This document shows positions 1 to 64,000 of a stretch of 64,000 nucleotides of DNA, one piece after another (position 1 is the stretch's first letter; every line of letters begins with the position of its first letter). Position numbers and translations under genes: made by a program. This stretch comes from Dictyoglomus sp. GTDB taxonomy: Bacteria; Dictyoglomota; Dictyoglomia; Dictyoglomales; Dictyoglomaceae. The stretch spans positions 69,908 through 133,907 of the forward strand of contig JANXBZ010000004.1 of NCBI GenBank assembly GCA_025060475.1, given 5' to 3'. Under the pieces are notes generated by a model. That model was given only the letters and a program-made list of their open reading frames with translations. It had not been told where the DNA came from and made no database searches.

Positions 1-88
1 CTTTTTCAAACTCTTCCAGGGGGATTTTCTTAAACTTTAAAAGCCTATTAATATCCTTTTCAATCTCTCTTATCCTTTGAAAGAAGGA
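1..88 (-). pseudogene. HepT-like (DUF86) fragment at window edge
   Basis: Reading the minus strand leftward from a TAG at 89-91, an open frame runs off the window with the segment RIREIEKDINRLL followed by KIPLEEFEK. This pattern of a short charged helix followed by PLEEF resembles the first helix of HepT/DUF86 proteins. There is no ATG, GTG or TTG in frame after the TAG, so the start seems lost and a decayed copy is more likely than an intact gene. An intact HepT lies about 1.4 kb away and another fragment near 34 kb. The continuation outside the window would decide this; the match rests on only about 29 residues. Confidence 0.35.
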
Positions 89-140
89 CTACTTTCACGA
101 AAATGACTATTTTAGAACCAGAGAAAAATCTTAACTAAAT

Positions 141-172
141 AAAAAGCCCTCCCCAATGGGGAGGGCTTTTTA
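141..172 (-). terminator. Rho-independent terminator
   Basis: A perfect GC-rich stem (AAGCCCTCCCC paired with GGGGAGGGCTT, loop AAT) sits 4 bases past the stop codon of the envelope gene on the minus strand and is followed by a T run. A-rich flanks on both sides mean it could also act from the other direction. Confidence 0.9.
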
Positions 173-175
173 TAC

Positions 176-1264
176 CTAGAAGCCAATCATTAACTTACTT
201 TCTAAATAGAATTTATCTTTTACATTTACACCCCATAGATTATCTGTTCCTGTCAAAACTCCTCTTTGCCATCCTTGACTACCAAAATTGTCTGCATCAA
301 AGCTGTAACCAACTAATAGATCGTGAGATACACCGCCACCAAGAGATAATGACCATTTAGCATAACCACCAAAGAGTGTATCTGTACCAGTAGCAAGTGC
401 TGCTCCAAGATCTAAAGAGCCTACTGGGACAGGAACAGATGCAGAAACATAACCAAATAAGGTGTAACTCTCTTCTGTGTTATATTCTAAATATAATTTT
501 TTAACGTTTGGCAATACTTGATCAGCTGTCACAGAAATCTTAAATTTATTTGCTTGAAGTTTATAGTTTCCATCAAAGGTAACCTTACCACCTAGAGCTT
601 TAACGGTAACACCTACTAGTTGTTCAGGTTTACTTGCAGCTTCACCATAAACAGTTAAACTCACTGGGGTTGTAACTAGAGTCGCAGAACCACCAACTGC
701 CCATAATGTAAACGTTCCAGTTGCTGTTTGTTTCTGAATTAATCCATAAAGGGACATAGAAACTGGCTGAGAAACAGAAAGCTCTCCTTTTATAGCTAAG
801 GCAGCATCATTCCAGAAATTAGATTCCCACCAGGTATCTTTTGGTGCATATCCAACAGTAACTTTAACTGGAGCTTGAGATACTACTACATTTATTCCTG
901 TAGTAGGAAGATTATTATTTAATAAACTTGAAGATAGGCCTGGTAAAGTCCCTTTACAGAAGGAAACATCAAGAAGTCCTAAAACTTTTGAGAAAGTAAT
1001 TTTACCAGTTGGAGACGCTCCACTTAAACTAGCTGGAAGATCTACTTTTACACTTGCACTCACACTACCAAGATTAGAGCTTCCAGAAAGGGAGAAAGAT
1101 AAATTTCCGCTTCCCCATGTTCCCCATGCTAAACCATAGCCATTTCCAAATGGTAATAGTCTAGTATGGAATCCTACACCTATCCAAGAAGAAGTGCTAA
1201 CAGACGCAGCATATGCAGGAACTAAAAGTAATCCCAAAATCAATAACCAAACAAATTTTTTCAT
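176..1264 (-). CDS. Secreted/outer-membrane beta-rich protein, putative barrel
   Basis: This 362-residue protein begins with a clear signal peptide (charged MKKF, hydrophobic core to about residue 18, AYAAS cleavage region). The mature part is Ser/Gly/Thr-rich with alternating hydrophobic and polar residues throughout (for example GKVTFDGNYKLQ and KFKISVTADQ), as expected of beta strands. It ends in KLMIGF, an aromatic-terminated strand typical of outer-membrane barrels. I do not recognise a family. It is transcribed alone from a TTGACA promoter at 1430-1457 through a roughly 160-nt structured leader, with a strong terminator just past the stop. That suggests an abundant envelope protein under post-transcriptional control. 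Porin-like function is inference only. Confidence 0.75.
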   Translation of the reverse strand: MKKFVWLLILGLLLVPAYAASVSTSSWIGVGFHTRLLPFGNGYGLAWGTWGSGNLSFSLSGSSNLGSVSASVKVDLPASLSGASPTGKITFSKVLGLLDVSFCKGTLPGLSSSLLNNNLPTTGINVVVSQAPVKVTVGYAPKDTWWESNFWNDAALAIKGELSVSQPVSMSLYGLIQKQTATGTFTLWAVGGSATLVTTPVSLTVYGEAASKPEQLVGVTVKALGGKVTFDGNYKLQANKFKISVTADQVLPNVKKLYLEYNTEESYTLFGYVSASVPVPVGSLDLGAALATGTDTLFGGYAKWSLSLGGGVSHDLLVGYSFDADNFGSQGWQRGVLTGTDNLWGVNVKDKFYLESKLMIGF

Positions 1265-1321
1265 CTCTCTTTGACCCCCTTAGGTTTTATAATTTTTTAA
1301 ATAATTTTTTTAGAAAACTCC

Positions 1322-1406
1322 CTGGCAAGCTTACGGAACCTTACCTTGCCAGTCCCAATTTTTATAGTGGCAACCTAAAGGTCTTCACCTCCTTTCTCGC
1401 CACTAT
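1322..1406 (-). promoter_or_regulatory. Structured 5' leader with two stable hairpins
   Basis: Two hairpins lie between the promoter and start codon of the envelope gene. The upstream one (1364-1406) has an 8-bp outer stem ATAGTGGC/GCCACTAT and an inner stem AAAGG/CCTTT (plus-strand reading). Its loop side on the RNA carries AAAGGAGGTGA, a near-perfect anti-16S sequence. The downstream one (1322-1352) has an 8-bp stem CTGGCAAG/CTTGCCAG enclosing an internal region with GTAAG on both sides of GTTCC. Neither hairpin is followed by a U run, so they do not look like a terminator. The pattern matches no riboswitch class I know. Confidence 0.6.
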
Positions 1407-1429
1407 GAAAAAAAAGCTAACTGATTGTT

Positions 1430-1457
1430 ATTTTACATAAAATTAATTTCTTGTCAA
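1430..1457 (-). promoter_or_regulatory. Sigma-70 type promoter of envelope gene
   Basis: On the minus strand TTGACA (1457-1452) and TAAAAT (1435-1430) are separated by 16 bases. Predicted transcription starts near 1423, giving a leader of about 160 nt before the ATG at 1264. Confidence 0.75.
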
Positions 1458-1475
1458 GATTTTTGCTAAAAATTC

Positions 1476-1910
1476 TCAAGAGTTTTTTATTTCCCTTAAA
1501 AAATTTACAATGATTTTTAATCCTTCCTCTAAATCCTTCAAGTTATATTGTAAATATTTATAAATTCTTGAGGGATCAATCTTATCGTATTCATGTACTA
1601 AAAAATTCCTAAATCTTATCATCCTTTTAAACTTCTCCTCAAATTCTGAGGTTATTATTCCTGAATTTTTAAGAAATTTAGGAATATCCTCATAAAATTC
1701 TGGTTTCCCTAAATTTAATGAAGATACTATATGATTTCCAATATCTATTAAAACCTGAATAGAGTTCTGAAAGGACCTACAAACAGATTTAATATTTCTT
1801 ATATCCTCCTGAAATTCAGAAAAATTAAATTTTTGCATTTCTTTTAAAAAAGAAATCTCTTCCTCAATAATTTCCATCTTTCTTTGAATCAAATCTAAAT
1901 CTATGTACAT
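1476..1910 (-). CDS. hepT: HepT-family toxin (DUF86)
   Basis: This small helical protein carries the HepT signature RNFLVHEY, a perfect R-x4-H-x-Y motif, where R and H form the RNase active site and the Tyr is the residue AMPylated by the antitoxin. HepT is the toxin half of the HepT/MntA type VII toxin-antitoxin family. The gene directly follows mntA and overlaps its end by about 47 bases, as usual for co-expressed pairs. I chose the ATG at 1910 (144 residues) because MYIDLDLIQRK matches the usual HepT N-terminus. The ATG at 1925 would add MEKWD, and one at 1877 would shorten it. The sequence looks intact, including catalytic residues. Confidence 0.85.
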   Translation of the reverse strand: MYIDLDLIQRKMEIIEEEISFLKEMQKFNFSEFQEDIRNIKSVCRSFQNSIQVLIDIGNHIVSSLNLGKPEFYEDIPKFLKNSGIITSEFEEKFKRMIRFRNFLVHEYDKIDPSRIYKYLQYNLKDLEEGLKIIVNFLREIKNS

Positions 1911-2343
1911 ATCCCACTTTTCCATCTTGAATTCTCTTTAATAAATATTTAAAATTCTCATCCCTTATGGGCTTTGTATCTAAATAATTTTTTATAGTTT
2001 CCTCTTCAAAATCCACTCTTGTTTTTTCATCTTTTTTATATATTATTTCTCCATATTTTATTACCTGATACTTTAATATTAAAGATGCATCGTTTAATAT
2101 TACTAAATCTACATCTCTTTTTAGTTCCCTCAAAATTTCTAACAAAAGATAACTAATCTCCAATTTCAGATCAAAATAATTTTCCTTAGGAATATCCTCG
2201 GAAAAAAGAATTGCCACATCTATATCAGAAAGATTGGAAATATTTCCTTTAGCAAAGGACCCAAAAATATAGGCTAATATTACTCCTTTTTCCTCAAAAA
2301 TCTTCTTTATTTCTTCTTTTTTCTCTAGTATTTTTTCCTTCAT
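1864..2343 (-). CDS. mntA: MntA-family nucleotidyltransferase antitoxin
   Basis: This 159-residue minimal nucleotidyltransferase has GSFAKG, ten residues, then DID, matching the GSx10DxD signature of MntA antitoxins exactly. In characterised pairs MntA transfers AMP from ATP to the HepT tyrosine and so silences the toxin. It lies 8 bases downstream of the endonuclease IV gene and overlaps hepT, so all three are probably cotranscribed from the minus strand. The C-terminal 16 or so codons overlap hepT, which is consistent with translational coupling. Function is assigned from motif and pairing and is confident at family level. Confidence 0.87.
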   Translation of the reverse strand: MKEKILEKKEEIKKIFEEKGVILAYIFGSFAKGNISNLSDIDVAILFSEDIPKENYFDLKLEISYLLLEILRELKRDVDLVILNDASLILKYQVIKYGEIIYKKDEKTRVDFEEETIKNYLDTKPIRDENFKYLLKRIQDGKVGYVHRFRFDSKKDGNY

Positions 2344-2351
2344 AATTTTTA

Positions 2352-3161
2352 TTATAACATCTCTCTAATAGTATTTAGATTTTTAAAATCCGCCTCAGGA
2401 GAATCTTTTGGAGTCTCCAATATTAAAGGAAGTTTCCTAACTTTTTCCTCTTGAAGAAGAAAATAAAATCCTCTTCTTCCTATCTCTCCTTTTCCAATAT
2501 GCTCATGTTTATCTTTTTTACTTCCTAGAGGATAGAAAGAATCGTTAAGATGAATAAGAGAAAATCTTTCATAGGGAATTTTTTCAAAAAAGAGAGAAAG
2601 GGTATTTTCACAGGATTTGGGATCTCTTAAATCATATCCAGCAGAAAAAAGATGACAGGTATCAAGACAAAAATAAACAGGAAATTCTTTATAAATAGAA
2701 TATAAATCTTCGGGAGTAGATCCCCATCCCTCAGAATATCCTGCACTGTTTTCAATAATTAATTTTTTCTCTCCTTTATATTCTTTAAAAATTTTTTCTA
2801 AGGCTTTTAAAAAATTATATTTTGCTTTATCTTTTCCCTCTCCTTTGCTACTTCCTGTATGGACTACTACTCCTTCAAAATTTCTTTCATGAGCTAAGTT
2901 TAATTCTTCTATAATTAATTTATAGGAAAGATTAAAAATATTTTCATCGGGAGAGGATAGATTCACCACATAAGGAGAATGAATAAAGATAGGAGAAAAG
3001 GGGAAATTAGGGATTTCACTTCTTGAAGACTTAAAACTTCTTGGATTTCTTGAGAATATCTGAGCAGTATTTATTTTTAACTCTTCAATAGTGTTAAGAA
3101 GATTTCTATCCCCTCTATAGAGGTGAACTCCTAGTTTAACATCATATTTCAATTCCTTCAT
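2352..3161 (-). CDS. nfo: Deoxyribonuclease IV (endonuclease IV, AP endonuclease)
   Basis: A 269-residue TIM-barrel AP endonuclease that cleaves 5' of abasic sites during base excision repair. Zinc-ligand motifs are all visible: FIHSPYVVNL near residue 60, VVHTGS near 100, LIIENSAGYSEGWG near 135, CLDTCHLFSAGYDL near 170, HLNDSFYPLGS near 205 and KHEHIGKGEIG near 218. Length is normal for the family. It starts at an ATG with no good ribosome binding site. A TATTAT box ends only a few bases upstream, so the transcript may be nearly leaderless. It heads a unit with the downstream MntA/HepT pair. Confidence 0.95.
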   Translation of the reverse strand: MKELKYDVKLGVHLYRGDRNLLNTIEELKINTAQIFSRNPRSFKSSRSEIPNFPFSPIFIHSPYVVNLSSPDENIFNLSYKLIIEELNLAHERNFEGVVVHTGSSKGEGKDKAKYNFLKALEKIFKEYKGEKKLIIENSAGYSEGWGSTPEDLYSIYKEFPVYFCLDTCHLFSAGYDLRDPKSCENTLSLFFEKIPYERFSLIHLNDSFYPLGSKKDKHEHIGKGEIGRRGFYFLLQEEKVRKLPLILETPKDSPEADFKNLNTIREML

Positions 3162-3272
3162 CCATAATACTCTTTACTATGGGAGATTCTTTACATCTTC
3201 CTTCGCTCGAGATCCAAAAACTCTAAAATCAATTAAGGGAATAACTTGAGATAATTTTTCTTTATCTTAAAA

Positions 3273-3296
3273 TCCCCTCCCCTTTTGGGGAGGGGA
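3273..3296 (-). terminator. Terminator of the metG-por unit
   Basis: A perfect 10-bp stem TCCCCTCCCC/GGGGAGGGGA with a TTTT loop (plus strand) lies just past the porB stop codon and is followed on the minus strand by T-rich sequence. It ends the long minus-strand transcription unit. Confidence 0.9.
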
Positions 3297-3301
3297 AAAA
3301 T

Positions 3302-4237
3302 TTATCTATTAGTTACTTCTTCCATTCTTAATAAATATTGCCATTCCCTTTCTAAATCCTTTTTAAATTCTTCTAAGATTTCAGCGTTCTCTGGTTTTAA
3401 TAAGTGAGCAAATCTTCCTTGAAGTTTTAAATATTCCTCAACGGGTTTAAATCCCTTAGGAGGTTTATAATTTATCTTATATTTTCCATCTTCTACTTCA
3501 TAAAGATGCCAGAATCCTGTTTCTACCGCAAGTCTTGCCATCCTTATTGCAGAATCATCAGGAGTTCTCCATCCTCGGGGACAGGTGGAATAGATATTTA
3601 AAAAGGATGGTCCATCGGTATCAAGAGCTTTTCTTACCTTCTCCATCAGATCTCTCCAATGGCTAGGAGATGCCTGAGCTACATATCTTGCTCCATTCGC
3701 TACCATCATTTCAGTTAAGTTCTTTCTTCTTTGAGGTTTTCCTGGAACAATCCTTCCTACGGGAGAAGTTGTGGTAAAAGTTCCTCTTGGAGTGGCACTG
3801 GATCTTTGAATTCCAGTGTTCATATAAGCTTCGTTATTATAGCAGATAAAAAGACATCTATGCCCTCTTTCCACTGCTCCTGATAATGCTTGGAGTCCTA
3901 TATCATAGGTTCCTCCATCCCCTGAAAAACTTATAAATCTTATTTCTTTATCGATTTTTCCTTTCTTTTTTAAAGCTCGATAGGCAGATTCCACTCCTGC
4001 TATGGTTGCTGCAGCATTTTCAAAGGCACTATGGATCCAGGGAACTCCCCAAGCAGTATAAGGAAATATGGTTGTTGCAACCTCAAGACAACCTGTAGCG
4101 TTAGCTACCACCACAGGTTGCTCTGCAGAATTTAATACCATTCTTACTATTATACTGGCAGCACAGCCAGCACATAATCTATGTCCACTTACAAATTTTT
4201 CTCCTTTTAAGGCTATTTCTCTTAAATTAATTGCCAT
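3302..4237 (-). CDS. porB: Pyruvate:ferredoxin oxidoreductase, beta subunit
   Basis: The 311-residue thiamine-diphosphate-binding subunit of the four-subunit enzyme that oxidises pyruvate to acetyl-CoA and CO2 with reduction of ferredoxin. The N-terminal GHRLCAGCAAS cysteines belong to the proximal iron-sulfur cluster. GDGGTYDIG (near residue 105) and CYNNEAYMNTG (near 131) are the thiamine-diphosphate/Mg motif. It is the last gene of the por set, 12 bases behind porA, and is followed by a strong terminator. All expected motifs are intact and length is normal. Confidence 0.95.
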   Translation of the reverse strand: MAINLREIALKGEKFVSGHRLCAGCAASIIVRMVLNSAEQPVVVANATGCLEVATTIFPYTAWGVPWIHSAFENAAATIAGVESAYRALKKKGKIDKEIRFISFSGDGGTYDIGLQALSGAVERGHRCLFICYNNEAYMNTGIQRSSATPRGTFTTTSPVGRIVPGKPQRRKNLTEMMVANGARYVAQASPSHWRDLMEKVRKALDTDGPSFLNIYSTCPRGWRTPDDSAIRMARLAVETGFWHLYEVEDGKYKINYKPPKGFKPVEEYLKLQGRFAHLLKPENAEILEEFKKDLEREWQYLLRMEEVTNR

Positions 4238-4249
4238 TTTTTACACCTC

Positions 4250-5440
4250 CTATTCTCTGACCCCAATATAGGTCAAACCTTTTGGCTTTCCTAGCTTTTC
4301 TATCTCTTTAAGCTCTTCAAAGACTTTTTTAATATGTTCCGTGGTAATATCTCTTCCTCCTAATCCATATACATAAGACTGAAAGATAGGTCTTTTATCT
4401 AAGTGATACATTCCCGAGACAATCTCATGATATAAAGGACCTGCAAAAGATCCAGGAATCATACTTCTGTCCATTATTCCTACAACTTTTGCATTCTTTA
4501 ATACATTAGATATTTCTTCTAAGGGAAAGGGTCTAAAAACTCTTATTTTTAGAAGCCCTACTTTCTCACCTTTACCTCTCAATTCATCTACTACCTCTCT
4601 TATTGTTCCACAAGTCGAACTCATAGCAACAATAATATATTCCGCATCATCCGCATGATATTTTTCAATTACATCATAATATCTTCCTGTAAGATCTCCG
4701 AATTCCCTTCCTACTTTTTTAATAACGGGAAGGGAATTTTCTATAGCATAGGCTTGAGCAACTTTAAATTCAAAATAGGAATCAAAAAGGGCTAAAGGAC
4801 CCATAGTAAAAGGATGATCTACATCTAAAAGAGAGTACTTGGGTTTATATTCTCCTATGAATTTTCTAACCAACTCGTCATCTAAAACTTCTAACATTTC
4901 TTCAGAATGGCTGGTTATAAATCCATCAAAATTAACCATTACAGGAAGTCTTACCTGAGGATCCTCTGCAATCCTTACTGCCTGAAAAATATTGTCATAG
5001 ATTTCCTGAACATTTTCAGAAAAGATCTGAATCCAGCCAGAGTCTCTTGCTCCCATGGCATCGCTGTGATCTCCATGGATATTAATGGGAGCACTTAAAG
5101 CACGGTTTGCTACTGTCATAACAATGGGAAGTCTCATAGAAGATGCGATATAAAGCATTTCCCACATAAGAGCTAAGCCCTGGGCTGCAGTAGAGGTCAT
5201 TACTCTGGCCCCTGAAGCTGATGCTCCAATACAGGCACTCATGGCACTATGTTCGCTTTCCACAGGAACAAACTCTGTATCTACTTCGCCATTGGCAACA
5301 TACTCAGAAAATTTTTGAACTACCTCAGTGGATGGAGTTATAGGATATGCAGCAACCACATCAGGATTTACTTGTTTAAAAGCTAAAGCAGCTGCTTCAT
5401 TTCCCTCTATAGCAATTTTTTTAAATGTAGTCTTCATCAT
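4250..5440 (-). CDS. porA: Pyruvate:ferredoxin oxidoreductase, alpha subunit
   Basis: A 396-residue alpha subunit. AAYPITPSTEV (near residue 31), VESEHSAMSACIGAS (near 61) and NIHGDHSDAMGARDSGW (near 120) are the conserved pyrimidine-binding and substrate segments of pyruvate-specific members. GDHSD and the Por-type order of genes favour pyruvate over 2-oxoisovalerate or 2-oxoglutarate. It partners with the products of the flanking porD and porB genes. A good ribosome binding site (AGGAGGGAAGATG context) supports the ATG at 5440. Confidence 0.93.
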   Translation of the reverse strand: MMKTTFKKIAIEGNEAAALAFKQVNPDVVAAYPITPSTEVVQKFSEYVANGEVDTEFVPVESEHSAMSACIGASASGARVMTSTAAQGLALMWEMLYIASSMRLPIVMTVANRALSAPINIHGDHSDAMGARDSGWIQIFSENVQEIYDNIFQAVRIAEDPQVRLPVMVNFDGFITSHSEEMLEVLDDELVRKFIGEYKPKYSLLDVDHPFTMGPLALFDSYFEFKVAQAYAIENSLPVIKKVGREFGDLTGRYYDVIEKYHADDAEYIIVAMSSTCGTIREVVDELRGKGEKVGLLKIRVFRPFPLEEISNVLKNAKVVGIMDRSMIPGSFAGPLYHEIVSGMYHLDKRPIFQSYVYGLGGRDITTEHIKKVFEELKEIEKLGKPKGLTYIGVRE

Positions 5441-5450
5441 CTTCCCTCCT

Positions 5451-5735
5451 TTATTTTTCTTCTTCTTTCATAGTTATACATTTCACAGGACATTCTGCAG
5501 CACAAACCCCACAACCTTTACAATAATCGTAGTTTATTTCTACTTTTTTCCCATCAAAGGAGACTGCAGAATCAGGACAGAAAAGCCAACAAAAAAGACA
5601 AGTGGTACATTTACTGTAATCTATCTCTGGTCTAAAAGTTCTCCAATCTCCTGTTTTATACTCTACTGAATTTCCAGCTTCTAAAATAATAGGACCTGTT
5701 TCTACTAATTCTTTCCAACCAGGTAGTTTTCTCAT
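5451..5735 (-). CDS. porD: Pyruvate:ferredoxin oxidoreductase, delta (2x[4Fe-4S]) subunit
   Basis: A 94-residue ferredoxin-like subunit with two four-cysteine cluster motifs, CTTCLFCWLFCP (near residue 41) and CKGCGVCAAECP (near 72). These relay electrons from the catalytic subunits to soluble ferredoxin. The N-terminal GWKELVETGPI is typical of Por delta chains. The start overlaps the porC stop by 4 bases (ATGA), implying coupled translation in the porC-D-A-B order also seen in Thermotoga-type enzymes. Confidence 0.94.
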   Translation of the reverse strand: MRKLPGWKELVETGPIILEAGNSVEYKTGDWRTFRPEIDYSKCTTCLFCWLFCPDSAVSFDGKKVEINYDYCKGCGVCAAECPVKCITMKEEEK

Positions 5736-6304
5736 TCTCCTCTTACCTCCTCGTAAGCTCTTTTTATTGCCTGAAGATTTCCTTCTATCACTTCAGGCTT
5801 AAATCTTCCTTCGAATTTTCTCTTTAACTGTTCTAAAACCTCTTCTAAAGAAATTATAGGAACCACTCTAATCAATGCTCCAAGCATGGGAGTATTGGGA
5901 AAGGGTCTTCCAAGAGTAGCTAAGGATATTCCAGTGGCATCCACAGTATAAATCTTTCTATCAGAAATCCCTAACTGCTTTCTGATTTCTTGAGGACTTT
6001 GAGCAGTATTTACAAGAATTATTCCATCTGATGGAACACCTTCTAGAATGTTCACTTTACCAATAAGAGATCTGTCAAGCACCACTACTACATCGGGATT
6101 ATAAACTTGGCTATGAATTCTTATGGGTTTATCACTGATACGAGTAAAAGCTTTCATAGGTGCTCCTGTTCTTTCAGGACCATATTCAGGAAATGCCTGA
6201 ATATATTTTCCTGCCTCAAGGGCAGTTTCTGCTAAAAGGTAAGATGCGGTCTTTGCACCCTGACCTGCACGAGCATGCCATCTAATCTCTAACATTTCTT
6301 TCAT
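5732..6304 (-). CDS. porC: Pyruvate:ferredoxin oxidoreductase, gamma subunit
   Basis: A 190-residue gamma subunit with the family N-terminus EIRWHARAGQGAKTAS (nucleotide-binding-like GxGGQGA pattern) and FPEYGPERTGAPMKAF near residue 40. It binds coenzyme A in related enzymes. The start at 6304 has GGAGGGT seven bases upstream. It follows recR by 12 bases on the same transcript, so a DNA-replication/repair block and a central metabolic enzyme share one unit here. Confidence 0.93.
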   Translation of the reverse strand: MKEMLEIRWHARAGQGAKTASYLLAETALEAGKYIQAFPEYGPERTGAPMKAFTRISDKPIRIHSQVYNPDVVVVLDRSLIGKVNILEGVPSDGIILVNTAQSPQEIRKQLGISDRKIYTVDATGISLATLGRPFPNTPMLGALIRVVPIISLEEVLEQLKRKFEGRFKPEVIEGNLQAIKRAYEEVRGE

Positions 6305-6316
6305 TTTTCTACCCTC

Positions 6317-6928
6317 CTAATCCTTTATTAATTTTATCTCTTGTCTACCCCGAAGGGCATGAATTAAAGTCATTTCATCAGCAAAATCAAGTTCTGTGCC
6401 AACAGGTAATCCATAGGCAAGACGAGTAATCTTTATAGGATATCCTGAGAGAAATCTTGCAATGTATATGGCAGTTGCTTCTCCTTCCGTTGTAGAGTTT
6501 GTAGCAAGGATGATTTCCTTTATATTTCCCTTTTCTACTCTTCTTTTTAATTCTAAAATTCTTAAATCTTCGGGAAAAACCCCATCTAAGGGAGAAATTA
6601 AACCTCCTAATACATGATAAACCCCATTGTATTGTTGGGTCTTTTCAAAGGCCCAGATATCCTTTGGTTCTGCTACAACACAAACAATGGAAGAATCCCT
6701 TTCTGGATTAGAACATATTTCACAAGGATCTTCTTCGGTAAGGTTAAAACATATAGAACAGTATTTTACACGCCTTTTAAGATTTAAAAGAGTATGGGCT
6801 AAATTTTCTACAAACTCATCAGGTTGCTTAAGAAGAAAGAAAGCTAACCTCTGAGCAGATTTAGGACCTACCCCTGGAAGTTTCGACAGCTCTTCAATGA
6901 GCTTCTCAAAATATCCTTTTTCCCTCAT
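6317..6928 (-). CDS. recR: Recombination mediator RecR
   Basis: A 203-residue RecR. It has an N-terminal helix-hairpin-helix LPGVGPKSAQRLAF (residues 17-30), a C4 zinc finger CSICFN...CEIC (near residue 57), and a Toprim domain beginning VCVVAEPKDIWAFE (near 82). The C-terminal ITRLAYGLPVG motif is also present. RecR works with RecO/RecF to load RecA on gapped DNA. Order dnaX-ybaB-recR is widely conserved in bacteria and is kept here with gaps of only 2-3 bases. Confidence 0.97.
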   Translation of the reverse strand: MREKGYFEKLIEELSKLPGVGPKSAQRLAFFLLKQPDEFVENLAHTLLNLKRRVKYCSICFNLTEEDPCEICSNPERDSSIVCVVAEPKDIWAFEKTQQYNGVYHVLGGLISPLDGVFPEDLRILELKRRVEKGNIKEIILATNSTTEGEATAIYIARFLSGYPIKITRLAYGLPVGTELDFADEMTLIHALRGRQEIKLIKD

Positions 6929-6931
6929 TTT

Positions 6932-7246
6932 CTAGAACAGTCCTGGAGGTAAAGATAAACCATCTGTAAGACTTCCTAATTTTTTTGCAGATATTTCCTT
7001 TGCTTTAGACAATGCATCCCTTAATGCAGATGCAATTAAATCTTCTAACATTTCTACATCTTCTTTATCTACTACCTCTGGATTTATCTTTACCTCTTTT
7101 ACTTCCTCCTTTGCTGTAAGAATTATCTTTACTACACCTCCACCAGCAGATCCCTCTACCAAAGTCTCGGATAATTCCTGTTCCAGTTTTTCCATTTTTT
7201 CTTGTAGTTTTTTCAATTGCTTCATTGCTTCAAATGGATTTTTCAC
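6932..7246 (-). CDS. ybaB: YbaB/EbfC family nucleoid-associated protein
   Basis: A 104-residue YbaB/EbfC protein. It has a helical N-terminus rich in Lys/Glu (MKQLKKLQEKMEKLEQEL), the central VEGSAGGGVVKI segment and a C-terminal PPGLF tail, all characteristic. Members form dimers that bind DNA with little sequence preference. The start is GTG at 7246 with AAGGAGGG upstream. It sits in the usual place between dnaX and recR. Confidence 0.95.
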   Translation of the reverse strand: MKNPFEAMKQLKKLQEKMEKLEQELSETLVEGSAGGGVVKIILTAKEEVKEVKINPEVVDKEDVEMLEDLIASALRDALSKAKEISAKKLGSLTDGLSLPPGLF

Positions 7247-7248
7247 TT

Positions 7249-8781
7249 TTAACCCTCCTTTATAATTTTTCCGTTAAAAATATTTTTAACCTCTTCAGGA
7301 TCTATATCTATCTTTTCCTCTTTTATAATGGGAATATCCTCTTCTATGGTAATAAATTTAAGAGGTAAAGAGATATTAAATACTCTTTTAATCTCTTCTT
7401 CTATTAACTGTCTATTGGGAAGCTCTTCAATTCTCTCCTTTAAAAAGGTAAAATTCCTTGGAAAACCTAAAACTAATCTTCCATCATCGCTTATTTCAAG
7501 AACCTTTGCTTCCCTTAATATAGCCTCTAAAGATACCTTTCTTTTTTTAACCCTTTCTAAAACTTGACTCCATCTTTCTTTAATAGTATCTAAGGATAAA
7601 GGCGTCTTTGAAGAAGTCTCAGATTTTACCCTTATCTCTTCCTTAAGAGGCTCCTGCCCTACCTCTTTAACTTCTTCTTTGACTTCTTTTTCCGCCTCAG
7701 GTTTTATAAATAAAGGAAGAAGAAACATCTCTAAAATTAAGGGAGCACTAGTCAAATCCCTTAATCTATTTTCTAAATCCAATAAGGTATCAATTATTTC
7801 CTGAAGCCTTTTAACAGAAAAGATTTTTGTTTCTTCAAGTATTTCTTCATATTCTTCTTGAGTTAAGGATAAAATATTGGAGAGGCGCGGCTCTATCTTA
7901 ATAAGAATTAAATTTCTAAAGTGTTGTAATAACTCCCTCACAAATTGCTGGGGATTTTTTCCCAATTGAAATACTTGCTGGATAAGACGCCATCCTTCAT
8001 CTAAATTATAATTTCCTAAAGATTTTGCAAATTCATATACAAACTCATAAGTGGGAAGACCCAGAAGATGCCTTGCTAAATCCTCAGTTATTTCTTCCGA
8101 AGAAAATACTAAGAGTTGCTCTAAAAGACTTATGGCATCTCTCATGGAACCTTGAGATTGTATAGCTACTAATTTTAAAGCCCCCTCTGTAATATTTCCT
8201 CCTTCCTCTCTTGCAATTTTTTCTAAGTGTTCCTTTATTTCTTCCCTAGATAATCTTCTAAAGTCAAATCTCTGGCAACGAGACAGAATAGTTAGGGGAA
8301 CCCTTTGGGGTTCTGTAGTTGCTAATATAAATATTACATGCTCTGGGGGCTCTTCTAAAATTTTTAAAAGAGCATTGAATGCTTCTGTAGTTAACATATG
8401 AACCTCATCAATAATATACACTTTATATCTATCCCTTACAGGTAATAATCTTGCCTTTTCTCTTATATCTCTAATCTCATCAATTCCTCTGTTGGATGCT
8501 GCATCTATTTCAATCACATCTAAGCTATTTCCCTCAGAAATCTCTATACATGAATTACATTTTAAGCATGGATTTTCAGTGGGACCATTGACACAATTTA
8601 AAGATTTTGCAAGAAGCCTTGCAATAGTGGTTTTTCCTGTCCCTCTTGGTCCTGCAAAAAGATAGGCATGAGTAATACGCCCAAATCTTATACTATTTTT
8701 AAGAGTAATTACAATATGTTCCTGTCCTACAATCTCATCAAAGGTTTTTGGTCTCCATTTTCTATATAATGCTAAATGCAT
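7249..8781 (-). CDS. dnaX: DNA polymerase III subunit gamma/tau
   Basis: A 510-residue clamp-loader ATPase. It has Walker A GPRGTGKTTIA (near residue 45), a zinc module CVNGPTENPCLKCNSC (near 64), a Walker B region VYIIDEVHMLT (near 122) and the sensor-1 region ILATTEPQRVPLTILSRC near 152. The C-terminal 150 residues form the charged tau-like extension ending in an IEEDIPIIKEEKIDID region. It starts one base after the metG stop codon. An A7 run in the tau part at a GTT-AAA-AAA codon series is not an obvious programmed frameshift site. Confidence 0.97.
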   Translation of the reverse strand: MHLALYRKWRPKTFDEIVGQEHIVITLKNSIRFGRITHAYLFAGPRGTGKTTIARLLAKSLNCVNGPTENPCLKCNSCIEISEGNSLDVIEIDAASNRGIDEIRDIREKARLLPVRDRYKVYIIDEVHMLTTEAFNALLKILEEPPEHVIFILATTEPQRVPLTILSRCQRFDFRRLSREEIKEHLEKIAREEGGNITEGALKLVAIQSQGSMRDAISLLEQLLVFSSEEITEDLARHLLGLPTYEFVYEFAKSLGNYNLDEGWRLIQQVFQLGKNPQQFVRELLQHFRNLILIKIEPRLSNILSLTQEEYEEILEETKIFSVKRLQEIIDTLLDLENRLRDLTSAPLILEMFLLPLFIKPEAEKEVKEEVKEVGQEPLKEEIRVKSETSSKTPLSLDTIKERWSQVLERVKKRKVSLEAILREAKVLEISDDGRLVLGFPRNFTFLKERIEELPNRQLIEEEIKRVFNISLPLKFITIEEDIPIIKEEKIDIDPEEVKNIFNGKIIKEG

Positions 8782-10653
8782 TTAACTCACCTTGGCTCCC
8801 AAAGATAAATCTTTATCTATAGTTAAGATAGAAAGTCTACCCTTATCATCGGTTCCTGCAAGAAGCATACCATTAGAGACATATCCCCTTATTTTTGCTG
8901 GCTCCAAATTGGCAAGAACCACTATTTTTTTACCAATGAGTTCTTCAGGAGTATAATATTGAGCTATTCCTGCGACAATTTGTCTTCTCTCAAAACCTAA
9001 ATCTATCTCTAAAAGAAGCAGTTTATCACTATTTTCTATCTTTCTTGCGGATAAAACTTCTGCAATTCTCAAATCTAACTTCTTAAAGTCCTCAATACTT
9101 ATCAAAGAAATTTCTTCTTTCTCTTCTTTAATTTCAACTTTTGGGAATAAAACTTTGCCCTTTACTACTTTTTGTCCCACAGGAATTTTAGCATCCCATA
9201 ACAAATCCCATGCAAACTGCTTATCTTTATAACCCAATTGATCCTGGATTTTCTCCGCAGTCTCAGGAATAAAAGGATAAAGAAGGATAGAAATTTTTCT
9301 TAATGTTTCCAAAAGAGAATAGACAACAGTATTAAGAATTTCTTTCTTTCCTTCTTTCTCCAAATTCCATGGCGCGGACTGATCAATATATCTATTGGCG
9401 GATTGGATTATCTCCCAAATAGAGATAAGAGCAGAGGAGGGATTAAAATTCTCCATAGAATATTCTACCTTTTTTATAGCATTTTCTGTTATTTCAAATA
9501 ATTCCTTTTCTCTTTCTCCAAAAGATGAGGGCTCTGGAACTTTTCCTTGCGTATATTTTTCAGTAACAGTAATTACTCTATTTAAAAGATTTCCTAGATC
9601 ATTTGCCAAATCCGATTGATATCTTCTATGGAAGGCAGAATCAGAATACTCTCCATCTAAGCCTAAAGGCACTTCTCTTAAGAGGAAATACCTTAAAGCA
9701 TCTACCCCATATAAGTCCATAAGCTCATGGGGATCTATTCTATTTCCCTTTGATTTTGAAATCTTGCCTCCTCTTATGGTCCAGAATCCATGAGCTAAAA
9801 TAGTTCTTGGCAAAGGAAGATCTAAAGCCATTAGAATTGCAGGCCAGATTATAGCATGAAATCTTAATATATCCTTTCCAATAAGATGAATATCCGCAGG
9901 CCAATATCTATCAAATCTTTCATTATCTTCTCTCAGATATCCTAAGGCACTTATATAGTTGATTAATGCATCAAACCAAACATAAACAGTATGTTTAGGA
10001 TCAAAAGGAACAGGAACCCCCCATTTTACAGTAGATCTTGTAGCACTAATATCCTTTAATCCCTGCTTTATAAAACTTATTACTTCATTTCTTCGAGATT
10101 CAGGAAATACAAATTGGGGATGCTCCTCTATATATTTAAGTAGGGGCTCGGTAAACTGTGAAAGCTTAAAATAATAAGTCTCCTCTTCCAGCCATTCCAC
10201 AGGTCTTTCACAATTAGGACATTTCCCTTCTTTTAATTCTTCTTCTCCCCAATAGGTCTCGCAAGGAGTGCAATACCAGCCCGCATAACTTCCTTTATAT
10301 AAATATCCTTTATCATATAGCTTTTGGAAAATTCTTTGCACCACTATTTCATGTCTTTCCTGAGTAGTCCTTATAAAATCATCATTGGTTATTCCCATTC
10401 TCTCCCAAGTTTTTATAAATTTCTCCGCCATCATATCCACAAATTCCTTGGGAGTAAATCCCCTTTCCTCTGCAGACCTTGCAAGCTTTGGTCCATGCTC
10501 ATCTAATCCCGTTAAGAAAAAAACATCATAGTCTCTCAATCTATAATAACGAGCAAAGGTATCAGCAACCACAGTGCAATAAGCAGTACCTATATGTGGC
10601 TCAGAATTAGAATAATATATAGGAGTAGTTATATAAAACTTTCTCCTTGCCAC
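8782..10653 (-). CDS. metG: Methionyl-tRNA synthetase with C-terminal tRNA-binding domain
   Basis: A class I synthetase charging tRNA-Met. Visible motifs are the HIGH-type PHIGTAY, zinc-binding CTPCETYWGEEELK...CPNC, and KISKSKGN (KMSKS loop). The last 110 or so residues form an EMAP/Trbp111-like tRNA-binding domain (DFKKLDLRIAEVL, ...NLEPAKIRGYVSNGM). I prefer the GTG at 10653 (623 residues) because AAAGGAG lies 8 bases before it and the promoter at 10691-10719 would leave almost no leader for an ATG at 10674. The upstream ATG would add seven residues. First gene of the long metG-porB unit. Confidence 0.95.
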   Translation of the reverse strand: MARRKFYITTPIYYSNSEPHIGTAYCTVVADTFARYYRLRDYDVFFLTGLDEHGPKLARSAEERGFTPKEFVDMMAEKFIKTWERMGITNDDFIRTTQERHEIVVQRIFQKLYDKGYLYKGSYAGWYCTPCETYWGEEELKEGKCPNCERPVEWLEEETYYFKLSQFTEPLLKYIEEHPQFVFPESRRNEVISFIKQGLKDISATRSTVKWGVPVPFDPKHTVYVWFDALINYISALGYLREDNERFDRYWPADIHLIGKDILRFHAIIWPAILMALDLPLPRTILAHGFWTIRGGKISKSKGNRIDPHELMDLYGVDALRYFLLREVPLGLDGEYSDSAFHRRYQSDLANDLGNLLNRVITVTEKYTQGKVPEPSSFGEREKELFEITENAIKKVEYSMENFNPSSALISIWEIIQSANRYIDQSAPWNLEKEGKKEILNTVVYSLLETLRKISILLYPFIPETAEKIQDQLGYKDKQFAWDLLWDAKIPVGQKVVKGKVLFPKVEIKEEKEEISLISIEDFKKLDLRIAEVLSARKIENSDKLLLLEIDLGFERRQIVAGIAQYYTPEELIGKKIVVLANLEPAKIRGYVSNGMLLAGTDDKGRLSILTIDKDLSLGAKVS

Positions 10654-10690
10654 TTTTTTCGCTCCTTTCACCATTTAAAATTCCTTGATA

Positions 10691-10719
10691 ATAATACAAC
10701 TTAGTAAGGGGAGTGTCAA
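10691..10719 (-). promoter_or_regulatory. Promoter of metG-dnaX-ybaB-recR-porCDAB
   Basis: On the minus strand a perfect TTGACA (10719-10714) and TATTAT (10696-10691) are separated by 17 bases, with predicted start near 10684. It is the only clear promoter seen upstream of the eight tightly packed genes. Confidence 0.8.
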
Positions 10720-10731
10720 TAAAAGGGGGGA

Positions 10732-13203
10732 TTACCAGATAAAAGATATTTGTAAACCTAATCTTATAGAATGATAATATTTCTCATTTTTTCTATAATA
10801 AATACTTTCAAAAAATATTTTACTATTATTATCTTTAATGGGAAAAATCTCTATTAAATTTTTCCATCGAAGGGAAAAATCCGAATAATCTTCCTTTAGA
10901 AGAGAAATACTAAAATCTATAGCCCCAAAATTTCTATTATAAGAAAGGGAATAGGAAGAGGTGATATAACTTGAGATATTTTGATTACTCTCTCTTTTCT
11001 CATTGAAATAAGAAAGGGATAGTTTTCCATTAAGAAAAGGAAGATCTGAAGAAATTTTAAAATTACTTAATTTCAAAAGATAATTAGAATATAAAGATTC
11101 TCTAAAATTATATATTCCTTGAAGGTTCATAAAGGAAATATTACCTTTAAAGGAGAAGGAGAAAGTTTTTACTAAACTTGTTGTAGTTTCTTGATATGTG
11201 TAGCCTTGATAAAATTCAAAAGGAGAGGAACGATAGGAGATATTTAGAGAAATATTTTTTTTATTCTCTTCAAAATATTGGGAGAAAGAAAAATTTAGCC
11301 ACAAATTGGAAATTAGCTCTCCATATAAGGATAAAGAAAAGTTTCTTTTTATAAAGCCGTTATCATCAAAAACTATAAACTTAGGATTTATGCTAAATTT
11401 ATCTCTTTTAAGATTCAATGAAATTTCATCCCTTTTATAATAGCTTTTTTCAGGAAGGAGATATTTATAGAAAATTAAGATACTTAATCCTGAGAAAGGA
11501 GGATTCTTTTCCTTATCATCTATAAAAAATATTTGCAAGGTTTTGTCTATCAATTTAATCTCTACAGTATAAGTTTTTGGCTCTTCTGAGGGAAGATAGT
11601 AGGTAAAAGTCCCTCCATCCTCCACATAAATATTATTTATGTAAACTTTTATACTTTCTGGTATGGGTTTGTAGGTTAGGGTGAATTCATATTGATATCC
11701 GTCCGCAATATAATTTTCCATTGCTTCTAAGGGAAAATCAGGCTTAAAATTCGTATTCTCTTGATAACTTTCTCCGAACAAAAGGTTAAAATTTTGGGAG
11801 AATACATTTATATAAAAGGAATTATTCCTTTGATTTAATAAAAGAATATCAGAAGTATAAGTATCTTTAACTTGAAAGTTAAGATTCACCTTTGAATTAG
11901 AGTTTTGAGAACTAAAGGAGAATCCTTTTAAAAATTCTTTTTTAACATCTTCCTTGTTTTCTTGGATATAAAAGGAAATAGGAATTTCTTTATAGTTAAA
12001 AGTAATCTTCTTAATATCCTTTTCTCTATCCCTTAATTCATTACTCCATATTCCAGAAAGAGAAAATCTTGAAAAGTCAACAGATATACTCTGCCTTAAA
12101 TTTTGATAAAAATATCTATAATCTTCCCTAAGATAATTCAAAGAATATGTAAGAAAAGAAAAAGGAGTATAATCTATATTTATCTTACTTCTAAATACTC
12201 CTTGAAGTATTTCAAAGTTACCTAAAATCTCCTTAAAATAGGGATAGTTTTCATCAACCTTTAAACTTTCTCCTTCTATACTAATATTCCTTCCTTTATA
12301 GCCAAAATTTAAATTATACGCTCTTCCCTCCCAAATATTATTTAACAGGCCTTGGGATACTGAAAGATTAAAAAAATTTTCTCCCCATTCTTTTAAAAAG
12401 GAAAAATCTATAAATTTTCTGTTTATTTGAGAAGAAAAATCATCTATATTTAAAAAAGTTAAAGAAAAGGGAGGATAATCTAAATCTAATCCCCAAAGGT
12501 TATATGCTTGGGGAGCAAATCCTCTAACTTCATATTCTATTAATATAAGATCTTCTTGGGATATAACCTCTGTAAAATATAAAATTCCATAGGAATAATC
12601 TATAATATAATCCACATCTCTTTCTAAAAGCCTTCCATTGAGATAAACTTTTTCTTTCCCTGGGACTAAATAAAAATCTGAGATAATATAGGGACCTTGA
12701 GTATCATTTCCATAAAAACTTTTCTGCTTTTTTGTACTTTCAACCTTTGCTAATAACCCCTTAAGGGAAAGATTATCATTTTGAAATTTTATCTCAAAAC
12801 CATTTATATTTTTTTTCCATAACGTTAAATAGGAGAAAGATTCTTGAAAGTTGTTATTAAACACTCCTTCCCAATTTTTATATTTAATACTAATAGATAT
12901 TTGATCCTGAGGATTATATCCTGTCGAGAAGTTCAGGCTAACAGAAAGAAGATCTGTAATCTGTTTTAGTGATATTCTTCCCTTCAGTTGATAATTGAGT
13001 CCAGGATAAAGAGAATTTTGGAATTCAAAAAGATGTCTATCTCCAAAAACCCAAATATACGAAGGATCCATATATCCTTCTCCATGAAAATCCCAAGTCT
13101 GGGAAAAAAGAGAATTCATAAAGAGGAGAAAGATAATATGGAAAGCGAAGAGTCTAAAATAAGTCTTAATCTTACCTTTGAAGTCTGAACCTTTACTTTC
13201 CAC
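10732..13203 (-). CDS. Large envelope beta-barrel-like protein, unknown family
   Basis: An 823-residue protein. After a charged leader, a hydrophobic segment (FHIIFLLFMNSLFSQ) looks like a signal peptide. The rest is almost entirely alternating aromatic/polar strands (for example SLNISYRSSPFEFYQGYTYQ), as in outer-membrane barrels, ending GLQISFIW with a terminal aromatic. Near residue 185 is VYLNGRLLERDVDYIIDY followed by SYGILYFTE, a repeated-domain style motif found in large bacterial surface proteins. The start is GTG and overlaps the upstream gene by 88 bases with no later alternative before the signal peptide, so coupling is likely. I do not recognise the family. It neighbours a PorV-like gene and a secreted protease. 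Confidence 0.75.
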   Translation of the reverse strand: MESKGSDFKGKIKTYFRLFAFHIIFLLFMNSLFSQTWDFHGEGYMDPSYIWVFGDRHLFEFQNSLYPGLNYQLKGRISLKQITDLLSVSLNFSTGYNPQDQISISIKYKNWEGVFNNNFQESFSYLTLWKKNINGFEIKFQNDNLSLKGLLAKVESTKKQKSFYGNDTQGPYIISDFYLVPGKEKVYLNGRLLERDVDYIIDYSYGILYFTEVISQEDLILIEYEVRGFAPQAYNLWGLDLDYPPFSLTFLNIDDFSSQINRKFIDFSFLKEWGENFFNLSVSQGLLNNIWEGRAYNLNFGYKGRNISIEGESLKVDENYPYFKEILGNFEILQGVFRSKINIDYTPFSFLTYSLNYLREDYRYFYQNLRQSISVDFSRFSLSGIWSNELRDREKDIKKITFNYKEIPISFYIQENKEDVKKEFLKGFSFSSQNSNSKVNLNFQVKDTYTSDILLLNQRNNSFYINVFSQNFNLLFGESYQENTNFKPDFPLEAMENYIADGYQYEFTLTYKPIPESIKVYINNIYVEDGGTFTYYLPSEEPKTYTVEIKLIDKTLQIFFIDDKEKNPPFSGLSILIFYKYLLPEKSYYKRDEISLNLKRDKFSINPKFIVFDDNGFIKRNFSLSLYGELISNLWLNFSFSQYFEENKKNISLNISYRSSPFEFYQGYTYQETTTSLVKTFSFSFKGNISFMNLQGIYNFRESLYSNYLLKLSNFKISSDLPFLNGKLSLSYFNEKRESNQNISSYITSSYSLSYNRNFGAIDFSISLLKEDYSDFSLRWKNLIEIFPIKDNNSKIFFESIYYRKNEKYYHSIRLGLQISFIW

Positions 13204-13700
13204 TCTTTTTCTCTTTTTTCCTCAATTTCCCAAGAAAAATCTTCTTTCTCCTTTATAAATCCTTTTCCCAATAAAAAATATTTTATCACTTCCTCTAAAT
13301 TTTTCTCAGGATCCTCTATAATCCTTTCAATACTTCTTATTATCCATCCCCTTTTCCTTTCATCTCCAGCAAACTCAATAATACAAGATACCTTATCCGA
13401 AGGTTTTAAAAAATAACATAAAAGAAGGTTTCTATTCTCTGGAAGAAGTAAAAGATCTAAGGAAGGATTCAAAGATAGAGGAAAGGCAAGAATAATATCA
13501 CCTTCCTTTGCAAAATTTCTAAAACCTCCTATACTTTCACTTTTTAAAATTTCCAAAACTAACTCCACATATGGAAAATCACCAATAATTACCGACTTTA
13601 CCCTTGCAATAACTTTACTTCTATTCTCTATTATAGGTACTCGAGCCCATATAATATTGGAGATTAAAATAAAAAATATAATAAAATATAAGAATCTCAT
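13116..13700 (-). CDS. Small secreted protein of unknown function
   Basis: About 194 residues with an N-terminal signal peptide (MRFLYFIIFFILISNIIWA). The mature part has a beta-rich domain (VIARVKSVIIGDFPYVELVLEIL) followed by a helical segment and a Lys/Glu-rich stretch. I know no family for it. I choose the ATG at 13700 because AAGGAAGGTG lies 6 bases upstream; the GTG at 13709 would be part of that ribosome binding site. It is the first gene of a two-gene unit with the barrel-like protein, with an 88-base overlap, so the two products probably work together in the envelope. Confidence 0.65.
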   Translation of the reverse strand: MRFLYFIIFFILISNIIWARVPIIENRSKVIARVKSVIIGDFPYVELVLEILKSESIGGFRNFAKEGDIILAFPLSLNPSLDLLLLPENRNLLLCYFLKPSDKVSCIIEFAGDERKRGWIIRSIERIIEDPEKNLEEVIKYFLLGKGFIKEKEDFSWEIEEKREKEWKVKVQTSKVRLRLILDSSLSILSFSSL

Positions 13701-13722
13701 TAAAATCACCTTCCTTTAATGG

Positions 13723-13751
13723 AGTATAGGAAAAAACTAAGATTTTGTCAA
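13723..13751 (-). promoter_or_regulatory. Promoter of the secreted protein/barrel unit
   Basis: TTGACA (13751-13746) and TATACT (13728-13723) on the minus strand with a 17-base spacer. The predicted start near 13716 leaves a leader of about 16 bases that holds the AAGGAAGG ribosome binding site, which supports the ATG at 13700. Confidence 0.8.
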
Positions 13752-13832
13752 AAAAGATATTAAATTCTTAATAAAAATTTAAAAATTATATGTTATAATT
13801 TAGCCAAACTCCGAAAAGAGGGAGGTTGTGAT

Positions 13833-15842
13833 ATGCGAAAAGTAATAGGATTTTTGGTATTTCTTATTTTAATTTTATCCTTCACCTCTGCAGAAACTTT
13901 ACCCCTAACTAAAGTTAAAATAATGCCTCCTCATGAAAAACTTATTGAGAAGAAGCTAAAATTGCCTACTTTACCAGAAATAGCACCAGTAAGTATTCCT
14001 AAGGATAAAAAAATCTATGGAATTATAGAAAAGGCAGAAGGCGTGGGAAAAGCTATCGTTATTCCTGTGCATTTTACTGATAAACCAAAACAGCCTGATA
14101 ATGTGATTCCTTCAAATTATTTTGATATTCTTTTCAATAGTACTGGAGCAAATTGGAGTTCCATTAATCCCTATAATAAGGGAAGCGTAAGAGATTTTAT
14201 AAAAGAAAATTCATACAATATATTTGACATAAGTGCTACCATTCTTCCCTGGTATACTGCTCAGAGAACTTATACCTATTATATAAATGATGGAAATTAT
14301 GGATTTAATGGGGGAGTATTTGTCTTAGTTCAGGAAGTTCTTCAGCATGCAGTAAATTCAGGATATGATTTGAGAAATTTTGATGTAATTTTCATAATTC
14401 ATAGTGGAGAAGGAGCGGAATGGACAGGAAATGTAAATGATATTTGGTCTCATGCATCCACGGTCTATGTAAACATAGGAGGACAAAATGTTCCCATAAG
14501 ATATTCCATAGAACCAGAATATATGAAAGATAATAATGTAATTATTCCCATGACCGTTGGAGTTTTTGTCCATGAAATGGGACATTCCTTTGGACAACTT
14601 CCTGACCTTTATGATAGAGACTATTCTTCATATGGTCTTGGAAGATGGAGCTTAATGGCAGGAGGATCTTGGAATGGACCACAGAGTCCCAGTGGATATA
14701 CCATAGGAGGATCTCCCTCGCATTTTGATGCATGGTGTAAGATTCAACTAGGATGGATAACTCCTATTGTTCCTAAAGATAATCTAACTAATGTAAATAT
14801 TCCTCCTGTAGAAACAAATCCTGTAGTTTATAAGCTTTGGACCGATGGTGTAGAAGGAGATCAATATTTCTTGCTAGAAAATAGAAGAAAAATAGGTTTT
14901 GATTCCTATTTAAGAGGAGAAGGGCTTCTTATTTACCATGTGGATGAGAAGATGAGAGGATCTCAGAATGACTACGAATGGTATCCAGGACTTGATCCCT
15001 CAAAACATTATTTGGTTGCATTAGAGCAGGCGGACGGAAAATGGGATCTAGAAAAAAAAGTTAACAGTGGAGATTCTGGAGATCCATACCCTGGATCTAC
15101 AAATAAAACTATCTTTGATGAAAATAGCACTCCTAACAGCAAAGCTTATTTTGAAATTCCCACAGGAGTTGCTGTAAAAAATATCACAGTTTCTGGACAA
15201 AATATAATAGCAAATATATATGTTTCTTCAATACAATTAAATGTATCGCCAGTTTTTGATCCTAACAAAGAAAATTGTATAATTATGTTACTTCTCATTA
15301 GAAGTTATATTTTAACAATAAATGTTTATGATACCTTAAATGGACAAAAAAATAATCTTGTAAAAACTATAGTTAATAATCAAAAAGTTAATAATGGAAG
15401 CTATAATTATACTTGGAATGGAAGAGATGAAACAAATACCTTACTTCCCAATGGAAAATACATTATAGAAGCGATAGCAAAGGATGAGATAGGTAACTCT
15501 AAATCCATATCCGCAACTACAACTCTTAATTCAGGACAACCCCTTTCCTTTGTAAATGTCACAAGATTTACAAAATCTTTTAATCCCAAGACAGGACCAG
15601 CAGAGATATTCTTTAATCTTACCCAAGATGCAAAGGTAAGATTTATTGTCTATAACCTTGCTGGAGAAAAAGTATATGAAAGGGATCTTGGATATCTTTT
15701 TGCAGGAAATCATAAAATAGAATGGGAAGGAATAAATTGGAAAGGAATTTATCTACCCAACGGACTTTATCTATTCCAGCTTGTTGCAGAATCCTCTCAA
15801 GGTGAATCAAGAATAAACAGATTCATTGGAATCCTGAAATAA
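13833..15842 (+). CDS. Secreted M6-family metalloprotease with FlgD-like C-terminal domain
   Basis: A 669-residue protein with a signal peptide (to about residue 20). The zinc protease signature HEMGHSFGQLPDLYD (HExxH near residue 248) and GLGRWSLMAGG place it in the M6/immune-inhibitor-A group. Residues from about 470 form two FlgD-type Ig-like repeats (NVYDTLNGQK...LPNGKYIIEAIAKDE and VYNLAGEKVYERDL...LPNGLYLFQLVAE). Such C-terminal repeats often act in surface anchoring or secretion. A hydrophobic stretch IIMLLLIRSYIL (near 483) is out of character for this fold and may mark a short out-of-frame segment. A TATAAT at 13794-13799 and GAGGGAGGT precede the start. A PorV-like gene follows after 16 bases. 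Confidence 0.9.
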   Translation: MRKVIGFLVFLILILSFTSAETLPLTKVKIMPPHEKLIEKKLKLPTLPEIAPVSIPKDKKIYGIIEKAEGVGKAIVIPVHFTDKPKQPDNVIPSNYFDILFNSTGANWSSINPYNKGSVRDFIKENSYNIFDISATILPWYTAQRTYTYYINDGNYGFNGGVFVLVQEVLQHAVNSGYDLRNFDVIFIIHSGEGAEWTGNVNDIWSHASTVYVNIGGQNVPIRYSIEPEYMKDNNVIIPMTVGVFVHEMGHSFGQLPDLYDRDYSSYGLGRWSLMAGGSWNGPQSPSGYTIGGSPSHFDAWCKIQLGWITPIVPKDNLTNVNIPPVETNPVVYKLWTDGVEGDQYFLLENRRKIGFDSYLRGEGLLIYHVDEKMRGSQNDYEWYPGLDPSKHYLVALEQADGKWDLEKKVNSGDSGDPYPGSTNKTIFDENSTPNSKAYFEIPTGVAVKNITVSGQNIIANIYVSSIQLNVSPVFDPNKENCIIMLLLIRSYILTINVYDTLNGQKNNLVKTIVNNQKVNNGSYNYTWNGRDETNTLLPNGKYIIEAIAKDEIGNSKSISATTTLNSGQPLSFVNVTRFTKSFNPKTGPAEIFFNLTQDAKVRFIVYNLAGEKVYERDLGYLFAGNHKIEWEGINWKGIYLPNGLYLFQLVAESSQGESRINRFIGILK

Positions 15843-15858
15843 AAAAGGAGGCTTAGAT

Positions 15859-16710
15859 TTGATGAGAAAAATAATTTTTATATTAATAACAGGATTATTA
15901 ATTATAAATTATAGTTTTGCATCCTTTCCTCCAGTAACCCTAAATGCTCGAGCAGGAGCATTGGGAGAAGCCTACGTAGCTCTTTCCGATGACTGGGGAA
16001 GCCTTTATTATAACCCTGCAGGACTTTCTTTAGTAAATAAAAGAATAGTTGGATTTACCCATCTTACTCTTCCTGAAAGCTGGACCAACGTGGAATTTAT
16101 TGGTGGAGTTTTACCCATTGGAAATATAACCCTTGGTATTGGAGCATCTTTAAAGAATATTTCAAACACTGGAGAGCTTTTATTTCCCTTTTCTGAAAAT
16201 TCCTTTCAAGTAAGCTTAGGTGCTAAGGTTATACCAAATCTAAGTTTAGGAATAACAGGAAATCTTTATATGTCAACCTTGGATACAGAATCTGCCCAAG
16301 GATTTGGTTTAGATCTTGGAGCAATTTATGAAGTAAATCCCAATCTAAGATTAGGCTTAGCTTTATACAATCCCTTAAGTTTTCTTCAATGGTCTACAGG
16401 AACTGTAGAAAATATAGAAAGAAGGGATATAGTTTTAGGCTCCTTTTTAAGCCTAAATTTAGGTATACCTCTAAAAATTCTTTTTGATTTTTCTTTATTA
16501 GAAAAACCAAATTTTCTTAACAGAATTCATTTGGGAATAGAGACCAATCCTCTTTCTATGTTAGCCATAAGGGCAGGATATAATGGAGCAAAGGAAGGAA
16601 TAACATTAGGTTTTGGATTAAGTTTTTCAAGCTTTTATTTAGATTATGCCCTTTTATATACAAAAGCCCTTTCCAATCAACATATAATTAGCTTATCAGG
16701 AAGTTTTTAA
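15859..16710 (+). CDS. PorV/PorQ-family outer membrane protein
   Basis: A 283-residue predicted barrel with a signal peptide (to about residue 21). It has the family hallmark NARAGALGEAYVALSDDWG then SLYYNPAGLS near residue 30, as in PorV/PorQ and related FadL-like proteins. In Bacteroidetes, PorV is a shuttle of the type IX secretion system. Here it lies 16 bases behind a secreted protease with a FlgD-like C-terminal domain, and the two end at a shared strong terminator. A role in secreting or anchoring that protease is inference. Start ATG at 15859 or 15862; GGAGG lies upstream. Confidence 0.82.
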   Translation: MMRKIIFILITGLLIINYSFASFPPVTLNARAGALGEAYVALSDDWGSLYYNPAGLSLVNKRIVGFTHLTLPESWTNVEFIGGVLPIGNITLGIGASLKNISNTGELLFPFSENSFQVSLGAKVIPNLSLGITGNLYMSTLDTESAQGFGLDLGAIYEVNPNLRLGLALYNPLSFLQWSTGTVENIERRDIVLGSFLSLNLGIPLKILFDFSLLEKPNFLNRIHLGIETNPLSMLAIRAGYNGAKEGITLGFGLSFSSFYLDYALLYTKALSNQHIISLSGSF

Positions 16711-16746
16711 AAAAACCCCTCCCTTTTTAGAGGGAGGGGATTTTTT
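16711..16746. terminator. Bidirectional terminator
   Basis: A 9-bp stem CCCCTCCCT/AGGGAGGGG flanked by an A run on the left and a T run on the right separates the convergent PorV-like gene (plus) and dihydrolipoamide dehydrogenase (minus). It can serve both. Confidence 0.9.
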
Positions 16747-18133
16747 ATCTTTTAACAATATGGATCACATTTCCTAAGGGAACCCTTGCAGACTCCATTA
16801 CAGCCTCAGAAAGAGTAGGATGAACATGAATAGTATCCGACAAATCCTCTAAGGTTAAATTTTTCTTTATTGCCAAAGCAAGCTCTGCAATAATAACTGA
16901 TGCCTCAGGTCCTACAACTTGAGCTCCAATAATTACTTTATCCTTCTTTCTTGCAACTATTTTAATTAATCCATCAGTAGCATTCATAGAAACAGCCTTT
17001 CCATTGGCGCTAAAGGGAAATTCTCCCACTAAGGTTTCCTCTTGGGCTTCTTCCTCCGTTAGTCCTACCACTGCAATCTCAGGAGAAGAAAAAATTGCCC
17101 AGGGAAGAACTCGGTAATCCATTTTCTCATCCTTTCCTGATATTATCTCCGCCACGACTTCTCCCTCTTTCATAGCTTTATGAGCAAGAAGAAGTCCCCC
17201 AATTACATCCCCAATAGCATAGATATGGGGAATATTAGTTCTTAAATACTCATCTACAACAATTCTTCCGTTTTCTGTTTTTATTCCCACATTTTCAAGA
17301 CCTATATTATCAGAGTTTAATTTTCTACCAATGGAAACAAGAACTTTCTCACTTTCTAAAACCTCTCCTGTATCAAGGGTGGAGTAAACCTTTCCATTTC
17401 TAACTTCTATCTCCACTATTTTTGTTCCTGTTCTAACTTCTATTCCCCTTTTATTTAATATCCTTTGAATTAATGATGCCAGTTTTTTATCCTTTAATAC
17501 GGGGACAACCTGTCCCATCATCTCAATAATTCTAACTTTACTTCCAAAGGAATTATAAAAAGTAGCAAACTCAATACCAATAGCTCCTGCCCCAACAATT
17601 ACTATATCCTTTGGTATTTCCCTCAATCTTAAAGCATCATCAGAGGTTAAAACATTTACTCCATCAATCTTAAAACTAGGAATAATAGCAGGCTCGGAAC
17701 CTGTAGCGATGACAATATTTTCTCCATTAATAATTTCTTTTCCTTGGAGAGTCTCTATTTCGATGGTCCTTTCATCTAATATCCTTCCTCTTCCTTTCTT
17801 TACAACAACCTTTCTTGCTTTCAAAAGATACTCAATTCCTGAGATTAATCTTTTAACCACATTGTCTTTCCAATTGAATATCTCATTAACATCATAACTA
17901 AAATCCTTTACCTGAATCCCAAAGATCTTTGATTCTTTAATAGAGTTATAAACTTCTGCAGATTTTAATAATGCCTTTGTGGGGATACACCCTCTATTTA
18001 AACATGTTCCTCCTAGTTCCCTTTCCTCTACAATACAAACTCTTTTCCCAAGATCTGCAGATCTTATGGCTCCTACATACCCTCCTGAGCCAGCACCTAA
18101 GAAGATTACATCATATTTCTCCAAAGAATTCAC
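16745..18133 (-). CDS. lpdA: Dihydrolipoamide dehydrogenase
   Basis: A 462-residue flavoprotein disulfide reductase that reoxidises dihydrolipoyl groups with NAD+. The FAD motif GAGSGGYVGA is near residue 13. The redox cysteines are in GGTCLNRGCIPTKAL, the NAD motif is GAGAIGIEFA and the ATG/GD motif is IYAIGDVIGG. The C-terminal catalytic His-Glu lies in HVHPTLSEAV. All active residues are intact. No 2-oxoacid dehydrogenase or glycine-cleavage genes lie nearby, so its partner complex is encoded elsewhere. It is the third gene of a minus-strand unit, 9 bases behind the unknown 204-residue gene. Confidence 0.95.
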   Translation of the reverse strand: MNSLEKYDVIFLGAGSGGYVGAIRSADLGKRVCIVEERELGGTCLNRGCIPTKALLKSAEVYNSIKESKIFGIQVKDFSYDVNEIFNWKDNVVKRLISGIEYLLKARKVVVKKGRGRILDERTIEIETLQGKEIINGENIVIATGSEPAIIPSFKIDGVNVLTSDDALRLREIPKDIVIVGAGAIGIEFATFYNSFGSKVRIIEMMGQVVPVLKDKKLASLIQRILNKRGIEVRTGTKIVEIEVRNGKVYSTLDTGEVLESEKVLVSIGRKLNSDNIGLENVGIKTENGRIVVDEYLRTNIPHIYAIGDVIGGLLLAHKAMKEGEVVAEIISGKDEKMDYRVLPWAIFSSPEIAVVGLTEEEAQEETLVGEFPFSANGKAVSMNATDGLIKIVARKKDKVIIGAQVVGPEASVIIAELALAIKKNLTLEDLSDTIHVHPTLSEAVMESARVPLGNVIHIVKR

Positions 18134-18142
18134 CTCCCAAGG

Positions 18143-18757
18143 CTATACCTTCATTTTTTCATATATTCTTCTCTTCAATCTTTCTCTTAAAATATCCTTT
18201 TTTACCCAAAGATTATATCTTCTTACATAAAAGAAATCCTTTTTTCTTTTTAAACTCTCTCTATTATAAGCATATATTAGGCACCAGCTATAACCATTTT
18301 GAAGAAATCTATAAAAATCTTCCCCATGAGTTTTTCCTTCCTCTAAAGGTAAAACTAAAAATCCCAATTTATTTAGAAATCTTATCACTCTTTCTTGATC
18401 TACAAAGAAAAAAGCTGTTTCTCCAAAGAGATATTCCACATTTTTCCATCTTGAATTTTCTAAAAAATCCAAAAGTTCCAAAAAAGAATTTATAAGAAGG
18501 GAATAAAATCTTCTTCCCCAGTCAAGATCAACTCCATCCTTAGGAATAGGGGGAAGATGTTCATTCCAAAGATGAAGATCAATTATCCAAGAATTTTTCT
18601 TAATTATATCTCCATTAGGTAAAACTATATCTTTTTTTACCTTTACAGGTCTATACCTTAATATGCATTTAGGGTTTTCTGTAAATTTCTTTACTCCTAA
18701 GCATAAGCTTACAATTTTATCCAAGATTATAATTAAAAATCCCCAAAAAGTTCTCAA
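18143..18757 (-). CDS. Conserved hypothetical protein, possibly YkoP-like
   Basis: A 204-residue protein starting with TTG in a 4-base overlap with the transporter gene upstream. The N-terminal 20 residues are hydrophobic. The middle has RYRPVKVKKDIVLPNGDIIK, then IDLHLWNEHLPPIP, then a helical region and a basic C-terminus (RERLKRRIYEKMKV). The layout, with an IDLHLWN segment after a strand-rich start, recalls YkoP-type proteins found near polysaccharide deacetylases. I hold that loosely and know no activity. The operon places it between an EmrE/EamA-like transporter and lpdA. Confidence 0.6.
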   Translation of the reverse strand: MRTFWGFLIIILDKIVSLCLGVKKFTENPKCILRYRPVKVKKDIVLPNGDIIKKNSWIIDLHLWNEHLPPIPKDGVDLDWGRRFYSLLINSFLELLDFLENSRWKNVEYLFGETAFFFVDQERVIRFLNKLGFLVLPLEEGKTHGEDFYRFLQNGYSWCLIYAYNRESLKRKKDFFYVRRYNLWVKKDILRERLKRRIYEKMKV

Positions 18758-19110
18758 TGGGCTTTACCTTTCACTAAAAATAAAGTTCCCAAAATAATTA
18801 AAGATATACCAAGCCACTGAAAAGAGGAGATTTCTTCTTTAAATAAAATCTTTGACGCAAAAACCTGCACAAATATTTGTCCCAATCCCATGGTGATGGC
18901 ATATCCAAGATGAAGGGGCAAAAGAGTTAATAAATAAGTATAAGAAAGAACCGATAAAAAACCACTAATATTTCCTATCACCTGCCAGTAAATAAAGTTT
19001 TTCAAATTTTTATTTTGAACAGACATTTTAAAGCCAATATGGGAAAGGACATGGAAGAAGATATAGGCAGAGATTGATAATAAGATCAATAAAAATTTAT
19101 CCCTCTTCAT
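18754..19110 (-). CDS. Small EmrE/EamA-type membrane transporter
   Basis: A 118-residue protein with four predicted membrane helices (about 8-25, 38-60, 66-88, 95-113). It has the C-terminal pattern FKEEISSFQWLGISLIILGTLFLV of the drug/metabolite transporter superfamily (SMR or half-EamA size). Substrate is unknown; lipid-linked sugar flippases and multidrug exporters share this shape. It heads the unit with the 204-residue protein and lpdA. There is no ribosome binding site: TATAAT (minus strand, 19123-19118) ends 7 bases before the ATG, so the mRNA is probably leaderless. Confidence 0.75.
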   Translation of the reverse strand: MKRDKFLLILLSISAYIFFHVLSHIGFKMSVQNKNLKNFIYWQVIGNISGFLSVLSYTYLLTLLPLHLGYAITMGLGQIFVQVFASKILFKEEISSFQWLGISLIILGTLFLVKGKAH

Positions 19111-19191
19111 GTTAAATATTATAGCAGAAAATCTAAAAAATCCTTAAATCTAATTTAGACAAAAAAATAATATTTTTAAATAATTTTTAAA

Positions 19192-19220
19192 TTGATTTTC
19201 TATTTAATTATATATATAAT
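19192..19220 (+). promoter_or_regulatory. Promoter of the CoA-disulfide reductase cluster, with palindrome
   Basis: TTGATT (19192-19197), 17 bases, TATAAT (19215-19220). The -10 box lies inside a perfect 20-bp palindrome at 19204-19223 (TTAATTATATATATAATTAA). This is a plausible operator, although AT-only palindromes are not rare in such DNA. Confidence 0.7.
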
Positions 19221-19267
19221 TAATAGGTCAAAACTTACTTAAAAATATCAGGAAAAGGTGATAGAAA

Positions 19268-20950
19268 ATGGGTAAAAAAATAATTATAGTTGGAGGAGTT
19301 GCTTCAGGAACAAAAGCAGGTGCTAAGGCAAAAAGAGAAGATCCTTCAAGCGAAGTTATTATTTTTACCAATGAAGAATATATATCCTACTCTGGATGCG
19401 GACTACCCTACTACATAGGAGGGGTAGTTTCTGCTAAAGAACATCTTATTCTAAAAACCCCTCAAGATTTTAAACATGATATGGGAATAGATGTTTATAC
19501 AAAACATGAAGTAGTGTATATAGATCCTGAAAATAAAAAGATAATAGTAAAAGATCTTTCCAATAATACTTTAAAGGAATTTTATTATGATAAATTGATT
19601 CTTGCTACAGGAGCCTCCCCCGTAAAACCTAAAATTGAAGGTTTTGATTTGAAGAAAGTATTTACTTTAAGATCTGTTAATGATGCCTTAAAAATTAGGG
19701 AAATTTTAGATAACAATCCTCCCAAGAATCCATTGATCGTAGGAGGAGGTTTCATTGGACTAGAAATAGCAGAAAATCTTAAAGAAAGAGGACTTAATGT
19801 AAAAATTATAGAAGTAGCAGAACAAATATTGCCAGGTTATGATTTTGAAATTGCAAAGCTTGTAGAAAAATACTTAATAGAGGAAAAGGGTATAAATATC
19901 TTAACAAAGAAAAGAGTTACTAAATTCTTAGGAAATGAAAAAAAAGAAGTTTCAAAGGTAATTTTGGAAAATGGAGAAATTTTAGATGCTGATTTGGTTA
20001 TATGGTCCGCAGGAGTAAAACCTAACACAGATTTAGCCAAAAAAATAGGAATAGAGTTAGGGGATTGGGGAGCGATTAAGGTAGATAAATATATGAGAAC
20101 CAATATTAAGGATATCTTTGCTGTAGGAGATTGTGTAGAGACTTATCATCTTGTATGTGGTAAACCTGTCTGGATTCCTATGGGATCTACTGCAAATAAG
20201 ATGGGAAGAGTAGCGGGAATAAATGTGGTTTTAGACGATGAGAATTTATATGAAAGTTTTGAAGGAGTTTTAGGAACAAATATATTAAAGCTTTTTAATC
20301 TAACTATAGCAAAAACAGGACTTTCTGAAAAACAAGCAAGAGAAGAAGGATTTGATGTGGTGTCTGCAATCGTCCCATCAAATGATAAGGCTCATTATTA
20401 TCCTACTTCTAAGAGCGTTATTTTAAAACTTATTGGAGATAGGAAGACAGGAAGAATTTTAGGAGCTCAAGGTATAGGAGAGGGAAGTGTGGACAAATTT
20501 ATAGATATAATAGCAAGTTTTATCTATCTTAAGGGAACAGTAGATCAATTATCAAAAGTAGATCTTGCCTATTCTCCCCCCTATTCTATGGCTTTATCTT
20601 CAGTAATTGTTACCGCAAATGTTTTAAAAAACAAGATTCAAGGAAAACTAAAAGGGATAAATCCTTGGGAGCTATATGAGAAGATAAAGAATAAAGAAAA
20701 TAATTTTCTTCTTATTGATGTAAGAACAGAGCCAGAATTTGTAATAGGTGCCATTCCTGGATCTATAAATATTCCTCTAAATGAGTTAATGGAAAAAGCC
20801 TATACCTTAGATAGGGAAAGGGAAATAATCTTAATCTGTGGTTTAGGAAGAAGAGCATATCAAGCATATACAAAACTAGTCAGCCTCGGTTTTAAGAACA
20901 TAAAAATTCTTGATGGAGGAATAAAAGCTTATCCCTTTGAATTAGAGTAG
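19268..20950 (+). CDS. CoA-disulfide reductase fused to rhodanese domain
   Basis: A 560-residue fusion. Residues 1-440 are a pyridine-nucleotide disulfide reductase with FAD motif GGVASGTKAGAKA and the single redox cysteine in YSGCGLPYYIGG, the signature of CoA-disulfide/CoA-polysulfide reductases. An NAD motif VGGGFIGLEIAENL is also present. The last 100 or so residues form a rhodanese domain with active-site loop CGLGRRAYQA. Related fusions reduce CoA-persulfides or polysulfide. It leads a three-gene unit with TusA- and DsrE-type sulfur carriers, which supports a role in persulfide handling. GGAAAAGGTG precedes the ATG. Confidence 0.93.
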   Translation: MGKKIIIVGGVASGTKAGAKAKREDPSSEVIIFTNEEYISYSGCGLPYYIGGVVSAKEHLILKTPQDFKHDMGIDVYTKHEVVYIDPENKKIIVKDLSNNTLKEFYYDKLILATGASPVKPKIEGFDLKKVFTLRSVNDALKIREILDNNPPKNPLIVGGGFIGLEIAENLKERGLNVKIIEVAEQILPGYDFEIAKLVEKYLIEEKGINILTKKRVTKFLGNEKKEVSKVILENGEILDADLVIWSAGVKPNTDLAKKIGIELGDWGAIKVDKYMRTNIKDIFAVGDCVETYHLVCGKPVWIPMGSTANKMGRVAGINVVLDDENLYESFEGVLGTNILKLFNLTIAKTGLSEKQAREEGFDVVSAIVPSNDKAHYYPTSKSVILKLIGDRKTGRILGAQGIGEGSVDKFIDIIASFIYLKGTVDQLSKVDLAYSPPYSMALSSVIVTANVLKNKIQGKLKGINPWELYEKIKNKENNFLLIDVRTEPEFVIGAIPGSINIPLNELMEKAYTLDREREIILICGLGRRAYQAYTKLVSLGFKNIKILDGGIKAYPFELE

Positions 20951-20965
20951 AAAGGAGGAGATATT

Positions 20966-21187
20966 ATGGAACATTATATTGATGCTAAATTCCTTCAATG
21001 TCCAGGTCCCATTATAAAATTGTTTGAAAAGATAAAGGAGATTAATTCTGGAGATATGGTAATCATTGAAGTAACAGACCAGGGGTTTAAAAAGGATATT
21101 CAGGCCTGGTGCCAAAAAACAAAAAATGAATTAATCTCAATTGAAGAGGAGAATGGAATTATTAAAGCTAAAATAAGAAAGACATAA
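20966..21187 (+). CDS. TusA-family sulfur carrier
   Basis: A 73-residue TusA/SirA-fold protein with the defining CPxP motif near its start (LQCPGPIIKL) and the two-strand two-helix length. The cysteine carries a persulfide in characterised members. It is 15 bases behind the CoA-disulfide reductase-rhodanese fusion and 14 before a DsrE-type gene, with a strong AGGAGG site. The likely job is to pass sulfur between the rhodanese domain and an acceptor. Confidence 0.92.
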   Translation: MEHYIDAKFLQCPGPIIKLFEKIKEINSGDMVIIEVTDQGFKKDIQAWCQKTKNELISIEEENGIIKAKIRKT

Positions 21188-21201
21188 AAGGAGTGTTCAA
21201 G

Positions 21202-21678
21202 ATGAAAGAAAATAAAAAAACTATAATAGTTTTTAGTAATGATATGGATAGAGTAATGGCATCCTTAGTGATTGCTACTGGTGCATCTGCTATGGGAGAC
21301 GAGGTAACAATGTTTTTTACTTTTTGGGGATTAAATGTTTTGAGAGATCCCAAAAAGAATGTTTCTAAGAAAAACTTTTTGGAAAAGATCTTTGGATGGA
21401 TGATGCCAAAAGGGGTAGATAAACTTCCCCTTTCTAAAATGAACTTTTTAGGTATAGGTCCAAAACTTATGAAATATATGATGAAAAAGAAAAAGGTCCA
21501 AAGTCTTTCTGAAATGTTAAAACAGGCTCAGGATCTTGGAGTAAAGCTTGTAGCATGTAGCATGTCCATGGAGGTTATGGGGATTAAAAAAGAAGAATTA
21601 ATTGATGGAGTAGAGATTGGTGGGGTAGCAACATATTTAAATGAGGCAAATTCCTCAGGATTAAATCTTTTTATTTAA
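21202..21678 (+). CDS. DsrE/DsrF/DrsH-family protein
   Basis: About 158 residues. The start VFSNDMDRVMASLVIATGASAM, the FFTFWGLNVLR segment and the single conserved cysteine in VKLVACSMSMEVMG are typical of DsrE-like (COG2210-type) small proteins. A basic MMKKKK helix in the middle is common in this group. I choose the ATG at 21202 because AAAAGGAG lies 8 bases upstream; the GTG at 21193 overlaps that site. Third gene of the sulfur-transfer unit, ending at the terminator at 21684-21709. Confidence 0.88.
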   Translation: MKENKKTIIVFSNDMDRVMASLVIATGASAMGDEVTMFFTFWGLNVLRDPKKNVSKKNFLEKIFGWMMPKGVDKLPLSKMNFLGIGPKLMKYMMKKKKVQSLSEMLKQAQDLGVKLVACSMSMEVMGIKKEELIDGVEIGGVATYLNEANSSGLNLFI

Positions 21679-21683
21679 AAATA

Positions 21684-21709
21684 AGGGGAAGTCTTTTCCG
21701 ACTTCCCCT
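21684..21709. terminator. Terminator between DsrE-type gene and ferritin-like gene
   Basis: A 10-bp stem AGGGGAAGTC/GACTTCCCCT with a six-base TTTTCC loop lies between convergent genes. The flanks are A-rich on the left and contain a short T stretch after the stem, so it may serve both directions. Confidence 0.8.
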
Positions 21710-21714
21710 AAACT

Positions 21715-22155
21715 TTACAATCCTAAAAGAGTGGAAAGTTCTACTACATGCTCTTGTTCATCTATTATAACATGTCTTATCTGATGCTCTAAGGTTTCAA
21801 ATTCATATTGAAATTCAGCCTTATTTTCTACTACCTTTCTATAAATTTCTTTATAAAAATCTATAGCTTCCTTCTCTCCCTTTAAATTTACCTCTAAAAT
21901 CTCTTTAATTTCCTTTGCTTGATAGGTTTCTGCAATTCCCATGGAGGGTTCTCCACCTAAATAATTTGCAATAAGAGATCGAAATATTTCTTCATGCTTT
22001 TCTTCATCACCAGCAATTTCCTTTAGTCTTTCTATAATGGGCTCTGCATTTAAGCCTTTTACTAACTCTGCATGGGCTAAATATTGAATTCTTGCTGCAT
22101 GCTCCAGTTCAAGGGCTCTATTGAGCATTTTAATTAATTCTTCTTTTACTGACAC
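21715..22155 (-). CDS. Ferritin-like/bacterioferritin-type diiron protein
   Basis: About 146 residues forming a four-helix bundle with the diiron ligands laid out as E in ALELEHAARIQY, E and H in GDEEKHEEIF, E in GEKEAIDFYKEI and E/H in DEQEHVVEL. This is the bacterioferritin/Dps-like ferritin superfamily; whether it stores iron or detoxifies peroxide cannot be told. I prefer the GTG at 22155, which has TAGGAGG 8 bases upstream, over the GTG at 22164. It lies 22 bases behind rubrerythrin, so the two are likely cotranscribed for oxidative protection. Confidence 0.85.
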   Translation of the reverse strand: MSVKEELIKMLNRALELEHAARIQYLAHAELVKGLNAEPIIERLKEIAGDEEKHEEIFRSLIANYLGGEPSMGIAETYQAKEIKEILEVNLKGEKEAIDFYKEIYRKVVENKAEFQYEFETLEHQIRHVIIDEQEHVVELSTLLGL

Positions 22156-22177
22156 AAGAATCACCTCCTAAATTATT

Positions 22178-22687
22178 TTATACCGAAAATTCTTTATAGG
22201 AACTTCTAGGGGCACCACATACGGGGCACTTCTCAGGAGGTTCCCCTTCTATGGTATGTCCACAAACGGGACATATGTAGATCTTTTCTACAGGATAATC
22301 TTCTTTCTTCTCCACTAGCTCCTTTGCTTTTTTATACATTTCCGCATGAATTTTTTCAGCCTCCCAAGCATATCTTGTACTTCTTTCCGCTCCCTTTTCA
22401 TTTTGGAATAAGGCAGTATTGTTGTAAACGGGATACATTTCTTCAATCTCAAAGGTTTCCCCATCAATACATTGCTGAATATTGAATGACATATCCTGAA
22501 TTAGTCCTAATTCTCTATAATGATTCCTTGCATGGACAAACTCAGCATAAGCAATAGCTCTAAAAAGATTTGCAAGTCTTGTTAAACCCTTTTTTTCTGC
22601 CTCTTCTGCAAAAATGGTGTATTTCATATGAGCCATACTTTCACCTGCAAAGGCATCGTGAAGAAATTTTTCCGTCATTTTTCTCAT
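22178..22687 (-). CDS. rbr: Rubrerythrin
   Basis: A 169-residue protein. The N-terminal diiron four-helix domain carries AFAGESMAHMKY, EFVHARNHYR and AEKIHAEMYKKA. The C-terminal rubredoxin-like domain binds iron through CPVCGHTIEG...CPVCG. Rubrerythrins reduce hydrogen peroxide in anaerobes with electrons from rubredoxin. The correct start is the ATG at 22687, with AAAGGAGGTG 6 bases upstream, not an in-frame codon at 22735. The promoter at 22718-22745 contains a PerR/Fur-like inverted repeat over its -10 box. Confidence 0.95.
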   Translation of the reverse strand: MRKMTEKFLHDAFAGESMAHMKYTIFAEEAEKKGLTRLANLFRAIAYAEFVHARNHYRELGLIQDMSFNIQQCIDGETFEIEEMYPVYNNTALFQNEKGAERSTRYAWEAEKIHAEMYKKAKELVEKKEDYPVEKIYICPVCGHTIEGEPPEKCPVCGAPRSSYKEFSV

Positions 22688-22705
22688 TTTTTCACCTCCT
22701 TTTTG

Positions 22706-22722
22706 ATAATTGTAACAATTAT
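22706..22722 (-). promoter_or_regulatory. Inverted-repeat operator over rubrerythrin -10 box
   Basis: ATAATTG, three bases (TAA), then CAATTAT form a perfect 7-3-7 inverted repeat overlapping the TATAAT at 22723-22718. Peroxide regulators of the Fur/PerR family use AT-rich inverted repeats of this size, and rubrerythrin is a common PerR target, so this is a reasonable operator candidate. Confidence 0.5.
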
Positions 22723-22745
22723 ACTTAAAATTCACAAGAGTAAAG
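22718..22745 (-). promoter_or_regulatory. Promoter of rubrerythrin-ferritin unit
   Basis: On the minus strand CTTTAC (22745-22740), 16 bases, TATAAT (22723-22718), with a predicted start about 24 bases before the AGGAGG-led ATG at 22687. The -35 match is only moderate. Confidence 0.55.
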
Positions 22746-22849
22746 AGTTTAGTTATAGTATATTCTTTACAGTTTTAGTTTTTTATTATAATATACTCTA
22801 CTAAGATTACCAAAATAGTAGAGATTAAAAAAACTCTGGGAGGAAAAGA

Positions 22850-23773
22850 ATGAAAATAGTAAACAGTGTGTTAGATCTTATTGGAAATACTCCAATGGTA
22901 AGGCTAAATAAAATTGTGGAACCTGGAATGGCAGAAATTGTTGGAAAGATAGAATCTTTTAATCCAGGAGGAAGTGTTAAAGACAGAATATGTCTCTCCA
23001 TGATTGAAGAAGCAGAAAAACAAGGACTTTTAAGACCTGGTTCCACAATCATTGAACCTACTAGTGGCAATACAGGAATTGGTCTTGCCATGATCTCTGC
23101 TGTGAAAGGATACAAATGTATTTTAGTAATGCCTGAGACTGTTAGTTTAGAAAGAAGATACATTCTTAAAGCTTATGGAGCAGAAGTAATTCTTACTCCT
23201 GGAATAGAGGGTATGGCTGGAGCTGTCAAAAAAGCAGAGGAATTATTAAAAGAGATTCCTGGAAGTTTTATGCCTCAGCAATTCAAAAACCCAGCAAATC
23301 CTAAAATTCATAGAGAAACTACTGCAAAAGAAATTTGGGAAGCAACAGAAGGGAAAATTGATGCCTTTGTAGCAGGAGTGGGAACAGGAGGAACCATTAC
23401 TGGAGTGGGAGAGTTTTTGAAAGAAAAGAATTCAAAGATTAAGATCGTAGCTGTGGAACCTTCAGAAAGTCCTGTTCTCTCAGGAGGAAGACCTGGTCCC
23501 CATAAAATTCAAGGAATAGGAGCTGGATTTATTCCCGATGTTTTGAATTTTAAAATAGTTGATGAAATAATAAAGGTAAATAGTGATGACGCCTTAAAAA
23601 CCTCTCAAAGATTGGCAAAAGAGGAGGGGTTATTTGTTGGAATATCTGCAGGAGCAAATGTCTTTGCATCCCTGAAGGTAGCACGGGAGTTGGGAGAAGG
23701 AAAAAGAATAGTAGTTATACTTCCTGATACTGGAGAAAGGTATTTATCTGTTTTTTTACAAACAAGTTTCTAA
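22850..23773 (+). CDS. cysK: Cysteine synthase (O-acetylserine sulfhydrylase)
   Basis: A 307-residue PLP enzyme making cysteine from O-acetylserine and sulfide. The PLP lysine lies in [10 protein letters not shown] (near residue 42). [13 protein letters not shown] is the substrate loop, [10 protein letters not shown] the phosphate-binding loop, and [10 protein letters not shown] sits at the C-terminus. Length is standard. GGGAGG lies 8 bases before the ATG. It is divergent from the rubrerythrin gene and stands alone. CysK rather than cystathionine beta-synthase is favoured by the absence of a regulatory domain. Confidence 0.95.
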
Positions 23774-23790
23774 AGAACTAAAAAATTTTA

Positions 23791-25557
23791 CTAATAAGAA
23801 AGCCCATATCCATAAGGGAAAATAGCCTTATTTTTGTTCTCAATATACCAAGTAAAAGATAATTTTCCTTTTGGTTTATAATCTCCAAAAAGTACATCGG
23901 TTATTCCTTCTCCTTCTGTTCCAGGAAGCCAAGCACATAGTATTGCAGAAGCTTTAGAAAGATATTTTTCTATATCCACAGGTCTTCCCACTAATAAGAT
24001 TATTACCACAGGTTTCTTAGACTTAAAGGAATTTTCAAGAATTAGCTGATCAGAGTACTCTATTTCTGGCTTAAAAGTATCTCCCATAAATTCTGCATAT
24101 GGTTTTTCTCCAACAATTGAAATTACTATATCTGCATCTTTAGGAATGTTATCTCCATAGGGTGAAAAAGTAACTTTTGTATTTTTACTAACACTCTTTC
24201 TTATAGCGTCTAAAATGGTGGTACCTACTGTAATATTTCCTTTTTGTCCCTGCCAATAAATAGTCCATCCTCCACACTGAGATCCTATATCTCTTGCTTT
24301 TTCTCCTACAACACATATATGTTTTAGATTCTTTGAAAGAGGAAGAATTTTATTTTTATTTTGTAAAAGTACAATACTTTCTCTAACAGCCCTTCTTGCT
24401 ACTTCTCTATGTTCCTTAGAGCCTATTTTTCCAATTAATTCTCTGTCAGAAAAGGGATTATCAAAAAGTCCCAACAAAAATTTAACCCTTAATATTCTTC
24501 TTACTGCATCATCAATTCGGTTTATAGAAACTCTTCCCTTTTGTACACAAGCTTTTAAAGTATTTATAAATCTTACATAATCATCAGGAACCATAACCAT
24601 ATCTATTCCTGCATTTATGCTAAGAGCCACTTGATCCTCATAACTTCCAGGAAGCTGTTCTATAGCCTTCCAATCAGAAACTAAAAAACCATCAAATTTA
24701 AGCTCTTTCTTTAATACATCGGTTAAGAGATATTTATGAGCATGCATTTTTGTTCCATTGAAACTGGAAAAGGATACCATTATGGATTTTGCTCCTTCTT
24801 TTATAGCGTAAATATATGGCTTCATATGAATATCTCTAAGCTCTTGTTCTGAGCATCTTGTATCTCCTTGATCTAAGAGTCCATTCATTCCTGTTCCAAA
24901 AATTGTTCCTCCATCTCCCACAAAATGCTTAGGACAAGAAAGAATAGAATTTTTATCCCTCAAAGATTTTCCTTGAAAGCCCCTTACTACAGCAGATCCC
25001 ATAACTGCCACTAAACTAGGATCTTCCGAGAAACTTTCATAAGTTCTTCCCCATCTTATATCCTGAGCTACAGCAACACAAGGAGCAAAACTCCATCTTA
25101 TTCCTACAGCATATGTTTCTATTGCAGTAATTCTTGCACATTCCTCCACAAGCTTTTCATTCCTTGTACACCCAAGTCCAATATTGTGAGGAAAAACAAC
25201 GGCGGAATATACCTTTGCGTTTCCATGTACAGCATCTATACCATAAATAATTGGAATTTTTAATCTTGTTTGAAGAGCATAGTATTGAAATCTATCTACA
25301 TAATTTGCCCAGTTTTCTGGAGTAGGATTAGCTGGTCCCGAATTACCACCACTTAGGATAGAACCAAGAAAGTATCTTTTTACATCCTCGGGATCTTTTA
25401 TATAAGAACTGTCTACTTGAGTCATCTGCCCTATTTTCTCATCAAGGGTCATTTGAGAGAGAAGTTTTTCTACCTTTTCATCTATAGATTCTTCAAAGGA
25501 AAAAATAGAAGAGAAAATAAAAATGGAAAAAATCAGAATTAAAAGAATCTTTTTCAT
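23791..25557 (-). CDS. Secreted GH3 beta-glucosidase/exo-glucanase
   Basis: A 588-residue glycoside hydrolase family 3 enzyme with a signal peptide (MKKILLILIFSIFIFSSIFS). The catalytic nucleophile Asp is in FDGFLVSDWKAIEQL (near residue 295). KHFVGDGGT and GKTYESFSEDP-like RTYESFSEDPSL are also conserved, and the C-terminal domain ends at FPYGYGLSY. It lacks the fibronectin-like third domain of larger BglX enzymes. The size and architecture resemble plant/bacterial exo-1,3/1,4-beta-glucanases. Export to the periplasm fits a polysaccharide-degrading thermophile. No sugar transporter genes adjoin it. Confidence 0.93.
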   Translation of the reverse strand: MKKILLILIFSIFIFSSIFSFEESIDEKVEKLLSQMTLDEKIGQMTQVDSSYIKDPEDVKRYFLGSILSGGNSGPANPTPENWANYVDRFQYYALQTRLKIPIIYGIDAVHGNAKVYSAVVFPHNIGLGCTRNEKLVEECARITAIETYAVGIRWSFAPCVAVAQDIRWGRTYESFSEDPSLVAVMGSAVVRGFQGKSLRDKNSILSCPKHFVGDGGTIFGTGMNGLLDQGDTRCSEQELRDIHMKPYIYAIKEGAKSIMVSFSSFNGTKMHAHKYLLTDVLKKELKFDGFLVSDWKAIEQLPGSYEDQVALSINAGIDMVMVPDDYVRFINTLKACVQKGRVSINRIDDAVRRILRVKFLLGLFDNPFSDRELIGKIGSKEHREVARRAVRESIVLLQNKNKILPLSKNLKHICVVGEKARDIGSQCGGWTIYWQGQKGNITVGTTILDAIRKSVSKNTKVTFSPYGDNIPKDADIVISIVGEKPYAEFMGDTFKPEIEYSDQLILENSFKSKKPVVIILLVGRPVDIEKYLSKASAILCAWLPGTEGEGITDVLFGDYKPKGKLSFTWYIENKNKAIFPYGYGLSY

Positions 25558-25647
25558 AGAACCTCTCCCTAATTAATTTTTACTGTTAAAAGAATAGCAT
25601 AAAAAACCTTATAAAACCATATCTATCTTCAAACCTAAATTAATTAA

Positions 25648-25676
25648 TTGATTTTTTTAAATTATTAAGTTATCAT
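25648..25676 (+). promoter_or_regulatory. Promoter of unknown secreted protein
   Basis: TTGATT (25648-25653), a 17-base spacer and TATCAT (25671-25676) lie 30 bases before the ATG at 25706, which is preceded by AAAGGAGG. Confidence 0.65.
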
Positions 25677-25705
25677 TAAAGTATCTTCAAAAAAGGAGGT
25701 TTCCA

Positions 25706-27433
25706 ATGAAAAAATTAATTTTTATATTTATATTACTAGTTCTTCTTTCTTTTTCCCTTATACAAGGACAACAAGAAAATTTTAACATTCTAAATCCACA
25801 GCCTTCCATTAAAAATATAAAGGTTGAACTGAAAAATCCATTAGTCCTTAATCCCAATAGCGCCAGAATCATTACTATTAAAAAAACCCCGATCCCTTTT
25901 AAGCCTTTTGATTTTTCGTTTTTTAAGATTACTAAAGATCAAATTATTACATTGGAAAATGGAGTAAAAATTAAAGGCGAAGAATTTTTAAAAGAAATAA
26001 ATGATATTGAGAAAAAGTTAAATGCCCTTGGATATTCTTTAAGAGACAAGGAAGAAGAAATTGTTATACAAAGGATAGTAATAAAAAGAGAAGATTTAGA
26101 AATGCAGAAAAAATTATTTAAAAACATTACACCCTTTGCTACCTTTGAAATGGTGCAAAAAGAGGAACCTTTAAAAGAATTTAAGAATTTTACCTTCGAA
26201 CGAAAATGGGAACTTCCTTTAGGAGAGGACGAATTTAACATAAACTTGTCTACGGGACTAATACTAAGGGGAGAAGAAAATCAGGTTTTAGCAAATACCT
26301 ATGCGGTTGCAAAGGCAGGATTGTTAGGGTATAGAACAGAGGTGATAAAAATTGAGGGAGAATTAAAATCTACTAAAAACGAAGAACCAAATAATGGAAC
26401 TTTAAAGGTTTATATCTTAGGGAGAAAAGAATATGAAAAGAGCTTCAAAACTAAATATAGATTAAAGGAAGATCTAAATTACAATATAGATTGGGGCTTT
26501 CCTATAACTGCACCTGTAGGTCCTTTTAATATAACAGGTACTTTTGGTATAAGAGGAAGTATAAAGCTAAGTTTAGATTCAAGTTTAGATTTTTTACTTT
26601 GTTCAGCAAGTGTAAATCCCTCTATCGATACAAAAGCCTTTGCCGAAGTAGGGATCGACTACAAAGTAGCATCAGCAGGGGTTGGAGGAGAACTTACAAT
26701 TCTTAAAGATACCTTGATCTTAAAGGGAAGTTTAGGATTAGTCATGCAAGATCCCATATATAACTCTTACTTTAATATACTTGCATCAGGAGAAAATAGT
26801 CTTAATGCTTTATCAGGAAGTTTTTATTTCTTTGTAAAGGTAAATTACCTTGTGGGATCAAAAAAGTTTAAAACAGAAATTTATAATTGGGATGGTTTTT
26901 CTTGGAATACCCGTCTTTTCAACTATAGCTATAAAGAACCAGCATATAAGGATAAAACTTTATGGTTAGTAATTAAAGATATTAAAGGAATAACACCTTA
27001 TACAGCAAGAAACGAAAAGACAAATATAACTTCTAAAAACTTCTATGTAGAGGCAGAGGTAGGAGGCCAAATCTTTTCTACTGTTATTCCTGATAAGAAC
27101 GCAGATGGAATAGCAGATTCTGATTGGAGATTAAGAATACCCCTAAGTAGTAGAACTACAGAAATTCCTATTAAAATTAGGGTTCTTCAAGAATATTCCA
27201 CCAAATCATTAAACTTTAAGAATATTCTTGATCTTTGTAAAGGAGAAGAAAAAGAAATGGAAATAAAAATTGACTTAAATTCTAATAATTTTACAGGAAC
27301 AATTAATGGAAAATTAGAACAAGAATATACATCAGTAGGGGATTTTAGTTACTTTGGAGAAAAATTTCATAGTATAGACTTTAAGATTACTTCTAAATTT
27401 GATTTTGAACCTGCCCCCTCAAAGGCAAAATAG
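25706..27433 (+). CDS. Secreted protein of unknown function
   Basis: A 575-residue protein with a signal peptide (MKKLIFIFILLVLLSFSLIQG) and no later membrane segment. Residues 70-150 include a helical region (EEFLKEINDIEKKLNALGY). The middle is beta-rich and Gly/Ser-rich (IKLSLDSSLDFLL, SAGVGGELTIL), and a late segment has PDKNADGIADSDW, a calcium-binding-like NADG turn. I do not recognise the family. It stands alone with its own promoter between a secreted glucosidase and a decayed methyltransferase. A periplasmic or surface structural role is a guess. Confidence 0.7.
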   Translation: MKKLIFIFILLVLLSFSLIQGQQENFNILNPQPSIKNIKVELKNPLVLNPNSARIITIKKTPIPFKPFDFSFFKITKDQIITLENGVKIKGEEFLKEINDIEKKLNALGYSLRDKEEEIVIQRIVIKREDLEMQKKLFKNITPFATFEMVQKEEPLKEFKNFTFERKWELPLGEDEFNINLSTGLILRGEENQVLANTYAVAKAGLLGYRTEVIKIEGELKSTKNEEPNNGTLKVYILGRKEYEKSFKTKYRLKEDLNYNIDWGFPITAPVGPFNITGTFGIRGSIKLSLDSSLDFLLCSASVNPSIDTKAFAEVGIDYKVASAGVGGELTILKDTLILKGSLGLVMQDPIYNSYFNILASGENSLNALSGSFYFFVKVNYLVGSKKFKTEIYNWDGFSWNTRLFNYSYKEPAYKDKTLWLVIKDIKGITPYTARNEKTNITSKNFYVEAEVGGQIFSTVIPDKNADGIADSDWRLRIPLSSRTTEIPIKIRVLQEYSTKSLNFKNILDLCKGEEKEMEIKIDLNSNNFTGTINGKLEQEYTSVGDFSYFGEKFHSIDFKITSKFDFEPAPSKAK

Positions 27434-27439
27434 CTTTAA

Positions 27440-27655
27440 TTAAAAGGGAACTTTCCAAGTATTATTAAAGCTTTTACTATATTTAGAGTTAAAAGTAACA
27501 TAAAATTCTCCATTCTTCCTCAGAACTCTATAAACCTCAAAACCCTCTCTAGCAAAGAACAAAGCATATCTTCCTTTCCACATCCAAGATCTAAAATACG
27601 CTTCTTACCTAATTTTTTCCCAAACTTTATTCCAGTCCCATCCCTTAGATTCCAT
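27440..27655 (-). pseudogene. Remnant of SAM-dependent methyltransferase
   Basis: Minus-strand translation gives MESKGWDWNKVWEKI, then in another frame KKRILDLGCGK (the SAM-binding motif I), then in a third frame YALFFAREGFEVY. That joins directly to a C-terminal segment VLRKNGEFYVTFNSKYS and a stop at 27440-27442. The order of motifs is right for a class I methyltransferase. However, two frameshifts are present and at least 80-100 residues between motif I and the VLRKNG segment are missing. This is a clearly dead gene filling the gap between two intact genes. Confidence 0.75.
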
Positions 27656-27722
27656 GTGGGTAATTATAGCATTTTAATAGAGTATAATAAAAACAAAATT
27701 ATAATTAAAAAGGAGGAAAAAT

Positions 27723-28661
27723 ATGATAATGACAGTTCGTGGGGAAATATCCCCAGAAAATCTTGGAAAAACACTAGTCCATGAACACATTGCAGTAGAT
27801 TTCTCCTCAGCAGAAAATCAAATTCCAATATCCAAAGAATTAAGAGAAGATATTGTAAACACTATGAAGCCGTATTTAGAAGAAATAAAAAACTTAGGCT
27901 TTAGAACCATATTTGAGTGTACTCCTAGATTTGTAGGAAGAGATGTAAAAACCTTAAAAATACTCTCTGAAGCTGTTGGAATTAATATCGTAACAAATAC
28001 TGGTTTCTATGCTTTTGGAAATTATAATCATATTCCCTTAACTATGAGGAATTTTTCTCCTGAAGAGTTTGCGAAAATTTGGATTGAAGAATGGAAGAAT
28101 GGTATAGAAGGCACAGAAATTAAACCTGGATTCATAAAAACATCGGTCAATCATGGAAGACTAGGAGATCTTGATAAAAAGGTTATTATTGCATCTTGTA
28201 TGACCCACTTAGAAACTGGTCTTACCATAGCCTGTCATACAGGAGAGAAAGAATGTGCATTAGGAGTTGCAGATATAGTAGAAAAAGAGGGTGTAGATCC
28301 TTCTGCCTTTATAATAGTACATGCAGATCAAATAGAGGATTTTGATGCCCATTTAGAACTTTTTAATAGAGGTTTTATCCTAGAATACGATGGAATAGGT
28401 TGGAAGCCTATAGAATATCATGTGGGACTTCTCGATAAGGCTATAAAGGCAGGTTTTATTAATCAAATCCTCATATCTCACGATGCTGGATGGTACACAA
28501 TTAATGAAAAGGGAGCAAAAGATAAAATAAGACCATATACTGATATTTCTTTGAAGCTTTTCCCAGAACTTTATAGAAAAGGCTATGATGAGAGTTTAGA
28601 AAAAATTCTTCTTATAGAAAACCCCAGAAGAATCTTTGATATAAGAATAAGAAAAAGATAA
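27723..28661 (+). CDS. Phosphotriesterase-family metal hydrolase
   Basis: A 312-residue TIM-barrel hydrolase with all binuclear metal ligands of the phosphotriesterase/PTE-like lactonase family. These are HxH in LVHEHIAVDF (near residue 19), the bridging Lys in KPGFIKTSVNHG (near 139), His in IACHTGEKE and IIVHADQIED, and Asp in ISHDAGWY (near 256). Family members act as lactonases or phosphotriesterases; the native substrate is unknown here. AAGGAGG precedes the ATG. It stands alone between a methyltransferase remnant and the glutamate synthase cluster. Confidence 0.9.
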   Translation: MIMTVRGEISPENLGKTLVHEHIAVDFSSAENQIPISKELREDIVNTMKPYLEEIKNLGFRTIFECTPRFVGRDVKTLKILSEAVGINIVTNTGFYAFGNYNHIPLTMRNFSPEEFAKIWIEEWKNGIEGTEIKPGFIKTSVNHGRLGDLDKKVIIASCMTHLETGLTIACHTGEKECALGVADIVEKEGVDPSAFIIVHADQIEDFDAHLELFNRGFILEYDGIGWKPIEYHVGLLDKAIKAGFINQILISHDAGWYTINEKGAKDKIRPYTDISLKLFPELYRKGYDESLEKILLIENPRRIFDIRIRKR

Positions 28662-28719
28662 AACTTTATATAGATAAGGTTATTTATCTTTTCTAGGATA
28701 TTCCTTATATTTATACATA

Positions 28720-28735
28720 CGGCAATATTTTACCT
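28720..28735 (+). promoter_or_regulatory. Candidate nitrogen-regulator site upstream of glutamate synthase genes
   Basis: CGGCAATATTTTACCT matches 12 of 16 positions of the site CGGCAAGTATTTACCG upstream of the amt operon, conserving CGGCAA and TTACC on both sides. It ends 17 bases before the -35 box of the glutamate synthase promoter. No other copy with this spacing was noticed in the window. Confidence 0.5.
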
Positions 28736-28752
28736 TTTTCCTTTTTTAATTG

Positions 28753-28781
28753 TTGACTTTATCAGAACACTATAATATAAT
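28753..28781 (+). promoter_or_regulatory. Promoter of glutamate synthase cluster
   Basis: TTGACT (28753-28758), a 17-base spacer, TATAAT (28776-28781). The predicted start near 28788 leaves a 35-base leader with GGGAGG before the ATG at 28823. Confidence 0.8.
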
Positions 28782-28822
28782 TAACTACCTTTAACTAAAA
28801 TTGATATAGGGAGGAATCCCAG

Positions 28823-29926
28823 ATGTTAAAAGAAGGAGAAATAAGAATTCCATCAGCCTGCGGATTATTAGGTTATATAAATAAAAGAGAAAAATTAACC
28901 TCAGGCGATTCTATAGTAAAAGCTATGAGCCTCATGCGAGAAAGAGGAAATGGACTTGGAGCTGGCTTTGCAGTATATGGTATATATCCTGATAGAAAAG
29001 ATTACTATGCCTTTCATCTCTTTTTTGAAAACAAAAGAGCAAAAGAGGAAGTTGAAGACTTTATTCAAGAATATTTCATAATCGTTGATAACGAAGAAAT
29101 TCCTACAAGAAAAAACAAAAATATCAAGAAATCTCCTATTATATGGAGATATTTTCTAAAAGTCAAAGAAAAGGAAGATCTATATGATCAATATGAGACA
29201 GAAGAAGATATGATTGTAGATATTGTGATGAAAATAAATTCAAAAATTGAAGGAGCTTATGTTTTTTCAAGTGGAAAAAACATGGGAATTTTCAAGGGGG
29301 TAGGTTATCCAGAAGATATCGGAGAATTTTATAAATTAGAATCTTATAAAGGATATATATGGACTGCCCATTCCAGATTCCCCACAAACACACCAGGATG
29401 GTGGGGAGGAGCTCATCCTTTTGGTCTATTAAACTGGGCAGTAGTACATAATGGAGAAATTTCCTCCTATGGAACAAATATGCGATTTATTGAAATGTTT
29501 GGTTATAAGTGTACTCTAAGAACCGATACGGAAGTAATAACATATCTTTTTGATTTATTAGTAAGAAAACACAATCTTCCCTTAGAATATGCTCTTTCCA
29601 CCTTTGCTCCACCTTTATATTCTGTAATAGAAAGAATGCCTGAATCTAAAAAAGAAGTATACAGAGCTCTAAGAGCTGTCTACCAGAGTTGTCTACTAAA
29701 TGGTCCTTTTGCTATCATCATTACTTCTAATGATCTCTTTATTGCTTTAAATGATCGAATAAAATTAAGACCTTTAGTAGTAGCAGAATGGAATGATTAT
29801 CTCTTTGCAGCTTCAGAAGAATCTGCCATTAGAGCTTTATGTCCCAATCCTGATAAGGTATGGATGCCTAAAGGAGGAGAACCAGTAATAGCAACCTTAG
29901 AGAAAGCGAGGGTGATGCTTTCATGA
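28823..29926 (+). CDS. Glutamate synthase, class II glutamine amidotransferase subunit
   Basis: A 367-residue stand-alone glutaminase domain. After a 12-residue propeptide-like leader comes CGLLGYI, where the cysteine would become the N-terminal nucleophile after processing. Further family motifs are AHSRFPTNTPGWWGGAHPF (near residue 190), NWAVVHNGEISSYG and RTDTEVITYLFD. It frees ammonia from glutamine for the FMN subunit encoded next. This separates domains that are fused in the usual GltB, as in Archaea and Thermotoga. It overlaps the next gene by 4 bases. Confidence 0.92.
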   Translation: MLKEGEIRIPSACGLLGYINKREKLTSGDSIVKAMSLMRERGNGLGAGFAVYGIYPDRKDYYAFHLFFENKRAKEEVEDFIQEYFIIVDNEEIPTRKNKNIKKSPIIWRYFLKVKEKEDLYDQYETEEDMIVDIVMKINSKIEGAYVFSSGKNMGIFKGVGYPEDIGEFYKLESYKGYIWTAHSRFPTNTPGWWGGAHPFGLLNWAVVHNGEISSYGTNMRFIEMFGYKCTLRTDTEVITYLFDLLVRKHNLPLEYALSTFAPPLYSVIERMPESKKEVYRALRAVYQSCLLNGPFAIIITSNDLFIALNDRIKLRPLVVAEWNDYLFAASEESAIRALCPNPDKVWMPKGGEPVIATLEKARVMLS

Positions 29927-31431
29927 AAACTTTATATGAGTCTGATTTTATAGTGATAAGAGATGAGACAAAATGTATAAGATGTAAGGTCTGTGTAAAT
30001 CAATGTTCATATAAAGCTCACGAATACGATGAAGAAGAAGATAGAGTTATAGTAGATAATTCTAAATGTGTAGGATGTCATAGATGTGTAGCTATGTGCC
30101 CCACAAAAGCTATAACAGTCTCTCATAATCCCTTAGAGTTTAGAGAAAATTATAACTGGTCTGGCAGATACATCAAAGAAATATATAAACAAGCAGAAAC
30201 CGGAGGAATATTACTTACAGGAATGGGAAATGACAAAAATTATCCTATTTATTGGGACAGAATTTTACTAAATGCAAGTCAGGTAACAAATCCTTCTATA
30301 GATCCTTTAAGAGAACCTATGGAATTGAAAACTTTTATAGGAAGAAAACCTGAGAAACTAGAATTTGATAAATATGGAAATATTAAAACCCCTATTCCTC
30401 CTCAATTGGAATTAGAACTCCCAGTAATGTTTTCCGCTATGTCTTTTGGTTCTATAAGTTTAAATGCAGCTGAATCCTTAGCAAGAGCTGCTGTAGAAGT
30501 TGGTACTTACTGGAATACAGGTGAGGGAGGATTACATAAAAAACTCTATCAATATAAACACAAAGCAATAGTTCAATGTGCATCAGGAAGATTTGGGGTA
30601 GACGTAGAATATTTAAACTCTGGATCTGCAATTGAAATAAAAATAGGTCAAGGAGCAAAACCAGGAATAGGAGGACACCTTCCAGGAGAAAAGGTTAAAG
30701 AAGAGGTATCTGCAACAAGAATGATTCCCATAGGTAGCGATGCAATTTCTCCTGCCCCTCATCATGATATATATTCTATAGAAGATCTAAGACAACTTAT
30801 CTTTGCTCTAAAGGAAGCTACAGAGTATAAAAAGCCTGTTGGAGTTAAAATTGCTGCAGTACATAACGTGGCTGCCATCGCATCGGGAATAGCAAGAGCA
30901 GGAGCAGATTTTATTGTAATTGATGGATTTAGAGGAGGAACAGGTGCTGCTCCTACAAGAATAAGAGACAATGTAGGCATTCCTATAGAACTTGCCTTAG
31001 CAGCTGTAGATACAAGACTTAGAGAAGAAGGAATAAGAAATCAAGTATCAATAATAGCAGCAGGCTCCATTAGAAACAGTGCAGATGTAATAAAAGCTAT
31101 AGCGTTAGGTGCGGATGCTGTATACATAGCTACAGCAGCTTTAATATCACTTGGATGTCACCTTTGCCAGCAATGTCATACTGGAAAATGCAATTGGGGA
31201 ATAGCAACCCAAGATCCTAATTTAGTAAAAAGATTAAATCCAGAAATTGGAGCAAGAAGAGCAGGAAATCTACTTAAAGCATGGGCTCATGAAATAAAGG
31301 AAATGCTTGGAGGAATGGGAATAAATGCTCTTGAAAGTTTAAGAGGAAATAGATTAATGCTAAGAGGCGTAGGACTAAATGAAAAAGAGCTCGAAATTCT
31401 TGGTATAAAGCATGCGGGGGAGGGAATTTGA
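29923..31431 (+). CDS. Glutamate synthase, FMN-binding catalytic subunit with ferredoxin domain
   Basis: A 502-residue protein. An N-terminal ferredoxin domain has two cluster motifs (CIRCKVCVNQCS and CVGCHRCVAMCP). It is followed by the GOGAT synthase TIM barrel with MSFGSISLNAAESLARAA, a glycine-rich GEGGL segment, the FMN/2-oxoglutarate region FIVIDGFRGGTGAAPTRI and a 3Fe-4S motif CHLCQQCHTGKCNWG. It makes glutamate from 2-oxoglutarate and ammonia. The ferredoxin-GOGAT fusion and separate GATase identify the archaeal-type enzyme. It overlaps both neighbours by 4 bases. Confidence 0.94.
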   Translation: MKTLYESDFIVIRDETKCIRCKVCVNQCSYKAHEYDEEEDRVIVDNSKCVGCHRCVAMCPTKAITVSHNPLEFRENYNWSGRYIKEIYKQAETGGILLTGMGNDKNYPIYWDRILLNASQVTNPSIDPLREPMELKTFIGRKPEKLEFDKYGNIKTPIPPQLELELPVMFSAMSFGSISLNAAESLARAAVEVGTYWNTGEGGLHKKLYQYKHKAIVQCASGRFGVDVEYLNSGSAIEIKIGQGAKPGIGGHLPGEKVKEEVSATRMIPIGSDAISPAPHHDIYSIEDLRQLIFALKEATEYKKPVGVKIAAVHNVAAIASGIARAGADFIVIDGFRGGTGAAPTRIRDNVGIPIELALAAVDTRLREEGIRNQVSIIAAGSIRNSADVIKAIALGADAVYIATAALISLGCHLCQQCHTGKCNWGIATQDPNLVKRLNPEIGARRAGNLLKAWAHEIKEMLGGMGINALESLRGNRLMLRGVGLNEKELEILGIKHAGEGI

Positions 31432-31886
31432 TGAAAAATCCTACAAAGAAAAGAATATTTCCCAAAGAAGAATACTGTCTTGGTTGTCATTTATGTGAAA
31501 TCTATTGCATATCTGCCCATTCTAAGGAAAAAAATCTCGTAAAGTTATTTAAAATGCCAAACAGACCATATCCAAGAATATTAGTAGAAGAAAAAGAAGG
31601 AGAATATATAACCTTTGCCCTTCAATGTAGACACTGTGATGAACCTTATTGCATCACTGCCTGTATATCAGGAGCGCTACAAATGGACCAAAATAAACAC
31701 TTAATCATATGTGATGAAGAAAAATGCGTAGGTTGCTGGTCATGCATCTTAGTATGCCCCTATGGAGCTATAAGAAGAAACGATAATAAAAAGATAGCGT
31801 CCAAATGTGATTTATGTATAGAAAGAGGTATCCCTGCTTGTGTAGAGAATTGTCCCAATGAAGCCTTAGAGTTGAGAGAGGTATAA
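31428..31886 (+). CDS. Four-cluster ferredoxin-type iron-sulfur protein of glutamate synthase
   Basis: A 152-residue protein of the HycB/DmsB type with four cysteine groups: CLGCHLCEIYC, CRHCDEPYCITAC, CVGCWSCILVCP and CDLCIERGIPACVENCP. It probably carries electrons from the NAD(P)H oxidoreductase encoded next to the FMN subunit encoded before. The start overlaps the preceding stop by 4 bases (ATGA). Close packing with the other glutamate synthase genes is the main evidence for its role. Confidence 0.9.
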   Translation: MMKNPTKKRIFPKEEYCLGCHLCEIYCISAHSKEKNLVKLFKMPNRPYPRILVEEKEGEYITFALQCRHCDEPYCITACISGALQMDQNKHLIICDEEKCVGCWSCILVCPYGAIRRNDNKKIASKCDLCIERGIPACVENCPNEALELREV

Positions 31887-31901
31887 GAGGGAGGCGATAA
31901 A

Positions 31902-33158
31902 TTGAAGCATGTAATAATAGGAAACTCCATAGCATGTGCAGGATGTATCGAGGGAATAAGAAGAATCTCCAAAGAAGATGAAATAATAGTCATTTCCGAT
32001 GAACCTTATCATATATATTCCAGACCTCTAATTTCTTACTGGTTAAGTGGTAAGATTCCTACAGAGAAAATTTATTATCGTCCTTTAGATTATTACGAAA
32101 AAAATAAAATTAAAACGATTCTTGGGAAAAAAGCAATTAAAGTAGATTTTGAGGTTCAGAGAGTTATTTTAGAAGATGGACAGGAAATAGAATATGACAA
32201 ACTATTAATTGCTACAGGGGGTAAACCCTTTATACCTCCTATAAAAGGATATCCTAAAGAGAGTGTTTTTACTTTTATAAAGTTTGATGATGTTAAAAGA
32301 ATAGATAAGGAGTTAAAACCTAATATAAACACAGTAGTAGTAGGAGCAGGACTTTCAGGTCTAAAAGCAGCAGAAGCTCTAATTAAAAGAGGATGTAAAG
32401 TAAAAGTTGTAGAACTTGCTAACAAGATATTAGGAAGTATTCTGGATGAGTTCTCAGCTAAAAAGGTTAAGGATTATCTTGAGGAAAAAGGTATAGAATT
32501 TTATCTAGAAAATTCTGTGGTAGAGATATTAGGGAAAAATAAAGTAGAAAGAATAATCCTTCAGAAGGGAGAGGAATTAAAAGTTGATATATTAATAATA
32601 GCGATAGGAGTTATACCTAATGTAGATATATTTAAGGATACTCCACTTAAACTTCGAAGAGGAATCTTAGTAAATGAGAGAATGGAAACTAACATAAATA
32701 ATGTATATGCAGCAGGGGACGTTGTGGAGAGTTTAGATTTAATAACTGGAAATCAAAGGGTTATCCCAATACTTCCCAATGCCTACACTCAGGGTAAAAT
32801 TGCGGGAATAAATATGGCAGGAGGAGAAGCTATGTATGATGGAAGCTTTCCTATAAACTCCATAGGATTTTTTGATATTCATATTATGACTGGTGGTATT
32901 AATAATCCTCAAGAAAATACTGAAATCCTAGAAAAATGGGATGAAGATACAAAAATTTACAAAAAAATTTACATAGATGACAATAAAATTACAGGATTTA
33001 TATTTATTAACTCCTTTGACAGAACTGGAATAATTGTGGACCTAATGAGAAAAAAGGTAAACATCTCAGAAATTAAACATAAGATTCTGTCAGATAACTT
33101 TGGGCTATTAGACTTTCCAAGGGAATTTAGAAGAGAAAAAATATTTGGAGGTGTTTAA
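31902..33158 (+). CDS. NAD(P)H oxidoreductase (FAD) subunit of glutamate synthase
   Basis: A 418-residue FAD/NAD(P)-binding protein. It has an N-terminal Rossmann segment HVIIGNSIACAGCIEGIR (slightly unusual, with two cysteines), CPS-free middle, LIATGGKPFIPP, second nucleotide motif VVVGAGLSGLKAAEAL (near residue 146) and VYAAGDVVES. It resembles nitrite-reductase-type/NADH oxidases and would feed electrons from NAD(P)H through the iron-sulfur protein to the synthase. It begins with TTG, 15 bases after the iron-sulfur gene, with a GGGAGG site. Confidence 0.9.
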   Translation: MKHVIIGNSIACAGCIEGIRRISKEDEIIVISDEPYHIYSRPLISYWLSGKIPTEKIYYRPLDYYEKNKIKTILGKKAIKVDFEVQRVILEDGQEIEYDKLLIATGGKPFIPPIKGYPKESVFTFIKFDDVKRIDKELKPNINTVVVGAGLSGLKAAEALIKRGCKVKVVELANKILGSILDEFSAKKVKDYLEEKGIEFYLENSVVEILGKNKVERIILQKGEELKVDILIIAIGVIPNVDIFKDTPLKLRRGILVNERMETNINNVYAAGDVVESLDLITGNQRVIPILPNAYTQGKIAGINMAGGEAMYDGSFPINSIGFFDIHIMTGGINNPQENTEILEKWDEDTKIYKKIYIDDNKITGFIFINSFDRTGIIVDLMRKKVNISEIKHKILSDNFGLLDFPREFRREKIFGGV

Positions 33159-33161
33159 ACC

Positions 33162-33917
33162 TTGATTATGCTTGAGGATTTAACTATTGATGCCCAAAAT
33201 CTTCACTATAAAGAATTGAATTTAAGGATCCGAGAAAAGATTAAAGAGAATAATAAAAATATTAAACTTATAAATGTAAATGGACAACGATATATATGTG
33301 CTGGAATTACTGGTAGTGAGATTAATGTAAAAGTGATAGGAATACCGGGTAATGATCTAGGAGCTTTTATGAATGGTCCTAAAATTGAAGTTTTAGGAAA
33401 TGCTCAAGATGGTGTAGGAAATACGATGAATGATGGGGAAATAATAATACACGGAATAGCAGGAGATATCATAGGATATGGTATGAGAGGAGGAAGTATT
33501 TATATTAAAGGAAATGTAGGATATAGAGTAGGAATACATATGAAAGAATATCAAGAAAAAATACCTGTAATTGTGATAGGAGGATATGCTGGAGATTTCT
33601 TGGGAGAGTACATGGCAGGTGGAAGAATCATTGTACTAGGATTGGATCTTAATAATAAAGAAGACATTGTAGGATACTATTGTAGTACGGGAATTCACGG
33701 AGGAGTAATATATTTAAGAGGTTTTGTACCAGAATATAAGTTAGGAAAGGAAGGAAAAGTCTTAGAAACTGATGAAAAGGATATGGATTTCATATCCTTT
33801 CATGTTAAAAAATTTTCTGAGTACTTCCATATTGATTATGAATACATAATTTCTGAAAAATTTTATAAAATAGTACCTTATAATAAAAGACCCTATGGAA
33901 ATCTTTATGCATACTGA
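33162..33917 (+). CDS. Glutamate synthase alpha GXGXG-domain subunit
   Basis: A 251-residue right-handed beta-helix domain of glutamate synthase encoded as a separate protein. Its repeated glycine pattern is clear: GNDLGAFMNGPKIEVLGNAQ, DGVGNTMNDGEIIIHG, GDIIGYGMRGGSIYIKG, VGYRVGIHM and GDFLGEYMAGGRIIVLG. In fused enzymes this domain forms the structural end of the ammonia tunnel. A TTG start (33162) with TTTGGAGG 10 bases upstream fits better than the ATG at 33168. It is the last gene of the five-gene cluster. Confidence 0.92.
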   Translation: MIMLEDLTIDAQNLHYKELNLRIREKIKENNKNIKLINVNGQRYICAGITGSEINVKVIGIPGNDLGAFMNGPKIEVLGNAQDGVGNTMNDGEIIIHGIAGDIIGYGMRGGSIYIKGNVGYRVGIHMKEYQEKIPVIVIGGYAGDFLGEYMAGGRIIVLGLDLNNKEDIVGYYCSTGIHGGVIYLRGFVPEYKLGKEGKVLETDEKDMDFISFHVKKFSEYFHIDYEYIISEKFYKIVPYNKRPYGNLYAY

Positions 33918-33992
33918 GGATTTAATTGGCTTAGGGATTTATTACCTTTGGCAATGGTAGGAGAAACTGATGTTAAAGTTGTGATTATTATT

Positions 33993-34286
33993 TTAGGCTT
34001 TCAATTGGCAAAAGTTTAGATATAAACTGCTGCCACATCTTTTTCTATATCCTGCCATCTCTTTCAATTTATTTCCAATTTCGCTATCAACTATACCCAT
34101 ATCCACATAACCACTCTTTGCTAGTATATGCCTTCCTATGTCAAAAATAGCTTCTAAAGTTCTTCTAAGGAGGCTTTCACAAGCAGCTGTAAGCTTTTTA
34201 TCAGAAATTTGCGATAAATCGTAGAGTTCCTCTATAAACTTATCATAATCATATTTAAAATCTGCGTATCCTCTCAAAATCATCAT
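33993..34286 (-). pseudogene. Truncated HepT-like (DUF86) gene
   Basis: The frame reads QISDKKLTAACESLLRRTLEAIFD then IGRHILAKSGY and NKLKEMAGYR, the core helices of HepT/DUF86 proteins. At the point where an active copy has R-N-x3-H-x-Y, the sequence turns into GYRKRCGSSLYLNFC and stops, so the catalytic His and AMPylated Tyr are gone. The frame is open upstream of the ATG to about 34320 without a better start. No nucleotidyltransferase gene adjoins it. It sits between the convergent glutamate synthase and glnA units and looks like the wreck of a second HepT/MntA locus. Confidence 0.65.
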
Positions 34287-34432
34287 TTCGTAATTTTCTT
34301 TAAATTCTTCTGAGTAAGGTTATATGAGGTTATCATTAATATATTGATCTGTCAAAAAAGGGAAGAATTGTTTTTGGAGAATTCAAGATAATTAAATCCT
34401 TTAAATATTTACAATTCCATAGATAAAAAATT

Positions 34433-34453
34433 GCCCCCTCTCTTCGAGGGGGC
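34433..34453 (-). terminator. Terminator of amt-glnB-glnA
   Basis: An 8-bp stem GCCCCCTC/GAGGGGGC lies 17 bases past the glnA stop codon and is followed on the minus strand by a T-rich run (AATTTTTTATC). Confidence 0.85.
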
Positions 34454-34469
34454 TTAGTTATTTATCATA

Positions 34470-35804
34470 CTACAGTATAGGTAGATAAGTTTCTATTTCA
34501 AAATCAGTAACATGTCTTCGGTAATTATTCCATTCAATCTTTTTGTTTTCTATAAAATTCGTAAATACATGCTCACCTAAAGCTTTCTTAACTACCTCAC
34601 TATTCTCAGCCAATTCTATAGCCTCTATCAGACTGCCTGGAAGACTCTTTATTCCTCTTTTTTCTCTTTCCTCTTCTGACATATGGTACACGTTTTCTTC
34701 TATAGGCTCAGGTAATTCATAACCTTTTTCTATTCCTTCTAATCCTGCTGTTAAAAGTACTGCAAAAGCAAGATAAGGATTACATGCAGGATCAGGAGCT
34801 CTATATTCTATTCTTGTTGCTTCTTCTTTCCCAGGTTTATATAGAGGAACTCTTATAAGATCTGATCTATTCCTCATTGCCCAAGATATGTATACTGGTG
34901 CCTCATAACCTGGCACTAATCTTTTATAAGAATTTACCCATTGATTTGTTACGAGTGTTATCTCCCTTGCATGTTTAAGTAATCCTGCTATAAACCCTTT
35001 TGCTGTTTTAGATAAGTGGTATTTATCATTTGCATCGAAAAAGGCATTTCTACCATCTTTAAATAAACTCATGTGGACATGCATACCTGAACCATTCTGA
35101 CCATAAATTGGCTTTGGCATAAAGGTAGCATATACTCCATTCAAATATGCTACTTCTTTTATAACTAATCTTGCAGTCATAACTATATCTGCCATAGTTA
35201 AAGCATCTTGATACCTAAAATCTATTTCGTGTTGTGAGGGAGCAACTTCATGATGGGTAAATTCTACCTTTATGCCCATTTCTTCCAACATCGTTACTGT
35301 TTGATTTCTTAAATCTATTGCTTCATCCCTTGGGATTAAGTCAAAATATCCTCCCCAATCAAGAACTTCTGGCTTTTCACTAGATTTTAAATAAAAGAAC
35401 TCTAATTCAGGTCCAACATAGTAAGTAAAACCTTTCTCCTTTGCCTTTCTTAGTACATTTTTTAGTACATTCCGAGGATCTCCCTCAAAGGGTCTACCAT
35501 CAGGCTCTTTGATTGTTGCAAACATTCTTGCTGCTTTTACATCTTTTCTCCAAGGCAAAATTGCAAAAGTTTCTGGCTCAGGAAAAGCTACCATATCACT
35601 TTCTTCTATTCTTGTATATCCCCTTACCGAAGAGCCATCAAAGCCAAGTCCCTCTTCAAAAGCCTTTTCAAGCTCTCTTGGAGTTATAGTAAAACTTTTA
35701 AGAAATCCCAATATATCTGTAAACCAGATCTCAATAAATTTTACATTCTCCTCTTTTACGAACTTTAATACTTCTTCTTTAGTTTTTGGAAAATCTCTAG
35801 TCAT
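34470..35804 (-). CDS. glnA: Glutamine synthetase, type I
   Basis: A 444-residue GS-I forming glutamine from glutamate, ammonia and ATP. Visible motifs are FDGSSVRGY (near residue 50), YVGPELEFFYL, VEFTHHEVAPSQHEIDFRY, NGSGMHVHMSLFKDG and RIEYRAPDPACNPYLAF. Where adenylylated GS-I-beta enzymes have NLYDLP, this has NVYHMSEEE, and the size fits GS-I-alpha. Covalent control is therefore unlikely. The ATG at 35804 is right (AAAAGGAGG 10 bases upstream); an in-frame upstream codon would run into glnB. Third gene of amt-glnB-glnA. Confidence 0.96.
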   Translation of the reverse strand: MTRDFPKTKEEVLKFVKEENVKFIEIWFTDILGFLKSFTITPRELEKAFEEGLGFDGSSVRGYTRIEESDMVAFPEPETFAILPWRKDVKAARMFATIKEPDGRPFEGDPRNVLKNVLRKAKEKGFTYYVGPELEFFYLKSSEKPEVLDWGGYFDLIPRDEAIDLRNQTVTMLEEMGIKVEFTHHEVAPSQHEIDFRYQDALTMADIVMTARLVIKEVAYLNGVYATFMPKPIYGQNGSGMHVHMSLFKDGRNAFFDANDKYHLSKTAKGFIAGLLKHAREITLVTNQWVNSYKRLVPGYEAPVYISWAMRNRSDLIRVPLYKPGKEEATRIEYRAPDPACNPYLAFAVLLTAGLEGIEKGYELPEPIEENVYHMSEEEREKRGIKSLPGSLIEAIELAENSEVVKKALGEHVFTNFIENKKIEWNNYRRHVTDFEIETYLPIL

Positions 35805-35844
35805 AAATATATACCTCCTTTTAAAAATATTTTTAAAATGGGAA

Positions 35845-36204
<360 letters not shown>

Positions 36205-36207
36205 TCA

Positions 36208-37536
36208 TTACTTAACCAAAGAGGATTTTACTACAAAGTCTCCATAAGCTACAGAACCATGCTCTGCTATATCAAGTCCTTCTACTTCTTCCTTTTCGGA
36301 AACTCTAAGTCCTACGGTTTTCTTAATTATCGAGAAAAGAATATAGGCAGTAACAGAGGTCCACAAAAACACTGATAAAACTCCAGATACCTGAACTATA
36401 AGTTGCTTTAGTCCCCCGCCATATAATAATCCTGTCTCTTCTGCTAAGAATCCAACCATTATTGTACCAAAAGCTCCACAAACACCATGTACGGAAATAG
36501 CTCCCACAGGATCATCTATCTTGACTTTTTGATCCAAATATTCCACTGAAAGTACTACTAATAATCCAGCTAATCCTCCGATTAAAGCAGAACCCCAAAT
36601 ATTTACAGAAGCACAACCTGCTGTTATTGCTACAAGTCCTGCTAAGGCTCCATTTAAAGTCATACTTACATCTGGTTTCTTATACTTTATCCATGTAAAA
36701 ATCATAGCTAGATTTGCTCCCATTGCTGCAGCAATATTAGTGTTTACTGCAATTTTACCTATAGCCTTATTCATCCCTGAAAGAGTAGACCCTGGGTTAA
36801 AACCAAACCATCCAAACCATAATATAAAAACACCAAGAGCTGCTAAAGTTATACTATGCCCGGGTATAGCAGTTACCTTACCCTCCTTAGTATATTTTCC
36901 TATTCTTGGACCAAGAAGATATGCTCCTATTAAAGCACACCATCCTCCTACAGAATGTACTACTGTAGAACCTGCAAAATCTATAAATCCAAGCTTAGAA
37001 AGCCAACCTCCACCCCAAGCCCAATGGCCCACTACGGGATAAATTATTAAAGAAATAATCGCACTATATATACAGTAAGCTATAAATTTTGTTCTCTCTG
37101 CCATAGCTCCTGAGACTATAGTTGCAGCAGTACCTGCAAATACCGTTTGAAAAATCAAAAAAGACATTAAAGGAATAGTTAAACCAAGATGTTCAAAAGA
37201 ACCAAGTAAACCGAATCCAGATATACCAATCAACCCATTCCAATCTTTACCAAACATAAAACCAAAACCTATAAGCCAGAAAACAACAGAGCCTATAGCA
37301 AAGTCCATCAAGTTTTTCATAACAATATTACTCGCATTCTTAGATCTAGTAAAGCCTGCTTCTACCATAGCAAAACCAGCCTGCATAAAAAACACTAAAA
37401 AAGCTGAAAGTAGAACCCAAATATTATCCACTGCTACAGTTACATCTTCAATTTTTACATCTTCCCCATATGCTAAATTCAATAGTAGAGTAAATAACAA
37501 ACTAATAAAAAAACTTTTTCTAATCTTTACCCACAT
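36208..37536 (-). CDS. amt: Ammonium transporter Amt
   Basis: A 442-residue Amt/Mep/Rh protein with a cleavable signal sequence (MWVKIRKSFFISLLFTLLLNLAYG) and eleven membrane helices. Family motifs are FFMQAGFAMVEAGFTRSKN (near residue 50), VGHWAWGGGWL, VHSVGGWCALIGAYLLGPR and GVCGAFGTIMVGF. It imports ammonium and is gated by PII. The C-terminal tail VEGLDIAEHGSVAYGD contains the conserved GLD-x3-HGE-like segment. The leader contains two AAGGAGGTGAA sequences 45 bases apart; the proximal one serves this ATG. Confidence 0.96.
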   Translation of the reverse strand: MWVKIRKSFFISLLFTLLLNLAYGEDVKIEDVTVAVDNIWVLLSAFLVFFMQAGFAMVEAGFTRSKNASNIVMKNLMDFAIGSVVFWLIGFGFMFGKDWNGLIGISGFGLLGSFEHLGLTIPLMSFLIFQTVFAGTAATIVSGAMAERTKFIAYCIYSAIISLIIYPVVGHWAWGGGWLSKLGFIDFAGSTVVHSVGGWCALIGAYLLGPRIGKYTKEGKVTAIPGHSITLAALGVFILWFGWFGFNPGSTLSGMNKAIGKIAVNTNIAAAMGANLAMIFTWIKYKKPDVSMTLNGALAGLVAITAGCASVNIWGSALIGGLAGLLVVLSVEYLDQKVKIDDPVGAISVHGVCGAFGTIMVGFLAEETGLLYGGGLKQLIVQVSGVLSVFLWTSVTAYILFSIIKKTVGLRVSEKEEVEGLDIAEHGSVAYGDFVVKSSLVK

Positions 37537-37597
37537 TGAAATTCACCTCCTTATAAAAAATAAAAAAATAAAAATAATCTTTCACCTCCTTCGCCAT
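37520..37597 (-). other. Possible leader peptide overlapping amt start
   Basis: An ATG at 37597 opens a 25-codon frame rich in aromatic residues (KDYFYFFIFYK) that ends inside the first codons of amt. It has no ribosome binding site of its own. An AAGGAGGTGAA sequence lies inside it and duplicates the real amt site. It may be chance in AT-rich DNA or a device linking upstream translation to amt. Confidence 0.25.
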
Positions 37598-37635
37598 TGA
37601 AATTTTTAAGGGTTCCCAAAATTAAGTTTGTAATT

Positions 37636-37664
37636 TTTATATCATAAAAAAATTTATAAGTCAA
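37636..37664 (-). promoter_or_regulatory. Promoter of amt-glnB-glnA
   Basis: TTGACT (37664-37659), 17 bases, TATAAA (37641-37636) on the minus strand. The predicted start near 37629 gives a leader of about 93 nt. Confidence 0.75.
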
Positions 37665-37687
37665 TAACTATTTTTTTAAAAGGCTTA

Positions 37688-37703
37688 CGGCAAGTATTTA
37701 CCG
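37688..37703 (-). promoter_or_regulatory. Candidate nitrogen-regulator site upstream of amt
   Basis: CGGCAAGTATTTACCG is an imperfect 16-bp palindrome (12 of 16 symmetrical, remaining positions all transitions). It lies 24 bases upstream of the amt -35 box. The same motif occurs before the glutamate synthase promoter. CGG/CCG ends stand out in this AT-rich gap. Confidence 0.5.
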
Positions 37704-37746
37704 ACTATAGGATAAAAATAAAATAAAAACATAAAAAAATCTCAAA

Positions 37747-38688
37747 TTAAATTATTCTTATTAGTACCATTAAAAAGGGCATAACTATTATACTTAGAAT
37801 AGTAGTATAAGTTATCATTTTTACTGCAAATTCATAATCCCCATCATAAATTCTTGCAACAATAGCGGAATTTACCATAGCAGGCATTGCAGACATAATT
37901 ATAAAAACATCCCTCATTAATTTGGGAAGAGGAATTATTAAACTTAAAAGTATAACAAGAGCAGGAGATATAATAAATCTTCCAAGAAAAGTTAAAATTG
38001 TATCCTTTTCAATATTAAATTTCTTAAATCCCATTTCATGAATGATAATGCCTACATAAAATAAAGAAAGAGGAATGGTAAGATTTCCTATTAATTTAAA
38101 ACTCTCAAATATAAATTTGGGAATTTTTATGTCTAAAAAAATAAGAAAGATTCCAAAAAGAAATCCAAAAAAAGGAGGATTAAATATTTTTCTTATATTT
38201 TTCCAAAGTTTCTCCCTTTCCTTTTGAACATCTGTAGAAATTCCATAGATACCAAGAGTCCACCAAATTGTCGTATTTGCCATGTAATAAAGAAGAGTAT
38301 AAGGAGTTGCAATTTCCCCAAAAAGAGCTTGGGACATGGGAAGTCCTATAAATATACTATTTGATAAAGAAAATATTCCAGAGAATAGTCCTCTTCTTTC
38401 TTTTTTTATATTAAATAACATGCTTAATAGATATCCCATAAGATAAGCCAGAAGAATAGATAAAAAAGGAACAATTAATCCTTTTGAGGAATTTAAAAGA
38501 TCTTCTTTAGTAAAAAATAAGTTCATATTTACAAGAATACTAAAAGGAAGAGATAAATTTAGCACTATTTGGGCATATAAATCCGCTGTATTATTATTAA
38601 ACCACCCTCTGTAAGAAAGGTAATAGCCAATCGCTATTACAATTATAACTTCTAATACTGCCTGAAATGCAGAAAGAAATGTTTCCAT
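37747..38688 (-). CDS. AEC-family (auxin efflux carrier) transporter
   Basis: About 313 residues with ten predicted membrane helices in two blocks of five, split by a soluble KKERRG/NPPF region. Family hallmarks include LNLSLPFSILVNMNLF (near residue 50) and the C-terminal half LTIPLSLFYVGIII and MSAMPAMVNSAIVARIYDGDYE. AEC members export or import small organic acids or amino acids; the substrate cannot be told. The ATG at 38688 has GGAGG 5 bases upstream; an in-frame GTG at 38700 overlaps that site. Stands alone behind a small ORF on the same strand. Confidence 0.88.
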   Translation of the reverse strand: METFLSAFQAVLEVIIVIAIGYYLSYRGWFNNNTADLYAQIVLNLSLPFSILVNMNLFFTKEDLLNSSKGLIVPFLSILLAYLMGYLLSMLFNIKKERRGLFSGIFSLSNSIFIGLPMSQALFGEIATPYTLLYYMANTTIWWTLGIYGISTDVQKEREKLWKNIRKIFNPPFFGFLFGIFLIFLDIKIPKFIFESFKLIGNLTIPLSLFYVGIIIHEMGFKKFNIEKDTILTFLGRFIISPALVILLSLIIPLPKLMRDVFIIMSAMPAMVNSAIVARIYDGDYEFAVKMITYTTILSIIVMPFLMVLIRII

Positions 38689-38755
38689 GAAAACCTCCAC
38701 TTTTTTAAAATAAAAATACCATAAAATAGGTTAAAAATAAAATAAAAGAAAAGAA

Positions 38756-38773
38756 GGCAAGGTTTTCCTTGCC
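38756..38773 (-). terminator. Terminator of 57-residue gene
   Basis: A 7-bp stem GGCAAGG/CCTTGCC with a TTTT loop lies 3 bases past the stop codon of the small gene at 38777-38950, with T-rich sequence following on the minus strand. Confidence 0.75.
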
Positions 38774-38776
38774 CTC

Positions 38777-38950
38777 TTATCTATTGGGGTAAACAAAAAT
38801 ATGGGTTATCCCACTTAATGAATTTTTATCTACATGTACATTTCTTTTGCTTTTAATTTTTAAGATTGGATTTTCATTTACTACTTTTTTTGATTGATTT
38901 TTTTTCTCAATAGATAGAATGATCTTTAGATATCCGAGTCTTAATTCCAT
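38777..38950 (-). CDS. Small basic protein, 57 residues, unknown
   Basis: A short minus-strand frame beginning MELRLGYLKIILSIEKK and ending HIFVYPNR, rich in Lys, Asn and Ser, with no membrane segment or cysteine. It is preceded by a strong TAGGAGGTG site 6 bases before the ATG, and a stem-loop terminator lies 3 bases past its stop. These support a real expressed gene in a gap otherwise empty. I know no family. It lies between the aldo/keto reductase (behind) and the AEC transporter (ahead), with its own signals. Confidence 0.7.
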   Translation of the reverse strand: MELRLGYLKIILSIEKKNQSKKVVNENPILKIKSKRNVHVDKNSLSGITHIFVYPNR

Positions 38951-39068
38951 CTTTTCACCTCCTATATATTAGAAAATTTTTTTGCAATGGAAAAATATAA
39001 AACTTAGAGTTAACTCCATGTCAAGAGGTTTCTATAAGATTTATTTTAGTTAAGAACAAATGAGAAAA

Positions 39069-39090
39069 GGGGAGAGTAATTTTACTCCCC
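39069..39090 (-). terminator. Terminator overlapping aldo/keto reductase stop
   Basis: GGGG...AGTAA pairs with TTACT...CCCC with a two-base bulge and TT loop. The gene's TAA stop lies within the stem and T-rich sequence follows on the minus strand. Confidence 0.65.
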
Positions 39091-40104
39091 TAAATATTCT
39101 CTAACAAGCTTTACATTTTCTCTTATAAGATCGGGAATGGGAAGTTTATAGGGACATCTTGGAAGACAATTGCCACATCTTGTACAATTTTGAGCTTTGA
39201 GATAAGCATCATAGAACCATCCACTACTTATATTATCTTTTGATAATCTTTTTATAAAGGAATCTGCCCTAATAATTATTGAAATAGGTATTTCTTGGGG
39301 ACAAGGCTGACAATAATCACACCTTCTACAGAAGGTAGGCCCAAGTTCTGCTTTTGTTTTCTCAATCTCCTCCCATTCTTCAGGAGTCAATGGAGAAAGC
39401 TCTAAAGCAATTTTCACATTTTCTTCTACCTCTTCTATAGTTTCCATCCCTGGATCTGGAATTACAAATTCCTTCTGCAAAGCAAATTTTAAGGCAAGTC
39501 TTGGATTGGGAAAAACTCCTCCCCCCATAGGTTTCATAGCAATGATTCCTATATCTTTTTCAAGAGCCATGGGAAAAATTTTTTCTTCCACCTTTGTTTC
39601 TATAAAGTTATAACATAATTGAACTACATCGAATTTATCTGTCGCAATTAGTTCTTCCAAAAGATCGGTACTATGACTTGATACTGCAATAAAATCTATA
39701 AGTCCCTCTTCCTTTGCCCTTAAAAGTCCATAATAGGCACCATCAGGAGAGAAAACTTTATTAAAGCTTTCTTTATCATTTATTCCATGGAGATGATAAA
39801 TATCAATCTTTTCTACCCCTAAATTTTTTAAACTGATTTTTACATCTTCGTATATTCCATCCTTTGTTCTATTGGGAGATTTTGTAGAAATATATACTTT
39901 TTTATCAATCCCTTTTAATGCCTTTCCAATTTTAATTTCACTATCTCTATATCCCCTTGCAGTATCAATTAAATTGATCCCAAGCTCTATAGCTCTTCTT
40001 ACCACTTTTACTGCTTCCTCTTCTTCTATCCTTTGAATGGGTATTCCTCCAAAAGCTATAGGAAAAACTTCAATATTTGTTCTGCCAAGTCTTCTGTATT
40101 TCAT
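39082..40104 (-). CDS. Aldo/keto reductase with C-terminal iron-sulfur domain
   Basis: A 340-residue protein. Residues 1-260 are an aldo/keto reductase barrel with DTARGYRDSEIKIGKAL (catalytic Asp and Tyr), ISTKSPNRTK (Lys) and YHLHGIN (His). The last 80 residues carry iron-sulfur motifs CRRCDYCQPCP and CTRCGNCLPRCP. This fusion, common in anaerobes, is assumed to couple NAD(P)H or ferredoxin to carbonyl reduction; the substrate is unknown. GGAGG lies upstream of the ATG, and a terminator overlaps the stop. Confidence 0.9.
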   Translation of the reverse strand: MKYRRLGRTNIEVFPIAFGGIPIQRIEEEEAVKVVRRAIELGINLIDTARGYRDSEIKIGKALKGIDKKVYISTKSPNRTKDGIYEDVKISLKNLGVEKIDIYHLHGINDKESFNKVFSPDGAYYGLLRAKEEGLIDFIAVSSHSTDLLEELIATDKFDVVQLCYNFIETKVEEKIFPMALEKDIGIIAMKPMGGGVFPNPRLALKFALQKEFVIPDPGMETIEEVEENVKIALELSPLTPEEWEEIEKTKAELGPTFCRRCDYCQPCPQEIPISIIIRADSFIKRLSKDNISSGWFYDAYLKAQNCTRCGNCLPRCPYKLPIPDLIRENVKLVREYLGE

Positions 40105-40173
40105 ACCATACCTCCTATTCTTAAGTTATTTCCCATTAATAATAGAAAAAATTTTTAATTAGGACAAGCTAAA

Positions 40174-40842
40174 TCATCTCTGAAGAAGAGAAAAAATAAA
40201 ACGTAAGCCCAAAAGAATAATAAGGAATCCACATGCCTTTCTAAACAATTCAAAGATTCTTGGATTTTTAAAAATAAAAGGAGGAAGAACACTTAATGCT
40301 GTCCCCAAGAGAAACAATGGTACCATAAAAGAGGATCCCAATCCGAAAAAGAAACCATAGAAAGCACCTTCCCAGGGGCTTTCTACATTAAAGGCTATAT
40401 AAGTTAGAATACTCAATAAAGGAGCACAGGGAAAGGCAATACCTAGGAAAAAACCTAATAAAGCAGGGGGAAGAATATTTCTTTTTATAATATGATTAAA
40501 AAGTATTTTATAAAGATTAAAAGAAGGCTCCTTTCTCCAAATCATAAAAATTCCTGTGATAATAGTAAAAATACCCATTCCCAGTATAAGTAAACTATGA
40601 AATATTTCCATCTGAAGGATATTGAGGATAAAAACTCCCATCAAGCCTGACAAAAATCCTAATAAAATATAGCTTAACAATCGAAAAAGGGAAAATATTA
40701 GGATAATTCTTAGCCCTTTCTTTAATCCCTTAACATTACCTGCTATATAAAAAAGTAAGGGAGGAGTACAAGATATGGAACAATAACTAAAACTTAAGCT
40801 TAAACCAGTAATAAATAATTCTAAAGGGATATTTTTCTCCAT
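40174..40842 (-). CDS. CcdA/TauE-UreH-like membrane protein
   Basis: A 222-residue protein with six predicted membrane helices. Two cysteine-proline motifs lie in matching places in each half, SISCTPPLLFY (near residue 23) and IAFPCAPLLSILTY (near 137). This internal repeat with paired membrane cysteines is the hallmark of the CcdA/DsbD and UreH/SafE-like families that pass electrons through thiols across the membrane. It overlaps the upstream spermidine-synthase-like gene by 22 bases and ends the radical SAM cluster. A role in thiol reduction outside the membrane is inference. Confidence 0.75.
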   Translation of the reverse strand: MEKNIPLELFITGLSLSFSYCSISCTPPLLFYIAGNVKGLKKGLRIILIFSLFRLLSYILLGFLSGLMGVFILNILQMEIFHSLLILGMGIFTIITGIFMIWRKEPSFNLYKILFNHIIKRNILPPALLGFFLGIAFPCAPLLSILTYIAFNVESPWEGAFYGFFFGLGSSFMVPLFLLGTALSVLPPFIFKNPRIFELFRKACGFLIILLGLRFIFSLLQR

Positions 40843-43049
40843 ATTTTTAGAAAACTAAGACTCATAATTTTAGCAAAAAGAATAAAAAAAACAGTGGTTA
40901 TAATCCCAAAAAGGGGAATAAAAAATGGAGCTATCAAAAGTGCTCCCAGGACTGCCCCTAAAAGATCCGATGCATATAGTATTCCAGCTAATTTTCCAAC
41001 CCTTTTTTCCTTTTCAAGATATATACTACTTGCAAGAGGAAATTGAAGTCCCACAAGAAATCCTATAGAAAGGTTCAGTATATATAATAAAGATTCAAGA
41101 ATAAAGGATAGCTTTAGAGTATAGGTAAAAAGAAGTAAAATAATAAAAAGAAGAATAAAAGAATAAGAAGTTATTAATATCTCTATTTTCATTAATGTAT
41201 CATATTTTCTTCTAATTTTCTCAATTTTAGAAGTCATGCAATATCCACCTAAAGCAAGCCCCAACATAAATGAAGAAACTAGAATACCTATTTTATGATA
41301 AAGGTATCCTAAAAGAATCTGAAAGGAAAAAATCAAAAGGATATTAAAGGTGAAACCAAAGAATCCTGTAGTTATTATAGTGAAGATAACAGGAGCAATG
41401 GTATGCCTTCTTAAAAATAAAAGGGGAAAAAGGAAAATAATAAGAAAATACCACCATGGTATTTTTTGTATCCTCTGAAAAAAGCTTCTGCTTTGGGGAT
41501 AGGAAATAATATTAAAAAGGGAAAGGCTATAAAAGGTTGCAATGGGACGGGTATCCTTATTTATTTTAACTTCTTCTTTTAATAAATTTTTTAAAAAGAT
41601 TAGAGATCTTTCTTTGGAAAATTTATAATAAATATAGGGCAAAGTTAGAAGATTTGTTTTTATATTTCTTCTATGAAAACGTTCTGAAATTTCTTCTAAG
41701 GAAGGAATATTTTCTTTTTTTAGAAAGGACACAAAGATACAAAAATCTCCAGGAATTACTAGAACCTCTGGAAATATTTCTTTTAAAGTTTCCCAAATAC
41801 ACCTATTAAGTTTTACTATCTCTTCATCCATGTAAGACTCTGAGGCAGGAAGTCCTAAAGAAAAAATTCCATAAGAAGTTAATTTTTTTGATATCTCTGT
41901 GAAAAACTCCTTAGTGTAAAATCTATTCAATTGAAGGGTAGAAGGTGGAGGAAAATTCAAAATTATTACATCGTATTTACTTTCTTTTGTTTTTACAAAG
42001 AATCTTGCATCGGTAATTTCAAAATTTATCTTTAAATCATATTTATAGGGTAGAAATTTAGAAGAAAGTTCAATAATCAAAGGATCTAACTCCACATAAT
42101 CTATCTCCACATTATGTTTAGAGATCTCTTTTAAAACTCCTCCCATCCCTCCTCCTAATAAAAGAACCCTTCTAGGGGAAGGATGAAGAAGAAGTGAAAG
42201 ATGAGCAAGCTCCTCATTAAAGGCTATATCGGGATAAGGAGAAGTAAAAAGAAGAAGCCCATTCTCATAAAAATTTAGCTGATCATTAATTTTAGTTATA
42301 CTAATATTTCCATATATGGAATCTTCCTCATAAATTAATTTTTGATTAATCCATTGCCATTCTCGAGAGTATTTATTTAATTGGATAATATATTGAGAGG
42401 GAAGAAGATATAAACTAAATCCCAGTAGAGATATGATAAAAAGAAAAGAAAAAGAGGGAATCTTAATAAGAAGTAAAGAAGAGAAAAGATTTATTATCCC
42501 AGCAATAATTGCTATCTGTAAGGGATTAAAATGGTAAACTAAAAAGAAGGTAAAAAGAAAACCTCCTAATACACATCCTATAGCCTCTGCAATATAAATC
42601 CTACCTATATTTATAGAAGAATTTCCATTAAGAGAAAGAAGTCTACACCCTAAAGAAAATTGAAATCCGTTAAGGATACAGGAAGGAGCAAGAACTAGAA
42701 AAGAAGAAAAAAATATAATAGGGAGGGATACCATTTCTATTCCTTCAATTCCCATAAGAGAATTTATTTTTCTTGCGAAAAGAATCTGAAGGGGAAGAAT
42801 CAAAAAGAAAAGAATCTGAGTAAGAGGAAAGAAAGAAAATTTTTTAGGTATTTTATCAGTGTATCTTCCTAATATTCCGCTTCCTATAGCAGTGAGGATT
42901 AGCCAGTTTGCAAAGATTACTCCCAAGGATAGCTCATTTCCCTGAAAATTTACGATAAGTTCTCGGGTCAATACTACCTGAGCTATAGTTTCTCCTATTC
43001 CTACTGCAAGGAAGGAGATTAGGAGAAGATTATTTTTATTCCCATACAC
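40821..43049 (-). CDS. Spermidine-synthase-like domain between two membrane blocks
   Basis: A 742-residue protein. Residues 1-220 hold about seven membrane helices, 240-500 a soluble aminopropyltransferase-type Rossmann domain, and 525-740 another seven or so helices. The soluble part has motif I VLLLGGGMGGVLKEI and VELDP and the late NRFYTKEFF segment of spermidine synthases. However, the catalytic D-x-x-DP stretch is replaced by LNFPPPSTLQ, so ordinary polyamine synthesis is doubtful. It starts with GTG in a 14-base overlap with the radical SAM gene. The membrane architecture suggests it modifies a lipid, exported peptide or cofactor. Confidence 0.8.
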   Translation of the reverse strand: MYGNKNNLLLISFLAVGIGETIAQVVLTRELIVNFQGNELSLGVIFANWLILTAIGSGILGRYTDKIPKKFSFFPLTQILFFLILPLQILFARKINSLMGIEGIEMVSLPIIFFSSFLVLAPSCILNGFQFSLGCRLLSLNGNSSINIGRIYIAEAIGCVLGGFLFTFFLVYHFNPLQIAIIAGIINLFSSLLLIKIPSFSFLFIISLLGFSLYLLPSQYIIQLNKYSREWQWINQKLIYEEDSIYGNISITKINDQLNFYENGLLLFTSPYPDIAFNEELAHLSLLLHPSPRRVLLLGGGMGGVLKEISKHNVEIDYVELDPLIIELSSKFLPYKYDLKINFEITDARFFVKTKESKYDVIILNFPPPSTLQLNRFYTKEFFTEISKKLTSYGIFSLGLPASESYMDEEIVKLNRCIWETLKEIFPEVLVIPGDFCIFVSFLKKENIPSLEEISERFHRRNIKTNLLTLPYIYYKFSKERSLIFLKNLLKEEVKINKDTRPIATFYSLSLFNIISYPQSRSFFQRIQKIPWWYFLIIFLFPLLFLRRHTIAPVIFTIITTGFFGFTFNILLIFSFQILLGYLYHKIGILVSSFMLGLALGGYCMTSKIEKIRRKYDTLMKIEILITSYSFILLFIILLLFTYTLKLSFILESLLYILNLSIGFLVGLQFPLASSIYLEKEKRVGKLAGILYASDLLGAVLGALLIAPFFIPLFGIITTVFFILFAKIMSLSFLKIWRKISL

Positions 43050-44202
43050 CAGGGATCCTATGATTGCAGAACTTACATTTTCCTCCCTTAATATTATTCT
43101 CTAAGACTTGAAAATGGATCCTCTTAATTACTACCTTTTTACATTTGGGGCAAAAGGTACTGTTTGCTACATGTCCAGGAACATTACCGATGGTTACATA
43201 TTCCAATCCTACTTCCATGGCAATATTTCTTGCCTTCTCTAAGGTTTCAATAGGAGTTGGAGGAAGACGGTTCAATTTATAGGCAGGGAAAAATCTTGTA
43301 AAATGTACTGGGACTTCTTTCCCTAAATTATCTCTTATCCAGATACACATTTCCCTTATCTTATCTAAATTATCGTTTAAAGTGGGAATTATAAGGCAGG
43401 TAATTTCAAACCATACTCCTGATTTTTTAATGGTTTTTAAGGTAGAGAGAACAGGTTCCAAATCTGAAAAAGATGTTTCTCTATAAAACTCAGAAGTAAA
43501 TCCCTTTAAATCCACACAAACTGCATCAAGATATTTGAGAATTTCCTTTAAGGGCTCCTGATTTATAGCCCCATTAGTATGAAGATATACTCTTAATCCA
43601 TGTTTTTTAGCAAGTCTTGATACATCATATACCCATTCATAAAAGGTTGTGGGCTCGTTATAGGTAAAAGATATGGAAGAACAGCCATATCCTCGAGCTT
43701 TAGAAACTGCTTCTTCGGGAGAAAGATAGGGAAGTTTAAGCTCATCTTGAGTGCGTGTGGAAAGATGCCAGTTATGGCAAAAACTGCATTTGAAATTACA
43801 GCCTGCAGTACCAAAGCATAGGGTAAAGGTTCCTGGAAGAAAATGAAGAAGGGGCTCTTTTTCTACGGGATCAATCTGGGCAGTTACTCTCCCATAAACT
43901 AAAGTATAAAGGGTTCCCTTTTTATTTATTCTATTGGTACAATAACCTCTTCCTCCATCGGGTATGGTACAACGTCTAAAACAAAGTTGACATTGGACCA
44001 TATTATTGGGAAGCTTAATGTAATACTTGGCTTCTACATCTCTTTCTTTAGAAGATAGGGATTTTTTTAGTAGCTCTAATTCTAAAGAGGGAATAGGTGT
44101 ATCTCCTTTAAAAATCATGGCTCCTCCTGCTATCAAAAAGGAAAGAAGAAATATAATCTGAAGGAAAACGTAAAAATTATCTTTTAATTTTTTGAATTTC
44201 AA
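43036..44202 (-). CDS. AmrS-type radical SAM protein with N-terminal membrane anchor
   Basis: A 388-residue enzyme. A hydrophobic helix (residues 11-30) probably anchors it. The body matches the radical SAM component of the AmmeMemoRadiSam system: CQLCFRRCTIPDGGRGYC (near 70), HFLPGTFTLCFGTAGC, the CxxxCxxC cluster motif CNFKCSFCHNW (near 135), then SFTYNEPTTFYEW. A C-terminal zinc-ribbon-like part CPKCKKVV...CKFCNHRIPG follows. The usual partners Memo and AMMECR1 are not adjacent. It starts with TTG after AAGGAGGG and is followed by the spermidine-synthase-like and CcdA-like membrane genes in overlap. The reaction is unknown. Confidence 0.87.
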   Translation of the reverse strand: MKFKKLKDNFYVFLQIIFLLSFLIAGGAMIFKGDTPIPSLELELLKKSLSSKERDVEAKYYIKLPNNMVQCQLCFRRCTIPDGGRGYCTNRINKKGTLYTLVYGRVTAQIDPVEKEPLLHFLPGTFTLCFGTAGCNFKCSFCHNWHLSTRTQDELKLPYLSPEEAVSKARGYGCSSISFTYNEPTTFYEWVYDVSRLAKKHGLRVYLHTNGAINQEPLKEILKYLDAVCVDLKGFTSEFYRETSFSDLEPVLSTLKTIKKSGVWFEITCLIIPTLNDNLDKIREMCIWIRDNLGKEVPVHFTRFFPAYKLNRLPPTPIETLEKARNIAMEVGLEYVTIGNVPGHVANSTFCPKCKKVVIKRIHFQVLENNIKGGKCKFCNHRIPGVWE

Positions 44203-44223
44203 TTTAATCCCTCCTTAATAAAT

Positions 44224-44252
44224 ATTATACCCTCTATAATCTGTGTTTTCAA
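44224..44252 (-). promoter_or_regulatory. Promoter of radical SAM membrane cluster
   Basis: TTGAAA (44252-44247), 17 bases, TATAAT (44229-44224) on the minus strand, with predicted start about 15 bases before the TTG start codon at 44202 and an AAGGAGGG site between. Confidence 0.75.
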
Positions 44253-44290
44253 ATAAATTACAGGACTTCCAGATTATTCATAACTAAAAC

Positions 44291-44667
44291 TTGAGGATAA
44301 AATTCTTTAATCCTTTGTTGATTTTCCTAATGGTTATCTTTTTTATAAGCGGTTTTATTCCAATAGATATTACACCACCAGTGGTTGAAATAATAACCCC
44401 TAAAGATGGAGATGAGGTATCAGGAAAAGTGAATATAAAAATCGAAGCAGTGGATAATGTAAGAGTAGAAAGAGTAGAGCTTTATGTTAATGGTGTAATG
44501 GTAGATGAAGATTATTATGAAATAGGATAGGAAAAGATGGAACTATTTATATTGGAAGTTATGATACGTATCTTTATGCTATAAATTCAGAAAGTTTAGG
44601 ACTTTCAGATTCTCTATGACCAAAGTTTAAATATAATGAGCAGAATACTGGTTGTATCGTGGGGTAG
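44291..44667 (+). pseudogene. Remnant of Ig-like/PQQ-propeller surface protein
   Basis: A TTG opens a frame with a signal-anchor (FFNPLLIFLMVIFFISGF), then a bacterial Ig-like domain (PPVVEIITPKDGDEV, VDNVRVERVELYVNG) that stops at 44528-44530. In another frame, starting at 44530, comes GKDGTIYIGSYDTYLYAIN, a textbook PQQ-type beta-propeller repeat. A TGA at 44617-44619 follows, exactly where related proteins have Trp, then PKFKYNEQNTG, the WPxFxxNxQNTG opening of such propellers. So one frameshift, one TGG-to-TGA change and large deletions have ruined a surface protein. Fills the gap between two intact genes. Confidence 0.8.
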
Positions 44668-44689
44668 AAGAAATCTCAGATGGCTCATT

Positions 44690-45130
44690 TTAAAGAAGTT
44701 TTTCTAGAATTTTACATGCAGTTTCTACATATTTAGGACAGATAGTTTTAAATAAATTTTCTTCTTTTGCCTTTTTAAGTCCTTCTTCTGTTCCTAAATC
44801 AACTCCCCCCAAAAGATCTATACAATTAATAGATCTATAAATAGTTTCAAATTCCTTAATAAACTCCTTTACTTTAGGATATATTCTTTCCTTTCCAGAA
44901 TCTATATCTTCTTCTTTAAAGAAACCATATTTTAAGCCTAAAACAAGAATTGCTCCCGATACTGCTCCACATATTCTACCCGTTCTTCCAATACCACCGC
45001 CAAGTCCACTTGCTATTAATAAAGCAGTTTTTTCGTCTAGACCAAAGTCCTCAGAAAAGGCAGTAAATACCGATTGAGAACAGTTAAAACTTTTATTAAA
45101 GATAGAAAGAGCCTTTTCTACTTTATCCAT
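44690..45130 (-). CDS. C_GCAxxG_C_C family redox protein
   Basis: A 146-residue helical protein with the spaced cysteines of the C_GCAxxG_C_C family (split-Soret-cytochrome-like): NCSQSVFTAF (near residue 17), GRICGAVSGAIL (near 55), INCIDLLGGVD (near 105) and TICPKYVETA (near 130). Members probably bind metal or heme-like groups in anaerobes; the function is unproven. The ATG at 45130 has AAAGGAGG upstream; an in-frame start at 45187 would be 19 residues longer and lacks a site. Divergent from the DUF2207 gene. Confidence 0.88.
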   Translation of the reverse strand: MDKVEKALSIFNKSFNCSQSVFTAFSEDFGLDEKTALLIASGLGGGIGRTGRICGAVSGAILVLGLKYGFFKEEDIDSGKERIYPKVKEFIKEFETIYRSINCIDLLGGVDLGTEEGLKKAKEENLFKTICPKYVETACKILEKLL

Positions 45131-45215
45131 TTTACTTCCTCCTTTTTTATAAATTTTATCATCAAAATCTAAAAATGATATAATCAAAAAATAAGACTTT
45201 TATCGAGGTGAAGCT

Positions 45216-47048
45216 ATGAAAAAAACTTTTAAGCTATTTTTTATGTTATTCATTCTCACCCTCTTTATTACTCAAGCCTATGCTAAAGAATATAGAATAA
45301 AGGAAGCTAAAATTTTCTACACCATATATCCCACTGGAGAAATTGAAGTTATTAACAATTTAACTTATGTCTTTTCAGGCTCTTTTTCTAAAGCGTGGAT
45401 TACTATTCCTAAGGGTAAATATAAAATAAAAGATATATCAGTGGAAGAAGTGCTTGGAGAAAGAAGGATTTCTTATATATACAATCCAGAAACTTCTGAT
45501 CGAATTCCCAATACCTTTGATGCTGTACAGGATAGTAAGCAATATAAGATAAGCTGGTTTTATAGAGCTAACAATGAAGAAAAGACCTTTAGTATAAGAT
45601 ATAAACTTGTAGAAGCTCTTAAAGTTTATGACGATGTAGGAGAGTTTTATTGGAAAGTATGGGGAGGAGAGTGGGATATAGGTCTTCCTGCTCTATGGGT
45701 GGAGGTAAATTTACCTTCTGAAATTAAAAGTATAGATGAAGTAAATTACTGGCTTCACCCTAAAGTAGAAGGACAAATTGGTATCAGAAAAGATTATAAG
45801 GGTATTGTTGCTTATGCAGGAAAAATTCCACCCCGTCAATGGGTAGAGGTAAGAGTTGTTTTCCCAAGAAGTTATTTGAAAGATCTTGATCCTTTTAAAG
45901 TGCAACTTATCTCTCAAAAGGGGAGAGATTTAATAATTTCTGAAGAGGAAAATTGGAAAAGACAAGAGGAACAAAAATTAAAAGTTGTAAATACTCTTCA
46001 AAAAGTTTTTATTTTTGCATATATAATATTACTCCTTTTAGGTTTCTACTTTCCCTTTAAGGTTTATCGTAGATATGGAATAGAGCCCAAGGTTGAATAT
46101 TATAGGGATTATGAACAAGAACCACCAGCAGATATTCCTCCCGCCTGGGTAGAAATGCTTATTAATCAGAGTTCTTATCTTTCTTCTAATTCAATAGTAG
46201 CATCTACTTTGGAGCTTGCAAGAAGAGGATATATAAAAATTCAAGAAGAAATAAAGGAAGGATTTTTAGGAAGTAAACATAAAGAGTACAAGATAATAAT
46301 TACTAATAAAGAAATAGAAAAAGATCTTTCCGAAGAATTGAAGCTTTTACTTTATGAGTTTAAAAAAATGGGTAATGAATTTTACATATCAGAATTAAGA
46401 AAGAAGAATCTTATAGATTTCAAGAAGGATTTTGATAATACAGTTAAAAATCATGTTTACAAAGAAAAGAAGTGGATAAACGAGGAAGGTAAATGGGATC
46501 TTTTTAAGATTATGTTAGTATGGGTCTTTGTAGGTTTATTTTATTTATTTATCTTTATGCTTTTCGAGATCTTAAGGAAGGAGCTTTTCTTATTTAGTAT
46601 AGGATTATGGGGAACATTAATATTAAATATTATAATATCTGTTATTTTTATATATCCTGTTCGAAGATATTCTGAAGAAGGAAAACTTCTCGCTTTAAGA
46701 TGGAAGGCACTTAAGAGGTTCTTAAAGGACTTTTCTCTTATATCTCAGCATCCACCATCTTCCTTAGTTTTATGGGAGAAATATCTTGTTTATGGAACTG
46801 TCCTTGGAGTTGCAAAAGAAGTATTAAAAGCCATGCAAATGTTAAATGTGCCCATTGAGAATATAAGTTGGTATAATCCTGTTTATAGCAGTTCCATAGG
46901 GAATTTGTCAGATTCCTTTGAAAGTTTTACTTCTTCTTTTGAAGCTTTCAGTAGTGCCTTTTCAAGTAGTATAGCTTCTTCCACTGGAACATCTTCTTCA
47001 GGAGGGGGAGGGGGTGGTGGAGGTGGGGGTGGAGGTGGAGCAGACTAA
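45216..47048 (+). CDS. DUF2207 membrane protein with poly-glycine tail
   Basis: A 610-residue protein with a signal peptide (to about residue 23), an extracytoplasmic beta-rich DUF2207 domain (about 25-235), and a membrane helix at about 260-280. A cytoplasmic region starts at YRRYGIEPKVEYYRDYEQEPP. Two more helices lie near 435-485, and a Ser-rich tail ends in thirteen glycines then AD. DUF2207 proteins are widespread and uncharacterised. A TATAAT at 45179-45184 may be its -10 box. The phosphoketolase gene follows after 27 bases and may share the transcript. Confidence 0.87.
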   Translation: MKKTFKLFFMLFILTLFITQAYAKEYRIKEAKIFYTIYPTGEIEVINNLTYVFSGSFSKAWITIPKGKYKIKDISVEEVLGERRISYIYNPETSDRIPNTFDAVQDSKQYKISWFYRANNEEKTFSIRYKLVEALKVYDDVGEFYWKVWGGEWDIGLPALWVEVNLPSEIKSIDEVNYWLHPKVEGQIGIRKDYKGIVAYAGKIPPRQWVEVRVVFPRSYLKDLDPFKVQLISQKGRDLIISEEENWKRQEEQKLKVVNTLQKVFIFAYIILLLLGFYFPFKVYRRYGIEPKVEYYRDYEQEPPADIPPAWVEMLINQSSYLSSNSIVASTLELARRGYIKIQEEIKEGFLGSKHKEYKIIITNKEIEKDLSEELKLLLYEFKKMGNEFYISELRKKNLIDFKKDFDNTVKNHVYKEKKWINEEGKWDLFKIMLVWVFVGLFYLFIFMLFEILRKELFLFSIGLWGTLILNIIISVIFIYPVRRYSEEGKLLALRWKALKRFLKDFSLISQHPPSSLVLWEKYLVYGTVLGVAKEVLKAMQMLNVPIENISWYNPVYSSSIGNLSDSFESFTSSFEAFSSAFSSSIASSTGTSSSGGGGGGGGGGGGGAD

Positions 47049-47075
47049 AAATATTTATAAAGAAGGGGTGATTTA

Positions 47076-49457
47076 ATGTTTGAAAAGTTAAATGAATATT
47101 GGAAAGCTTGCTGTTATCTATCCGCTGGTATGATCTATTTATGGGATAATCCTCTTTTGAAGGAACCTTTAAGATCTGAACATATTAAGGAGAGACTTTT
47201 GGGGCATTGGGGAGCAAGTCCTGGACTTTCTTTTGTTTATGTACATGGTAATAGAGTAATTAATAAGTATGATTTAAATTGTATATTCATAGCAGGACCT
47301 GGACATGGTGCTCCTGGTGTTGTGGCACCAGCATACTTAGAGGGTACTATAAGTGAACTTTATTCTCAATTTAGTCAGGATGAGGAGGGTATAAAAAATT
47401 TATTTAAGGCTTTTTCTTTTCCTGGTGGGCTTGGAAGCCATTGTACTCCAGAACTTCCTGGATCTATTCAAGAAGGAGGAGAATTAGGTTATGCTCTTTC
47501 TCATGCCTATGGAGCAGTATTCGATAATAAGGATCTTATTGCTATAACAGTAGTTGGAGATGGAGAAGCAGAAACTGGACCTTTAGCTACATCCTGGCAT
47601 TCTAATAAATTTTTAAATCCTTTACGAGATGGAGCAGTACTTCCTGTTCTTCTTCTAAATGGATATAAAATTAATAATCCAACTATCTTGTCGAGAATAA
47701 GTAATGAGGAATTATTATCCTTATTCAAAGGTTATGGTTATGAGCCATTTATGGTAGAAGGAGAAGATTCTTTAGAGGTACATGAAAAGATGGCTTCTGC
47801 TATGGATATGTGTGTGGAGAAAATACTTAATATTTGGGATACCGCAAGGAGTCAGAATAAACCCTTCAGACCTTTCTGGCCCATGATTATATTAAGAACT
47901 CCAAAAGGATGGACTGCCCCAAGAAAAGTAGGAAATCATTATATTGAGGGATATTGGAGAGCTCATCAGGTACCTTTTTCTGATGCAAAAGAAAATCCAG
48001 AAACATTGAAAGTCTTAGAAGAATGGTTAAGAAGCTACGAACCTGAGAAACTTTTTACAAAGGAAGGAAAATTAAGAGAAGATTTGAGAGAATTATCTCC
48101 TAAAGGTAATAAGAGAATGAGTGCTAATCCTCACGCTAATGGGGGAGTTTTAAGAAGAGAGTTAAAGCTTCCTGATATCAGAAAAATAGCAATAGAGGTG
48201 AAAGAGGCAATTAAAACTTCTGCAGAAAATACAAGACCTCTTGGTATATTCTTGAAGGAAATTATTAAACTAAATCCCGATAATTTTAGAGTGTTTGGGC
48301 CTGATGAAACAAAGTCAAATAGAATTGATGCAGTATTTGAGTTTGGAAAAGCTTGGATGGCTGATATATTACCTGAAGATGAAGATGAAGGATTTCTTAC
48401 TCCCTTTGGAAGAACCATGGAAATCCTTTCGGAGCACACTATAGAAGGATGGCTTGAGGGATATCTTCTTACTGGAAGGCACGGATTTTTAAATACTTAC
48501 GAAGGTTTTGCTCCTATTATATCCTCCATGGTAAATCAATTCGGAAAATGGCTTGATATTTCCTCTGATGTACCTTGGAGAGCACCTATCTCTTCTCTTA
48601 ATCTTCTTCTTACATCCGTAGTATGGAGACAGGATCATAATGGCTTTACTCATCAGGATCCTGGTTTTATTACTTCTATTGTAGATAAATGGCCTAACGT
48701 AGTAAGAGTTTACTTTCCTCCTGATGCTAATACTCTTCTTTGTACTGTATGGCATTGTTTCCAGACTACTAATCGTATAAACATTATTGTTATAGATAAG
48801 CAAAAGCATCCTCAATATTTAAGCATAGAAGAAGCCTTTAAACATGCTATGAAAGGCATAGGAATATGGGACTTTGCTAGTAATCATCCTGAGGAAGATC
48901 CCGATGTAGTAATAGCAAGTTGTGGAGATATACCTACAAAGGAAGCAATATGCGCTGTGAAAATTTTAAAGAAACTTTTCCCTGAACTTAAAATAAGATT
49001 TGTAAACGTAGTAAATCTATTTACTTTAACTCCTAATACGGAGCATCCCGATGGACTTACCGATAAGGAGTTTGATTCTTATTTTACAAAAGATAAGCCA
49101 GTAATCTTTAATTTCCATGGTTACCCATGGCTTATTCATAGACTTACTTACAGGAGAACTAATCACAGAAATATTCATGTAAGAGGATATAGAGAAAATA
49201 GAAAGATAGGAATAGACGCGGGATATTTAACGCCCTTTTTAGAGGGAAGAGGTGGAATAACAACTCCAATGCAACTTGCTATACTAAACCAGATAGATAG
49301 ATTCAGTATAGCCATGGATGTTATAGAAAGGGTAGAGAGCTTACAAAGTAGAGGAGGATATTATAAAGATCTTTTAAAGAATAAGCAGATTGAGGCTTTG
49401 GAATATGCTTATCAGAATGGGGTAGATAAAGAATTTGAAGATTTTGAATGTAAATAA
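47076..49457 (+). CDS. xfp: Phosphoketolase (xylulose-5-P/fructose-6-P)
   Basis: A 793-residue thiamine-diphosphate enzyme of full family length. It splits xylulose-5-phosphate (and often fructose-6-phosphate) to acetyl phosphate plus glyceraldehyde-3-phosphate (or erythrose-4-phosphate). Visible are the N-terminal YLSAGMIYL and [26 protein letters not shown], the thiamine motif [13 protein letters not shown] (near residue 150), SANPHANGG, and the late [11 protein letters not shown]-like [14 protein letters not shown]. All conserved blocks are intact. GAAGGGGTG precedes the ATG. It gives the organism a phosphorolytic route from pentoses to acetyl phosphate. Confidence 0.97.
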
Positions 49458-49633
49458 GATAAATGTTTAATAATTAAGGGAGAAGAACCTTTTGGGGGAG
49501 GGGGACTAACTCTTTATATACTCGAAAGTTTTTTAACCTGGTAAAGTAAAAGCAACCTAATAAAATTTTAAAAGATTTTTAATTTATTTTTAAATATTAT
49601 CCTTTAGAATGAATAAAAAGAGGTGAGGTTTTC

Positions 49634-50749
49634 ATGAGTGTAAAAAATTATGAGATTACAAAAGAAGTCTATCTTATTAGAGAAGATTCTACTAATTTTT
49701 CCCTAAATAGCTATCTCATAGATATTTCCTCAAAGAATAAGATATATAAAATACTCATTGATCCTTTACCTTATAAATACTATGAAGAATTTATAAAAAT
49801 ATTAAAAGAATCATGGAAAAAGGATGATATTAAATTCATCTTTATAAGCCATGAAGAATCAGGAATTTTATCCTCTATTCCAGAAATTTTAAAAATTTTT
49901 CCAGATGTCACTATTATAGCCTCTAAAGATATGTGTAAATATCTTAATATATATGGAATAAAAGAGGAACAGTTTCATCCCATTGAATTTATTCCTAATA
50001 AAAAGATTAAGTTAGAATCTAATGAGATGTATTTTTTCCATATTCCTTTTTGTACCTCAAGTTCTTCCTATATTCTTTATTATAGAGATAAAAATATCTT
50101 ATTTACAGGTAATTTTCTTAGTGGCTTTATAGTAAGGAAAGATGGTGAAATATTTGCTTCAGAGAGTTCTATATTAGGAATAAAGATGTTTCATGAGTAC
50201 CATATTTCAAATAGCTCGGTATTGAAAAATGCTCTTAATATTTTTGGAATGTTAGAAAATATTCCTGAGATAACTTTTCCTCATCATGGATATTTAATTA
50301 GAAAAAATCTTTTAGAGAAAATTTTCAAAGAGCTAAATGATCTAAAAGTTGGTCTTGAGTATATTAAGGATATGGAACTTACAGGAGAAAAATACCTTTT
50401 GGCATTAAATGAATTTCTAAAAGAAGTAGAAAAGGAGTTGGGGCATAAGTATGTACTTAGCAAGCTTCAAAAATTAAATGTGAGTTCTTCTCTTTATATG
50501 GAACTTTTTAATATAGAAGGTGGTATAATAACGGAAGTAAGAATAAACCCTTCTACTGCCTTTGACCTAATTACTAAAAAAGTAGAGGAAGATTTAGAAC
50601 CAGATAAAAGAAGACTGTGGGAAAATAAAATAAAGGATATTTTAGAAAAATATGGATTAGAGAGAGAAGAAAAAATAGAGGAAAAGGATTGGTTTATGGC
50701 TAGGTTTGAAAAGTTTTTGGAAACTTTTTCCCAACTTCATAAGCTTTAA
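49634..50749 (+). CDS. Flavodiiron-type metallo-beta-lactamase-fold protein with lost metal ligands
   Basis: A 371-residue protein whose first 240 residues follow the flavodiiron/ODP fold. The start is YLIDISSKNKIYKILIDPLP; FISHEESGIL stands where active enzymes have H-x-E-x-D-H, FFHIPFCTSSSSYIL holds the next His, LFTGNFLSGF replaces the usual GD, and FPHHGYL the last His. Asp and His of the first motif and the bridging Asp are missing, so a normal diiron centre is unlikely. The last 120 residues are helical and unknown. A separate flavodoxin gene follows after 32 bases, as if a flavodiiron protein had been split. Possible sensor or electron-transfer partner. Confidence 0.75.
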   Translation: MSVKNYEITKEVYLIREDSTNFSLNSYLIDISSKNKIYKILIDPLPYKYYEEFIKILKESWKKDDIKFIFISHEESGILSSIPEILKIFPDVTIIASKDMCKYLNIYGIKEEQFHPIEFIPNKKIKLESNEMYFFHIPFCTSSSSYILYYRDKNILFTGNFLSGFIVRKDGEIFASESSILGIKMFHEYHISNSSVLKNALNIFGMLENIPEITFPHHGYLIRKNLLEKIFKELNDLKVGLEYIKDMELTGEKYLLALNEFLKEVEKELGHKYVLSKLQKLNVSSSLYMELFNIEGGIITEVRINPSTAFDLITKKVEEDLEPDKRRLWENKIKDILEKYGLEREEKIEEKDWFMARFEKFLETFSQLHKL

Positions 50750-50781
50750 TTTTTTAATAATTAAATAGGAGGATAAAAAAG

Positions 50782-51285
50782 ATGCCAAAAGTTCTTATTA
50801 TTTTTGATAGTTTTAGTGGAAATACTAAGAGGATGGCAGAAGAGGTAGCAAGAGGAGTAATGGAGGTAGAAGGTGTAGAAGCTACTGTTAAACATGTAGA
50901 GGAAGCAAAGGGAGAGGATTTGTTGAAGTTTGATGGATTAATTGTGGGATCTCCTACTCATTGTGGTGTAGTTTCTTGGAGGATTAAAAAGTTTTTTGAT
51001 GAGAATGTAGATATTGCATGGGGAAGAGTAAAGGGAAAAATTGGAGCAGCTTTTACCTCCTCTGGAGGACTAGGAGGAGGAAATGAATTTGCTCTTCTTT
51101 CTATAATTTCTCTGCTTATGAACTATGGATATTTGGTTTTTGGACTGCCTGATTATTCTGCCCCCAAGGTTACTGCTCACTATGGAGCGGTAGCAGTGGG
51201 AACGCCACAAGTTGCAGAGTTAAAAGCTTGTAGAATGCTTGGAAGGCAGATGGCAGAATATTTGAAGATGATTAAAAGAGATTAA
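50782..51285 (+). CDS. Flavodoxin/WrbA-like flavoprotein
   Basis: A 167-residue flavodoxin-fold protein. It has the FMN phosphate loop FDSFSGNTKRMAEEVARG (residues 8-25), a second loop GSPTHCGVVSWRIKKFFD (near 57) and a third loop SSGGLGGGNEFALLS (near 94). Closest in layout to flavodoxin-like NAD(P)H:quinone oxidoreductases and to the C-terminal domain of flavodiiron proteins. It lies directly behind the degenerate flavodiiron-like gene, with AGGAGG upstream, so the two products likely interact. Confidence 0.9.
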   Translation: MPKVLIIFDSFSGNTKRMAEEVARGVMEVEGVEATVKHVEEAKGEDLLKFDGLIVGSPTHCGVVSWRIKKFFDENVDIAWGRVKGKIGAAFTSSGGLGGGNEFALLSIISLLMNYGYLVFGLPDYSAPKVTAHYGAVAVGTPQVAELKACRMLGRQMAEYLKMIKRD

Positions 51286-51291
51286 TCTTAT

Positions 51292-51903
51292 TTATCTTAT
51301 TAAAAACTCGCAATTTACTACTGCAGTAATTTCTTTATCAATAGAAGTAGTATCATTAATTCCATAGTCACTTACTTCTGTTGAATATAATGGAGTTATT
51401 TGAAAAACTCCCATATAGGCTGATCTTAATCTTTCTACTTTCGTTCCAGTACTTTTTGCAATTTGCTCTGCTCTTTTTACTGCATCTTCTGTAGCTAAGG
51501 AGAGCATTTCTATTTTGAGATCTGCAAGTTTAGTATAGAAATATTGAGGAGGAAGAGATTCAAACTGTACACCCACATTAATAAGTTCTGTAGATTTCCT
51601 AGAAAGTTCTGTAATTTTATCTATTTCTTTAGAAGTTATCTCTATTTTTTGGGATAGTCTATAGCCCTCTACTCTAGTAGTTGTAACACCATTCGGAAGA
51701 ATTTCGTAGATAACTGTTGTAGAAATAGAAGAAAAAATAATATCTTTTTCTGAAAGTCCTTTATTTATAAAATAATCTTTTACCTTCTTTTGACTCTCTG
51801 AAAGAAGTTTATATGCTTCTTTTAAAGTCTTTGCTTCTACAGTATATATTCCTGACCATTTAACAAGATCTGATCTTATCTGCTTTTTAGCAGAACCTGT
51901 CAC
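51292..51903 (-). CDS. SIMPL-domain (DUF541) protein, N-terminally damaged
   Basis: A 203-residue frame from a GTG at 51903 covers the SIMPL/DUF541 domain (TGSAKKQIRSDLVKWSG, GYRLSQKIEITS, EAVKRAEQIAKSTG, IDKEITAVVNCEFLI). Members are exported, and homologues start with a signal anchor before the VTGSA motif. That anchor can still be read upstream in the same frame (LFGISLTLSSYFIAQGLINF) but is cut off by two in-frame TAA codons. If translated at all, the product from this GTG would stay in the cytoplasm. Probably a recent pseudogene; the remaining domain shows no lesion. Confidence 0.7.
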   Translation of the reverse strand: MTGSAKKQIRSDLVKWSGIYTVEAKTLKEAYKLLSESQKKVKDYFINKGLSEKDIIFSSISTTVIYEILPNGVTTTRVEGYRLSQKIEITSKEIDKITELSRKSTELINVGVQFESLPPQYFYTKLADLKIEMLSLATEDAVKRAEQIAKSTGTKVERLRSAYMGVFQITPLYSTEVSDYGINDTTSIDKEITAVVNCEFLIR

Positions 51904-52020
51904 TCTTATTATTTTACTTTCTGATCTGAAGTTTATAAGTCCTTGAGCTATAAAGTAAGAAGAAAGGGTTAAAGATATACCAAATAAAGGGGAAGATTAA
52001 TTACAGATTAGTTAGAACAT
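51904..52020 (-). pseudogene. Disrupted 5' part of the SIMPL gene
   Basis: The likely original start is the ATG at 52020, with GGAGAG upstream. Its frame reads MF, TAA (52014-52012), LICN, TAA (51999-51997), then SSPLFGISLTLSSYFIAQG and on into the intact SIMPL domain without a shift. Two nonsense changes thus separate start and signal anchor from the rest. Confidence 0.65.
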
Positions 52021-52075
52021 ACTTGCAAAATCTCTCCTATGAATTATAATTTATAAAAATTTTAGGGGAAAAATA

Positions 52076-52617
52076 ATGTTTGTAAATATTTTTTTGTTTT
52101 TAGCAGGTTTGGTTCTTTTGATTATTGGGGCGGATAGGTTTATTCATTATCTAAAATTATTAGCGAAAAAATTAAATATCAATGAATTTATTATAGGGCT
52201 TTTTTTAGCAAGCTTTGCCACCACTCTTCCAGAAATTACTGTATCTATTATCTCATCAATACAGGGAAATAGCACCATTGCTTTAGAAAATGCGTTGGGA
52301 AGTGTTCTTGTAAATATAGCTTTTATTCTTGGAATTTCCTCAATTCTAATTCTTAAGTAGCGGTAGGATCCCTTCCTGAATTTGCAAATTCTATAGTTTC
52401 CATTATAAAGAAAACTCCTAATATAGGGGCTGGCAATATATTAGAAGCTAACATCTTAAATATATTAATAGTAATTGGGATTGCATCCATGATAACTCCT
52501 ATAAAGGTAGATCAAAATTTTGTTAAATTTACCATATCTCTCAAAAAGATAACATCCTTGGAAAAAACAGGCCTAATATTTTCTAAACTTTCCTTTCTCT
52601 TAGTTTTATATTTGTAA
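52076..52617 (+). pseudogene. Decayed CaCA-family cation exchanger
   Basis: The first part (52076-52360) is a start and first alpha repeat of a Na+/Ca2+ exchanger-type antiporter: GLVLLIIGADRFIHY, then LFLASFATTLPEITVSIISS and NALGSVLVNIAFILGIS. It ends at a TAG. Directly after, in a shifted frame, comes the second alpha repeat GSLPEFANSIVSIIKKTPN, NILEANILNILIVIGIAS, reading to a TAA at 52615-52617. Intact proteins have about 310-330 residues; about 100 residues from the middle are missing at the junction. Several motif residues (GT before SLPE, GA before NI) have also changed. Confidence 0.85.
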
Positions 52618-52659
52618 TGTTAATCCCAAATCTTAATGAGATTTTTTTAATTTTTAATT

Positions 52660-53295
52660 CTATAAAATTCCCACTTCTTCCAGTATTAACTTTAGAAGAT
52701 CTTTGAAGTTTTTATCCTTTAATCCCTCTCCGTGGGCAGGGGTAAGACAGATAACTTTTCCCTCTCCAAAATTATGGGTCCATCCTGCAATAGATCTTCC
52801 ATCGGAAGATTCAGATCTTAAAAAAACCTTTGTATTTTTCTCATCGCATTCCACAAAATAATGCTCATCTACTATTTCAAAATCTATTCTTTTACCTAGA
52901 AATAAATTTTGAGAATAATATCTTACTTTATTCTGTTTCTCAGGATGATATTTAAAATATCCCTTTATTAACTTTATATAAGATCCATCAGGAGAATAGC
53001 TTGCCAGTCCTGAATGCCATGAGAATAATATTCCTCCATTTTTCACATATTTTACTATTTCTTCTTCTATCTCACTACTCATCCATGTTTTTATCTCTTT
53101 ATCCTCAGGATTAATTCTGTTTTCCCTTGCAATTATAACAAGAGAGGGTTTTTCTAAAAGAGCATTTAGAAAATACTCAGGCTTTGAATCTATAATTCCT
53201 ATCTCCGAAAAAGGTTTTAAAATATCTTTTAAAGTATTTAAAAAATCGTCATGATTATGATAATAATCTCCTAATAAAGTTAAAACCTTTCGCAT
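52660..53295 (-). CDS. ThuA-like glutamine-amidotransferase-fold protein
   Basis: A 211-residue protein of the ThuA (trehalose utilisation) family. It starts VLTLLGDYYHNHDDFLNTL. A central strand-turn VKNGGILFSWHSGLASY (near residue 84) carries the family His, then a late SIAGWTHNFGEGKVICLTPAHG (split here as seen) matches the family C-terminus W-x-H-x-x-GxGRVFxxxxGH. These proteins occur with sugar oxidation or uptake genes; their activity is unproven. It lies 9 bases behind a VOC-family gene, so the two are likely an operon. Confidence 0.85.
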   Translation of the reverse strand: MRKVLTLLGDYYHNHDDFLNTLKDILKPFSEIGIIDSKPEYFLNALLEKPSLVIIARENRINPEDKEIKTWMSSEIEEEIVKYVKNGGILFSWHSGLASYSPDGSYIKLIKGYFKYHPEKQNKVRYYSQNLFLGKRIDFEIVDEHYFVECDEKNTKVFLRSESSDGRSIAGWTHNFGEGKVICLTPAHGEGLKDKNFKDLLKLILEEVGIL

Positions 53296-53304
53296 AAAAT
53301 CCTC

Positions 53305-53754
53305 CTAATCATTTTCTAATAATTCAATTATAAATTTTAATGAATTTAAAGTATCCATATAAGCATATCTTCCACCTTCATACTCTCCCCTTTGGACAAC
53401 TTGTATTCCTAAGTCTTCAAAATTTTTTAATATTTCCTTCATTCCTTTAATCTCAAATCCCAAATGATGAATTCCTTCTCCATAATTATCTAAAAACTCT
53501 CTCCATGTAGATGGATTCTCATCGGGTTCTATAAATTCAATTACTATATTTTTAAGATGAAAAAAGGCAAGTTTTGCTCTAGCATAAGTTGGTTCTCCTT
53601 TATATTCTGTTTTACTTTTCTCATAAACATCGGTAATGATTATATCGGGCTTTTCTAATCCAAAAATTTTGGAAAATTCATTACAGGCTTTTTCAATATT
53701 GGAAACCACAATTCCAATTTGGGCAACAAGATCTAAATTCAATATATTTTTCAT
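53305..53754 (-). CDS. VOC-family (glyoxalase/epimerase-like) protein
   Basis: A 149-residue protein with the paired beta-alpha-beta-beta-beta modules of the vicinal oxygen chelate fold: VAQIGIVVSNIEKACNEF, NIVIEFIEP, GIHHLGFEIKG, and FIIELLEND. The pattern is closest to glyoxalase and methylmalonyl-CoA epimerase-type members, but the first metal ligand, usually His, is Gln (VAQIGIVV). The substrate is unknown. The ATG at 53754 follows AAGGAGG; an earlier in-frame codon at 53784 lacks a site. Probably cotranscribed with the ThuA-like gene. Confidence 0.85.
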   Translation of the reverse strand: MKNILNLDLVAQIGIVVSNIEKACNEFSKIFGLEKPDIIITDVYEKSKTEYKGEPTYARAKLAFFHLKNIVIEFIEPDENPSTWREFLDNYGEGIHHLGFEIKGMKEILKNFEDLGIQVVQRGEYEGGRYAYMDTLNSLKFIIELLEND

Positions 53755-53843
53755 GTTAACCTCCTTATAAAAGTATAATAACAATACTTGAAATATTACT
53801 AATCATTATAAATCCTTCAGGACTTATAAGGAAAGATAGATAT

Positions 53844-53872
53844 TTGACATTTCCTTTTTTCCTTTCTATAAT
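53844..53872 (+). promoter_or_regulatory. Consensus promoter of desulfurase-mnmA operon
   Basis: TTGACA (53844-53849), exactly 17 bases, TATAAT (53867-53872): a perfect consensus match. The start is predicted near 53879, about 29 bases before the ATG at 53908, with TTGGAGG in the leader. Confidence 0.9.
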
Positions 53873-53907
53873 TTATACTAAAAAAGTATAAATAATTGGA
53901 GGAAAAT

Positions 53908-55089
53908 ATGAAAAGAATTTATTTGGATTATGCAGCCACAACTCCCATAAGACCAGAGGTATGGTCCGCTATGGAGCCCTTCTTAAAGGAGATTTATGGA
54001 AATCCATCAAGTCTCCATAGTTTTGGAAGGGAATCAAGAGTTGCTATTGAAGAAGCAAGGGAAAAGATTGCAAAAGCAATTTCTGCAAAACCTGAAGAAA
54101 TAATATTCACAAGTGGAGGGACAGAAGCAAATAATATGGTATTAAAGGGGGTTGCATTTGCCCTTCAAGATAAGGGAAAACACATTATAACTACTCCTAT
54201 AGAACATCACTCGGTTTTGGAACCTTGCCATTTTTTAGAAAAATTAGGTTTTGAAATAACCTATCTTCCTGTGGATAGAACAGGATTGGTAGATCCAGAT
54301 GATTTAAAAAAGGCAATAAGAAAGGATACTATATTAATATCTATAATGCATGCCAATAATGAGATAGGAACTATTGAACCCATAAAGGAGCTTTCCCAAA
54401 TTGCCAAGGAAAGGGAAATTTATTTCCATACTGATGGGGTACAAACCGTTGGGCATATTCCTGTTAATGTGAAAGAATTGGGGGTAGATTTTCTATCAAT
54501 CTCCGCTCATAAATTTTATGGACCTAAAGGTGTCGGAGCCTTATATGTAAGAAAAGGAGCAAGATTTTATCCACTTCTTCATGGTGGAGAACAGGAAGGA
54601 AGAAGAAGGGCTGGTACAGAGAATGTGGCAGGAATTGTTGGTATGGGAAAGGCACTAGAACTTGCAATATTGGAACTTGATAAGGAGATGGAAAGATTAA
54701 CAAAATTAAGAGATTATTTTATATCAGAAGTAGAGAGAAGAATTCCTGATTCCTATTTGAATGGCGATAGAACTAAAAGATTGCCAAATAATATAAATTT
54801 CAGTTTTGCATATATAGAAGGAGAAGCTTTACTTTTAAATCTGGATATGGAAGGAATTGGAGTATCTACAGGTTCTGCTTGTAGCTCCAGCTCTTTAGAA
54901 CCTTCCCATGTTCTTTCTGCTATTGGAGTTCCCATAGAATTGGTTCATGGATCTCTAAGATTCACCTTAGGACTTTGGACTACAAAGGAAGATTTAGAGT
55001 ACACCTTAAATATTTTAGAAAAAACAGTAAACAAATTAAGGGAAATATCTCCATATAAGCAAGGGTGGACATTAAAGAGTGAAAGATAG
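53908..55089 (+). CDS. Cysteine desulfurase (NifS/IscS type)
   Basis: A 393-residue PLP enzyme taking sulfur from cysteine. The start is MKRIYLDYAATTPIRPEVW. TSGGTEANNMVLKG is the PLP phosphate loop, SAHKFYGPKG holds the PLP lysine (near residue 200) and STGSACSSSSLEPSHV holds the mobile persulfide cysteine (near 325). The ATG at 53908 has GGAGG 6 bases upstream. It overlaps mnmA by 11 bases, so its sulfur probably goes at least to tRNA thiolation. Could also serve iron-sulfur cluster assembly. Confidence 0.95.
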   Translation: MKRIYLDYAATTPIRPEVWSAMEPFLKEIYGNPSSLHSFGRESRVAIEEAREKIAKAISAKPEEIIFTSGGTEANNMVLKGVAFALQDKGKHIITTPIEHHSVLEPCHFLEKLGFEITYLPVDRTGLVDPDDLKKAIRKDTILISIMHANNEIGTIEPIKELSQIAKEREIYFHTDGVQTVGHIPVNVKELGVDFLSISAHKFYGPKGVGALYVRKGARFYPLLHGGEQEGRRRAGTENVAGIVGMGKALELAILELDKEMERLTKLRDYFISEVERRIPDSYLNGDRTKRLPNNINFSFAYIEGEALLLNLDMEGIGVSTGSACSSSSLEPSHVLSAIGVPIELVHGSLRFTLGLWTTKEDLEYTLNILEKTVNKLREISPYKQGWTLKSER

Positions 55090-56134
55090 AGTTATTGTAG
55101 GAATGAGCGGAGGAGTAGATAGTAGTGTATCTGCCCTTCTTCTTTTGAAGGAAGGATATGAAGTTATAGGATTAACTATGAATATATCTCCCAAAATAGA
55201 GAAAGATAGTGCCTGCTGTTCTTTATCCTCTATAAATGATGCGAAAAGAGTTGCCCATCAATTGGGAATCCCCCATTATGTGATAAATCTTAAAAAGGAA
55301 TTTGAGGAGATAATTATAAAATACTTCGTAGAGTCCTATTTCAAGGGTTATACTCCCAATCCCTGTATGTTCTGTAACAGATTTATAAAATTTGGATTCC
55401 TAATGAAAAAGGTAGAAGAATTAGGAGGAAACTATTTTGCTACAGGGCATTATGTGAGAAAGGTCTGGGATGAGAAAAGAAAGGTATTTTTGTTAAAAAG
55501 GGCAAAGGATAAGAAAAAGGATCAATCATATTTTTTAGCTTATCTTACTCAGGAACAAATTGAAAAGTCTCTTTTTCCCTTAGGAAATTTAACCAAGGAA
55601 GAAGTAAGAAAAATAGCAAGAGAAAATAATCTTATAGTATCAGAGAAGATAGAAAGTCAGGAAATTTGTTTTCTTCCTGATAATGATTATAGAAAGTTTT
55701 TATTAATATATGGAAAGGAAAAAAAGGGAAAAATAGTAACTGAGGAAGGAAAAATAGTGGGAGAACACAAAGGAGTTTTTCATTTTACCATTGGCCAAAG
55801 AAGAGGATTAAAGGTTGCCTTAGGAAAGCCTGTATATGTGAAAAGAATAATTCCCGAAGAAGGTATTGTGATTGTGGCAGAAAAAGAAAAGATCTTTTCC
55901 AAGGAAGTATATGCTAAAAATGTTAATTTCCCTTCGGGAATACCTAAGGAAAAGGAAATAGAAGTTGAAGCCATGATTCGCTACAATATGGAACCTCAGC
56001 CTGCCCTTCTAAAGATTCTTTCCGAAGAAGAAATTTATGTGACCTTTAAAGAGCCTCAATGGGCGATAACTCCAGGACAAATTTTAGTCTGTTATAAAGA
56101 TGATTATGTATTATGTGGGGGAATTATATCCTAA
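55079..56134 (+). CDS. mnmA: tRNA-specific 2-thiouridylase MnmA
   Basis: A 351-residue enzyme placing sulfur on C2 of U34 in Lys/Glu/Gln tRNAs. PP-loop GMSGGVDSSVSALLL is at residues 8-22, the first catalytic cysteine in NPCMFCNRFIKFG (near 98), and the second in ESQEICFLPDNDYR (near 198). HFTIGQRRGLKVA and the C-terminal barrel ending QWAITPGQILVCY complete the family. It starts with GTG inside the end of the desulfurase gene (11-base overlap), a natural pairing of sulfur donor and acceptor. Confidence 0.96.
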   Translation: MKDRVIVGMSGGVDSSVSALLLLKEGYEVIGLTMNISPKIEKDSACCSLSSINDAKRVAHQLGIPHYVINLKKEFEEIIIKYFVESYFKGYTPNPCMFCNRFIKFGFLMKKVEELGGNYFATGHYVRKVWDEKRKVFLLKRAKDKKKDQSYFLAYLTQEQIEKSLFPLGNLTKEEVRKIARENNLIVSEKIESQEICFLPDNDYRKFLLIYGKEKKGKIVTEEGKIVGEHKGVFHFTIGQRRGLKVALGKPVYVKRIIPEEGIVIVAEKEKIFSKEVYAKNVNFPSGIPKEKEIEVEAMIRYNMEPQPALLKILSEEEIYVTFKEPQWAITPGQILVCYKDDYVLCGGIIS

Positions 56135-56209
56135 TCTCTTAAATCCCATAATTTTGTACTCTAATCCTTAACTACTGATAAGGAATTTACTCTTACTCCT
56201 TAAATTCTT

Positions 56210-56908
56210 CTACCAATTCATTTTTCTTCCTAAATAATCCATATAAATATCTTTATCATTGATATCCCATTCCCTAAGAGAAAGTTTAAATATACCCTCT
56301 GCAGATTCTTCGGGAGAAATATCTGCAGAAGGTCCTCCCATATCTGTTCTCATCCATCCAGGATGAATAACTAGAACCTTTACTCCTTTATTTTTACTAT
56401 AATTTTGAAGAATCATGGAAAGCATATTTAAGGCAGACTTTGACATACAATATCCATATTCTCTGTCTCTCCAGCAATCTCCAATACTTCCAGCCTCAGA
56501 GGATATATTAATAATAAGTTTTTTATTACTTCTCTCTACTAATGGATAAAAATATTTTAAAACCCTTAAAGGACCTACAGAATTTACATTTAAAGTCTCA
56601 ATTACCTTTTCTATTTCAATACTCTCTATGGTTTTGGATCTATCCTCAAGGTATATAGCTGCATTGTTTATAAGAATATCTATAAAAGGAACTTTTTCTT
56701 TTATTAGATCATAAGCAGATTTTACAGATTCTTCGGAGGAAACATCCATGGGAAAAAGGATTAAATTTTTATCTTCAGAGATCTCTTTAAGATACTCCAA
56801 ATCCCTTCTGTAGGTTGCTATAACCTTATGTCCTTCTTTTAGATAAATCTTTGTTAGGGAAAAACCTAAACCCTTTGATGCTCCTGTTATCAAAACATTA
56901 TAACTCAT
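56210..56908 (-). CDS. Short-chain dehydrogenase/reductase
   Basis: About 232 residues with the classical SDR motifs: NVLITGASKGLGFSL (cofactor loop), DILINNAAIYLEDRS (NNAG-like), INISSEAGSIG (catalytic Ser) and YGYCMSKSALN (YxxxK). ATYRRDLEYLK after the second strand, with basic residues, leans toward NADP. The substrate is unknown; layout is like sepiapterin/C-factor-type enzymes. I prefer the ATG at 56908 (GGGAGGG six bases upstream) over 56923. Divergent from prmA. Confidence 0.88.
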   Translation of the reverse strand: MSYNVLITGASKGLGFSLTKIYLKEGHKVIATYRRDLEYLKEISEDKNLILFPMDVSSEESVKSAYDLIKEKVPFIDILINNAAIYLEDRSKTIESIEIEKVIETLNVNSVGPLRVLKYFYPLVERSNKKLIINISSEAGSIGDCWRDREYGYCMSKSALNMLSMILQNYSKNKGVKVLVIHPGWMRTDMGGPSADISPEESAEGIFKLSLREWDINDKDIYMDYLGRKMNW

Positions 56909-56948
56909 CTCTTTCCCTCCCATAAGTTTTGTATATAATTATACTATT

Positions 56949-57860
56949 ATGAAGTGGATTGAAGTAATCATTAAGACAAAAAAAGAAGCAGAAGATGCTA
57001 TTTATAACCTATTAGAAGGAATGGGAGCAAAGGGAGTTTCTATTGAGGATGGAATTATAGAGAGTTCCCTGTCTTGGGACTATATAGATGAAGAACTCCT
57101 TAAGAGAGATTACACCTTAATAAAAGCATATTTTCCTGAAAATATTAATATCAATGAAATTTTATTTCATATAAAAGAAGGATTAACTTTAATCTCCCAT
57201 TATCTTGATACGGGAAAGGGAGAAATAGAAATCCGTTTTTTAGATGAAGAGGACTGGGCAAAAGCTTGGAAAAAGTATTATAAGCCTGTGGAAATTGGGA
57301 ATATAGTAATTGTTCCCTCTTGGGAAGAATATAAAGAAAAAAACAAAGTGGTAGTAAAAATTAATCCTGGAATGGCTTTTGGAACAGGAACCCATGAAAC
57401 TACAATCTTATGTATTATGGCCCTACAAGAATTTTTAAAAAAGGGAATGGAGGTTATTGATGTGGGAACGGGATCGGGAATTTTAGCAATAACAGCAAAA
57501 AAACTTGGTGCCAGAAGGGTTTTAGCTTTGGATATAGATGATATAGCTATTGAAGTAGCAAAGAAAAATGCAATTTTAAATAATGAAAATATTGAGATAA
57601 TAAAAAGGGACTTAATCGAGGGAATAGAAGATAAATTTGATTTAATATTAGCAAATATAGTTTCTGACACCATAATTAGACTTACTAGGGATATAAAAAG
57701 AATAATGAAAGAAAACACTATATTTATCTCTTCGGGAATTATTGAAAGTAGATTAAAGGATGTGGTAGATACATTAAAAGAAAACGATCTAAGAATTTTA
57801 GATATAAGAGAGAAAAATTCTTGGTTTCTAATTGTAAGTAAATTAGGAAGCAAGATTTGA
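56949..57860 (+). CDS. prmA: Ribosomal protein L11 methyltransferase
   Basis: A 303-residue SAM enzyme trimethylating L11. The N-terminal L11-binding domain (WIEVIIKTKKEAEDAIYNLL) is followed by FLDEEDWAKAWKKYYKP, then the SAM domain with GMAFGTGTHETT, DVGTGSGILAITAKKLGA and LALDIDDIAIEVAKKNA, and the catalytic-site DLILANIVSD. There is no ribosome binding site. TATAAT at 56934-56939 ends 9 bases before the ATG, pointing to a nearly leaderless mRNA. Its stop codon lies inside the terminator loop at 57846-57870. Confidence 0.95.
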   Translation: MKWIEVIIKTKKEAEDAIYNLLEGMGAKGVSIEDGIIESSLSWDYIDEELLKRDYTLIKAYFPENININEILFHIKEGLTLISHYLDTGKGEIEIRFLDEEDWAKAWKKYYKPVEIGNIVIVPSWEEYKEKNKVVVKINPGMAFGTGTHETTILCIMALQEFLKKGMEVIDVGTGSGILAITAKKLGARRVLALDIDDIAIEVAKKNAILNNENIEIIKRDLIEGIEDKFDLILANIVSDTIIRLTRDIKRIMKENTIFISSGIIESRLKDVVDTLKENDLRILDIREKNSWFLIVSKLGSKI

Positions 57861-57870
57861 CCTTGCTTCC
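57846..57870. terminator. Terminator spanning the prmA stop codon
   Basis: A 9-bp stem GGAAGCAAG/CTTGCTTCC with a 7-base loop contains the prmA TGA and is followed by CTTTATTATCTTT. It also lies just past the YvrJ gene coming from the other side. Confidence 0.75.
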
Positions 57871-57885
57871 CTTTATTATCTTTCC

Positions 57886-58032
57886 TTATCCCTTTATGGA
57901 TATTATTGCCTGAGATAAATCTTGAATAGCTCTCGTTAAACTTTCCAATCTATACTCTATTCTTAAAAGAAGAATTAAGGAAACCACAATGGGAAAACCT
58001 AAATTACTTATTATTTTTACTAACTCATCCAT
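57886..58032 (-). CDS. YvrJ-family small membrane protein
   Basis: A 48-residue protein, MDELVKIISNLGFPIVVSL then a short membrane helix and EYRLESLTRAIQDLSQAI, matching the YvrJ family (helix followed by an amphipathic tail), which resembles small holin-like proteins. The ATG at 58032 has TGGAGG 8 bases upstream; a longer frame from 58068 lacks one. It is the last gene of the DUF1659-DUF2922-zinc ribbon-peptidase set, one base behind the peptidase stop. Function unknown. Confidence 0.8.
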   Translation of the reverse strand: MDELVKIISNLGFPIVVSLILLLRIEYRLESLTRAIQDLSQAIISIKG

Positions 58033-58033
58033 T

Positions 58034-58369
58034 TTAAACCTCCACATGGATATAATTTTTCTTTTCATCCAATTTAATAAAGGAAAAGCCTAAGCTTTTA
58101 ATTATTTCAAAAATTTCCTTTATATTCTCAGAAGTTATATCACAGGCACATCCCTTGGTATGTTTAGAATTTAAAACTCCTCCTATTTTTTTATTATGAG
58201 ATTCACATCTATATCCACTAGTAATTTTAAAATTTCCTTTACTCAATTGATAAAGTTTTTCTAATTTATCCAAAAGAAGAGGATGAATCATTACCCTTTT
58301 ACAACATCTACATTGGAAATCTTTTAAATAAAAGTTTTTCGATACTTTTACCTCATTAATTTCAAACAT
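58034..58369 (-). CDS. M15-type (DUF882/peptidase M15A) murein-peptidase-like protein
   Basis: A 111-residue domain with the D-Ala-D-Ala carboxypeptidase/VanY-like layout: FYLKDFQCRCC start, TSGYRCESHNKKIGG, the first zinc ligands in LNSKHTKGCACDI (His and Asp) and the last in NYIHVEV. Such domains cut peptidoglycan cross-links and occur in phage endolysins. There is no signal peptide, so export would need another route such as a holin-like partner. It overlaps the upstream zinc-ribbon gene by 8 bases and abuts the YvrJ gene. Confidence 0.85.
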   Translation of the reverse strand: MFEINEVKVSKNFYLKDFQCRCCKRVMIHPLLLDKLEKLYQLSKGNFKITSGYRCESHNKKIGGVLNSKHTKGCACDITSENIKEIFEIIKSLGFSFIKLDEKKNYIHVEV

Positions 58370-58592
58370 CCCTCACCTCTGGATTTTTAACTGCTAAAAT
58401 AATTTTTGAAATTAATAAGGGAAGAAATTCCTTTTCAAAAAATACAGGAAGACACTCAGGACATACAGGAATATCGTCTATAAAAAACATAAAATTCTTT
58501 TTACTTTTACAAATTTTACAGGTATAATTAGGAAAAGATTGATAAAGAAAACTAAACTTAAATTTTAACTTGTTAACTAAGGCTTCAAGCAT
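58362..58592 (-). CDS. Small zinc-ribbon protein, unknown
   Basis: A 76-residue protein with two CxxC pairs, CKICKSKKNF and VCPECLPVFF, spaced 15 or so residues apart to form a zinc ribbon or knuckle. The N-terminal helix is basic (LVNKLKFKFSFLY) and the C-terminal helix hydrophobic (FLPLLISKIILAV). I know no family. Ribosome site GGGAGGG lies 7 bases before the ATG, directly after a GC-rich hairpin. Position between DUF2922 and peptidase genes, with overlap, argues for a shared function. Confidence 0.65.
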   Translation of the reverse strand: MLEALVNKLKFKFSFLYQSFPNYTCKICKSKKNFMFFIDDIPVCPECLPVFFEKEFLPLLISKIILAVKNPEVRDV

Positions 58593-58608
58593 TTTATACC
58601 CTCCCAGA

Positions 58609-58634
58609 TTACGGCGGGATTTCTCCCGCCGTAA
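58609..58634 (-). promoter_or_regulatory. GC-rich intercistronic hairpin
   Basis: A perfect 11-bp stem TTACGGCGGGA/TCCCGCCGTAA with a 4-base loop lies between the DUF2922 stop and the zinc-ribbon ribosome site. No T run follows in the direction of transcription (AATCTGGGAGG), so it looks more like an mRNA processing, stability or attenuation element than a plain terminator. Confidence 0.65.
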
Positions 58635-58637
58635 AGA

Positions 58638-58868
58638 TTAATCATAATAATCGCTAATATTTGTTTCTATAACCCTTGCATCTACCTTTGCTACCAAATC
58701 TCCTGATCTTCCCTGGAAGATATTCTGACTTATAATAAGGTCCATTGTTTCCAAGAGTTCTTGTTCTGTTACATCATCCTTGGGATCAGGAATTCTTAGA
58801 GTAAATCTTCCTCCTCCACTATCTAAGAAAATAAATCTTATATACTTTCTTGAAGATAATGATGCCAT
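58638..58868 (-). CDS. DUF2922-family protein
   Basis: A 76-residue protein matching DUF2922: RFIFLDSGGGRFTLRIPDPKDD, then VTEQELLETMDLIISQNIF, then GGDLVAKVDARVIET-like GDLVAKVDARVIETNISDYYD. DUF2922 is regularly encoded next to DUF1659 and YvrJ genes in low-GC Gram-positive bacteria and relatives; no function is known. A perfect AAGGAGGTGA site precedes the ATG. It follows the DUF1659 gene by 20 bases and ends just before a GC-rich hairpin. Confidence 0.85.
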   Translation of the reverse strand: MASLSSRKYIRFIFLDSGGGRFTLRIPDPKDDVTEQELLETMDLIISQNIFQGRSGDLVAKVDARVIETNISDYYD

Positions 58869-58888
58869 CCCTTCTCACCTCCTTTAAA

Positions 58889-59110
58889 TTATAGTTCTAC
58901 TAACTCTTCATCATTGGTCCTAATGATTTTTACCAAAGGATACTTCTGAAGGCTTGCTAATTTTTGAGCGATAGAAAATACAGAGGAATCAGACGCACTT
59001 GGTTTCACGTTATTAAAACTTCTACTTCTTACAACAGGATTCCCCTGCTGGGTTCCCACCTGAACCCTTAAAATCAAACGAGAATTATAGGGAATAGAAT
59101 TTACTGGCAT
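58889..59110 (-). CDS. DUF1659-family protein
   Basis: A 73-residue protein matching DUF1659: SRLILRVQVGTQQGNPVVRSRSFNN, then VFSIAQKLASLQKYPLVKI. It has the same small beta-plus-helix layout as its neighbour DUF2922, and both may be distant copies of one fold. The ATG at 59110 with AAAGGAGGTG six bases upstream is right; a longer frame to 59167 has no site. First gene of the five-gene set; no clear promoter seen in the 74-base gap to the divergent RNase HIII gene. Confidence 0.85.
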   Translation of the reverse strand: MPVNSIPYNSRLILRVQVGTQQGNPVVRSRSFNNVKPSASDSSVFSIAQKLASLQKYPLVKIIRTNDEELVEL

Positions 59111-59184
59111 TTTTTCACCTCCTTTCCTCAAGCTTTCTATTAAATATAGGGGGAATGTGGGCGACATAATGATATAATGAAAAC

Positions 59185-60066
59185 ATGGTAGGAAGAAGTT
59201 GGAAAAGAATTTTAGAGGGAGATAGGATCAAAAATTTTCTTATAAGCGCTGGTGGAATAGAGGAAGCACCAAAAAGTGAATATGAATTATGGAGGATAAA
59301 ACTTCTTTCCTCTACTTTTATTTATTATAAAACAGGAACTTTATATTCTACCCCTTCAGAGGAAATTAAAAAAATTTGGGAAAAAATAGATTCCCTTTTG
59401 GGAGGAAGATTTGAGATTCCCACAAAAAATTATCTTATGGGATTTGATGAGACAGGAAAGGGAGAAATTGTTGGTCCATTAATCTTAGTGGGAGTTTTAT
59501 TTAAGAGAGAACTTTTTAATAAAATTGATTACATAATAAATGCGTCAGATACAAAAAAGAGCCATGATTTTTATTATTGGAATAGAATTTATCAAGAATT
59601 AAAACTATTAAAGGAATTTCATTTTGAGTATTTGGAGATATCAGAAAGGGAACTGGATAAATTTAATATTAATGTATTAATGGATAGAGGATATAAAAAA
59701 TTGATAAATAATCTTTTAAAGAGGATAGATCCATCAGAAGTTAGAATAGTTATAGATGACTATGGTATAGGAAAATCCTTAAGAGAATTTTTAAAAAATA
59801 TTCCTTCAGAGATCATAATAGAAAATAATTCTGAGGAGAAATTCTTAGAAACCCGATGTGCCTCCATAATAGCAAAGGCAATTAGGGAAGAAAAAATTAA
59901 AAGAATAAGGGAAGATGAAAGATACATAATAGAGGGAAAGGATTTTGGCTCAGGAAATTTGGGAGATGAAAAAACAAGGGAATGGCTGAGAATCTGGCAT
60001 GAAAAAAAAGGAGAATTTCCTGATTTTGTTAGAAAATCATTTTTGAGAAAATGGAAAATGAAATAG
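59185..60066 (+). CDS. rnhC: Ribonuclease HIII
   Basis: A 293-residue type 2 RNase H with the N-terminal TBP-like substrate-binding domain of RNase HIII (about residues 1-85). The catalytic domain follows: GFDETGKGEIVGPL (D and E, near 90), NASDTKKS, VIDDYGIGKS and EEKFLETRCASIIAKAI. It removes RNA from RNA/DNA hybrids. There is no ribosome binding site: TATAAT at 59173-59178 ends 6 bases before the ATG, so translation from a leaderless mRNA is likely. Confidence 0.94.
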   Translation: MVGRSWKRILEGDRIKNFLISAGGIEEAPKSEYELWRIKLLSSTFIYYKTGTLYSTPSEEIKKIWEKIDSLLGGRFEIPTKNYLMGFDETGKGEIVGPLILVGVLFKRELFNKIDYIINASDTKKSHDFYYWNRIYQELKLLKEFHFEYLEISERELDKFNINVLMDRGYKKLINNLLKRIDPSEVRIVIDDYGIGKSLREFLKNIPSEIIIENNSEEKFLETRCASIIAKAIREEKIKRIREDERYIIEGKDFGSGNLGDEKTREWLRIWHEKKGEFPDFVRKSFLRKWKMK

Positions 60067-60076
60067 AAGAAGAAAA

Positions 60077-60823
60077 TTAAGAAGCCTGAGTTTTCAGCTC
60101 CAAAATTCTATCTATTCGGAAAACCCTATTTTCTTTTCTTTCAAAACAGTAGGCATAAACTCCCAAAAATGATTTTCCTTTATATTCATACTCACCCACT
60201 TTATGTTTTTCCCTGACTTTTATGAATAGTTACCGCCCATGCTAATTTTAAGGGATATTGAGTAAAAGAACCTACCACTTCTGTATCAATGGTTTTCCTT
60301 TCTTCATCATAAATATAATGAAGGATTTCCCAAGTATAAGGAAAAACTTCTTCAATTCTTCCCTGAGGAAATTCAACTCTTATTATCTCTCCCGATTTTA
60401 TATCAACAACCTTTCCTACAGAACCATTCACCCATCTTCCCAAGCTATCATTATTAAGCATCATAACCTGAGCAACCTTTATGTCCCCTTTTATGCTTGC
60501 TATCCACTCATATTTTTCCCTTTTAAATTCTTTAGTTGTTCCATATTTATCTTTGCTGCAGTCTCATTACAAGGAGTGAGACAAATCATGTAATCCTCAA
60601 AAGAAATTGAATCCTTCACCACTCTACTATTTAATAACTCTAAGCTCTCATCGGTTACCATATTTCTTCTTATCTCATTTAAAAGATTTATAAATTTTTC
60701 ATCCTTCAAAGGGAACTCCCTTTTCCCTTCCATTTAATCTTAAAAAATAATCCACACAATTTAGTAGATTTTCCTGTTTATTCGTATTCTCCATTAAATC
60801 TAAAGCCTTTTTAAATTATTCAT
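60077..60823 (-). pseudogene. Multiply broken Pif1-type helicase with C-terminal WYL domain
   Basis: Reading the minus strand, pieces follow the order of Pif1-WYL helicases: FKKALDLMENTNK (N-terminus), then NLLNCVDYFLRLNG and REKGVPFEG (after Walker B), then in new frames KDEKFINLLNEIRRNMVTDE, SLELLNSRVV, YMICLTPCNETAAKIN. After one more shift come KYEWIASIKGDIKVAQVMMLNN, LAWAVTIHKSQGKT (late helicase motif), and finally GVYAYCFERKENRVFRIDRI of a WYL domain, ending at 60077. The Walker A region and the stretch after Walker B are deleted and at least four frameshifts or stops are present. Fills the 0.78-kb gap between rnhC and zwf. Confidence 0.85.
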
Positions 60824-60848
60824 TTAGCTCAATCTACATTTTTATAAT

Positions 60849-62219
60849 CTAGAAATTTTTCCACTCTCTTCCATCTTTTCTAATGAATTCCTCTGCTTCT
60901 TTAGGGCCAAAGGAGCCCACTTTATAAATAGGAATATTGGGATCTTCTTTCCAAAATTCTAAAATGGGCTGAATAATCTCCCAAGATTTTTCTATTTCAT
61001 CATCCCTTATAAATAAAGTCTGATCTCCTTCTATTATATCAATAAATAAAGTCTCATAAGCATCTATATTAGGAGCAGACCATTCCATTATATTAGGAAG
61101 GGGACAGGATAATATACTCTTACCTAAAGGTCTAAGTTGAAATCTTAATATTATTTTATTCTCTGGTGATATTTTAAAACCAATAATATCCTCTTCGGGA
61201 ATACAATCTAATATTTTTGAAAAAAGTCCTGGAATTTTTTTAAATACTACTATGGCAGAGGTATCCTTTTTACAAAGTTTTTTTCCTGTCCTTAGATAAA
61301 AAGGAACACCATCCCATCTTAAGTTATCTATATAGATCTTTAAGGCACAATAAGTTTCTGTTTTGGAATTTTCTAGAACTCCCCTCTCTTCTTTATATCC
61401 TTCGTATTGTCCCCTTACTGCATATTTGGAAACTTCTTCATATTTTATTTCTCTAATGCTTCTTAAAACTTTTATTTTTTCATCTCTTATAGCCCTTTCT
61501 TCAATACAGCAGGGAGGTTCCATGGCAATAAGGGTTAGAATCTGAAGAAGATGATTTTGTACCATATCCCTTAAGGCCCCTACTTTATCGTAATAATTTG
61601 CCCTTCCCTCAACTCCTATGTCCTCCAATGCGGATATCTGCACATGATCTATAAAATTTCTATTCCATATCCCTTCAAAGATGATATTGGAAAATCTTAA
61701 TCCAAATATATTTTGAACCGTCTCCTTTCCTAAGAAATGATCAATCCTATATATTTCTTTTTCCTCAAAATATTCTTTAAGTAGTAAATTTAATTCCTTA
61801 GCAGAGGTAAGATCCATTCCAAATGGTTTTTCTATAATTATCTTTCTCGGATTCTTAAAATTTTTTAAAAATTTTCCTAGATTTCTTAAAGTATCTTTAA
61901 AAGTAAAAGGAGGAATAGCAAGATAAAAGATTAACTCTTCTTCTGATATAAAATCTTTTAAATTTTTGTAGTCTTCTTCTTTTTCCAAATTCAGATTAAC
62001 ATACTCCAAAAGAGATAAAAATGAATTATCAGAAGAAACTTCCTTTGAGATAATATCAATGAACTCTTTTTTTCCAATATTTTCTCTTCTTCCTGTTCCA
62101 ATGATTTTCTTACAATTTAAAAGACGAAAGTTTTTAAAAAGATTATATAGTGCAGGATAAATCTTTTTTCTTGCTAAATCTCCTAACCCTCCCAAGATAA
62201 ATATATTAAAATCTCTCAT
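60849..62219 (-). CDS. zwf: Glucose-6-phosphate dehydrogenase
   Basis: A 456-residue enzyme oxidising glucose-6-phosphate to 6-phosphogluconolactone. It has an N-terminal nucleotide motif FILGGLGDLARKKIYPALY, GTGRREN, IIEKPFGMDL, the substrate signature RIDHFLGKETVQN (near residue 160, catalytic His) and WDGVPFYLRTGKKL. Slightly shorter than the usual 480-500. It sits 3 bases behind dcd, which is unusual company. Together with phosphoketolase it points to use of the pentose phosphate pool. Confidence 0.95.
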   Translation of the reverse strand: MRDFNIFILGGLGDLARKKIYPALYNLFKNFRLLNCKKIIGTGRRENIGKKEFIDIISKEVSSDNSFLSLLEYVNLNLEKEEDYKNLKDFISEEELIFYLAIPPFTFKDTLRNLGKFLKNFKNPRKIIIEKPFGMDLTSAKELNLLLKEYFEEKEIYRIDHFLGKETVQNIFGLRFSNIIFEGIWNRNFIDHVQISALEDIGVEGRANYYDKVGALRDMVQNHLLQILTLIAMEPPCCIEERAIRDEKIKVLRSIREIKYEEVSKYAVRGQYEGYKEERGVLENSKTETYCALKIYIDNLRWDGVPFYLRTGKKLCKKDTSAIVVFKKIPGLFSKILDCIPEEDIIGFKISPENKIILRFQLRPLGKSILSCPLPNIMEWSAPNIDAYETLFIDIIEGDQTLFIRDDEIEKSWEIIQPILEFWKEDPNIPIYKVGSFGPKEAEEFIRKDGREWKNF

Positions 62220-62222
62220 CTT

Positions 62223-62795
62223 TTACCCCTTAAAATCTATATTTAATCTGCTAGCAGTGGGACCCTTTTGGTTTTGGTATTTACTTCCCTTCTTTTTATA
62301 ATAGGGAACTTCTGCTGGAGTTGTTAGCTTATAAAAAGATATTTGGCATATTCTCATCCCTGGATATAATGCCACAGGAACCCTATTTATGTTAGAAAGT
62401 TCCAAGGTAATCTGTCCACAAAATCCAGGATCCACATATCCTGCAGTAGCATGGACTATTATTCCCAACCTTCCAAGACTAGATCTACCATCCACCCTTG
62501 CCACAAGAAAATCAGGAAGTCTTACAGTCTCAATAGTTGTTCCCAAAACAAATTCTCCAGGTCTTAAAAAGAAAGGTTCTTTATCTCTAACTTCAATTAT
62601 TTCCATAAGTTCTGAGGGATTATCCTTTGATGGATCTATAAAGGCTCTTCCTTCCACTCTAAAATGTAAAAAAGAATTTCCCAGTCTTAAGTCCACAGAG
62701 GAAGGCTGAATCTGTTCCTCGGGATTCTCTAAAGGCTCTATTATTAACTCTCCCCTTTCTAAATAATTTTTTATATCCCTATCGCTAAGAATCAA
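62223..62795 (-). CDS. dcd: dCTP deaminase
   Basis: A 190-residue trimeric enzyme converting dCTP to dUTP. It begins MILSDRDIKNYLERGEL and has IQPSSVDLRLG, the nucleotide site GRSSLGRLGIIVHATAGYVDPGF (read here in two parts), the catalytic Glu in ITLELSN and the C-terminal SKYQNQKGPTASRL tail. A bifunctional dCTP deaminase/dUTPase cannot be excluded by eye. The start is TTG with GGGAGG upstream. It is the first gene of a two-gene unit with zwf. Confidence 0.93.
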   Translation of the reverse strand: MILSDRDIKNYLERGELIIEPLENPEEQIQPSSVDLRLGNSFLHFRVEGRAFIDPSKDNPSELMEIIEVRDKEPFFLRPGEFVLGTTIETVRLPDFLVARVDGRSSLGRLGIIVHATAGYVDPGFCGQITLELSNINRVPVALYPGMRICQISFYKLTTPAEVPYYKKKGSKYQNQKGPTASRLNIDFKG

Positions 62796-62884
62796 TCTTT
62801 AAACCTCCCTTTTATAAATTTTTTATATTATACCTTATATTTTATATAATACATATCACCCTTGACTAAAAGTAAAAAATATGC

Positions 62885-62913
62885 TTGAAATTTTTACTAT
62901 AAGTAAATATAAT
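62885..62913 (+). promoter_or_regulatory. Promoter of small sigma-factor gene
   Basis: TTGAAA (62885-62890), 17 bases, TATAAT (62908-62913), about 29 bases before the ATG at 62942, which has GGGAGGG upstream. Confidence 0.7.
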
Positions 62914-62941
62914 AGGATAAATTGGAAAAAGGGAGGGCAAG

Positions 62942-63388
62942 ATGGATTATAATAGTTTATATTTAGCTTACAAACCTCTTCTTTATAAATATCTCTATCT
63001 TCTACATTCTAAGGAAATAGAGTGGGAAGATTGGAAACAACAAGGAGAAACAATACTTTTACAACTTCTAAAAAAACATGATGAAACTAAAGGCTCTTTA
63101 TCCAGCTATCTAAAAAAGAGTCTTTATTATGAGCTTTTACATTATAAAAAGAAAATAATTTCCCAGAATAATTATTATGAAAATTTAGCTTTTGAAAATT
63201 ACGAATTAGAAAGAAAAATAAACTTGAGAAAACTTTCCAAGAGAGAAAGGGAAGTTATAAATCTTTTATATTTTTCAAGATATAGCGAAAGAGAAACTGC
63301 AAAGTATTTAAAAATATCAAGAAGAAGTGTAAGAACTTATAAAAAAAGAGCTTTAAATAAATTAAAAGTCAACAAATTACATGTATAA
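62942..63388 (+). CDS. Small sigma-70-family factor
   Basis: A 148-residue protein. Residues 1-75 resemble sigma region 2 (YKPLLYKYLYLL, EIEWEDWKQQGETILLQLLKKHDE, SSYLKKSLYYELL). Residues 95-145 are a region-4 helix-turn-helix (LSKREREVINLLYFSRYSERETAKYLK, read in parts, then ISRRSVRTYKKRALNKLK). Its size and lack of regions 1 and 3 fit ECF or phage-like sigma factors. No anti-sigma gene adjoins it. Its 3' end overlaps the convergent HD-GYP gene by 20 bases. Confidence 0.82.
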   Translation: MDYNSLYLAYKPLLYKYLYLLHSKEIEWEDWKQQGETILLQLLKKHDETKGSLSSYLKKSLYYELLHYKKKIISQNNYYENLAFENYELERKINLRKLSKREREVINLLYFSRYSERETAKYLKISRRSVRTYKKRALNKLKVNKLHV

Positions 63389-64000
63389 AAGCTTCTACTA
63401 ATTTAGGATCAAACTGGATTCCTGCATATCTTTTTATTTCTTCTATTGCTTCTTCTTTTGTTTTCTTCTTTTTATAAGGTCTTCCTGAAGTCATAACTTC
63501 ATAGGCATCTACAATGGAGAAAATTCTTGAAACAAGAGGAATCTCTTCTCCTCTCAGCCCTTGAGGATACCCAGAACCATTCCACCATTCATGATGGGAA
63601 AGAATTAAAGAAGCAATATGAGCTAATTCGTGAGATGCTTCCGCAATCCTATATCCCACTTCAGGATGGGTTTTTATCTCCTTCCATTCTTCGGAGGTAA
63701 GTTTATCAGGTTTTTTCAAAATTTCCTTGGGAATAGCAATTTCTCCAACATCATGGAAATGAGCAAGAAGAGTTAATTCTTCCCTTTCCACATCAGAAAG
63801 ATAGAGAAAATCTGCAATTCTCAAAGATAATTCCTTTATCTTCTCCTCATGGGATCTACTTTCAAAACTATTTTCCCAAAGAAAATTCTTAAGGGAAGAA
63901 ATCACAGAATCTCTAAAGCTTTTTCCTTCGATTAATTTATTTCTATACATCCTATCTTCTGCAAGTCTTAAAATATCTTCAACCTTTTCCTCTTCTCTTT
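63369..64000 (-). CDS. GGDEF/HD-GYP signalling protein, C-terminal part
   Basis: The gene runs off the right edge. The frame is open to 64000, and the codons before the ATG at 63950 read DILRLAEDRMYRNKLIEGKS, the usual end of a GGDEF domain (residues before DRMYRNK), so the ATG is not the true start. The rest is an HD-GYP phosphodiesterase domain with LAHFHDVGEIAIP (HD), HPEVGYRIA, LSHHEWWNGSGYPQGLRG (HHE...GYP) and VDAYEVMTSGRPYKK. It should degrade cyclic di-GMP. Upstream sensory domains lie outside the window. Confidence 0.88.
   Translation of the reverse strand, partial: REEEKVEDILRLAEDRMYRNKLIEGKSFRDSVISSLKNFLWENSFESRSHEEKIKELSLRIADFLYLSDVEREELTLLAHFHDVGEIAIPKEILKKPDKLTSEEWKEIKTHPEVGYRIAEASHELAHIASLILSHHEWWNGSGYPQGLRGEEIPLVSRIFSIVDAYEVMTSGRPYKKKKTKEEAIEEIKRYAGIQFDPKLVEAFIHVIC

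Follow-up and report, generated by a model that had tools for sequence, protein, structure and literature searches.

AmrS (TIGR04337) is the radical SAM protein of the AmmeMemoRadiSam system, in which it is accompanied by Memo (PF01875) and AMMECR1 (PF01871), and to our knowledge no function has been established for the canonical system. Radical SAM enzymes are regarded as intracellular, since both SAM and the low-potential reductants are made inside the cell, and we know of no SAM pool that has been established outside bacterial membranes. Proteins in which membrane helices are joined to a spermidine synthase (SpdSyn)-like domain are collected by the model NF037959 ("fused MFS/spermidine synthase"), which itself names neither a function nor a location. 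Carriers of the CcdA/DsbD type (PF13386, PF02683) have cytochrome c or disulfide isomerase partners. A similar layout is found in NHMT (AN4663), a fungal N-terminal histidine methyltransferase that resides in the ER and acts on secreted LPMOs, and whose SAM-site residue E340 has been mutated (PMC10349129). Flavinylated NapH-like and FMN_bind proteins are a further group of extracytosolic electron carriers, and the main text of a survey of these proteins contains none of the terms "Radical SAM", "AMMECR", and "spermidine" (PMC8238504). Here we compare these systems with a locus in a 64,000-nucleotide stretch of a Dictyoglomus sp. genome (hereafter, the window).

Gene content of the locus

Positions 40174-44202 of the window (minus strand) contain three overlapping genes, with overlaps of 14 and 22 bp, that encode an AmrS, a protein that we refer to as SpdMFS (P0002), and a CcdA-like protein (Table 1). 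A membrane cluster of this composition had been described in an earlier note on this DNA, and both the gene overlaps and the family scores confirm it. The AmrS belongs to its family, with 352.9 bits on TIGR04337 (cut-off 220) and 80 bits on PF04055 in a Pfam profile search, SpdMFS reaches 88 bits on PF01564 and 74 bits on NF037959 (cut-off 40), and the CcdA-like protein matches PF13386 (DsbD_2, 70 bits, 4e-19), with no relative in a PDB sequence search. The suggestion that one promoter serves all three genes was not borne out: a site with 11 of 12 consensus positions lies upstream of AmrS, but such sites (32 observed) show no enrichment over shuffled sequences (25.7 +/- 5.5). We also asked whether the aldo-keto reductase gene that lies downstream (39082-40104) is the fourth gene of the cluster and rejected this, as its orthologues in three other genomes (G001, G002, and G004) lie in unrelated contexts and it was not seen in the other clusters.

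Table 1. Features of the AmrS-SpdMFS-CcdA locus, in window coordinates.
Feature	Position	Strand	Basis
Predicted exported/anchored AmrS, AmmeMemoRadiSam-type radical SAM enzyme	43036..44202	-	388 aa, TTG start; TIGR04337; exported AmrS clade
N-terminal transmembrane anchor of AmrS, ~residues 10-30	44113..44175	-	hydrophobic core IIFLLSFLIAGGAMIF; N-in/C-out charge pattern
Radical SAM CxxxCxxC (C135, C139, C142)	43777..43800	-	invariant in alignment; PF04055
SpdMFS (P0002), membrane protein of the MFS type carrying a SpdSyn-like insert	40821..43049	-	742 aa, GTG start; NF037959, PF01564, AF2
SpdMFS N-terminal membrane block, 7 TM helices, ~residues 1-215	42405..43049	-	AF2 helices and positive-inside count
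Predicted extracytoplasmic SpdSyn-like domain, ~residues 216-530	41460..42404	-	Foldseek 1uir, E 1.6e-12; topology
GGGMGG, spermidine synthase GGG(D/E)GG motif with Asp replaced	42138..42155	-	A/V/I/M across family
NFPPP at the place of spermidine synthase catalytic DSTDP	41943..41957	-	alignment
SpdMFS C-terminal membrane block, 7 TM, MFS-half fold	40824..41459	-	AF2 model, Foldseek
CcdA/DsbD-type transmembrane thiol-disulfide carrier	40174..40842	-	222 aa; PF13386, 70 bits
C25 of CcdA-like protein (SCTPP), first membrane Cys	40768..40770	-	invariant in seven homologues
P138-C139-A-P of CcdA-like protein, second membrane Cys	40420..40431	-	invariant in seven homologues
Promoter-like TTGAAA-17-TATAAT upstream of AmrS, weak evidence	44224..44252	-	11/12 sigma-70-like consensus

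Conservation of the AmrS-SpdMFS association

The association between AmrS and SpdMFS is beyond chance. Across many phyla, an AmrS is present in the locus of 47 of 80 full-length SpdMFS and within 300 bp in 24 of the 80, counts that are uncorrected for phylogeny. Co-occurrence in other genomes, on which the earlier note had staked its reading, was upheld and extends to the exact trio in the same order in an unrelated genome (G066, locus L272); one inserted gene interrupts it in G024 (L036, AmrS-SpdMFS-x-CcdA), and four Omnitrophota loci have the order AmrS-CcdA-SpdMFS (L086, L093, L126, and L130). At the genome level, exported AmrS (see below) were found in 18 of the 20 genomes that encode SpdMFS and in 1 of the 32 that do not (Fisher p ~8e-11 for both samples combined, uncorrected for kinship), made up of a first sample with 9/9 versus 0/20 and a second with 9/11 versus 1/12; as a sampling frame, the phylum of G024 comprised two genomes only. 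The exceptions are G049 and G065, which have SpdMFS with no exported AmrS found, and G046, where the reverse is true.

A distinct clade of AmrS with export signals

The AmrS proteins linked to SpdMFS carry Tat, Sec, or transmembrane export signals. Where an AmrS lies no more than 300 bp from SpdMFS and could be classified, it always bears such a signal (19 Tat and 5 Sec/TM); the only two others are truncated by contig ends. In the window AmrS, the N-terminal anchor has a net charge of +3 on its N-flank and -1 on its C-flank, and clear charge asymmetry is seen in 13 of the 17 AmrS anchors examined, though not in all. In a core-only tree, the exported AmrS form a single clade (SH-aLRT 99) that is separate from the cytosolic AmrS and had been missed in the earlier reading; a cytosolic paralogue encoded in the same genome as the window falls outside it (G000:C3). 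Exported AmrS keep, at 90% or more, 38 of the 51 positions that are conserved in cytosolic AmrS. One AmrS group is split and has a signal-less core of 324 aa; selenocysteine or recoding at the junction was considered and rejected, since the stops are a mixture of TAA and TGA.

The window AmrS belongs to the AmmeMemoRadiSam family, but it differs from the canonical system in being part of an exported, membrane-linked clade accompanied by SpdMFS and by CcdA or other electron carriers. The absence of Memo and AMMECR1 that had been noted for this cluster is correct for the window locus, which in this respect also departs from the canonical system, but it does not extend to the genome, where the cytosolic AmrS and a Memo (G000:C1) are encoded away from the cluster, or to related loci. 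Several of these, in the modules of G018, G060, and several Omnitrophota, encode a Memo-AMMECR1 fusion with a signal peptide.

Fold, topology, and lost catalytic residues of SpdMFS

The AF2 model of SpdMFS (pLDDT 92.7, pTM 0.91) shows a SpdSyn-like domain between two membrane blocks, as the earlier note had described and as the PF01564 and NF037959 scores support. The domain has the SpdSyn fold, with a TM-score (by target) of up to 0.75. MFS transporters make up almost all of the top Foldseek matches of the C-terminal block (E 0.009-0.1, TMq up to 0.67), and SpdMFS had no MFS match in the Pfam search. Lysine and arginine residues average 21.7 in the inner loops versus 7.2 in the outer loops, and the positive-inside rule is obeyed by 81 of 81 homologues. 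From this rule and the seven helices that precede it, we predict that the SpdSyn-like domain is placed on the outer face of the membrane.

Both acidic motifs that mark spermidine synthases have been lost, the Asp residues of D-x-x-DP, as had been claimed for this protein, and also that of GGG(D/E)GG. Across the family, position 302 is A/V/I/M, position 365 is G/N/H/S, and position 368 is Asp in 31 of 81 proteins only; the window protein has M302 in place of Asp and retains E320. No weight is given to the invariance of DYVELDP, since the pattern used in the scan selected for this sequence. SpdMFS matches PF01564 and, weakly, polyamine aminopropyltransferase models, as would be expected were it an ordinary membrane-bound aminopropyltransferase for polyamines that is linked to AmrS by chance. 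We consider this very improbable and reject polyamine synthesis as the role of the protein: both catalytic motifs are lost family-wide, linkage to AmrS far exceeds chance, and two ordinary, stand-alone spermidine synthase genes are present elsewhere in the genome, which agrees with the exclusion of polyamine synthesis in the earlier note.

A stronger alternative, although one that we still regard as unlikely, is that SpdMFS is an extracytoplasmic membrane methyltransferase like NHMT, methylating an exported protein or lipid, that AmrS and SpdMFS act sequentially on the same exported substrate, and that SAM arrives outside by another route. NHMT combines a 7-TM block with a SpdSyn-like methyltransferase domain whose GxG(D/E)G acid is replaced by Ile, and it acts in the secretory pathway, which corresponds to the extracytoplasmic side (PMC10349129). 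Compared by architecture and residues, the window protein has this same layout, with seven TM helices in residues 1-215, a SpdSyn-like domain, a non-acidic residue (M302) in the GxGxG motif, and the SAM-site Glu (E320). However, its second block of seven TM helices, which folds like half of an MFS transporter, has no counterpart in NHMT, and NHMT has no radical SAM partner. Among NF037959 proteins, SpdMFS forms a subgroup tied to exported AmrS.

Electron carriers and the route of export

In the six-helix CcdA-like protein, the paired membrane Cys-Pro motifs that had been noticed in the sequence proved to be conserved, with C21, C25-x-P, and P-C139-A-P invariant in seven homologues. It shares these cysteines and its family score with CcdA/DsbD carriers, but its apparent client here is a radical SAM enzyme in place of their cytochrome c or disulfide isomerase partners. 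The presence of CcdA follows the type of export signal, a pattern that had gone unseen: CcdA is near 7 of 14 Sec/TM-type AmrS loci versus 0 of 23 Tat-type loci (p 3e-4), and TatC is present in 13 of 13 genomes with Tat-type AmrS versus 0 of 4 with the Sec/TM type (p 4e-4), with neither count corrected for phylogeny and the CcdA label changing five times on the AmrS tree. The locus L272, found later, fits this pattern. The other 7 Sec/TM loci have no nearby CcdA. Other outward electron carriers, FMN_bind and NapH-like Fer4_5 proteins similar to those of the flavinylated systems (PMC8238504), adjoin AmrS in four loci (L057, L070, L084, and L118).

The same pattern bears on whether the export signals are anchors only, with AmrS acting at the cytoplasmic face and CcdA and SpdMFS partnering an inner-face enzyme. 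SAM and ferredoxin-type reductants are cytoplasmic, and the split AmrS with a signal-less core would suit such an arrangement. We nonetheless find it improbable, as the Tat-motif, lipobox-like, cleavable-looking Sec, and N-in TM N-termini all predict that the core is outside, TatC accompanies Tat-type AmrS in 13 of 13 genomes, the exported Memo-AMMECR1 partners bear signal peptides, and the SpdSyn-like domain is itself predicted to be outside.

A proposed extracytoplasmic module

Taken together, we think it probable that the products of the three genes work as a single membrane module and perform radical SAM chemistry outside the cytoplasmic membrane, as an extracytoplasmic variant of AmmeMemoRadiSam. 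The computed support consists of the conserved linkage, the export signals, the topology and fold, the missing catalytic residues, and the TatC and CcdA pattern. A membrane-associated, SAM-dependent module with a thiol or electron link had been proposed before, and that much stands; the outer location of the AmrS catalytic and SpdSyn-like domains had been overlooked. In the proposed module, the N-in/C-out anchor would hold AmrS with its Fe-S/SAM domain outside. SpdMFS would be a transporter of the MFS type with two additional helices (TM7 and TM8) that bring the inserted SpdSyn-like domain to the outside, and its MFS part is the leading candidate for outward movement of SAM. Having lost its aminopropyltransferase residues and kept a nucleoside-binding fold, the SpdSyn-like domain is most likely a site where SAM, or one of its products, is bound on the outside, and it may then pass this ligand to AmrS or use it in a coupled transfer. 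CcdA would draw electrons from thioredoxin in the cytosol and bring them to the outside, which may keep the many cysteines of AmrS reduced and allow its clusters to be built or reduced following Sec export. CcdA would be needed here because the lineage lacks a Tat system that could carry the enzyme across already folded. The target is likely to be an exported protein or envelope component.

It is possible, and we propose this more tentatively, that in many bacteria the exported AmrS clade uses SAM that the MFS/SpdSyn fusion exports and presents outside, with reductant arriving through CcdA, FMN_bind, or NapH-like carriers. We considered whether exported PCMT, another SAM enzyme, is restricted to genomes with SpdMFS, and this was rejected, as it is also found in G001, G012, and G033, which lack SpdMFS. 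If SAM is present outside, SpdMFS therefore cannot be its sole route.

SAM chemistry outside the bacterial membrane would be unusual, and in the open-access literature that we searched we found neither an exported radical SAM system nor a bacterial system for SAM export of this type. If true, an exported AmrS clade across many phyla would change the view of these enzymes as intracellular and would imply an unrecognised route of SAM export. The TatC and CcdA pattern provides a testable rule for the export of Fe-S enzymes without Tat. For the AmmeMemoRadiSam family, the module adds informative partners in SAM handling, thiol or flavin electron supply, and an envelope location, which may offer a route to its substrate.

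A conserved gene trio in the window and other genomes

The earlier note had described three overlapping genes encoding a radical SAM enzyme of the AmmeMemoRadiSam type (AmrS), a spermidine-synthase-like membrane protein and a CcdA-like protein, and the coordinates and family scores bear this out, with head-to-tail overlap of all three genes. The genome that carries them (1.72 Mb, 99.6% complete) also encodes two stand-alone spermidine synthases, as well as a second, cytosolic AmrS and a Memo that are both separate from the trio. Because the six closest genomes from this genus and family yielded no full-length homolog of the middle protein, a fused MFS/spermidine-synthase-like protein (SpdMFS), the trio was probably acquired or differentially lost.

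Coordinates of the genes discussed (L, scanned locus; G000, window genome)
Feature	Location	Strand	Family match
AmrS	window 43036-44202	minus	TIGR04337, 352.9 bits (cut-off 220)
SpdMFS (742 aa)	window 40821-43049	minus	NF037959 "fused MFS/spermidine synthase", 74 bits (cut-off 40)
DsbD_2/CcdA-type protein	window 40174-40842	minus	PF13386, 4e-19
PCMT, signal peptide or lipobox	L222:3990-4685 (G000:C9)		
PCMT, signal peptide or lipobox	L066:15133-15840		
PCMT, signal peptide or lipobox	L104:6979-7683		
SIMPL pair	L060:13366-14920		SIMPL (DUF541)
SIMPL pair	L066:9560-11115		SIMPL (DUF541)

Our scan of GTDB contigs with the pattern DYVELDP recovered 80 full-length SpdMFS loci spread over many phyla. 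AmrS is present in 47 of these and lies within 300 bp of SpdMFS in 24, and many of the loci without it are short contigs. Recurrence of the three families in the same order, proposed as a check in the earlier note, was found as an exact trio in L272 (genome G066) and, interrupted by a single additional gene, in L036 (G024), while L086, L093, L126 and L130 have the order AmrS-CcdA-SpdMFS. Some clusters contain signal-peptide-bearing fusions of Memo and AMMECR1, the usual AmrS partners (G018, L040; G060, L263; several Omnitrophota). A conserved three-gene module is well supported by computation and, in our view, nearly certain.

At L090, L129 and L133, the neighbor of SpdMFS is a radical SAM protein of another family (~23% identity to AmrS), which has a Tat-like N-terminus in L129. 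SIMPL signal-peptide protein pairs directly adjoin exported AmrS at two loci.

Predicted export of AmrS

By simple rules (RR motif, hydropathy) rather than SignalP, the N-termini of SpdMFS-adjacent AmrS were assigned either to a Tat type, with a twin-arginine motif and a moderately hydrophobic stretch, or to a Sec-type signal peptide or N-terminal TM anchor, all of which put the catalytic core on the outer side of the membrane. Of the AmrS that lie within 300 bp of SpdMFS, 19 are Tat-type and 5 Sec/TM-type, and the remaining 2 are cut by contig ends. In a first sample of 41 genomes, exported or anchored AmrS occurred in 9/9 genomes with SpdMFS (as a split gene in G020) and in 0/20 AmrS-bearing genomes without it; in a second sample of 26, the counts were 9/11, including two genomes with only partial SpdMFS matches, versus 1/12, with kinship uncorrected in both samples. 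Placement of the AmrS core outside the membrane is well supported by computation, and we regard it as likely.

A tree built from just the catalytic core groups exported and split AmrS into a single clade (SH-aLRT 99) that includes the window AmrS, while its paralogue from the same genome falls outside. Three "cytosolic" rows lie within this clade: L123 is contig-truncated, L084 has a disrupted upstream region, and no upstream signal was visible in L094.

Split AmrS was seen in six Omnitrophota loci (L070, L099, L107, L112, L118, L124) and in L175 (G020). The core is 324-328 aa, its ATG overlaps the stop (mixed TAA/TGA) of the preceding TM or FMN_bind ORF, and the C-terminus of that ORF (e.g. 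REAKYYRVIEE*) corresponds to the missing AmrS N-terminus; a frameshift, a coupled split gene and a docking peptide are alternative explanations. The same six loci and L084 have a small Tat-signal ORF (~60-80 aa) 3' of AmrS, ending in a conserved EA(R/K)YYK(N/K/T)LAG that resembles an enzyme-less AmrS N-terminus; this ORF may serve the split core as a Tat hitch-hiker anchor. Five clusters (L056, L074, L078, L113, L127) carry two Tat-type AmrS copies, in several cases one from each of two subclades.

CcdA, TatC and a proposed electron supply

Of 14 loci with Sec/TM-type AmrS, 7 have CcdA, versus 0 of 23 Tat-type loci, with five changes of the label on the AmrS tree, and L272, found after this rule was drawn, is consistent with it. 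TatC was present in 13/13 tested genomes with Tat-type AmrS and absent from all four with plain Sec/TM-type AmrS (G000, G009, G024, G066); it was not found in the window genome or four genus and family relatives (G000-G004). In Tat-less lineages, AmrS would be exported unfolded through Sec, and CcdA would keep its cysteines reduced outside, a role that we slightly favor for CcdA. At other loci AmrS is adjoined by FMN_bind and NapH-like Fer4_5 proteins, which are known outward electron carriers (PMC8238504).

SpdMFS and a possible SAM pool outside the membrane

The AF2 model of SpdMFS (pLDDT 92.7, 72 homologues) has seven TM helices, a soluble domain (~216-530) that structurally matches spermidine synthases, and seven more TM helices. 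Searched by itself, the C-terminal block hits MFS halves (best E 0.009, TMq up to 0.67), and nearly all of its top matches are MFS; in layout SpdMFS is thus an MFS protein whose two extra central helices carry the inserted domain outside. Positive-charge distribution favors an N-in model with the soluble domain outside in 81/81 homologues. The aminopropyltransferase-like domain that the earlier note had placed between two membrane blocks is indeed a mid-protein PF01564 domain, and it lacks DxxDP as described. In GGG(D)GG, too, the Asp has given way to another residue. We do not count SpdMFS as a spermidine synthase. Conserved instead are N375, R376, P433-G434 and N497-x-D499; DYVELDP is likewise conserved, but it served as the scan pattern. 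The closest characterized parallel is the fungal N-terminal histidine methyltransferase (NHMT), which shares the 7-TM and spermidine-synthase-like layout and the loss of the acidic residue, and works in the ER on secreted proteins (PMC10349129).

SAM export by the MFS part is a tentative candidate function of SpdMFS. In clusters L066 and L104, protein isoaspartate methyltransferase (PCMT), another SAM enzyme, begins with a lipoprotein signal, and the window genome encodes a PCMT with a signal peptide (L186/L222); these observations indirectly support a candidate outside SAM pool. PCMT with a signal peptide or lipobox was also observed in G007, G024, G030, G035 and G040. As exported PCMT also occurs in genomes without SpdMFS (G001, G012, G033), SpdMFS is not supported as the sole SAM source. 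We place this AmrS in a known family, of which it is an exported form, and treat the whole system as a variant of the AmmeMemoRadiSam kind for which the papers searched gave no description.
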